Source of the DNA: a virus
Reading direction: 5' to 3' (one strand)
Length of the DNA stretch: 24,991 bases
IMG/VR virus record: IMGVR_UViG_3300011114_001043
Coordinates: 1 to 24,991 of that record
Translations under genes and position numbers: made by a program
Shown here: positions 1-24,991 of the stretch, one piece after another
Numbering within the stretch: position 1 is the stretch's first letter
Layout of the letters: every line of letters starts with the position of its first letter
The notes under the pieces: model-generated
The model's database searches: none
What the model was told of the DNA's origin: nothing
Seen by the model: the letters and a program-made list of their open reading frames with translations, nothing else

Positions 1-2
1 GT

Positions 3-56
3 TGGAACGACTGTCACTATGAAAATGAGAGGAACTTAGTTTGCTCCTTAGGTTGA
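3..56 (+). CDS. C-terminal end of an upstream gene, possibly lectin-like (partial)
   Basis: The frame starting at base 3 is open from the window edge to a TGA at 54-56 and would encode the last 17 residues of an upstream protein. This stop lies inside the TTGACA motif before the next gene, the same arrangement seen at 12543 and 22507, which is why I prefer this frame. The peptide contains W-N-D near its start and Cys residues 1 and 11 positions after the WND, which loosely recalls the closing WND...C of C-type lectin domains. Another frame is open from 1 to a TAG at 37-39, so the choice is uncertain. The lectin reading is weak because only 17 residues are visible. Confidence 0.35.
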   Translation, partial: WNDCHYENERNLVCSLG

Positions 57-58
57 CA
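53..58 (+). promoter_or_regulatory. TTGACA start-associated motif, copy 1
   Basis: TTGACA lies 14 bases before the ATG of the small terminase gene, and the TGA within it would end the upstream frame. There is no Shine-Dalgarno sequence before this ATG. It looks like a -35 box, but a promoter here would start transcription inside the gene, so a role in translation or as part of the start site is more likely. See the finding on the repeated motif. Confidence 0.5.
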
Positions 59-72
59 AGTTGCGGGTTTGA

Positions 73-672
73 ATGACTGCTCAAGACGTTGCAAGCGAAT
101 GGGGATGTTCCAGACAGGCCGTAGCCAAGTGGGTTGCCAAGGGTATGCCTCTTACAACGCTTGAAGAGGCGACAGCATGGCGATCAGTTCATGGTCAGCG
201 TGCACCGAGAGTTAAGTTAGCGGCGGCCGTTGCGGCTCACGCAGCTACTCACACACATCGCCCATCCATGGAACCGATTCAGCCAGGGGAAGATCACGGA
301 GTAGCTGAGTACAGAAGGCATGCCGACGCGGCGGCCCGCTTCGTTTGGGCATGTGTAAATGAATTGATTGAGGCATCAGAAGACAAAGATCCGATGAGGA
401 TGCGCGGTGCCTTTTCTGTTCTGCCAAAACTGCAAGACAACGCCATCAAAAGGCACAATGATTACGAGCGTGCCCGGACCGCCGCTGGGTTTGTGATGCC
501 AAAGTCTACCCACGTGGAAGCTATGGATCGGGTGTTTCGTGAGATGCGTTCTGGTCTGGATGATCTAATGCGCACGGCACCATCCCGTCTTGAAATGTTA
601 AAGACAGAGGAAGTGAACTTATGGATCACGGATTACTGCACCCGTCTAATGACCAAACTACAAGAGGCATGA
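73..672 (+). CDS. Terminase small subunit
   Basis: This 199-residue protein should recognise phage DNA and bring it to the large terminase at the start of packaging. Residues about 2-40 form a helix-turn-helix (TAQDVASEWGCSRQAVAKWV followed by a basic turn), as in the lambda Nu1 and MerR-like small terminases. The rest is predicted to be mostly helical, with the charged C-terminal part expected to contact the large subunit. It directly precedes the large terminase gene, separated by only four bases, the usual order. No Shine-Dalgarno sequence is seen; TTGACA lies 14 bases upstream of the start. The assignment rests on the HTH and position more than on a family signature, so a different DNA-binding packaging factor is possible but unlikely. 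Confidence 0.8.
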   Translation: MTAQDVASEWGCSRQAVAKWVAKGMPLTTLEEATAWRSVHGQRAPRVKLAAAVAAHAATHTHRPSMEPIQPGEDHGVAEYRRHADAAARFVWACVNELIEASEDKDPMRMRGAFSVLPKLQDNAIKRHNDYERARTAAGFVMPKSTHVEAMDRVFREMRSGLDDLMRTAPSRLEMLKTEEVNLWITDYCTRLMTKLQEA

Positions 673-676
673 TTTC

Positions 677-2470
677 ATGACGATTAACAATCATCAGGCA
701 GAACAAGAGGCGCGGGCCAAGCATATGAGACCGGGTTACGGATCTGTATCGGCTTGGGCAGAGGCCACCCTTCAGTTCAGTGATCGGTATTCAAAAGTTC
801 AGCCAGGCAAATTTTCGCTGGATCGCATGCCCTACTTGAGAGAAGTAATCGACTGCTCTACAAATCCAAAAGTTCACGAGCTAGTTTTATGCTTTGCCGT
901 GCAGTCTGGAAAGTCTACCGCTTTGCAGGTCATGCTGGCGCACCGGGTAGCGGAGCGCCCGACATCGTCAATGATGGTGCTACCTAGTTTAAAGCTGGCA
1001 CGAAGCATCAGCCAGGAGAAGTGGCTGGAGTTGATAAAGTGTAATCCATGCCTAACCGCAAAAATGCCCCCAGATCGTGATCTAATTAAGTTGGACGAGC
1101 AAAGATTCACAAACGCAACTGTCTGGTGGGTGGGCGCTGGATCGGACGCGAATCTCTCCAGTCGTTCTGCTGGTCTAGTTTTTGCCGACGAGATTGATAA
1201 GTTTCCTGATTGGGGCGAAAAGGAGGCGCCACCCCTTCAGCTTGTCGGGGCTAGGATGGAATCATTTGCCGATTGGTTGTTCGTTATGGCATCGACCCCC
1301 ACGCTGGATCGTGGCGTAAACGTTTGGACTGAATACAAACGCGGTGACCAACGCGTCTACATGGTTCCATGCCCGTTTTGTAAACATCAGATAGAATTAG
1401 GGTGGGAGGGGATTAAGTACGATGAAACCGCTTTCGATGCTGAGACTGCCACGTGGGATTTTGATCGGGTAGCGGAATCTACGCGATACGAGTGTCCAGG
1501 GTGCAGGGAGCTGATCGGACACGAACACAAGGCTGCTATGCTCACGGCGGGCCATTGGAAGCCCACCGCCTTGGGTGAGCCGGGCCGCCGTTCTTACCAT
1601 TTAAATTCCCTCTACTCCCCCTTTAAGCGCTGGGGCGAGCTCGCCACCCGTTTCCTTCAGGATCGCGACAGCCCGCGTGGCCTACACTATTTCGTCAACA
1701 GCTACCTAGCCCGGCCGTGGTCCCCATCTGCCACCACGGTTAAAGCAAGTAACGTCGACGACGTCATCACCAGCTCACCCGAATATATTATCGGCGAAAT
1801 TCCAAGGGAACCCGACGCCATGTTTATGACAGTCGACGTCCAACAAACAGAACTCTGGTGGCTCATTCGCGCCTCAGGAATAGTCAACGGCAAGAGATGG
1901 TCGGCCATGGTCGACTACGGATCCTGCGTTGGTTGGGATGCGATCTTGGCCAAGTTTAACGAAAAATATCCCGTTAAAGATTGCCCAGGTAAACTCATCC
2001 AGTGCCATGGCGGCCTCGTGGATTCTGGATATGCCGCCCGGCGCACCGGCGGGGTGTACGAGTTTGTCTTGAACTCAGGCGGAAAGTTTTGGGCATCTAA
2101 AGGCAGGGGAGCGTCTACGGGTATGCGCGCCAGCGTCATCCGTCAGGTGATCGAGCACCGCGGCCGGGCGGTGCGATTGGTTCAGTACGACGACAACGTC
2201 TGGAAAGAACGCCTCTACATTAACAAAATCAAAGACCGCGACACAAAGGATTGGTGGCTTCCCCGTAATACTGGACGCGACTACATCGCTCAGCTCACCG
2301 CCGAACGTCTAGTCGAACGCCGAATGAAATTTGGCCATAAAGAACTTGCGTGGGAAGTCGTAGGCGGGAACCACCTTGGAGATACGGAAAAAATGTCCCT
2401 CATCATGATCGAGACAATGATCCGCGACGCTGAGCCTCTTCCAACCAAGCCAGTACCAGTTCCAGCATGA
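677..2470 (+). CDS. Terminase large subunit, lambda GpA-like
   Basis: This is the packaging motor and nuclease, 597 residues, near the length of lambda gpA. The Walker A motif is AVQSGKST at residues 74-81, and Walker B is LVFADE at 167-172. The ASTPT segment at 205-209 is the expected coupling motif. Between the ATPase and nuclease parts lies a zinc ribbon with C232, C235, C273 and C276, which is typical of the GpA family. The nuclease domain begins with FMTVDVQ, D387 being the likely first metal ligand. The start ATG follows an AGAGG about ten bases upstream. The gene end overlaps the next ATG by four bases (ATGA), so the next gene is probably translationally coupled. GpA-type enzymes often cut at cos sites, but the packaging mode cannot be read here. 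Confidence 0.96.
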   Translation: MTINNHQAEQEARAKHMRPGYGSVSAWAEATLQFSDRYSKVQPGKFSLDRMPYLREVIDCSTNPKVHELVLCFAVQSGKSTALQVMLAHRVAERPTSSMMVLPSLKLARSISQEKWLELIKCNPCLTAKMPPDRDLIKLDEQRFTNATVWWVGAGSDANLSSRSAGLVFADEIDKFPDWGEKEAPPLQLVGARMESFADWLFVMASTPTLDRGVNVWTEYKRGDQRVYMVPCPFCKHQIELGWEGIKYDETAFDAETATWDFDRVAESTRYECPGCRELIGHEHKAAMLTAGHWKPTALGEPGRRSYHLNSLYSPFKRWGELATRFLQDRDSPRGLHYFVNSYLARPWSPSATTVKASNVDDVITSSPEYIIGEIPREPDAMFMTVDVQQTELWWLIRASGIVNGKRWSAMVDYGSCVGWDAILAKFNEKYPVKDCPGKLIQCHGGLVDSGYAARRTGGVYEFVLNSGGKFWASKGRGASTGMRASVIRQVIEHRGRAVRLVQYDDNVWKERLYINKIKDRDTKDWWLPRNTGRDYIAQLTAERLVERRMKFGHKELAWEVVGGNHLGDTEKMSLIMIETMIRDAEPLPTKPVPVPA

Positions 2471-2811
2471 CCTTTAGAAACTTAATTGGGTACGTTGACA
2501 AACTGCTACGGAGAATGGCCGCCCTTTCCCGCAGATTGATCCGGGCAGTCGCCACCGATTACTTGGCTCAAGCCAGCGGGGTGACTGCGTCCGCCCTGGT
2601 ATCGCTAGCCGCGGACCGTAACACCGCCATGACGGGCGCCGCTTCTGGCAGGGCGCTGGTAGGATCTTCAGCCGGTGGCCAAAGCGCTAGCTTCCAGATC
2701 GATCTAAAGCCTACCGATCGCGTCGAACTCTTCCAAAGCGCCATCGATTATCTCGGCGGCCGCACCCTAACCCGTACCGCGGCGGACTTCACGTTCGTGA
2801 TTGATAGCTAA
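2467..2811 (+). CDS. Probable head-tail joining protein (gpW position)
   Basis: A 114-residue protein lies between large terminase and portal, the place of gpW in lambda-type phages, where a small protein closes the filled head and prepares it for the tail. The C-terminal half (KPTDRVELFQSAIDYLGG and after) has the length and character of such proteins, but I see no decisive motif. The ATGA overlap with the terminase gene supports the start at 2467. A second in-frame ATG at 2515 lies 15 bases after a TTGACA motif and would give a 98-residue protein starting MAALSRRLIRA; this may be the real or an additional start. The gene ends one base before the portal ATG. Confidence 0.6.
   Translation: MTFRNLIGYVDKLLRRMAALSRRLIRAVATDYLAQASGVTASALVSLAADRNTAMTGAASGRALVGSSAGGQSASFQIDLKPTDRVELFQSAIDYLGGRTLTRTAADFTFVIDS
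2494..2499 (+). promoter_or_regulatory. TTGACA start-associated motif, copy 2 (internal)
   Basis: This TTGACA is inside the joining-protein gene, 15 bases before the in-frame ATG at 2515. The spacing matches that of other copies in front of genes, so it may mark the true start or an internal start. Chance occurrence cannot be excluded for a single copy. Confidence 0.35.
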
Positions 2812-2812
2812 C

Positions 2813-4642
2813 ATGGCCAACGTCTCCCTCGTTCGTCGGATTGGCGCAGGCATCAAAAGCTTTAGCGCAGGATTCGGCTCTGGAATCAGCACCTTCCAGC
2901 CTTACGAGGCGGCAGGATTCTCCCGCAAAAGGCCAGTAATCTACGGTGCACACGCTCGCGATTCGTCACTGGATTTAAGCGAATGGACGCGAACGGAGCT
3001 TCTTAAACTTGCTCGGCACATGTACCGCAACGTCGGCCTGATTAAAGGCGCCGTCGATTCAATCGCCGCCTACTCCGTCGGCCCTGGACTCCGCCCACAA
3101 TATCGCGGGACAGATACAGAGTTTGGAAAGCTGGCCGAGCAGTATTGGCGGGACGTGGTAGCGCCTAATCCAGAAGTCACAGGCCGGATGACTTGGACAG
3201 ATCTCCTTTTAGCACTCAGCCGATCGATCGACGTGGACGGCGACGTGTTTGTAATAATGACCGACAAGGGAAAATTACAAGTCGTTGAAGGTCACAGAGT
3301 TTGCGAGGGTGATAACTACGAATCTACCGACGGCGTTTTCTTAGGCAAGATGGGCGAGCCAACCGCCTACCTGTTAGAACTCGGGGACACGTACCGCAAA
3401 ATAAACGCCGATCTTGTTATTCATTTAATGGAAATGGAACGGCCCGATCAGATCCGTGGAGGATCTAACTTGGCCCGCGCACTCAATCACGTACGCGATC
3501 TAAAACTCTTGGGCGAGTTTGAAAAAGACGCGCTCAAGTTACAGGGATCGATCGCCGCCGTCATCACGTCTAACGAAGGCGACGCCCTCGCAAGCAGTGG
3601 CGGATTCTTTGGTAACATCCAAGCCGCCGACACAGGCGACAATAGCATCGCCCGCGAACAGATCACCAGCTCCGCCACCATCCCGCGACTGGCCCCTGGG
3701 GAAAAGATCGAGATGGTCGCACCCAACCGGCCGAACAATGGATTCGAGCCTTTCGCCAAGTTCCTAATCCGGGACGTGGCCATGGGCTTAGGTCTACCGA
3801 TCGAGTTTGTTTACGACCCAGCATCAGTCGGTGGGGCAGGGATGCGATTCATCGTGGCCAAAGCACAGCGCCGCTTTGAACAACGCCAACGCCTACTCGT
3901 TGATCGATTCTGCAACAGGTCATGGGCTTACTTTATCGGCCGGGCAATCGCTAACGGGGATCTACCACCCGCCGAAGATTATCGGAAAGTATCCTGGCAG
4001 ACGCCCAAGTCACTCACCGTGGACGCAGGGCGCGAGGCGATGCAAGCACGAGAGGACTATAAGGCAGGTCTAATTTCCCTACAAACCTACCACGGAGAAT
4101 TAGGAGAGGATTGGGTAGAGCAGGTTAATCAGATTAAGGCCGAGCAAACATACATGAGCGGAGGCGTGGAAGTCGCAGCCGAACCTCTGATCACTAAAAT
4201 TGGTGTGGGTGGCGCTCAGTCTCTTACCGCAATTTTACAATCACTTGGAAGCGGACAAATTACAGCAGACCAGGCTGAGGTTATTTTGGTCACAGTGTTT
4301 GGCTTAAACAAAGAAGACGCTGCAAAAATCGCGCAAGGAAATACATCTGCTTCGCTTGCTCCTACAAAAGCCCCGATCGAATCCGCCCCAGACGAAGCTC
4401 CGATCCCAGAGGAACCAAAGGACGACGCTACTGCCACCGATACCACTACCCCTACCGATATCATCACCGATCCGAACGAGGTTAAGCCCGGCCCCAACAG
4501 CGTTCCCGAGCAGCTCGCCGCCCCATCCTTTATCATGGCCGACGACGCACCCGATTTTAACCTTAGCGCAAAAGAGCTTAACATGATCGTCCGCGCTTTG
4601 GGCATCGGCCAAGCCAAGCCCAAAACCAAAAAAAGAAAGTAG
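2813..4642 (+). CDS. Portal protein, lambda gpB family
   Basis: The portal forms the dodecameric ring through which DNA enters and leaves the head. The sequence has the lambda-type portal pattern: an N-terminal stretch with LSEWTRTELLKLARHMYRN and then KGAVDSIAAYSVGPGLRPQ, and a conserved core with DVAMGLGLPIEFVYDP. At 609 residues it is slightly longer than lambda gpB. The C-terminal ~90 residues are rich in Pro, Thr, Asp and Glu and end in a Lys-rich tail (TKKRK), probably flexible. I chose ATG 2813, one base after the preceding stop; an upstream TTG at 2801 is in frame but less likely. No Shine-Dalgarno sequence is seen, so coupling to the upstream gene is likely. Confidence 0.93.
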   Translation: MANVSLVRRIGAGIKSFSAGFGSGISTFQPYEAAGFSRKRPVIYGAHARDSSLDLSEWTRTELLKLARHMYRNVGLIKGAVDSIAAYSVGPGLRPQYRGTDTEFGKLAEQYWRDVVAPNPEVTGRMTWTDLLLALSRSIDVDGDVFVIMTDKGKLQVVEGHRVCEGDNYESTDGVFLGKMGEPTAYLLELGDTYRKINADLVIHLMEMERPDQIRGGSNLARALNHVRDLKLLGEFEKDALKLQGSIAAVITSNEGDALASSGGFFGNIQAADTGDNSIAREQITSSATIPRLAPGEKIEMVAPNRPNNGFEPFAKFLIRDVAMGLGLPIEFVYDPASVGGAGMRFIVAKAQRRFEQRQRLLVDRFCNRSWAYFIGRAIANGDLPPAEDYRKVSWQTPKSLTVDAGREAMQAREDYKAGLISLQTYHGELGEDWVEQVNQIKAEQTYMSGGVEVAAEPLITKIGVGGAQSLTAILQSLGSGQITADQAEVILVTVFGLNKEDAAKIAQGNTSASLAPTKAPIESAPDEAPIPEEPKDDATATDTTTPTDIITDPNEVKPGPNSVPEQLAAPSFIMADDAPDFNLSAKELNMIVRALGIGQAKPKTKKRK

Positions 4643-4649
4643 TTGCTAC

Positions 4650-4670
4650 AGCCTGCACTAGGAGCAGGCT
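4650..4670 (+). terminator. Hairpin after the portal gene
   Basis: AGCCTGC at 4650-4656 and GCAGGCT at 4664-4670 form a perfect seven-base-pair stem with a seven-base loop, eight bases after the portal stop. There is no U-tract after it, so it may attenuate, protect or process RNA instead of ending transcription. It lies just upstream of the GTG start of the membrane protein gene and could also affect that start. Confidence 0.45.
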
Positions 4671-4676
4671 TAAAGG

Positions 4677-5192
4677 GTGAGCAGGATATCCTTCGATCCT
4701 ATTGACGACCAGCCACAGCCTGCGGCCGCCACCCAATACTACAACGACGGCACCGTCGTCGTGACTCGGCAGTTTATTACACTCGGCGCACCCTATAACC
4801 AGACCTACAACCTCGCCGCCATCCAAGGCGTCAGTCACGGACAAGAAGATAAAAAGTTTGTTGGATTCTTTATATGGGTGTTTCTGTCTTTGTTTGGATT
4901 GCTTTTTGGAAGCATTCTTTTTACTCAAAAATCTTACGGTTTAGGCTTTGTCTTCTTTTTTGGTTCCTTAGCCATTCTTTACAAAATGTTCGTAAATTCT
5001 TCAAAGCATTATGTTGAGCTAAAACTAGGCGGATTGAACAATCAGATTTTATACATGAAGAAAAAAGAGGGCGCCGAGTATCTTGCCTACTGTATTCGCA
5101 AGGCCATGCAGGATCTACACACCCCGCCAGACCCCGGCCAGCCCGTTGCTTACGCTCCAGTGTTTCCAGACCCCGTCCTTACCCGCAACTAA
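4677..5192 (+). CDS. Two-helix membrane protein of unknown function, DUF6232-like
   Basis: This 171-residue protein has a short N-terminal beta-rich part (residues 18-55), two adjacent hydrophobic helices (about 61-78 and 83-101), and a C-terminal part ending in a helix with EYLAYCIRKAMQDL. This layout resembles the DUF6232 family, small bacterial membrane proteins with a split PH-like domain; that resemblance is from memory and not tested. A membrane protein between portal and protease is unusual for a head module, so it may be an added gene acting on the host membrane, for example against superinfection. Its middle part is AT-richer than the genes on each side, though hydrophobic codons explain some of this. 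The start is GTG at 4677; no better start is visible. Function is unknown. Confidence 0.75.
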   Translation: MSRISFDPIDDQPQPAAATQYYNDGTVVVTRQFITLGAPYNQTYNLAAIQGVSHGQEDKKFVGFFIWVFLSLFGLLFGSILFTQKSYGLGFVFFFGSLAILYKMFVNSSKHYVELKLGGLNNQILYMKKKEGAEYLAYCIRKAMQDLHTPPDPGQPVAYAPVFPDPVLTRN

Positions 5193-5199
5193 TTTGACA
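5193..5199 (+). promoter_or_regulatory. TTTGACA start-associated motif, copy 3
   Basis: TTTGACA begins directly after the stop codon of the membrane protein gene and ends 14 bases before the ATG of the protease-scaffold gene. No Shine-Dalgarno sequence lies between. It shares the extended form TTTGACAC with the copies at 19276 and 22507. Confidence 0.5.
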
Positions 5200-5213
5200 C
5201 GCGTTGGCCGAGT

Positions 5214-6119
5214 ATGGCCAACAAACTCCCGTCCGTTTCCATTCTCACCGTAGGCGAGGCTAAGGGCCACGACCTACTCATCGACCAAACCTCCCTCGAA
5301 CAAGCGCTCGCCGTAGCGCAAACCATGAAGCGGATCAAAGTCACCATGGGCCACGGCGCCCAGGTCGACGGCATCCTCGGCTACATCGACAGCTTCGTCA
5401 TCAAAGGCGATCGGCTCATGGGCGATCTCACCCTATTCAGCACCACGCAGGCCCAGTTCGTCCAACACCTCGCCCAGGTACTGCCCGAAGGGTTTGGCCT
5501 GTCCCTCACGTTTAGCGGCGTACCCGCCGAAGTTGGCGCCTACCGATACGCCCGCGTCTCAGAGATCTACGATATCTCGGTCGTTTCCTCGCCTGCCGCA
5601 AACCCCGCCGGGATGTTCAGCGCCTTCACCGCAGTTGACATCAAAAATCTACAAATGGAAACAGCACCAGTTGTCGAAAAAATTGAAGCGGCCCCCGTGG
5701 TCGAAGTCATCGCCACACCCGAAGTCGCACCCGTCGTCGCCGCCTTGGCCGAGGTGCCCGCCGCCACGCCTGACGCGCCCGTCGAAGTCAAAGCCGCTGA
5801 GCCTACCTTGGCCGATATCGCTAAAATGATTTCCGCAAATCACGCGGAACTCCTTGGCTTCCTGAAAGCCGACGCCGTTTCCGATATCGCCGAAGAGCCC
5901 GCCATGGATATGGCCAAAAAAGAAGTCGCCGCCATGAGCTCCGTCATCGACGAAAAAACTGTCACCACTCTAGAAAAAGCGAAGACCGATTCTGCAGGTG
6001 CGGAACCGATCCCCGCTGAATCCGCCCAGCCGGTTGGCCGCGGTGAGATCCTTAATCAATTCAACCAGGAGAAAGATGGCTCAAAACGAGTCAAACTTCT
6101 CCGCAAATTAGGTCTGTAA
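5214..6119 (+). CDS. Prohead protease fused to scaffold
   Basis: Residues 1-140 look like a phage prohead serine protease: the GHG at 46-48 supplies a likely catalytic His, and FGLSLTFSG at 94-102 a likely catalytic Ser (S97 or S101), followed by the VSSPAANPAGMF segment common in these proteins. Residues 148-301 are low in complexity, rich in Ala, Val, Pro and Glu, then helical, and end in a basic tail (SKRVKLLRKLGL), the usual look of a scaffold with a coat-binding end. It sits where lambda has gene C with the nested scaffold Nu3. The protease would clear the scaffold after shell assembly. An in-frame ATG at 5655 could make the scaffold alone (separate entry). TTTGACA lies 14 bases before the ATG. 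Confidence 0.85.
   Translation: MANKLPSVSILTVGEAKGHDLLIDQTSLEQALAVAQTMKRIKVTMGHGAQVDGILGYIDSFVIKGDRLMGDLTLFSTTQAQFVQHLAQVLPEGFGLSLTFSGVPAEVGAYRYARVSEIYDISVVSSPAANPAGMFSAFTAVDIKNLQMETAPVVEKIEAAPVVEVIATPEVAPVVAALAEVPAATPDAPVEVKAAEPTLADIAKMISANHAELLGFLKADAVSDIAEEPAMDMAKKEVAAMSSVIDEKTVTTLEKAKTDSAGAEPIPAESAQPVGRGEILNQFNQEKDGSKRVKLLRKLGL
5635..5640 (+). promoter_or_regulatory. TTGACA start-associated motif, copy 4 (inside protease-scaffold gene)
   Basis: TTGACA lies inside the coding region at the junction of the protease and scaffold parts, 14 bases before the in-frame ATG at 5655. The spacing is the same as for copies 1 and 3. It suggests an internal start for the scaffold. Confidence 0.5.
5655..6119 (+). 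CDS. Scaffold protein from an internal in-frame start (Nu3-like)
   Basis: Translation from ATG 5655 (Met148 of the protease-scaffold protein) would give a 154-residue protein starting METAPVVEKIEA and holding only the scaffold part. This mirrors lambda, where Nu3 is made from within gene C. The support is the position of the ATG at the domain boundary, the TTGACA 14 bases upstream, and the need for more scaffold than protease during assembly. The product has an Ala/Val/Pro/Glu-rich repeat-like front (EAAPVVEKIEAAPVVEV), a predicted helical middle, and a basic C-terminal tail. There is no Shine-Dalgarno sequence. The scaffold role is well supported by context; the use of this start is inferred. 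Confidence 0.55.
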   Translation: METAPVVEKIEAAPVVEVIATPEVAPVVAALAEVPAATPDAPVEVKAAEPTLADIAKMISANHAELLGFLKADAVSDIAEEPAMDMAKKEVAAMSSVIDEKTVTTLEKAKTDSAGAEPIPAESAQPVGRGEILNQFNQEKDGSKRVKLLRKLGL

Positions 6120-6129
6120 AAAGACCTAA
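6108..6129 (+). terminator. Hairpin between protease-scaffold and coat genes
   Basis: TTAGGTCT at 6108-6115 and AGACCTAA at 6122-6129 form a perfect eight-base-pair stem with a six-base loop that contains the protease stop codon. No U-tract follows. Such a stem could slow upstream translation, mark an RNA processing site or protect the coat mRNA, which must be the most abundant message. Confidence 0.5.
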
Positions 6130-6135
6130 AGAAAT

Positions 6136-6140
6136 AAGGA
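6136..6140 (+). promoter_or_regulatory. Shine-Dalgarno site of the major coat gene
   Basis: AAGGA lies ten bases before the coat ATG. It is one of the few clear Shine-Dalgarno sites in the structural genes, most of which lack one, and fits the high output needed for coat protein. Confidence 0.6.
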
Positions 6141-6150
6141 AACAAACACC

Positions 6151-7044
6151 ATGGCCACAAATTCACTCGGAACAACCAACGCGAATGTAATCGCTCAGAG
6201 GGCGCTTGAGATCCTCGTCGCCGATTACAGCTTCTTGCGTAATGCAGTCACAGACTTTTCTGACGAGGCAGCCAAATACGGCGCATCGATCTATACCGCC
6301 CGCCTCTCTGCCCTCACGGCGGCTGATTACAGCCAGGCGAACGGTTACGTCAACAGCGCGATCACGCAAGCTGACGTTTCGATCGCATTAAATAAATTCA
6401 AACACGTCTCCTACGCGGTGGACGATCTCGAGCGCACCAGCTCGAACGTGAATTTGATTGAGCGCTTTGCAGGTGCGGCCGCTCATGCGCTCGGGTTGCA
6501 GATGGTTGGCGATTTGCTCACCCTCGTCACCTCGACGTCATACACCAGCGCTTTGACGCAAAGCTCTGCGACCTTCACCTACGCCTCCGTAGTGTCGGCC
6601 GGAATCCTTCTTAATAACAACAACGTTCCCCAGCACGATCGCTACGCGGTTCTCTTGCCTTCGTACTACGGCCGGTTGTTGAACGATACCACGATCATCG
6701 CAAATGCGCAGATCACTGGTGAACAGGCTCGTACCGCTGGAATCGGCCAAGTGGCTGGTTTTAACATCAACATGTACAGCGCAGTGCCTTCCAACAGCAT
6801 CACGCTTGGCGGACTGTTCGCGCAAAAAGAAGCCTTGGTTATGGCGGCGCGCGTTCCTGAAATTCCTACAGGCATCCCCATCCCCGGAGACATATCCGTG
6901 GTAACGGAACCTAGGACTGGTTTGTCGCTCCAAGTTCGCGAGAGCTACAACATCACCCTCGGACTCCTCCAACGCACCTACGCCTTGATGTACGGCGTGA
7001 AGGCCGGTGAAACCGGATCACTCGTACGTATCGTAGGAAGCTAA
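6151..7044 (+). CDS. Major coat (capsid) protein, HK97-fold, P22-coat-like
   Basis: This 297-residue protein follows the protease-scaffold gene and is isolated by hairpins on both sides, as expected for the main shell protein. It starts MATNSLGTTNANVIAQRALEI and has the pattern of the P22 gp5-like coat family: an N-terminal arm with an early helix, a segment like KHVSYAVDDLERT, a central ILLNNNNVPQHDRYAVLLPS stretch ahead of the A-domain, and a C-terminal part with VRESYNITLGLLQRTYALMYG. No separate decoration protein was recognised nearby. The start follows AAGGA at ten bases. The HK97 fold is a family inference, not visible directly. Confidence 0.88.
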   Translation: MATNSLGTTNANVIAQRALEILVADYSFLRNAVTDFSDEAAKYGASIYTARLSALTAADYSQANGYVNSAITQADVSIALNKFKHVSYAVDDLERTSSNVNLIERFAGAAAHALGLQMVGDLLTLVTSTSYTSALTQSSATFTYASVVSAGILLNNNNVPQHDRYAVLLPSYYGRLLNDTTIIANAQITGEQARTAGIGQVAGFNINMYSAVPSNSITLGGLFAQKEALVMAARVPEIPTGIPIPGDISVVTEPRTGLSLQVRESYNITLGLLQRTYALMYGVKAGETGSLVRIVGS

Positions 7045-7051
7045 GTCACTC

Positions 7052-7089
7052 GGAACGGGCGGTGGTCCACTCGGATCACCGCCCCTTCC
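7052..7089 (+). terminator. Strong hairpin after the coat gene
   Basis: GGAA-C-GGGCGGTG (7052-7064) pairs with CACCGCCC-C-TTCC (7077-7089), giving twelve base pairs broken by one C-C mismatch and closed by a 12-base loop. It lies eight bases after the coat stop codon. A run of U is missing, so it may be a partial terminator or an RNA-stabilising stem. It is the strongest stem in the window and is followed by the GAAATCCT motif. Confidence 0.65.
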
Positions 7090-7096
7090 ACCTAAA

Positions 7097-7104
7097 GAAA
7101 TCCT
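7097..7104 (+). promoter_or_regulatory. GAAATCCT leader motif, copy 1
   Basis: GAAATCCT lies eight bases after the coat hairpin and six bases before the ATG at 7111. The same eight bases recur before the starts at 12953 and 18682. It is not a Shine-Dalgarno sequence. Confidence 0.45.
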
Positions 7105-7110
7105 CATTCA

Positions 7111-7410
7111 ATGTCTGAATTTACCGAAGCACTCAAAGAATCGCTCGCCGTTTTGCACGGGCAAACAGGCACCACCGTCACCATCGGATCCACCGCCGTC
7201 ACCGGCATCCTTTCCACCATCACCCGCAAAGAGAATGTTGAACTAGGCGGATTCGATCTCGATCTCAATAGCACCTTCACCATCGATATCTCTTCACTAG
7301 CCACCGCCCCCACCATCGGCTCTGTCCTAGTGGCGAACTCTGTCTCTTATCGGATCGTCACCATCGACACCGGCACCGGTTCCTACGTCCTCGGCCTTAG
7401 AGAAAAGTAA
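7111..7410 (+). CDS. Head-tail connector / stopper-like protein
   Basis: A 99-residue beta-rich protein follows the coat gene. Residues 20-45 (TTVTIGSTAVTGILSTITRK) and the C-terminal part (IGSVLVANSVSYRIVTIDTG, then SYVLGLREK) fit the pattern of small head-tail joining proteins of the gpFII type, which bridge the portal and the tail. No Shine-Dalgarno sequence is seen; the leader holds the GAAATCCT motif. It is the last head gene before the accessory block at 7418. The structural role is inferred from size, beta pattern and position. Confidence 0.65.
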   Translation: MSEFTEALKESLAVLHGQTGTTVTIGSTAVTGILSTITRKENVELGGFDLDLNSTFTIDISSLATAPTIGSVLVANSVSYRIVTIDTGTGSYVLGLREK

Positions 7411-7417
7411 ACTCGTT

Positions 7418-9109
7418 ATGGCACCCCGAAATCCTCCTAAAATATCAATCTACTTTATCGCAGGCCATGAGGCCCAGTTCATCGGCAGGGCGTTGGCCGC
7501 CTTCAAACCATACTGCGACGAGATCATAGTCGCACTTGCCCAAGGTAACCGGCCGGACGACGGCACCCGCGAGATTGCTGAGAAAGCTGGCGCCACCGTC
7601 ATCACCTACCACAACTCATCCACTGCCGCCGATTGGCCCCACGTCGATAATTTTGCCCATGCACGCAACTGCGCACTCAATGCGTGTACTGGTGACTACG
7701 CCGTCTGGTTCGATTGCGACGATCTACCCGGCACAGACCTCGATAAATGCTTCAGGAGGGCCGTAGAAGCGTTTGAAAAAGATTCAGCCCTCGGCATCTA
7801 CGCAGGCGTCTACGCCGTTTTAAACGCCAAACTCAACCCAGTACGCGAGAGGATGGTCCGAAGATTGCCAGGTGGCGGCTGGTCTGGCACTTGGCACTAC
7901 GCCGTCCATGAAGCGCTTCTGCCTATCGCTGGGCTGAAATCTGTAGGGGAGCAGAACGTCTGGTGCGAGCACCACTGCGGTGGATACAAGCCCAACAGTG
8001 CAGACCGTAACCTGCGCATCCTTGGCGGCGAACTCGGTCAGGCGGGCAAGTACGCCTACTACTACCAGCAGGAACTATTTTTAGGGAACAAGCGTAACGA
8101 GAGCGGCGTCTGGTCCCGCGTCGCCGCCTACTGGCCCAAGCAGGAACCCACCCTGCAATACGAAGCCATGTGCAACTATGCGGCCGCTCACCCCGATCGT
8201 GATACCCGCATGCGGCTTTATGCCGAGGCCCATCAGCTTCAGCCCGGCCGCAGGGAAGCACTTTACTACATCGCCCGCGAGGAAGCATCCGTGGGCAGAT
8301 GGGGCGCCGTTTACTACATGCTCAAAGCGGCCATGGTCCAGCCCGATCCCGGCATATCAATTTGGAACTGCCAGCGATCGATCTACGACTTTGAGTGCAT
8401 CGACCTTTATATCTGCGCCGCCCGTATGACAGGCGACATGGCGGAAGTAGAAAAGATCGAACCCGCCTGGCGTAAACAGTGCCCTGTTAAAATTTCCGTC
8501 CTTCACGCTACCCGCGGCCGTCCGCAGGAAGCCATTAACGCCCGAGTCCTGTGGATGAAGAAAGCGTCTCACCCGCAGAACATAGAGTGGATCTTCTCCT
8601 GCGATAACGACGACCCTACCTCCGCCGTCCTCAAGCCATGGAATCCTGTTATGGGCGAGGGGAGCTGCGTAGCCGCTTGGAACAGGGCGGCCGATAAAGC
8701 CCAGGGAGAGATCCTTATCCAAGCTAGCGACGATTGGGACCCACCCCTCTACTGGGACACGATTGTCACGGAACGCCTGGGCGATCTGAGTAAGCCCAAA
8801 GTCTTAGCAATCTCCGACGGGCACCGCACCGACGAACTCCTTTGCATGGCCATTTTAACAAAAGCTCGGCTTATCCAGCAGAGCTCACTTTTTGCGAATG
8901 AGTACGACGCCTGCTCGGGCATCTTTAGCGATGACGAGTTTAGCCACAGGGCAAAGAAAGACGGCGTCATCGTCCAGGCTAAGGACGTCGTCTTCACCCA
9001 CAATAATCCAATCTTCACGGGTGCACCGCAGGACGCGGAATTTAAAAAGCATAACGCAAAAGAAAACTACGTCCTCGGCGAAAAGATATTTAAGGAAAGG
9101 AACCCGTGA
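7418..9109 (+). CDS. Large protein with two glycosyltransferase-2-like domains
   Basis: The 563-residue protein has an N-terminal GT-A domain (about 8-190) related to SunS-like family 2 glycosyltransferases: ISIYFIAGHEAQFIGRALAA, DDGTREIAEKAGA, a FAHARN segment, and the acidic WFDCDD at 97-102 as the likely nucleotide-sugar metal site. The middle (about 200-350) is helical, perhaps TPR-like. A second GT-A-like domain (about 357-560) starts KISVLHATRGRP and has SCDNDD at 394-399 and QASDDWDP at 435-442. It may transfer sugars to protein or another sugar; acceptor and donor are unknown. It opens a run of coupled genes; its end overlaps the next start by four bases (GTGA). Only a weak purine stretch precedes the ATG. 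Confidence 0.85.
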   Translation: MAPRNPPKISIYFIAGHEAQFIGRALAAFKPYCDEIIVALAQGNRPDDGTREIAEKAGATVITYHNSSTAADWPHVDNFAHARNCALNACTGDYAVWFDCDDLPGTDLDKCFRRAVEAFEKDSALGIYAGVYAVLNAKLNPVRERMVRRLPGGGWSGTWHYAVHEALLPIAGLKSVGEQNVWCEHHCGGYKPNSADRNLRILGGELGQAGKYAYYYQQELFLGNKRNESGVWSRVAAYWPKQEPTLQYEAMCNYAAAHPDRDTRMRLYAEAHQLQPGRREALYYIAREEASVGRWGAVYYMLKAAMVQPDPGISIWNCQRSIYDFECIDLYICAARMTGDMAEVEKIEPAWRKQCPVKISVLHATRGRPQEAINARVLWMKKASHPQNIEWIFSCDNDDPTSAVLKPWNPVMGEGSCVAAWNRAADKAQGEILIQASDDWDPPLYWDTIVTERLGDLSKPKVLAISDGHRTDELLCMAILTKARLIQQSSLFANEYDACSGIFSDDEFSHRAKKDGVIVQAKDVVFTHNNPIFTGAPQDAEFKKHNAKENYVLGEKIFKERNP

Positions 9110-9852
9110 TTCACACCCACAACGGTCTGCGTCTTGGGGACAATCTCGTCCAGCTAAACTTCCTCCGCCGTCTTAGCCTGGCCAATCCAGAACTAGAGAT
9201 CACCCACTACTATAATCCGACCTTTTGCAAGGTGGAGGAGCTAGACCCACTCCGCACAGAACGTATTTTACTGCGCCCTATCAGTGAGGCGCCCGTTGGA
9301 AGCATTGATTCTTGGCGTAATGCAGGCGGCCACTGGGAACGTCACCCCGATAAATTAAACTTTGCCCAGTTCCATCTCGATTGGTTTGCGGAACTTTCCA
9401 GCAGGATGGCGGTAAAGAATCCGATCACCACGGTGGACGATCTTCTCTTCGATTATCCAGCCCTCACAGAAAACGTGGAAAACTTTGACGCCATCGTTAT
9501 CAATTCACCACCGCTTTCTGGTCAGTTTCAAAACTTCTCCGCTCAAGGCTTTATCGATCTTGTTCGACTCCTGCAAGTAAAGGGCATGCGCGTACTATCC
9601 ACCGCCCCCACTGGGATCTGTGCCTGCTCTCAACCGCACGACGTAAGCTGGATCGGCGCCGCATCTACCACCGCCCAGCTCATCGTCGGTGCCTCCACCG
9701 GCCCTAGTTGGCCCTGCTTTAACGTCCACAACCGCGCCGCCCTTCACCTCATGTGCGCCGACGTGGAGAACGTCGTCCTTACCCCACGCGGTCGGGTTGC
9801 CCGTAGCCCGCATCACGCCATTTCTATCCTCGAGGAGTTGGGAATCCTATGA
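9106..9852 (+). CDS. Glycosyltransferase family 9-like protein (GT-B)
   Basis: This 248-residue protein starts from GTG, 4 bases after a purine-rich Shine-Dalgarno stretch (AAGGAAAGGA). It begins with GLRLGDNLVQLNFLRRLS, similar to the GD...L..L+ opening of family 9 (heptosyltransferase-type) enzymes, and near its end has IVGASTGPSWPCFNVHNRAA, like the donor-site D-T/S-G-...H segment of that family. It is shorter than typical members (about 320-350), and the first half of the donor domain may be reduced. It is coupled to its neighbours on both sides by four-base overlaps. It probably adds a sugar or binds a nucleotide sugar; the specific reaction is unknown. A non-catalytic relative is possible. 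Confidence 0.6.
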   Translation: MIHTHNGLRLGDNLVQLNFLRRLSLANPELEITHYYNPTFCKVEELDPLRTERILLRPISEAPVGSIDSWRNAGGHWERHPDKLNFAQFHLDWFAELSSRMAVKNPITTVDDLLFDYPALTENVENFDAIVINSPPLSGQFQNFSAQGFIDLVRLLQVKGMRVLSTAPTGICACSQPHDVSWIGAASTTAQLIVGASTGPSWPCFNVHNRAALHLMCADVENVVLTPRGRVARSPHHAISILEELGIL

Positions 9853-10376
9853 CCTACAAAGGCCAGCTCACGGCCGCGATGAACTTGCTGGCTGCCGATA
9901 CTGCCACCCGCTTTATCGGGTACGGCGTGAAGATTGGCGGCCGGGCCGCAGGAACCCTTAGCACTGTGCCGGATTGCCAGTTGGTTGAGACTCCTGTGGC
10001 CGAGAATCTCATGGTCGGCCTAGCCACCGGCATGAGCCTAGCTGGCCTTAAGCCCATCGTTTTTATTGAGCGTATGGATTTTATTTTAAACGCACTGGAT
10101 GCGATCGTTAACCACCTCAGCGCCGCCCGTGATATCTCCTGCGGTGAATTTACCCCCGCGGCCATCCTACGCGTCGTCGTCGGTAATAAAACAAAGCCGC
10201 TCTACACCGGCCCCACCCACGTCCAAGACTTTACCGATTCCGTGCGGGCCATGGTCAATTTTCCCGTTTTAAAACTAACCACCCCAGACGAGATCCTGCC
10301 CGCGTACCAGGATGCGCTGGATGCGTTAAGCCTGGGGCGCTCCACCATGCTCGTCGAAATGAAGGATCTATTATGA
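9849..10376 (+). CDS. E1-beta-like / transketolase pyrimidine-binding domain protein
   Basis: The 175 residues correspond to the pyrimidine-binding half of thiamine-diphosphate enzymes such as pyruvate or acetoin dehydrogenase E1-beta and C-terminal transketolase. The key segment is VETPVAENLMVGLATGMSLA at 46-65; E52 is the Glu expected to activate the cofactor. LKPIVFIERMDFILNALDAIV then matches the usual GLRPI...F...A.D.I run. The C-terminal domain of normal E1-beta (total about 330 residues) is missing. The alpha-like partner is encoded at 11467, with a radical SAM gene between. It would join the partner to decarboxylate or transfer a two-carbon unit. Coupling is by ATGA overlaps on both sides; a GAGGAG lies 11 bases before the start. 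Confidence 0.85.
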   Translation: MTYKGQLTAAMNLLAADTATRFIGYGVKIGGRAAGTLSTVPDCQLVETPVAENLMVGLATGMSLAGLKPIVFIERMDFILNALDAIVNHLSAARDISCGEFTPAAILRVVVGNKTKPLYTGPTHVQDFTDSVRAMVNFPVLKLTTPDEILPAYQDALDALSLGRSTMLVEMKDLL

Positions 10377-11464
10377 AACAAAACAAATACAGCGACCTCA
10401 AAATCTTTTCGTTCCCAGAAAAGATTGCCAGCTTTCGCGACGATATTATCACCGCCCCAATTTACGTGCGGGTAAAGCCAATCAACATCTGCCAGCACGC
10501 TTGTCGTTTCTGCACCTACTCGGACGGATCCACCCGCAAGAAGGATCGGCCAGATCTTCACCTCCAATCAGGCATGCATACCGCCATGAACGAGAAAGAC
10601 ACCATGCCCAAGGAAAAAGCACTTCAGCTCATGGACGATCTGGGCGCCATCGGTACTAAGGCCATTACCTTCTCAGGTGGTGGCGAACCGCTACTGCATA
10701 AAGATATAGCCGTCATCATGGGCCGCGCCATCGAGGCCGGTCTGGATTTGTCGATGATCACAAACGGCCAGAGCATGTCCGGACTGCGGGCGGAACTATT
10801 AGGGCAGGCAAAGTGGGTGAGGGTATCAATGGACTACACCAGCTCCGAGCAGATGGTCGCTAGTCGCAACGTGCCAGAGTCTTGGTTCGACGGCGTCATC
10901 ACTAACCTCGAGCAATTCGCCACAACCAAAACTCAGTCCTGTGATCTGGGTGTAAATTTCATAATTACAAACTACAACTACGAGGGTCTAGTCCCTTTTG
11001 CAAGGCGGCTTAAAGATATCGGCGTGGAAAACGTCCGCTTCTCACCCGTCTACGTGCAGAACTTTAAAGAGTACCATACCCCCATCGCCACCCGTGTGCG
11101 CGAACAACTGGCCGAGTGCCAATCCTTTTGCGATTCAGACTTTACCATTAACACCACCTACGATCTGGATAGTCCTAGCAAATCTCCTCTGCGCCCGTTT
11201 CACCGTTGCCTCTACGCTCAGGCCGCCTGCGTCGTCGGTGCAGATCTAGATATCTACGCCTGCCATAACACCGCCTACAGCAACCACGGCCGGATCGCCT
11301 CTATGAAAAACCAAAGCTTTGCCGAGGCATGGTTTAGCGAAGAGGCGCGGGCATGGCATAAGAACTTTAACCCAGGGGTGAGCTGCCAACACGAGTGCGC
11401 TAACCACGCCAAGGTCGCACTCTTTGAAAAACTAGCCACCGATAGCCACGACGCTTTCGTCTAA
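10373..11464 (+). CDS. Radical SAM enzyme with C-terminal auxiliary cysteines
   Basis: This 363-residue protein has the radical SAM signature CX3CX2C (C40, C44, C47) and the SAM-binding SGGGEP at 101-106. C279, C286, C297, C338 and C342 at the C-terminal end, with the CVVGADLDIYAC pattern, recall SPASM or twitch regions that hold an extra iron-sulfur cluster, often in enzymes that act on peptides or sugar compounds. The start is supported by AAGGA six bases upstream, and the ATG overlaps the E1-beta-like stop. Lying between the two TPP-enzyme halves, it probably works in the same pathway, for example making or changing a sugar or side chain. Substrate unknown. Confidence 0.9.
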   Translation: MKQNKYSDLKIFSFPEKIASFRDDIITAPIYVRVKPINICQHACRFCTYSDGSTRKKDRPDLHLQSGMHTAMNEKDTMPKEKALQLMDDLGAIGTKAITFSGGGEPLLHKDIAVIMGRAIEAGLDLSMITNGQSMSGLRAELLGQAKWVRVSMDYTSSEQMVASRNVPESWFDGVITNLEQFATTKTQSCDLGVNFIITNYNYEGLVPFARRLKDIGVENVRFSPVYVQNFKEYHTPIATRVREQLAECQSFCDSDFTINTTYDLDSPSKSPLRPFHRCLYAQAACVVGADLDIYACHNTAYSNHGRIASMKNQSFAEAWFSEEARAWHKNFNPGVSCQHECANHAKVALFEKLATDSHDAFV

Positions 11465-11466
11465 AA

Positions 11467-12084
11467 ATGAAAACTAAGAGCGAGCTGATCGGCTTTGAAC
11501 TACGCATTAAAGATATCTTTGAGCAGGGGAAACTGCCTTATCTCCTGCACCTATGCGGGGGGAACGAAGAACAGCTCATCGATATCTTTAAAAACATTTC
11601 CCCAGGGGACTGGATCTTCTCTAGCCACCGCTCCCACTACCACTATCTGCTCGCGGGCGGAGATCCCGCCGTGCTCGAGCAGATGATTAGAGACGGCCGG
11701 AGCATGTTTGTCTTTGACCGTAAATTAAACTTTTACACCTCCAGCATCCTTGCAGGCACCTGCGGGATCGCGGCCGGCGTAGCCGCCAGCCTCAAAGAGC
11801 AGGGCAGTGGTAAGCGCGTCTGGTGCTTTCTGGGCGACGGGGCGGAAGACGAAGGACACTTTTACGAGGCGGTAAACTACGTCGATGGAAAGGATCTACC
11901 CTGCACCTTCATCATCGAGGACAACGACCGCTCTGTGGATACGTCTAAAGCCCAGCGGGGAAGGGGTCGCATCCAGTGGCCTGATTGCGTAAGGCGCTAC
12001 CACTACACCCCCACCTACCCACACGGCGGGGCAGGGTGCAAAACCATGGTTACCTTTGATTCAGAAATCCGTCCCATCTGGTGA
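11467..12084 (+). CDS. E1-alpha-like thiamine-diphosphate-binding protein
   Basis: The 205 residues match the cofactor-binding half of E1 dehydrogenases. The GDG...N motif runs from GDGAEDEGHF at 123-132 to N153 in IIEDND, with 27 residues between the GDG and the Asn, within the usual range. SSHRSHYHYLLAGGDP at 52-67 matches the E1-alpha segment that lines the active site. It is much shorter than bacterial E1-alpha (about 320-400 residues); the regulatory phosphorylation-loop region appears shortened and E2-binding parts are not evident, so it need not belong to a dehydrogenase complex. The gene starts two bases after the radical SAM stop and ends the accessory block. A split-transketolase reaction is an equally good reading. 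Confidence 0.87.
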   Translation: MKTKSELIGFELRIKDIFEQGKLPYLLHLCGGNEEQLIDIFKNISPGDWIFSSHRSHYHYLLAGGDPAVLEQMIRDGRSMFVFDRKLNFYTSSILAGTCGIAAGVAASLKEQGSGKRVWCFLGDGAEDEGHFYEAVNYVDGKDLPCTFIIEDNDRSVDTSKAQRGRGRIQWPDCVRRYHYTPTYPHGGAGCKTMVTFDSEIRPIW

Positions 12085-12099
12085 CAAGGTAGCGAATAT

Positions 12100-12546
12100 A
12101 TGGCCGCCGTCACCATGCTCGATCGTTTAATCGAAGCCGCTTTTAAAGAGCTTATATCGCCCGTAGTTACCGCTCCCGCCTACCACCTTTCCCACGATCA
12201 GTCGGAGAACATGCCGCCCAGCATCGTGATAAAGGCGTCACTGGGCTCAGAGGAGCCGGTGCGGGGCAGTGGCGTATTCAGCGTGCCGGTAGAGATAATC
12301 TTCGACGAGAGCTACGACGACGCCACCCCCGCGTCTCACAGCGCCCAGTGTAGCCAGATCCTGCAGTGCTTCTACGATGCGACCAATCTGTCCACTAGGC
12401 TTAACGCCACCACCGCCATCGGCTCCGCCCGCACCTACAGCGCCAAGCTAGAATCTAGCGAGGCCAGCGCCGATAATGAGGAGCGCACATTCACACAAAA
12501 CTACAAGCTTAGCGTTATCGCCTATCCCGGTTCCATCGCGAGTTGA
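12100..12546 (+). CDS. Probable tail completion / tail terminator protein
   Basis: A 148-residue alpha-beta protein lies just before the putative tail tube gene, the usual place for the protein that ends tail growth and joins the tail to the head. It opens with MLDRLIEAAFKELISP, then has VPVEIIFDESYDD and a closing TQNYKLSVIAYPG strand pair, a pattern seen in small tail terminators. No single motif proves this. A TGACA that holds the preceding stop codon lies 13 bases before its ATG, a weaker form of the repeated start motif. With this gene the structural order resumes after the accessory block. Confidence 0.55.
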   Translation: MAAVTMLDRLIEAAFKELISPVVTAPAYHLSHDQSENMPPSIVIKASLGSEEPVRGSGVFSVPVEIIFDESYDDATPASHSAQCSQILQCFYDATNLSTRLNATTAIGSARTYSAKLESSEASADNEERTFTQNYKLSVIAYPGSIAS

Positions 12547-12548
12547 CA
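12543..12548 (+). promoter_or_regulatory. TTGACA start-associated motif, copy 5
   Basis: TTGACA contains the TGA stop of the preceding gene and lies 17 bases before the ATG of the tail tube gene. There is no Shine-Dalgarno sequence before that ATG. Confidence 0.5.
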
Positions 12549-12565
12549 CGTACTTTTAAGACAAT

Positions 12566-12916
12566 ATGGCAAACGCAGTCACCATCGGTGTAACGGGCCT
12601 TTCTTTCGGCGCTACGGCGGAGAGCGGCCTACTCATCTCGAGTTTTTCTGAAACCCGCAACATTGAGAAAGCAGAAGTGCGCGACGCAACTGGAAACGTA
12701 GTCGGCCTAGCCCTCTACAACCAAACCGATTCTATCTCTTTCTCTGCTTCGATCACTGGCTCCTATGCGACAACTGCAGGCGCCGTTCTTACCACCCTCG
12801 CCAACGCCACCAGCACAGGCGGCAAGATCGTGGTGGAGTCTGTGGTCTTCTCCAAGAGCCTAGACGCTTTCGTCACCGTAGACGTCAGCGCCACCCGCTA
12901 TCCGAATATGAGCTAA
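12566..12916 (+). CDS. Probable major tail tube protein
   Basis: A 116-residue, almost all beta protein (MANAVTIGVTGLSFGATAES and so on) with many small residues. It lies between a tail completion candidate and the chaperone genes, and a compact hairpin follows it, as often seen for highly expressed tube genes. Segments such as LISSFSETRNIEKAEVRDAT and the closing ATRYPNMS fit a tube subunit, in which stacked rings form the tail. It is shorter than many tube proteins (about 140-250 residues), so a minor structural role remains possible. TTGACA stands in the place where a ribosome site would be expected. Confidence 0.55.
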   Translation: MANAVTIGVTGLSFGATAESGLLISSFSETRNIEKAEVRDATGNVVGLALYNQTDSISFSASITGSYATTAGAVLTTLANATSTGGKIVVESVVFSKSLDAFVTVDVSATRYPNMS

Positions 12917-12933
12917 ACCGCACCGGCGGTTTA
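12914..12933 (+). terminator. Hairpin after the tail tube gene
   Basis: TAAACCGC at 12914-12921 and GCGGTTTA at 12926-12933 form a perfect eight-base-pair stem with a four-base loop that begins at the stop codon. No clear U-tract follows, so it may stabilise the message or partly end transcription. The GAAATCCT motif starts three bases later. Confidence 0.6.
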
Positions 12934-12935
12934 CT

Positions 12936-12943
12936 GAAATCCT
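12936..12943 (+). promoter_or_regulatory. GAAATCCT leader motif, copy 2
   Basis: GAAATCCT lies three bases after the tail tube hairpin and nine bases before the ATG at 12953. It repeats the arrangement seen at 7097 and 18673. Confidence 0.45.
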
Positions 12944-12952
12944 CTCATAACA

Positions 12953-13330
12953 ATGGAAAGCTTCTGGGGTACAACTAACTTGAAAGTAGCGGCCGCCGCT
13001 ACTGCCTTCGGCGCAACCCTTCGCCAGCTCGATCCCGTCACCTGTATTGTGAAAGAAGGCGGCCAACGTCAGGTCACCTTCTGGTTCAGCTCCTCAGGCC
13101 CTGACGGCGACGAAGCACGCGCCGAAATGGAACGCACCTGGGGCGAAATGAAATCTGATAAAGAATCCGCCATTCGCTTTGTCCGCGCCGCACTTGAGAA
13201 CCGCGAAACCCTCCTAGGATTGGTTAAACGGGCCGAGCCTATCCTTTCCATCCAACGGGGCGGGCAGACGTTGTTAGTGCCAGAGAAGGCACGCCCTGAG
13301 CTTAAACGTGCCCTTTTAAACAAACTATGA
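12953..13330 (+). CDS. Tail-region protein of unknown function
   Basis: This 125-residue protein lies between the tail tube gene and the frameshifting chaperone gene. Its first half is beta-prone (TNLKVAAAATAFGATLRQLD, RQVTFWFSS) and the second half helical and charged (EMERTWGEMKSDKESAIRFV). I do not recognise the family. Its place suggests a tail assembly factor, perhaps working with the chaperone or the tube. Its end overlaps the next ATG by four bases, so the two are probably translated together. The leader has a hairpin and GAAATCCT but no Shine-Dalgarno sequence. Confidence 0.75.
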   Translation: MESFWGTTNLKVAAAATAFGATLRQLDPVTCIVKEGGQRQVTFWFSSSGPDGDEARAEMERTWGEMKSDKESAIRFVRAALENRETLLGLVKRAEPILSIQRGGQTLLVPEKARPELKRALLNKL

Positions 13331-13710
13331 ACGACAACCTAGAGCAAGATCTGGACGAGGCGTTTATCGCCCCAGACACATTCTTTAAAGGGGATAAGCT
13401 TGCACCATATACGGAGGGCAGCCGCCTGCTCATGCTTCAAGTCAGGGATGAGGCGGATAGCGCCATCTACTTCGTCTGGTCATTCGTTTATATCCACATC
13501 CTGCTCGCTCAGGATAGGCGGGCTGCCATTAAACTGGCGTGGGATAGGGACGCCTTTCGCGAAAAGCTTCTGGATTGGTCTGAGAATATGACAGAGGAGG
13601 ATCGGACAACCGCCTCTCTGGTCTGCTCCTCCGTGCTCGGGGCCGCCAACAAAGCCCGCGTAAACGTTATCCCTGGCGCCTTGGCCGAGGCCGCACCCCC
13701 AAACGCCTAG
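13327..13710 (+). CDS. Tail assembly chaperone, short form (G-like)
   Basis: The 127-residue protein is the zero-frame product of a chaperone gene in front of the tape measure region, as lambda gpG. It is mostly helical and acidic at its start (MNDNLEQDLDEAFIAPD). It would bind the tape measure protein and keep it soluble while the tail tube forms. Its last codons contain the slippery heptamer C CCA AAC, three codons before the TAG, and the -1 frame continues for 69 codons (next entries). The ATGA overlap with the previous gene supports the start. The identification depends on position and on the frameshift architecture, which is highly typical of this function. Confidence 0.75.
   Translation: MNDNLEQDLDEAFIAPDTFFKGDKLAPYTEGSRLLMLQVRDEADSAIYFVWSFVYIHILLAQDRRAAIKLAWDRDAFREKLLDWSENMTEEDRTTASLVCSSVLGAANKARVNVIPGALAEAAPPNA
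13698..13704 (+). promoter_or_regulatory. Programmed -1 frameshift slippery site
   Basis: CCCAAAC is in the right register (C CCA AAC) in the chaperone gene, with codons CCA at 13699 and AAC at 13702. A -1 slip would re-pair the tRNAs on CCC and AAA, then read on in a frame that stays open to 13913. CCCTGGCGC at 13671-13679 is exactly complementary to GCGCCAGGG at 13710-13718; this nine-base stem would enclose the slippery site in its loop and might affect slippage. Location shortly before the zero-frame stop is as in lambda G/GT. Confidence 0.8.
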
Positions 13711-13913
13711 CGCCAGGGGGAAGCGCCGCGTGCGTCTTCGTCCTGGCAAAGGAGACCGGATGGTCCATCGAAAAAATCTTATGGGAAATACCCCTCAGCC
13801 AAGTTCACCAGGCGGAACACGTTTTCCTTTATATGAACGGCGCCAAGCTGAGGCGGGCAAATCATATCGGCGGCTCCGATATTCGTGACATGGAAAGGCT
13901 GTTAGGATTATGA
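13704..13913 (+). CDS. Tail assembly chaperone extension (T-like), made by -1 frameshift
   Basis: From CGC at 13704 the -1 frame is open for 69 codons to TGA 13911-13913. It encodes a peptide with VFVLAKETGWSIEKILWEIP and a conserved-looking HIGGSDIRDMERLLGL end. The ETGWS...ILWEIPLSQ run resembles the C-terminal part of other phage GT chaperones. It has no good start of its own, so it is read as the end of a 195-residue fusion with the G-like protein (13327 on). The long form would recruit the tail tube subunit to the tape measure-bound chaperone. The stop overlaps the next ATG (ATGA), so frameshifted ribosomes would be coupled to the next gene. Confidence 0.8.
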   Translation, partial: RLAPGGSAACVFVLAKETGWSIEKILWEIPLSQVHQAEHVFLYMNGAKLRRANHIGGSDIRDMERLLGL

Positions 13914-14716
13914 GTGCGACCATTGTGCTAGACAGGAAGAAGATCGATAAGGCTCTAAACTTGTGGAAAAAATTAACCACAGAAGAACAAGCTAGAGAAC
14001 TCAGAAAATCTGGCAGAGTATTGGCCTTTCGATTGACTAACGTGACCGCGCCATTTGGGATGGATCAAAAGGCAAAAAAGCAGGGCGACGGTGCGGTGTC
14101 TAAGGATATTTTAGAAATCACAAAGCCGCTGAATAAGTATTGGATGGGGGAAGCCGTGAGAATGAAGGCGCTAGATCCAGCATCATTTAAAAGAAGATTC
14201 ACCACAAAGGAAGGCCGCGTCTGGCTGGAAGAGGAGGACATGATTTTAAACTCATCCACCATAAAGAGGTTCCATCAAAGCATGCGGAACAAATCAAGTG
14301 GAAGAACAAGCAAGGCCGGAACATACACGCGAGATATAGGGCGAACCAAAGCAGGTAATCGCGGTATATTGCTAGCTAGCCAACAAAAAAAATACATTAA
14401 AGAAACTCAGAAAAAAGTGGGCATAGCTAAAGCTGGGTGGGCGCAGTGTGCGCAAACGCTGGGTGGAACTACAGCCCCACAAAAAAGCAAAGTGAAATCC
14501 ATTCAAAAATGGGTTACTAATTTAATTCCAAAATACGGGCGCGGCACGGTGCAAGAAGGTAAAGGCTATATTAAGGTCATAAATAGTGTGCCGTGGATCG
14601 GTAGGGCATTGTCCCGTAGCAACCTTGCCAAGTCGCTTGACATCCAGCGCACTGCACTCGCCAAAAGCGTCATTGCCATAGTGAAATTCAACTCCAAAAA
14701 AGCAGGCTTTGCCTAA
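13910..14716 (+). CDS. Basic tail-region protein of unknown function
   Basis: A 268-residue, strongly basic protein (many Lys and Arg) between the chaperone and the tape measure gene. It begins with a helical part (LDRKKIDKALNLWKKLTTEE, then RKSGRVLAFRLTNVTAPFG), continues with a Lys/Ser/Thr-rich middle, and has GWAQCAQTLGGTTAPQKSK followed by another helical part. The opening helix and the residues after it recall minor tail proteins such as GpZ-like joining proteins, but I would not assign it. The gene is AT-richer than both neighbours, which may mean a different origin. It overlaps the frameshifted chaperone stop by four bases and ends two bases before the tape measure ATG. Confidence 0.8.
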   Translation: MSATIVLDRKKIDKALNLWKKLTTEEQARELRKSGRVLAFRLTNVTAPFGMDQKAKKQGDGAVSKDILEITKPLNKYWMGEAVRMKALDPASFKRRFTTKEGRVWLEEEDMILNSSTIKRFHQSMRNKSSGRTSKAGTYTRDIGRTKAGNRGILLASQQKKYIKETQKKVGIAKAGWAQCAQTLGGTTAPQKSKVKSIQKWVTNLIPKYGRGTVQEGKGYIKVINSVPWIGRALSRSNLAKSLDIQRTALAKSVIAIVKFNSKKAGFA

Positions 14717-14718
14717 AA

Positions 14719-16215
14719 ATGGACGCCGTCGCAACTGCCAAACTAGCCCTCGACGCGTCCGGCATGGATCGCGGCCTGCAGAGCGCTGGAGCCAGTGTAG
14801 ATAAATTCGCCAAGCAGGCGGGCGCGGCCTTGGTCGGCGCCTTTGCCATGGATAAAATCATCGGCGGATTTAGCACCGCAATCGAGAAGGGCGATCAGTT
14901 GCAGGATCTAGCTAATCGTTTCGGCGTGTCCGCCGTTTCCATTCAAGAGATCGGCAACGCCGCCAGCCTAAGTGGCGCAGGGGTAGAGGACGTGGCCAGC
15001 GCCATGAACAAGCTGTCCAAAAATGCAGGAGAAGCCATCGGCGGAAACGAAACCATGGCCGAATCGTTTGCAAAAATTGGGCTCAGTGTTGAAGACCTAA
15101 AAACGATGAGCCCGCAGGATCTCTTTATGTCGCTAAGTAAGGTCATGGCTAGCGGTACGATCCCAGCCACAGAACAGCTTGCAATCGCTTCAGACGTAGC
15201 GGGTAAAAGTATCGGAGCTTTAATGGAGACGTTGCGCATGGGTCCAGAAGCTATCTCGGCCAACGGGCAGGCGATGGGGGTGTGGTCTGCGGATACAATC
15301 CAGCAACTCAGCGAAGCATCTGACGCAATAAAAGTAATGCAAAATAAGTTTACCGTCGGATTTGGGGTAATGGCTCAGGTCATTATGCCCGTTATTAAGA
15401 GACTTGAAATGTTTTCCGAACAGATTGGCTTTGCCATAGTGGCGGCTGGTGAGCTGATGAAGGGTGAGTTTAAAAGTGCTATGGCTGTGGCTGGTGCAGG
15501 CACGACTGCCCGAAAAAACTTTGGTCAAGACACAATCTCCTCAAAAGCCACAACTGGCCCAATCGATACCGAGGGCGGCCCATCCAAAAAAGAAAAGATA
15601 AAAGCAGAAAAAGATGCAATCAAAGACGCGGCCGACGCAGAAAAGCAAGCCATCGAAGATCGCACGACTGAGGCTATGCGCATCCTTGCTGATGAAGAGA
15701 TCGAGAAAAAGCTGGCTAACGATAGCTATGAACGACGCCGAGAACGCGCCAGTCTACGCATGCTCGAGGCTGCCAACCTAGAAGTACAAGCGGCCATCAC
15801 AAAGCAAAAGCTTGCTAATGAACAAGGCAAGGGGGGCCCTGGGGAAACTGCCCGTCAGGCGGAGCAAGCTAGAGGTGGCGCCTCAAGCGAGATTCTTAAT
15901 TTTGCCACTGGCCTAGGCGACAAAAGCATCTCTGCCACCGTAGAAAAGGAGCGCGCTAAAGCGGCCAAGGAACAGCAGAAAATCAACAAAGTAGAATTTG
16001 ATAAAAAGGTAATGGAAAACACCTCAGCCACCGTTGGAGGTGGCGGCTTTTTTAAGGGCACACAGCGGACTATCGATAGTCGCCGTGAGGAGTTTATAAA
16101 ATCAGAAGCAGGTAAAGAGGCTAAAGGTACCAAAACTCTTACAGATGTTTACACCGTGCTCCAAGATGCGTTGAACAAAATTACGTCTGCGCCGCTTGTA
16201 GGAGCTGGAGCTTAA
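14719..16215 (+). CDS. Tape measure protein
   Basis: This 498-residue protein sets tail length and sits in the tail tube lumen. It opens with ATAKLALDASGMDRGLQSAG and has the typical FGVSAVSIQEIGNAASLSGA...EDVASAMNKL segment at about 68-100, seen in many tape measure proteins. A moderately hydrophobic stretch lies around 215-245. Residues about 290-440 are Lys/Glu/Ala-rich and helical (KKEKIKAEKDAIKDAADAEK), a likely coiled coil. By the usual rule of about 0.15 nm per residue it predicts a short tail of about 75 nm. The start ATG follows the previous stop by two bases with only A residues before it. Confidence 0.9.
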   Translation: MDAVATAKLALDASGMDRGLQSAGASVDKFAKQAGAALVGAFAMDKIIGGFSTAIEKGDQLQDLANRFGVSAVSIQEIGNAASLSGAGVEDVASAMNKLSKNAGEAIGGNETMAESFAKIGLSVEDLKTMSPQDLFMSLSKVMASGTIPATEQLAIASDVAGKSIGALMETLRMGPEAISANGQAMGVWSADTIQQLSEASDAIKVMQNKFTVGFGVMAQVIMPVIKRLEMFSEQIGFAIVAAGELMKGEFKSAMAVAGAGTTARKNFGQDTISSKATTGPIDTEGGPSKKEKIKAEKDAIKDAADAEKQAIEDRTTEAMRILADEEIEKKLANDSYERRRERASLRMLEAANLEVQAAITKQKLANEQGKGGPGETARQAEQARGGASSEILNFATGLGDKSISATVEKERAKAAKEQQKINKVEFDKKVMENTSATVGGGGFFKGTQRTIDSRREEFIKSEAGKEAKGTKTLTDVYTVLQDALNKITSAPLVGAGA

Positions 16216-16216
16216 T

Positions 16217-16792
16217 ATGCCAGGCGCCACCTTTGTCGGCTCCCCAGCTTCCGGCGCCAAAACACTGCGCCGCGTAGATTACGCTACGGAACGGAATGGT
16301 CTAGAAACCCTTACCGAGACTTACACCATCCGCACGGCTGATCGTGCTGCAATCCAGCCCGCCTTTCTTACCAGTCATAACAACTTTAGCACCAGCTCTA
16401 CTAAGTACGAACGAATGGCTGTAGAAAATTTTTCCTTTCGTGCTCAAGATGGCGACATCTCGGAACTTACCGTCACCTACGTCGGCTTAACCTCAGCCAA
16501 CGGCCTGCCGGGCGCCTTGGTTCGCTTGTTGCCTTCTGGCGGTGGGTTTTTAATTCAGGCGGAATATATTACAACCCAAAGCGAATCGGAATTGATAGAA
16601 CAAAACAAAGTTACCACTCGTATGCCCACCTCAATAAACGGGACGCTTATGCCTGCTAATTCTAAGTATTTTCAGACCAAAGACAACAGCTTCACATTTT
16701 TTGGTTTTACCTATTCAACCACAGACGCAGTTCGCCGAGGGCAATTTGTAGTCGCAACTGTCGTTTTCCAACAGTATGTAATCGGACTCTAA
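16217..16792 (+). CDS. Distal tail structural protein, function unknown
   Basis: A 191-residue protein follows the tape measure gene by one base, where distal tail or baseplate hub proteins are normally found. It is rich in Thr, Ser and hydrophobic strands (ETYTIRTADRAAIQPAFL, ENFSFRAQDGDISELTVTYV, NSFTFFGFTYSTTDAVRRGQ), consistent with a beta-sandwich. I do not recognise a named family. No Shine-Dalgarno sequence is seen; translation may depend on the tape measure gene. Confidence 0.75.
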   Translation: MPGATFVGSPASGAKTLRRVDYATERNGLETLTETYTIRTADRAAIQPAFLTSHNNFSTSSTKYERMAVENFSFRAQDGDISELTVTYVGLTSANGLPGALVRLLPSGGGFLIQAEYITTQSESELIEQNKVTTRMPTSINGTLMPANSKYFQTKDNSFTFFGFTYSTTDAVRRGQFVVATVVFQQYVIGL

Positions 16793-16795
16793 TTT

Positions 16796-17047
16796 ATGCC
16801 ACTTCAACCCAGACTAAAGCCACTCGCTGGCGCGTCTCGCCTTAGCTTAGGCTTTTTTAACAGCCTGATTAATCGCATTGAAACCATAAGGCCGATCGCA
16901 GGATCTGGTGTTTCAATCACCGAAGGGTCAGAGGGATCTAAAATTAATATAAATCTTTTTGGCACCGATGGTACGACCAATGTCGTCACACTGAATGTCT
17001 GCAGCAACGGCGTGCCCGCCACCCTCCTCGTTTTCTCGCCATCCTAA
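16796..17047 (+). CDS. Small tail protein, function unknown
   Basis: An 83-residue protein starts three bases after the previous stop. It has a basic front (MPLQPRLKPLAGASRLSLGF), then a short helix (NSLINRIETI), then a beta-rich part (SGVSITEGSEGSKININLFG and TTNVVTLNVCSNGVPATLLV). The first helix plus beta tail resembles small linkers in phage fibre assemblies, but no family is recognised. Between its stop and the next start lie 36 bases that contain the TTTGACA motif. Confidence 0.65.
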   Translation: MPLQPRLKPLAGASRLSLGFFNSLINRIETIRPIAGSGVSITEGSEGSKININLFGTDGTTNVVTLNVCSNGVPATLLVFSPS

Positions 17048-17056
17048 GACCCAGCC

Positions 17057-17063
17057 TTTGACA
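17057..17063 (+). promoter_or_regulatory. TTTGACA start-associated motif, copy 6
   Basis: TTTGACA lies nine bases after the preceding stop and 20 bases before the ATG at 17084, the longest spacing of the set. An ATG immediately after the motif at 17064 opens no long frame. Confidence 0.4.
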
Positions 17064-17083
17064 ATGAACACCCAGAAACAACC

Positions 17084-18652
17084 ATGAGTCTAGACATCCT
17101 CATCGATAGCAAGGCGGGCACCCTTATCGCAGGCGGTTCAGCTCCCTTTGGCACGCTCCCTACACTCACCCGTAACGACACCTACACCATCCGCGTGCGG
17201 CCCCAGGAGAAGGTGGCGGATCTCTACCGCGACACCGCATTTTCTTCACCCAGCTTTAAATTTGGCCTTGGCTTTTTAGATCTAGAACCCACCGCAGGAA
17301 GTTTTAAGCTTACTACACCTACCGGCACCTCTAGCGCCATCGCTTACAACGCCAGCACCGCCGCCATCCTTACCGCCGTCTCAGGGATCGCGGGGAACGT
17401 CACCGTGGCCACGTTTGGGACAGACGGCTCCGCCTGGCTAATCACCGCTGCCACTGCCAACACCGCTCTAAGCTTCAGTGGATCTTCCTTTACCCTATTT
17501 CCACCGTGCGACGTCCTTATCGGTACGCGACTAAACTACGCGTCAGGCGTCTGCGCCCAGGTAACGGTCGCCTTGCACCGCTCGCCCGCCGTCTATTCAG
17601 ACAGCTTTGCCGCCAGCTCTACCGCTGGCCAGATCGCGCTCAGCGTAGTGAATCACGGATCGGTTAGTGCTAATGAAACCTATCAGCTCTCCGTCGGCCC
17701 TGACGTGGATAGTGGTGCGTTCGTCTTGAACTACGGCGGCACCGCTACCACCGCTATTTTCATCGGCACAGGCGTGGTTAGCTTTGCGTCAGCGCTCGAA
17801 GGCATTAATGCTATTTCCACGGGTAACATCGCCGTATCCGTGGCCGACGATCGATCGACCTATAACATCAGCTTTGTCGGCGCCCTTGGGTATACCAATA
17901 TCACCACCGCGCTCACCTTAGACGCCACTAACGTGGTTTATGCTAAGTACTACGAGAGCGTGGTGACGATGAATACGGCCGAGGTAGATTCTTTGTTCAG
18001 CGAAACTACTGAAAACTACATCGAGCCCATTTTAGAAGTCGAGATTGTGGATGGCGGAACAAGGCAAACTGCCCTGCAGAGCACCGTGAAACTGCGCCGC
18101 GATCTTATCACCAGCGCCTCCGCAATTCCCACGCCCCAGCCGAGCTTCCTTACTTCGGCGGAGAGCTTCGCCGCCTTCTTGCTTAACAGCACCACTGGCT
18201 TTAACAGCTCAGGCGGATCGCAAAAACTCTACGGATCAGACGGAGCGGTTAAACTACAAGCCACCAGCATCGGCCTAGGATTCTTTACCGCGACCCCGGT
18301 GGCTCAGCCTTCCCAGATTAACGCCGTTAGCGGAATGATTAATTTGGGCCTGCTCGCATCGTCCGCTACCTACGGCGTCCTGCCCACTTCGCCTTATACC
18401 GTAACCACCCTAACATCGGTTAGCTTTGGCACGGTGCTGGCTAACGACCAACACTACCGTGACGTGACTGTGACGGGTGCGGCCGTGAATGATGTTGTAC
18501 TGATCGGCTTACCCGCGGCCGTGTCTGCTGGGGCCGTTATCCAAGGCGTAGTCTATAAGACCAACACCGTCTGCGTAAGTTGCACTAACTCAGACAACAC
18601 ATCTATTCCTGTTAATACCGCCACCTATCGCATAACCGTCATCGGATATTAA
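17084..18652 (+). CDS. Large tail/baseplate protein with two repeated beta domains
   Basis: This 522-residue, beta-rich protein has two copies of a domain that follows the pattern G-x-F/I-x-L ... I-x-Y/F ... V-A-V ... F-x-G: about residues 72-140 (GSFKLTTPTGTSSAIAYNAS and after) and about 210-285 (GAFVLNYGGTATTAIFIGTG, ending YNISFVGALGYTNITTALTL). Such repeats occur in phage distal tail and fibre base proteins. Residues 300-355 contain an acidic, strand-rich part (TTENYIEPILEVEIVDGGTR), and the last 90 residues form a Ser/Thr/Val-rich domain that ends VNTATYRITVIGY. It is likely to be part of the baseplate or the fibre attachment. There is no Shine-Dalgarno sequence. Confidence 0.7.
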   Translation: MSLDILIDSKAGTLIAGGSAPFGTLPTLTRNDTYTIRVRPQEKVADLYRDTAFSSPSFKFGLGFLDLEPTAGSFKLTTPTGTSSAIAYNASTAAILTAVSGIAGNVTVATFGTDGSAWLITAATANTALSFSGSSFTLFPPCDVLIGTRLNYASGVCAQVTVALHRSPAVYSDSFAASSTAGQIALSVVNHGSVSANETYQLSVGPDVDSGAFVLNYGGTATTAIFIGTGVVSFASALEGINAISTGNIAVSVADDRSTYNISFVGALGYTNITTALTLDATNVVYAKYYESVVTMNTAEVDSLFSETTENYIEPILEVEIVDGGTRQTALQSTVKLRRDLITSASAIPTPQPSFLTSAESFAAFLLNSTTGFNSSGGSQKLYGSDGAVKLQATSIGLGFFTATPVAQPSQINAVSGMINLGLLASSATYGVLPTSPYTVTTLTSVSFGTVLANDQHYRDVTVTGAAVNDVVLIGLPAAVSAGAVIQGVVYKTNTVCVSCTNSDNTSIPVNTATYRITVIGY

Positions 18653-18656
18653 CTCT

Positions 18657-18680
18657 GGGCTGATGCCCTAACGAAATCCT
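18657..18680 (+). promoter_or_regulatory. Short hairpin plus GAAATCCT leader motif, copy 3
   Basis: GGGC TGAT GCCC (18657-18668) forms a short four-base-pair stem, and GAAATCCT follows at 18673-18680, one base before the ATG at 18682. The stem is weak alone; its value is that the order hairpin, GAAATCCT, ATG is the same as at 7052-7111 and 12914-12953. Confidence 0.4.
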
Positions 18681-18681
18681 T

Positions 18682-19272
18682 ATGGCAAAAGTTCTCGCCC
18701 CATTTTTACTGCCCGGAAGTGATGATCCTAACGACTCATTTAACAAATGCAGACTGCCACCCTCGCGAGGAAACTTTTGGCAAACCCCAATTTTTACAAA
18801 TGCTCAGGCTATGACGGCATACTGGCGAGTTAGGAAGTGGCGAGTAGATGTAACGGTTTCTGGCGGTGTGGTTGGGTCGATTGGTTGCGATGTAGATATG
18901 GACGCAACCAATGAAGCACAACTGGTTTGCGCGCCAAGTGCGTATGGGGAAGCAGAGACTTCAATGCCTATACCATCTGGCGGTGGTGATACCGCCGTCT
19001 TGTTAACTGTAGATGTTTTTCCATTTGGTATATTTGTTGAGCTAGATTTTTTCTCTTTTCCAGAGGGAGGGGATAGTTTAATGCTTTGGCAAACAACTGA
19101 TTCTTCTGGCTCAAATGAAATAACACTCACGATGGGAAGCACTAGTAAAAATCTTGTAGGAGATTATTTTGGCTCTGGTCTGCCTGTGCCTACTGCAACT
19201 GGCACAATGAACGCCGTTGAGTGGTGGTCGTATGACGGCCTCTACAGCACTTCTACTGGCGAGCTACTTTAG
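18682..19272 (+). CDS. Tail fibre or baseplate protein, function unknown
   Basis: A 196-residue protein with an apparent beta-sandwich make-up: AYWRVRKWRVDVTVSGGVVG at 50-69, VLLTVDVFPFGIFVELDFFS, and a C-terminal Gly/Thr-rich tail ending YDGLYSTSTGELL. I do not recognise the family. From about 18800 it uses more A and T than its neighbours and different codons, so it may be a recently exchanged receptor-binding part. It lies in the run of tail tip and fibre genes between 16217 and 21932. Confidence 0.7.
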   Translation: MAKVLAPFLLPGSDDPNDSFNKCRLPPSRGNFWQTPIFTNAQAMTAYWRVRKWRVDVTVSGGVVGSIGCDVDMDATNEAQLVCAPSAYGEAETSMPIPSGGGDTAVLLTVDVFPFGIFVELDFFSFPEGGDSLMLWQTTDSSGSNEITLTMGSTSKNLVGDYFGSGLPVPTATGTMNAVEWWSYDGLYSTSTGELL

Positions 19273-19275
19273 CCC

Positions 19276-19282
19276 TTTGACA
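19276..19282 (+). promoter_or_regulatory. TTTGACA start-associated motif, copy 7
   Basis: TTTGACA lies three bases after the previous stop and 13 bases before the ATG at 19296. It has the extended form CCTTTGACAC, identical to copy 8 at 22507. Confidence 0.5.
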
Positions 19283-19295
19283 CCCACCGTCCAGA

Positions 19296-19631
19296 ATGGC
19301 CGCTGGCGTCTATAATTTAACCATTGAGCAGGGGGTCGATCTCGCCCTAGAGGTGGCCGTAAAAGACAGCACCGCCGCCACCTACTCGCTCACTGGCTCC
19401 ACCGCAGCCGCCCAGATCCGCGACACCTACAACGGCTCCCTTCTAGCCACCTTTGCTACTGTCACTGCCACTGGCACCACTGGATCTCTTACCCTGGCGT
19501 TGAGTGCAGTCACCGCCTCCGCGTTGCCGTTATCGGGCGGCTACTGGGATCTGCTCCTTACTACCAGCGCCGCCACAAAAGTCCGCCTGCTACAAGGAAG
19601 CGTAGCGATTGCGGGTGAGGTGACAGAATAA
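19296..19631 (+). CDS. Small beta-rich baseplate/fibre-associated protein
   Basis: A 111-residue protein with regular beta strands: AGVYNLTIEQGVDLALEVAV, then AAAQIRDTYNGSLLATFATV and GGYWDLLLTTSAATKVRLLQ, closing with GSVAIAGEVTE. This pattern (strand with I-E-Q-G near the start, Y-D/W-D-L-L and G-x-v-x-i-x-x-e-V at the end) is common in small phage proteins next to tail fibre genes, with similarity to the N-terminal part of BppU-type baseplate proteins. No enzymatic motif. Its stop overlaps the next ATG by one base (TAATG). Confidence 0.65.
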   Translation: MAAGVYNLTIEQGVDLALEVAVKDSTAATYSLTGSTAAAQIRDTYNGSLLATFATVTATGTTGSLTLALSAVTASALPLSGGYWDLLLTTSAATKVRLLQGSVAIAGEVTE

Positions 19632-19765
19632 TGGCCCTCACCGCCACCGTCTGCGGTCCGGCCAGCATCTCCGTAGCCGTCGGCACACCCATCGTGACCG
19701 GCTCAGCTGGGGCAGGGGGCGTGACCACTGGCACGGCCGTGGCGCTGGCAGTAGCGCTGGGATGA
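19631..19765 (+). CDS. Very small Ala/Gly/Val/Thr-rich protein
   Basis: A 44-codon frame starts on the last A of the previous stop (TAATG) and ends at TGA 19763-19765. The peptide (MALTATVCGPASISVAVGTP, then GSAGAGGVTTGTAVALAVAL and G) is uncharged and mostly small residues, like repeat segments of fibre proteins. The coupled start and the lack of another gene in this gap support it as real, but such a composition can also occur by chance in GC-rich DNA. Confidence 0.5.
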   Translation: MALTATVCGPASISVAVGTPIVTGSAGAGGVTTGTAVALAVALG

Positions 19766-19790
19766 CATAGGAAAGCATAGAAAGAATAAA

Positions 19791-20831
19791 ATGAAACAGA
19801 TCTGGCCAAATTACTCATACTCGCCCACGACTAATGTCCTTACCCTCACGGGCCTAAACATAGACCGCGACCAACTTCTGCTCGTCACGGCCGCGGATCG
19901 CGGGCGGATCATGTACAACTTTGCCGATAGTACGGTTACAGCGTCCGCCTTCACCGCTGGGGCAAACACTGGGCTCACCCTGGTGGCGTCTACGGCGGGC
20001 CTAACCACCACGGCCGCGCTGGTCATCTACTACGACGATCAGGTGGCGGGCATCTCTGGCACGGTGACGGCGTGTGTTTTTGGGAAAGAGTCTTTTGAAA
20101 ATACATTCGTTCCAATCCAGATTGGCGCAAGTGGAGAAAATTTTAGTAACGGAAATCGAATTGGAGTTTCTCTAATAAATGATGCTGGAACAGAGTATGG
20201 AGTTACTGGCTCTCCCCTAAGCATCTCTGGGATGGTTTCTGTTGGCAATGTAATCCCCGGACTTGCAGATGGCGATGGCACTACATTCGGAATTGATCGT
20301 ACTTTCCCCATCTCTGGAACGGTCGACATCGGCACGGCTCTCCCCGCTGGAACAAACCGAATCGGAGTGGTGACGATTGGGGCAGGTTCAGTCACCATCG
20401 GAGCAGGGACGGCACAGATCGGGAGCGTCACGGCCTCTATCTCTGGCACGGTTCCCATCTCAATCTCCTCAGTAACAGTAGGAAACAGCGTAACCATCGG
20501 CTCGCTCCCTGCCCTTGTCGCTGGCACAGCCCAGATTGGATCAGTTACCGCATCGCTTGCCATTTCTTCCACCGCCATCACTTCGGGCAGTTTTACATCA
20601 CTAACTTCAGCCACCCTCGTCCCCGGTAACGTTGCCCGCAAGATGGCCACGGTCTACAACCTTGGACCGGGGCAGTTGTTTGTAAATGCTGGGGCAACCG
20701 CTACCACACTTGGGGGCGGCTTCATGGTTGCACTTTCTGGCGGGGGGGATTTTTACGAGTGCGACTACACCACCACCACCCTTTCGGCACTTTTCGCCAC
20801 CGCTGGCACGGCTAGCTGGGTCAGCCACTAG
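19791..20831 (+). CDS. Repeat-containing tail fibre/spike protein
   Basis: This 346-residue protein contains repeated short beta units built on G-T/S-V-x-I and A-G-T-A-Q-I-G-S-V-T-A-S, the latter occurring twice exactly (about residues 205 and 245), plus several ISGTV/ISGMV units, which suggests a thin beta-fibre. The N-terminal 90 residues may attach it to the tail; the last 80 (from FTSLTSATLVPGNVARKMAT) look like a compact end domain. Bases about 20075-20300 (NTFVPIQIGASGENFSNGNR and after) are AT-richer than the flanks, as if a domain was exchanged. AGGAAAG lies 16 bases before the ATG. Probably a receptor-contact or fibre shaft protein. Confidence 0.7.
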   Translation: MKQIWPNYSYSPTTNVLTLTGLNIDRDQLLLVTAADRGRIMYNFADSTVTASAFTAGANTGLTLVASTAGLTTTAALVIYYDDQVAGISGTVTACVFGKESFENTFVPIQIGASGENFSNGNRIGVSLINDAGTEYGVTGSPLSISGMVSVGNVIPGLADGDGTTFGIDRTFPISGTVDIGTALPAGTNRIGVVTIGAGSVTIGAGTAQIGSVTASISGTVPISISSVTVGNSVTIGSLPALVAGTAQIGSVTASLAISSTAITSGSFTSLTSATLVPGNVARKMATVYNLGPGQLFVNAGATATTLGGGFMVALSGGGDFYECDYTTTTLSALFATAGTASWVSH

Positions 20832-20843
20832 AAGGAGTAGGCG

Positions 20844-21932
20844 ATGCCCTTGTATTCGGCAACTTGCCCCTTGCCTAAGAACCAGATGTTGCGGAGGCAT
20901 CAAGCCTCATTCTCTCCCTCCAACATATCTGGCCTATCTCTTTGGTTAAAAGCTGACGCAGGGGTAACGACAGACTCAGCCCAAGTTGTTACACAAATAG
21001 TTTTAAGCGGAGGGTGGGGTTCGTATGATATAACAGAACCAGTACCTAATTTCATATCAGCAGATGGAACATATACTAGGCCTGGAACAAGTTGGGACGA
21101 GACATTTTATAATGGTGATAACTATATTTGGTATTCGGAAAATGATTTACAATGGTTTTTACATTTAGCAGGAGATTTTAATGATGGGAATAATGTTTTT
21201 CAGAACGACGGAGTAGGTGGATACACAACAAGAAGGGATGAAAATTGGAGTTATCAGTATAACGGTGTTGTTATGGGTTCCCCAGCAACTAGCACATCAA
21301 CAAACGCAGGAACTGGTGTTGATGCTTGGCAAGATCAGAGTCCAAATGGATACATTTTTGTACCAGATTATATCAGCAAAGACATAACTCTTTCATCCTC
21401 AGTTGCAGGGCTTAATAATAAACCAGCTATATCATTTCAAACTCTTAATGATAACGGAGATGTTGGTCTTTTTAACAACGATGTCTTTGTAGGAAAATCA
21501 GTATTCTTGGTTTATATCTTAAATAGCGTTGATAATTTTGTATACTCTATTCTTTACGAAAACAGTGGAATAAATAATTACACTAATTATGGGTCTAACG
21601 AGTTTGGAGGATATTTTAATGGTTTCTTTGACGCAAATACTCCAAGCACAATAGATACTAAATATCTCAGAACAACAATAACAGAAGATGGGACATCTAT
21701 TAATTATTACACAAATGGCTCAAGTGATGGCAACCCAACTGGTGATGGTTTTTACACAAGATCAGAAGTTGTTGTAGGCAACGGAGGGGCAAGAATGGCT
21801 GGCGGGAATCCGTCAATTAACCAACCCTTCCAAGGGTACTTAGCAGAGGTTGTGGCGTATGACGTTGTGTTGACCGCTCCTCAACGCCAGCAAGTCGAAG
21901 CGTATCTAAACACCAAATACGCAATCTACTAA
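20844..21932 (+). CDS. Lectin-like (LamG/concanavalin-fold) tail adhesin
   Basis: The 362-residue protein has the signature of LamG-like jelly-roll domains: ISGLSLWLKADAGVTTDSAQ at the start, VDAWQDQSPNGYIFVPDYIS, NNKPAISFQTLND in the middle, and the closing GYLAEVVAYDVVLTAPQRQQ followed by VEAYLNTKYAIY. Normally the LKADAG and WxDQSxNG parts are only about 10 residues apart; here about 100 residues (Tyr, Trp, Asn and Gly-rich) are inserted between them. These and the C-terminal half are strongly AT-rich. It probably binds a host surface glycan. AAGGAG six bases before the ATG is one of the best ribosome sites in the window. Confidence 0.8.
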   Translation: MPLYSATCPLPKNQMLRRHQASFSPSNISGLSLWLKADAGVTTDSAQVVTQIVLSGGWGSYDITEPVPNFISADGTYTRPGTSWDETFYNGDNYIWYSENDLQWFLHLAGDFNDGNNVFQNDGVGGYTTRRDENWSYQYNGVVMGSPATSTSTNAGTGVDAWQDQSPNGYIFVPDYISKDITLSSSVAGLNNKPAISFQTLNDNGDVGLFNNDVFVGKSVFLVYILNSVDNFVYSILYENSGINNYTNYGSNEFGGYFNGFFDANTPSTIDTKYLRTTITEDGTSINYYTNGSSDGNPTGDGFYTRSEVVVGNGGARMAGGNPSINQPFQGYLAEVVAYDVVLTAPQRQQVEAYLNTKYAIY

Positions 21933-21933
21933 A

Positions 21934-22071
21934 ATGCCCCTCCTCCTCCTCACCCTCTTGCTCTGCTCATGTAGCCCACGACAACATGACCAAGGTAATG
22001 TGAACCCATTAATGAATTATAGCGACATGGGCGCGGCCTCTGATGCAGGCCAAACTCCCAGCCCTAAATAA
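21934..22071 (+). CDS. Small lipoprotein
   Basis: A 45-residue protein starts one base after the adhesin stop. MPLLLLTLLLCSCSPRQ is a short signal peptide with a lipobox-like LLCSC; the Cys at 11 or 13 would carry the lipid. The remaining 30 residues are polar (GNVNPLMNYSDMGAASDAG) without a known motif. It opens the lysis cassette and could act at the outer membrane, as an outer-membrane lysis factor or a lipoprotein that blocks re-infection. It is below usual ORF cutoffs. Confidence 0.6.
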   Translation: MPLLLLTLLLCSCSPRQHDQGNVNPLMNYSDMGAASDAGQTPSPK

Positions 22072-22092
22072 AGCACTTTCTTATTAAAGGCC

Positions 22093-22251
22093 ATGACGAC
22101 CGCCAATGATGAGAACCGCGGCCCCGGCTGGCGCGAGTTTTGGCAGAGCCTAAAATGGCTAGAGGCCGAAGGCTACATCGAGCTCTTTTACGATAAGAAC
22201 GGGCAAGAGACCGTGAGGATCGCGGAAGGGGCGGAAGGCTACACCCTGTGA
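22093..22251 (+). CDS. Small protein of unknown function before the lysis genes
   Basis: A 52-residue soluble protein (MTTANDENRGPGWREFWQSL and WLEAEGYIELFYDKNGQETV) starts at ATG 22093 and ends in a four-base overlap (GTGA) with the next gene. The WREFWQSLKWLEAEGYIELF segment resembles the recognition part of a winged helix, but the protein is very short. AAAGG lies only three bases before the start. The tight coupling supports a real gene. No function is assigned. Confidence 0.6.
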   Translation: MTTANDENRGPGWREFWQSLKWLEAEGYIELFYDKNGQETVRIAEGAEGYTL

Positions 22252-22511
22252 GCTCTGACCAAGTAGTGGAATTATCGGAACGGCTCGCCCTGGTCCGCGA
22301 ATCCATCGCTCGGATCGAGACCCGTCAGTCCGTAATCCTAGAAGTGCTAGAAAGATCCCAAGCCAGCCTGGGCGAGTACCACGGCCGCCTCCGCGAGATG
22401 GAAAACGCCTCCCACTCTTTAAGGACAAAGATCTGGCTTATCTCCGTCTGTGCTGGGGCGGCCTGCTCAATGATCTGGGAGCTATTAAAGCGGCGCTTTT
22501 CTGGCCTTTGA
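22248..22511 (+). CDS. XhlA-like coiled-coil protein with C-terminal membrane helix
   Basis: The 87-residue protein starts at GTG 22248 inside the preceding stop. Residues 5-58 form a likely coiled coil (VVELSERLALVRESIARIET, VLERSQASLGEYHGRLREME) and residues 63-79 a single membrane helix (IWLISVCAGAACSMIWELL) followed by KRR. This order, soluble coiled coil then one C-terminal helix with a basic end, is that of XhlA-type proteins that work with holins in phage lysis modules. It lies directly before the holin candidate and its stop is inside the TTTGACA motif. Confidence 0.65.
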   Translation: MSSDQVVELSERLALVRESIARIETRQSVILEVLERSQASLGEYHGRLREMENASHSLRTKIWLISVCAGAACSMIWELLKRRFSGL

Positions 22512-22513
22512 CA
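22507..22513 (+). promoter_or_regulatory. TTTGACA start-associated motif, copy 8
   Basis: TTTGACA contains the TGA of the preceding gene (22509-22511) and ends 14 bases before ATG 22528. A nearer ATG at 22523 opens a frame of only five codons, so the 14-base spacing selects the start of the holin-like gene. Confidence 0.5.
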
Positions 22514-22527
22514 CTAGGCCCGATGGC

Positions 22528-22695
22528 ATGGACATATTAAATAACATCCTCAACAACTGGCAGGCATACTTGGGCGCCCTCTCGGCAGTGTTAGTGGCGG
22601 CGATCGCCGTGGCGGCCATGGTCCCAGGGGACGAGCCGGAAGCCACCCTGCAAAAGATCGTCGATTTCATCGCCCGCTTCTCCGCTAAAAAGTAA
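22528..22695 (+). CDS. Holin-like small membrane protein
   Basis: A 55-residue protein with a short N-terminal helix (MDILNNILNNWQAYLGALSA), one hydrophobic helix (about 15-32, ending AAIAVAAMVPGDEP) and a charged amphipathic end (EATLQKIVDFIARFSAKK). The size, single helix, Pro-Gly-Asp turn and Lys-rich end are like small phage holins that set the time of membrane opening. It is directly upstream of another small membrane protein and shortly before the endolysin. TTTGACA lies 14 bases before this ATG; no Shine-Dalgarno sequence. Confidence 0.65.
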   Translation: MDILNNILNNWQAYLGALSAVLVAAIAVAAMVPGDEPEATLQKIVDFIARFSAKK

Positions 22696-22701
22696 AAGCA
22701 G

Positions 22702-22869
22702 ATGATCACTGGCATCCTAGCTTTGCTGGGGGCGGTGGCAGGTATCGTCCTGTGGGTAATGAAAAGACGCACTCCCTTGCAAAGGGACTACGAACAGATC
22801 GAGATCGATCGATTAAAGAGGAACCGTGATATCGATTCGTGGTGGTCTAACCGTCCTTCTGGTTCTTAG
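22702..22869 (+). CDS. Small single-helix membrane protein of the lysis cassette
   Basis: A 55-residue protein: a membrane helix (residues 2-20, MITGILALLGAVAGIVLWVM) followed by KRR and a charged tail with QRDYEQIEIDRLKRNRDIDS. Its 3' part overlaps the lipoprotein gene at 22826 in another frame. The nesting is like inner/outer spanin pairs (Rz/Rz1), but here the basic residues after the helix predict a cytoplasmic tail, and the tail is short, so a normal inner spanin is doubtful. A second holin or antiholin is an alternative. Confidence 0.55.
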   Translation: MITGILALLGAVAGIVLWVMKRRTPLQRDYEQIEIDRLKRNRDIDSWWSNRPSGS

Positions 22870-23080
22870 TGCGCTCTCCTCCTGTGCCACGCTCCCGCGC
22901 ACAGAAGGCCCGCCACCGACGCCGGACACGATCACAGACCTCATCATGCGTTGGGACGCCATTGAGCGCCGTGTCGGTCATTGCGATCCGGCTTACCGCG
23001 ACCAGTACGTCCAGGCGCTTAAGGCGCTTTCTGATAGCTTGGCGGAAACTGCAAAGTCCAACGCCCGCGAAGGACGATGA
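22826..23080 (+). CDS. Lipoprotein, possible outer spanin
   Basis: The 84-residue protein starts at GTG 22826 within the preceding gene. ISIRGGLTVLLVLSALSSC is a signal peptide with lipobox LSSC, the Cys at 20 being the lipid site; it continues ATLPRTEGPPPTPDTITDLI, Pro-rich as in Rz1-type outer spanins, then a helix (EDRY-type residues: DQYVQALKALSDSLAETAKS). The nested start, lipobox, proline segment and place before the endolysin all suggest outer membrane disruption at lysis. A GAGGAACC lies just before the start. The stop overlaps the endolysin ATG (ATGA). Confidence 0.65.
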   Translation: MISIRGGLTVLLVLSALSSCATLPRTEGPPPTPDTITDLIMRWDAIERRVGHCDPAYRDQYVQALKALSDSLAETAKSNAREGR

Positions 23081-23583
23081 CCTCCCTAGCTGAGTCTAAC
23101 GCCCGCACCCTGCTGGCGATAGAAACCCTTGCGCCTTACTTCCAAAAACGGGTAAGGGGATGGTGCACCGAGATGGTGAACAGCAAAATCCCTCCACTTA
23201 TCTACTGCGGCCGCCGTACCATGGAGGAGCAGACTGCCCTCTTTGCGATTGGTAGATCCGCCCCTGGTAAAATTGTGACCAAGGCAAGGGCAGGGGAGTC
23301 GTTTCATAATTTTGGATTGGCGTTTGATTGGGTGCCCTTGAAAATATGGACTAAGAATCCAGATTTGTACGTGGCCGATTGGGACGATGAAACCGCCTTT
23401 CGATTAGGCGAGCACGTCGGCCTGTCCTTTGAGCTGGCATCCATAAGCTTTGAGACGGGTCACCTACAAGCGGCGGAGTACCCGTCATGGCGTGACATTC
23501 CACGCAAGGATGTGGAACAACCCACCCAGCAAATCGTTGCAAAAAGTGTAAGTACCCGTCGCGTAAAAATGAGGCGTCCATGA
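23077..23583 (+). CDS. Endolysin, M15 family L-Ala-D-Glu / D-Ala-D-Ala peptidase type
   Basis: This 168-residue zinc peptidase should cut peptidoglycan peptides at the end of infection. It has the M15 pattern: IYCGRRTMEEQTALFAIGRS at 42-61, GKIVTKARAGESFHNFGLAF with H77 and D84 as zinc ligands (motif SxHxxGxAxD), and ETGH at 126-129, where E126 is the likely catalytic base and H129 the third zinc ligand (ExxH, as in VanX). The usual catalytic domain fills about 140 residues; the C-terminal 25 are polar and basic and may aid envelope binding. There is no signal peptide, so a holin is needed. It overlaps its neighbours by four bases on each side. Confidence 0.93.
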   Translation: MTSLAESNARTLLAIETLAPYFQKRVRGWCTEMVNSKIPPLIYCGRRTMEEQTALFAIGRSAPGKIVTKARAGESFHNFGLAFDWVPLKIWTKNPDLYVADWDDETAFRLGEHVGLSFELASISFETGHLQAAEYPSWRDIPRKDVEQPTQQIVAKSVSTRRVKMRRP

Positions 23584-23924
23584 CCGAATCACCCGCCATT
23601 CATAGCCCTATGTCTGAGGAGCACGAAAAGCACCTCGCGGGGATTATCAATGATCTAGCTAGGGACGTGTCCAAAAAGTATCGCAAAGGGCAAGAGGAGC
23701 ACGGTGGCGCCCTGTGGCGTCGGCCCGTGTGGAAAGATGCGTGGGACGAAGTTTTGGATCTGTGCACGTACGTCCACACCCTCCGGCTACAGCTTTCCGT
23801 CATTGCGGAGCTCGCCCTGCAAGGCGCGGCCGACGACTCACTCGCAGCCTCCCAGAGCAGGGAAAACTGTAGACAAATCTTAGCAGTCCTACAGGGGTTC
23901 CCGTCCGCCCAGGACAAAAAGTGA
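23580..23924 (+). CDS. MazG-like nucleotide pyrophosphohydrolase-like protein
   Basis: A 114-residue helical protein with KKYRKGQEEHGGALWRRPVW at 35-54 and DEVLDLCTYVHTLRLQL at 58-74. The Y-x-x-G-x-x-x-H-G-G-x-L then E/D-x-x-D-L-x-x-Y pattern is that of phage MazG-like proteins, in which acidic residues bind magnesium to cut nucleoside triphosphates. Here DEVLD supplies D58, E59 and D62, but one typical acidic helix motif may be reduced, so activity is not certain. The start is an ATGA overlap with the endolysin; the end overlaps the next GTG. Confidence 0.6.
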   Translation: MTESPAIHSPMSEEHEKHLAGIINDLARDVSKKYRKGQEEHGGALWRRPVWKDAWDEVLDLCTYVHTLRLQLSVIAELALQGAADDSLAASQSRENCRQILAVLQGFPSAQDKK

Positions 23925-24664
23925 ACGTAGTTAAAAAATGGAAGAGGTGGCTGGCAGTGTCCTGTTCCCACGGTCACCTGGCTAACCCGGCCGCCCTTAA
24001 GGCCGCTCTTGAAATGAAGAAGCGGTGGAAGCCAGACGTCACCATGCACCTTGGCGATTTTCTGGATCTATCCAGCCTGATGGGTAGCGCCCGTAAAGAT
24101 CCTGATAATCCTGAACGATCGATCTCCATCCGTGAAGACTTCGACGCTGGGCTAAATTTCGTCCGCCAGCTGGGCGTAAACTACCTTTTTGAAGGGAATC
24201 ACGAACATAGACTCACAGCATTACAGACCTCGCCTAGCGCCATCGTGGCGCACTGTTGCATGTCTGCAAAGTCGGAGATCTACAACCTGTGCAAGGATCT
24301 AAAGGCGGAGTGGGTGCCGTACGATATCGAGAAGGGCTGGCGGGATCTGGGGGGCACCGCGTTTGGTCACGGCTATATGTTTAACGAATCATCTGCCAGG
24401 GACCACGTGGAAATGCTCCGCAAACCAGTAGTCTTTGGGCATCTGCATCGGGTCGATCGAGCGGCCGGGAGGAGCATAGGCGCCCCGGTGGGCTGGACAA
24501 TTGGTTGCCTAGCGGATATCGGATCTATGCACTACGCCAGGAGAATGAGATCCGTCACACGCTGGCAACACGGCGTCGCCTGGGGCGAGTACTCCGACGG
24601 AGGGCAGGGGTGCACCGTGCAAGTCTTGTCGCCAGTGGAGGGGCAATGGCGCTACCCAATTTAA
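23921..24664 (+). CDS. Calcineurin-like metallophosphoesterase
   Basis: The 247-residue protein has the metallophosphoesterase motif set: SCSHGH at 14-19, HLGDFLDLS at 43-51, EGNHEHR at 91-97, GHGYMF near 149, and GHLHRVD near 173. The usual first motif DxH reads CSH here; as I recall, related phage proteins share this Cys, so it may be a family feature and not damage, and metal binding could differ. The substrate (nucleotide, nucleic acid or phosphoprotein) is unknown. It starts from GTG in a four-base overlap. The last 19 bases overlap the next gene. Confidence 0.85.
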   Translation: MNVVKKWKRWLAVSCSHGHLANPAALKAALEMKKRWKPDVTMHLGDFLDLSSLMGSARKDPDNPERSISIREDFDAGLNFVRQLGVNYLFEGNHEHRLTALQTSPSAIVAHCCMSAKSEIYNLCKDLKAEWVPYDIEKGWRDLGGTAFGHGYMFNESSARDHVEMLRKPVVFGHLHRVDRAAGRSIGAPVGWTIGCLADIGSMHYARRMRSVTRWQHGVAWGEYSDGGQGCTVQVLSPVEGQWRYPI

Positions 24665-24972
24665 CGGGCGACTGGGCTACGGCCCTACAGAATCACATCG
24701 CGGAGAGGACAGAACGTCCGGCGCCTCCGGGTTGGCTTACCACTCGGGCCATCGCCAAACTTCTTAATATTACGCCTACCCACGCCAGTCGTAATTTGTC
24801 CGAGATGGTTAAAAAAGGAAAAGCAGAGATGCAAAAATTTTCCTCACCCGTTCTAGTCCGTCATCCTAACGCACTCAACAGCTCCGGTCCCCGCCGTCCC
24901 TACACTCGGCTCACGCCTTTTTTCCGTTTGATAAAAGAAATTAAAAAAGATTCTAAGCGAGTAACCAATTAA
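24646..24972 (+). CDS. Winged helix-turn-helix DNA-binding protein
   Basis: The ATG at 24646, preceded by GGAGG four bases away, gives a 108-residue protein (MALPNLTGDWATALQNHIAE and on). Residues about 29-60 form an HTH: GWLTTRAIAKLLNITPTHAS followed by RNLSEMVKKGKAEMQKF, a recognition helix and wing as in MarR/IclR-like regulators. The C-terminal end is basic (RLIKEIKKDSKRVTN). It may regulate late genes or adjacent genes beyond the window. A longer frame starting at 24505 exists, but most of it overlaps the metallophosphoesterase and it lacks a ribosome site. Confidence 0.7.
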   Translation: MALPNLTGDWATALQNHIAERTERPAPPGWLTTRAIAKLLNITPTHASRNLSEMVKKGKAEMQKFSSPVLVRHPNALNSSGPRRPYTRLTPFFRLIKEIKKDSKRVTN

Positions 24973-24981
24973 GTCCTACCA

Positions 24982-24991
24982 CCCCCCCCCC
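24982..24991. repeat. Terminal run of ten C residues
   Basis: The window ends in ten C residues directly after the last gene. As it is at the very edge, it may be a sequencing or assembly artefact of a contig end and not phage sequence. Confidence 0.6.

Follow-up and report, generated by a model that had tools for sequence, protein, structure and literature searches.

A five-gene block at 7418-12084 of the viral fragment analysed here (the window, 24,991 nucleotides) encodes two glycosyltransferase-like proteins, a radical SAM enzyme (rSAM) and the two separate halves of a TPP-dependent (ThDP) enzyme. Across related viral loci a single oxidoreductase is strictly paired with a single TPP enzyme, each half is interchangeable, and all four combinations exist. 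The stretch at 9110..12099 is a slot that holds alternative cassettes in close relatives. We tentatively read the block as what could well be a cassette for branching a sugar and transferring it, placed at an exchange slot within the late operon.

Results

Gene content, motifs, folds, pairing, interchangeability and exchange boundaries were all obtained by computation. The block lies between a putative head-tail connector gene (7111..7410, + strand) and a putative tail-completion gene (12100..12546, +). Its open reading frames and coordinates agreed with the first-pass annotation, and the three 4-base overlaps described there were read again from the sequence (GTGA at 9106-9109, ATGA at 9849-9852 and ATGA at 10373-10376); a 2-base gap precedes the gene at 11467. 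As for the flanks named in that annotation, the head-tail connector kept its label with a weak match (PF05354, 0.0014, below the cut-off; phrog_82, 0.088), whereas tail completion turned out to be a positional label without any family match, for a gene that adjoins the exchange slot in every cassette variant. Terminase, lambda-type portal and P22/phrog_283-like coat genes lie upstream together with the weakly matched connector, and a tape measure gene lies downstream. A promoter and terminator scan returned fewer sites than in shuffled sequences. The same five genes were found in the same position in more than 100 viral loci, which are ~60-98% identical (overlapping contigs counted), and this recurrence exceeds chance. 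Searches of the literature did not bring up this gene combination for phages.

Two glycosyltransferase-like proteins had been expected in the block, and GT-A and GT9 folds were indeed found. The gene at 7418..9109 (+) encodes a two-domain glycosyltransferase (GT) of 563 aa with GT-A-type regions at residues 18-139 and ~358-547 (PF00535, 8.9e-9; phrog_13126; phrog_14945), and its second region, residues 358-547, matched phrog_14945 at 1.7e-5. The gene at 9106..9852 (+), which has a GTG start and is the first gene of the exchangeable cassette, encodes a protein of 248 aa that matched no Pfam family, Glyco_transf_9 included, in the family search. Its AlphaFold model (pLDDT 89.4) has a GT9 fold: all eight Foldseek matches under E 0.001 were GT9 proteins, TibC, WaaC and 3tov among them, and the comparisons with WaaC, WaaF, TibC and 3tov covered the whole chain at Z 13.3-14.4, above other folds (for WaaC, Z 14.4 and rmsd 3.8 over 231 residues). 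The whole-length fold is common to this protein and to WaaC, WaaF and TibC, but the identity is ~10-13% and the chain has 248 aa against 315-390; because Glyco_transf_9 was not matched, we name it only GT9-like (heptosyltransferase-like). Its equation with a 221-aa protein of the alternative cassettes was rejected (hhalign probability 0.6%), and the latter was left unnamed because hhalign lends no support to kinship between the two.

The TPP halves are encoded by two genes on either side of the rSAM gene. PYR (9849..10376, +) is an E1-beta-like TPP pyrimidine-binding domain of 175 aa (PF02779, Transket_pyr, 3.1e-6) whose profile matches E1-beta structures at 1e-15, and PP (11467..12084, +) is an E1-alpha-like TPP diphosphate/Mg-binding domain of 205 aa (PF00676, E1_dh, 9.6e-16), which matches PDH E1-alpha structures at 3e-19 and also the DXS N-terminal domain. 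Judged by sequence, both belong to the E1/transketolase superfamily of ThDP enzymes. The TPP residues that had been said to be kept, the catalytic Glu E52 in the beta-like half and GDG(123) with N153 in the alpha-like half, are conserved in alignments of 22-23 diverse relatives, where E52 and GDG(123) are invariant and N153 nearly so; the AEN motif of PYR is invariant as well. The C-terminal transketolase (third) domain is missing from PYR, and all aligned relatives stop after the PYR domain. Fused forms (phrog_34187, L062, S-SM2) run PP then PYR, the E1/transketolase (TK) and not the decarboxylase order; on this order, and with no PEP mutase noticed in the loci read, phosphonopyruvate/sulfopyruvate decarboxylase was rejected as an identity. 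The earlier remark that no E2 or E3 lies near holds for the 25-kb fragment only; in the neighbourhoods of relatives that were read, no such partner was seen either. A second PP type was placed with transketolases by family searches, and it aligned to the E1-type PP with an hhalign probability of 41% over 50 columns only; both PP/PYR types, E1 and transketolase, are without the third domain. Plasmid-borne E1 proteins among the matches listed, Streptomyces included, are only ~30-38% identical. In the cellular genomes of two phyla the PP family occurred only in the centre genomes (1/395 and 1/292), so that no bacterial home locus was found there.

The gene at 10373..11464 (+) encodes an enzyme assigned to the radical SAM superfamily (Radical_SAM, PF04055, 9.3e-14) with a twitch/SPASM-like C-terminus (SPASM 8.6e-4, just below its cut-off), which we propose to be a sugar dehydrogenase. 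The motif C40xxxC44xxC47 is invariant among aligned relatives, and the further invariant Cys C279, C297, C338 and C342 make up the number needed for a four-Cys auxiliary cluster. The predicted model, of moderate quality (pLDDT 78), has a partial TIM barrel; its nearest folds are SkfB and the sugar enzymes DesII and BlsE (Z 20.6-22.1), and SuiB is also among the best matches. BtrN, a twitch rSAM that converts an alcohol group of an aminocyclitol into a ketone and whose auxiliary cluster is held by four Cys, shares the twitch-type core and the four auxiliary Cys with the phage enzyme, in which the cluster itself is predicted from the Cys (PMC9012708). BtrN is, however, not among the closest matches, with Z 14.4 vs 20-22 for DesII, BlsE and SkfB.

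The first-pass annotation had named random co-occurrence of these genes beforehand as an outcome speaking against its reading, and when this was checked the outcome did not appear. In scans that did not use the TPP gene as query, an adjacent TPP gene (within 6-6.5 kb) was found for 164/165 rSAM ORFs, the exception lying at a contig end, and for 65/65 distinct alcohol dehydrogenases (ADHs). Over ~160 distinct loci, the distinct oxidases were distributed as ADH+E1 78, ADH+TK 7, rSAM+E1 69 and rSAM+TK 7, counts that describe related sequences and not independent events; both oxidases never occurred at one locus, and an oxidase without TPP gene occurred once, at a contig end. Kinship is addressed only by the PP tree (46 sequences), on which a minimum of 4 switches between rSAM and ADH, all on supported branches, must be assumed. 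These include a swap in loci L066 and L070, where an ADH replaces the rSAM inside the same GT-GT9-PYR-x-PP context. Nine distinct PP sequences were without either close oxidase, three of them accompanied by other rSAM paralogues and six divergent. Alcohol oxidation of the BtrN type is done in other organisms by an NAD-dependent dehydrogenase, and alcohol oxidation is most plausibly what the NAD-dependent ADH and the twitch rSAM have in common; from the replacement by Zn-ADH, the reaction of the rSAM would be an oxidation. An HldE-like kinase adjoins 62/65 ADH loci and 0/65 split rSAM-type loci, and therefore the two pathways, with ADH and with rSAM, differ in part. An SDR adjoins 18/65 ADH loci.

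The exchange slot opens at the GT stop codon and closes where the next structural gene starts, as delimited by breakpoints in 7 pairwise DNA comparisons and by cassette counts. Between flanks that are ~85-99% identical in protein, the cassette is of the E1+rSAM, TK+rSAM or methyltransferase kind, depending on the phage. In five pairs DNA identity stops no more than 1-2 nt from the GT stop codon, in the two TK pairs it stops where the GT9 gene ends, and it returns 1-23 nt ahead of the next start codon. The two-domain GT is the constant part, which stays while the cassette behind it changes, and phages that differ in cassette share it at 93-98% amino acid identity (85% in one case). The same GT9 gene (~94% DNA identity) accompanies both TPP types, and therefore the GT9 protein either accepts two different donors or works ahead of the branching step. 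The first-pass reading had missed that the block is one of several cassettes, as well as the loss of the third domain from PYR and the rSAM/Zn-ADH and E1/TK replacements.

Discussion

We infer the sugar substrate, the rSAM oxidation, the C2 donor and the glycan target as follows. The rSAM would abstract H from a sugar carbinol carbon and pass the second electron to the four-Cys auxiliary cluster, leaving a ketone or an aldehyde; a Zn-alcohol dehydrogenase with NAD(P) would take this role in other phages. The PP and PYR chains would form a minimal ThDP enzyme joining a two-carbon unit to the carbonyl, with an acetyl anion equivalent from pyruvate as donor for the E1-type and a hydroxyacetyl unit for the transketolase-type. 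In some relatives the product may be reduced by an SDR or methylated by a methyltransferase. The constant GT, with its two domains, and the GT9-fold protein would then build the glycan, most likely on a virion protein, because head and tail genes surround the block. Exchange of the whole cassette, or of either enzyme half, would alter the sugar. Of the "unusual sugar or acyl group" first proposed, a sugar made and attached late agrees with the GT-A/GT9 partners and the oxidase/TPP pair, and nothing favours the acyl group, with no acyltransferase, E2 or E3 found.

The alpha-KADH2 subunits are of full E1 type, whereas the phage PP of 205 aa and PYR of 175 aa have no third domain and stand with an rSAM or Zn-ADH; alpha-KADH2 enzymes come from antibiotic producers. 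These E1-alpha/beta-type ThDP enzymes (aldgamycin, kibdelomycin and others) place an acetyl branch from pyruvate onto keto-sugars (PMC12247030). Compared by description, KbDH-alpha/beta, AviB1/AviB2 and Pau11/Pau12 resemble the phage pair as two-subunit E1-alpha/beta-type enzymes amid sugar genes, the C2 branch being a feature of alpha-KADH2 (PMC12247030, PMC4753412). The phage E1-alpha/beta-type pair adjoins an oxidoreductase and sugar genes, as expected of such systems, and by analogy the SDR beside ADH loci would fit reduction of an acetyl branch (PMC4753412). In the miharamycin/amipurimycin pathways a split transketolase-type pair follows an oxidoreductase, and hydroxyacetyl branching has been proposed only (PMC12247030); in the phages, by comparison, one and the same slot holds either a TK-type or an E1-type pair, with an rSAM of the same family. 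The two TPP types swapped in phages thus correspond to the alpha-KADH2 type and the split transketolase type. YerE of yersiniose branching likewise uses ThDP to transfer an acetyl group to a keto-sugar, in that case one destined for a surface glycan (PMC12247030), but it is a single-chain flavoenzyme of the decarboxylase superfamily and the phage pair is of E1/TK type. The cyanophage LPS clusters of S-SM2 and P-TIM68 carry a Zn-ADH gene followed by one for a PP-PYR protein of the same family, phrog_34187, but there this protein is fused and not split, no rSAM is present, an HldE-like kinase and GmhA are, and the clusters lie outside the structural module. In mycobacteriophages Che8, Corndog and Myrna, phage glycosyltransferases modify capsid and tail proteins, as a virion target is predicted here, and that source, in the passages used here, describes no comparable sugar-making genes (PMC12363180).

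The same chemistry might instead be directed at the host LPS core and not the virion, blocking superinfection or the adsorption of progeny to debris, which we consider unlikely. The GT9 fold is nearest to the LPS heptosyltransferases WaaC/WaaF, which act on the LPS core, but TibC, whose fold matches equally well, acts on a protein. ADH-type relatives do lie within cyanophage LPS-gene clusters (PMC3037559); the present genes belong to the structural operon, whose late expression allows little time for LPS remodelling, and the block lacks membrane and flippase genes as well as any long hydrophobic segment. Rather improbable is a TPP pair that makes a free ketose from an oxidase-made aldehyde, either a 1-deoxyketose like DXS or a heptulose like transketolase, followed by an ADP-heptose-like route and GT9 transfer without any keto-sugar branch. 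The DXS match of PP, the GT9 fold and the HldE-like kinase, HldE-C-like nucleotidyltransferase, GmhA and epimerase genes adjoining ADH-type loci would fit such a route, but kinase and isomerase are missing from 65/65 split rSAM-type loci and from the ADH swaps L066, L070 and L074, and a branch ketone accounts better for the SDR adjoining the TPP gene.

Three further explanations are much less probable. With SkfB and SuiB among its best fold matches, the rSAM could be a peptide or virion-protein maturase and the TPP genes unrelated cargo; this is very improbable, as no small precursor ORF fits among the overlapping genes, Zn-ADH takes the place of the rSAM, and the TPP gene is always present bar the contig-end case. 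Gene clusters for DNA hypermodification in phages can include genes for rSAM enzymes and glycosyltransferases, but a pathway to a hypermodified base is hardly credible here given the GT9/GT2 folds and the sugar-nucleotide, kinase and methyltransferase genes beside the relatives; among the loci read, no gene for base modification was noted. A reduced pyruvate dehydrogenase among auxiliary central-metabolism genes would account for the E1-type sequence; equally far-fetched, it has against it the fragment without E2/E3, the missing third E1-beta domain, the interchange of TK-type with E1-type pairs, and the glycosyltransferases as partner genes.

The cartridge-like swaps among related phages suggest that an unusual sugar, on the phage particle or on the host, is being varied. 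It is possible, though we hold this with more reserve than the reading of the block itself, that in tailed phages an interchangeable oxidase and an equally interchangeable minimal ThDP enzyme constitute a combinatorial system for C2-branched sugars and that in one lineage the exchange of entire cassettes behind the constant GT of the structural operon switches virion glycan types like the bacterial O-antigen. The sugar-branching reading predicts a new minimal ThDP architecture, an rSAM sugar dehydrogenase replaceable by Zn-ADH, and glycan-type switching within a phage structural operon. The two-by-two oxidase/ThDP interchange gives a testable function to phrog_34187, listed as unknown, to phage genes annotated as 'transketolase central region', and to part of the cyanophage LPS gene clusters whose function had been left open, possibly as stuffer DNA (PMC3037559). 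The isolates S-SM2 and P-TIM68 carry the ADH version, and the claim is therefore open to laboratory testing.

Results

The five-gene block (7418-12084) lies in a 24,991-base IMG/VR fragment, 3' of genes for the terminase, a lambda-type portal, a P22-like coat protein and a head-tail connector with a weak family match, and 5' of the tape measure gene. ORF calling bore out the five gene coordinates of the first-pass annotation and reading the sequence its four-base overlaps at three junctions (GTGA, ATGA and ATGA); the fourth junction is a 2-base gap. The first gene encodes a glycosyltransferase (GT) of 563 aa with two GT-A-like regions. The second product had no match in the family search, and its AlphaFold model (pLDDT 89.4) resembled WaaC (Z 14.4, rmsd 3.8, 231 residues), followed by 3tov, TibC and WaaF; the modelled fold is that of GT9 heptosyltransferases over the whole length. 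Genes 3 and 5 encode the pyrimidine-binding (PYR) and diphosphate-binding (PP) domains of an E1-type ThDP enzyme, in which the TPP residues noticed earlier, E52 in PYR and GDG...N in PP, are present. PYR stops where the C-terminal domain of E1-beta would start, and both halves match phrog_34187 (1.6e-44 and 4.1e-73), a fused PP-PYR of unknown function in PHROGs. Gene 4 encodes a radical SAM enzyme (rSAM) with C40/C44/C47, whose four further invariant cysteines (C279, C297, C338, C342) form the sequence pattern expected for one auxiliary cluster and whose closest structural relatives include DesII and BlsE, both sugar enzymes. In a 199-kb viral contig (IMGVR_UViG_3300037993_001242), the rSAM gene (7151-9274 of locus L055) carries an intein (Hint_2, 1.7e-7) that starts with CLVAGTRVV, ends with VVHN and sits immediately N-terminal to the third cysteine of the cluster motif CxxxCxxC.

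One protein scan returned 146 PP-encoding viral stretches, and the complete five-gene order between the same structural genes was found in more than 100 fetched loci, overlapping contigs included. The PYR-rSAM-PP arrangement is found in very large phage genomes too, one of them a 735-kb record, and a fused PP-PYR lies 3' of a Zn-alcohol dehydrogenase (ADH) gene in other phages, including the isolates S-SM2 and P-TIM68, within sugar-nucleotide/LPS gene clusters. Among the matches listed, the PP family is rare in cellular genomes.

The oxidase is interchangeable. Near 98 distinct PP sequences, we found rSAM in 67, ADH in 22, neither in nine and both in none; these are counts of related sequences, for which a tree of 46 PP representatives serves as safeguard, with at least four rSAM/ADH changes on supported branches. 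Two split loci of the same GT-GT9-PYR-x-PP layout (L066, L070) carry ADH and an FkbM-type methyltransferase instead of rSAM, and two phages with the fused enzyme (L099, L107) have rSAM and lack ADH.

The ThDP enzyme is also replaced. Four contigs very near the window's lineage (loci L226, L147, L213, L223 and L229) lack the E1-type pair and encode transketolase (TK)-type PP (PF00456, 4.3e-12) and PYR (PF02779, 1.6e-22) between the GT9 gene and rSAM, together with a methyltransferase; this PYR is without a third domain, like the E1-type PYR. The rSAM and TK combination recurs in remoter phages (L244, L341, L342). An ADH-only scan gave 65 distinct ADHs, all with a TPP pair (58 E1-type, seven TK-type) and none with rSAM. 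Over all loci, ADH+E1 occurred 78 times, ADH+TK seven, rSAM+E1 69 and rSAM+TK seven, rSAM without a TPP enzyme once, at a contig end, and both oxidases never. The unit is therefore one oxidase plus one ThDP enzyme, either half being replaceable.

Phages that have these coat, connector and GT genes in common were compared over the slot (9110-12099 in the window) that runs from the GT stop codon to the following structural gene, a putative tail completion gene. The slot held E1+rSAM with 43 distinct GT sequences, TK+rSAM with four, a methyltransferase and an unnamed 221-aa protein with eight, and other methyltransferase/DUF5672 genes and the 221-aa protein with nine. Between cassette types, the flanking proteins shared 93-99% identity in most cases and 85-87% in one. 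In five comparisons, DNA identity was lost no more than 1-2 nt from the GT stop codon; in the two TK comparisons, it was lost where the GT9 gene ends. It returned 1-23 nt 5' of the next start codon. The 221-aa protein (L149, 9357-10022, and equivalents), the last gene of the methyltransferase-type cassettes, starts with an RLGD motif as GT9 proteins do; hhalign found no relation to the GT9-like protein.

Discussion

ADH and a twitch-type rSAM would plausibly be interchangeable only as alcohol oxidants. The BtrN step is performed by an NAD-dependent dehydrogenase in other organisms. BtrN itself, a twitch rSAM oxidising an alcohol of an aminocyclitol, is a precedent (PMC9012708). The two types of two-chain ThDP enzyme that have been reported or proposed for C2 branching are E1-type (alpha-KADH2) enzymes and split transketolases, both acting in the branching of keto-sugars in antibiotic pathways (PMC12247030). 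From this plausible shared oxidant role and these precedents, we read the cassette, by analogy, as a sugar C2-branching unit: the oxidase would oxidise a sugar alcohol, the ThDP pair would add a C2 branch, and the sugar would then be transferred. The SDR gene adjoining some ADH-type units fits, because the acetyl branch is in some cases reduced afterwards (PMC4753412). The first-pass proposal, that the block makes and attaches an unusual sugar or acyl group to virion or host surface components, is partly supported and takes the more specific form of sugar oxidation, C2 branching and transfer. The parts have precedents and C2 sugar branching is known chemistry; the literature searched contained no description of the minimal ThDP pairs, the double interchange or the phage exchange slot.

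As for the target, the position of the block, with head and tail genes around it, speaks for decoration of the virion rather than modification of the LPS core, the main rival. The GT9 gene is nearly identical in E1 and TK cassettes, and its product may therefore act before branching. An HldE/RfaE-domain-I-like kinase adjoins 62 of the 65 distinct ADH-type loci (e.g. L100, L101, L105, L268, L330), several of which also have an HldE-C-like nucleotidyltransferase, and none accompanies the split rSAM-type loci; an ADP-heptose-like substrate is therefore a lead and not a result.

The rare cellular copies (L085, L086, L087, L089) are in Deltaproteobacteria and archaeal MAGs among glycosyltransferase genes; PP-PYR adjoins other rSAM paralogues in three, and the order in L087 is SDR-PP-PYR-rSAM. 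Six viral contigs (L109-L114) encode divergent PP (41-43%) and PYR (28-31%), about 2-4 kb apart in most, and lack main-family rSAM and ADH; in L109, two NAD-dependent epimerase genes separate the two, with a different rSAM/SPASM gene close by. Elsewhere in the window, the product of 20844-21932 matches Laminin_G_3 weakly (7e-5, below the cut-off) and may be lectin-like or bind a receptor, and 23921-24664, near the right end, encodes a calcineurin-like phosphoesterase (PF00149, 7.4e-5).
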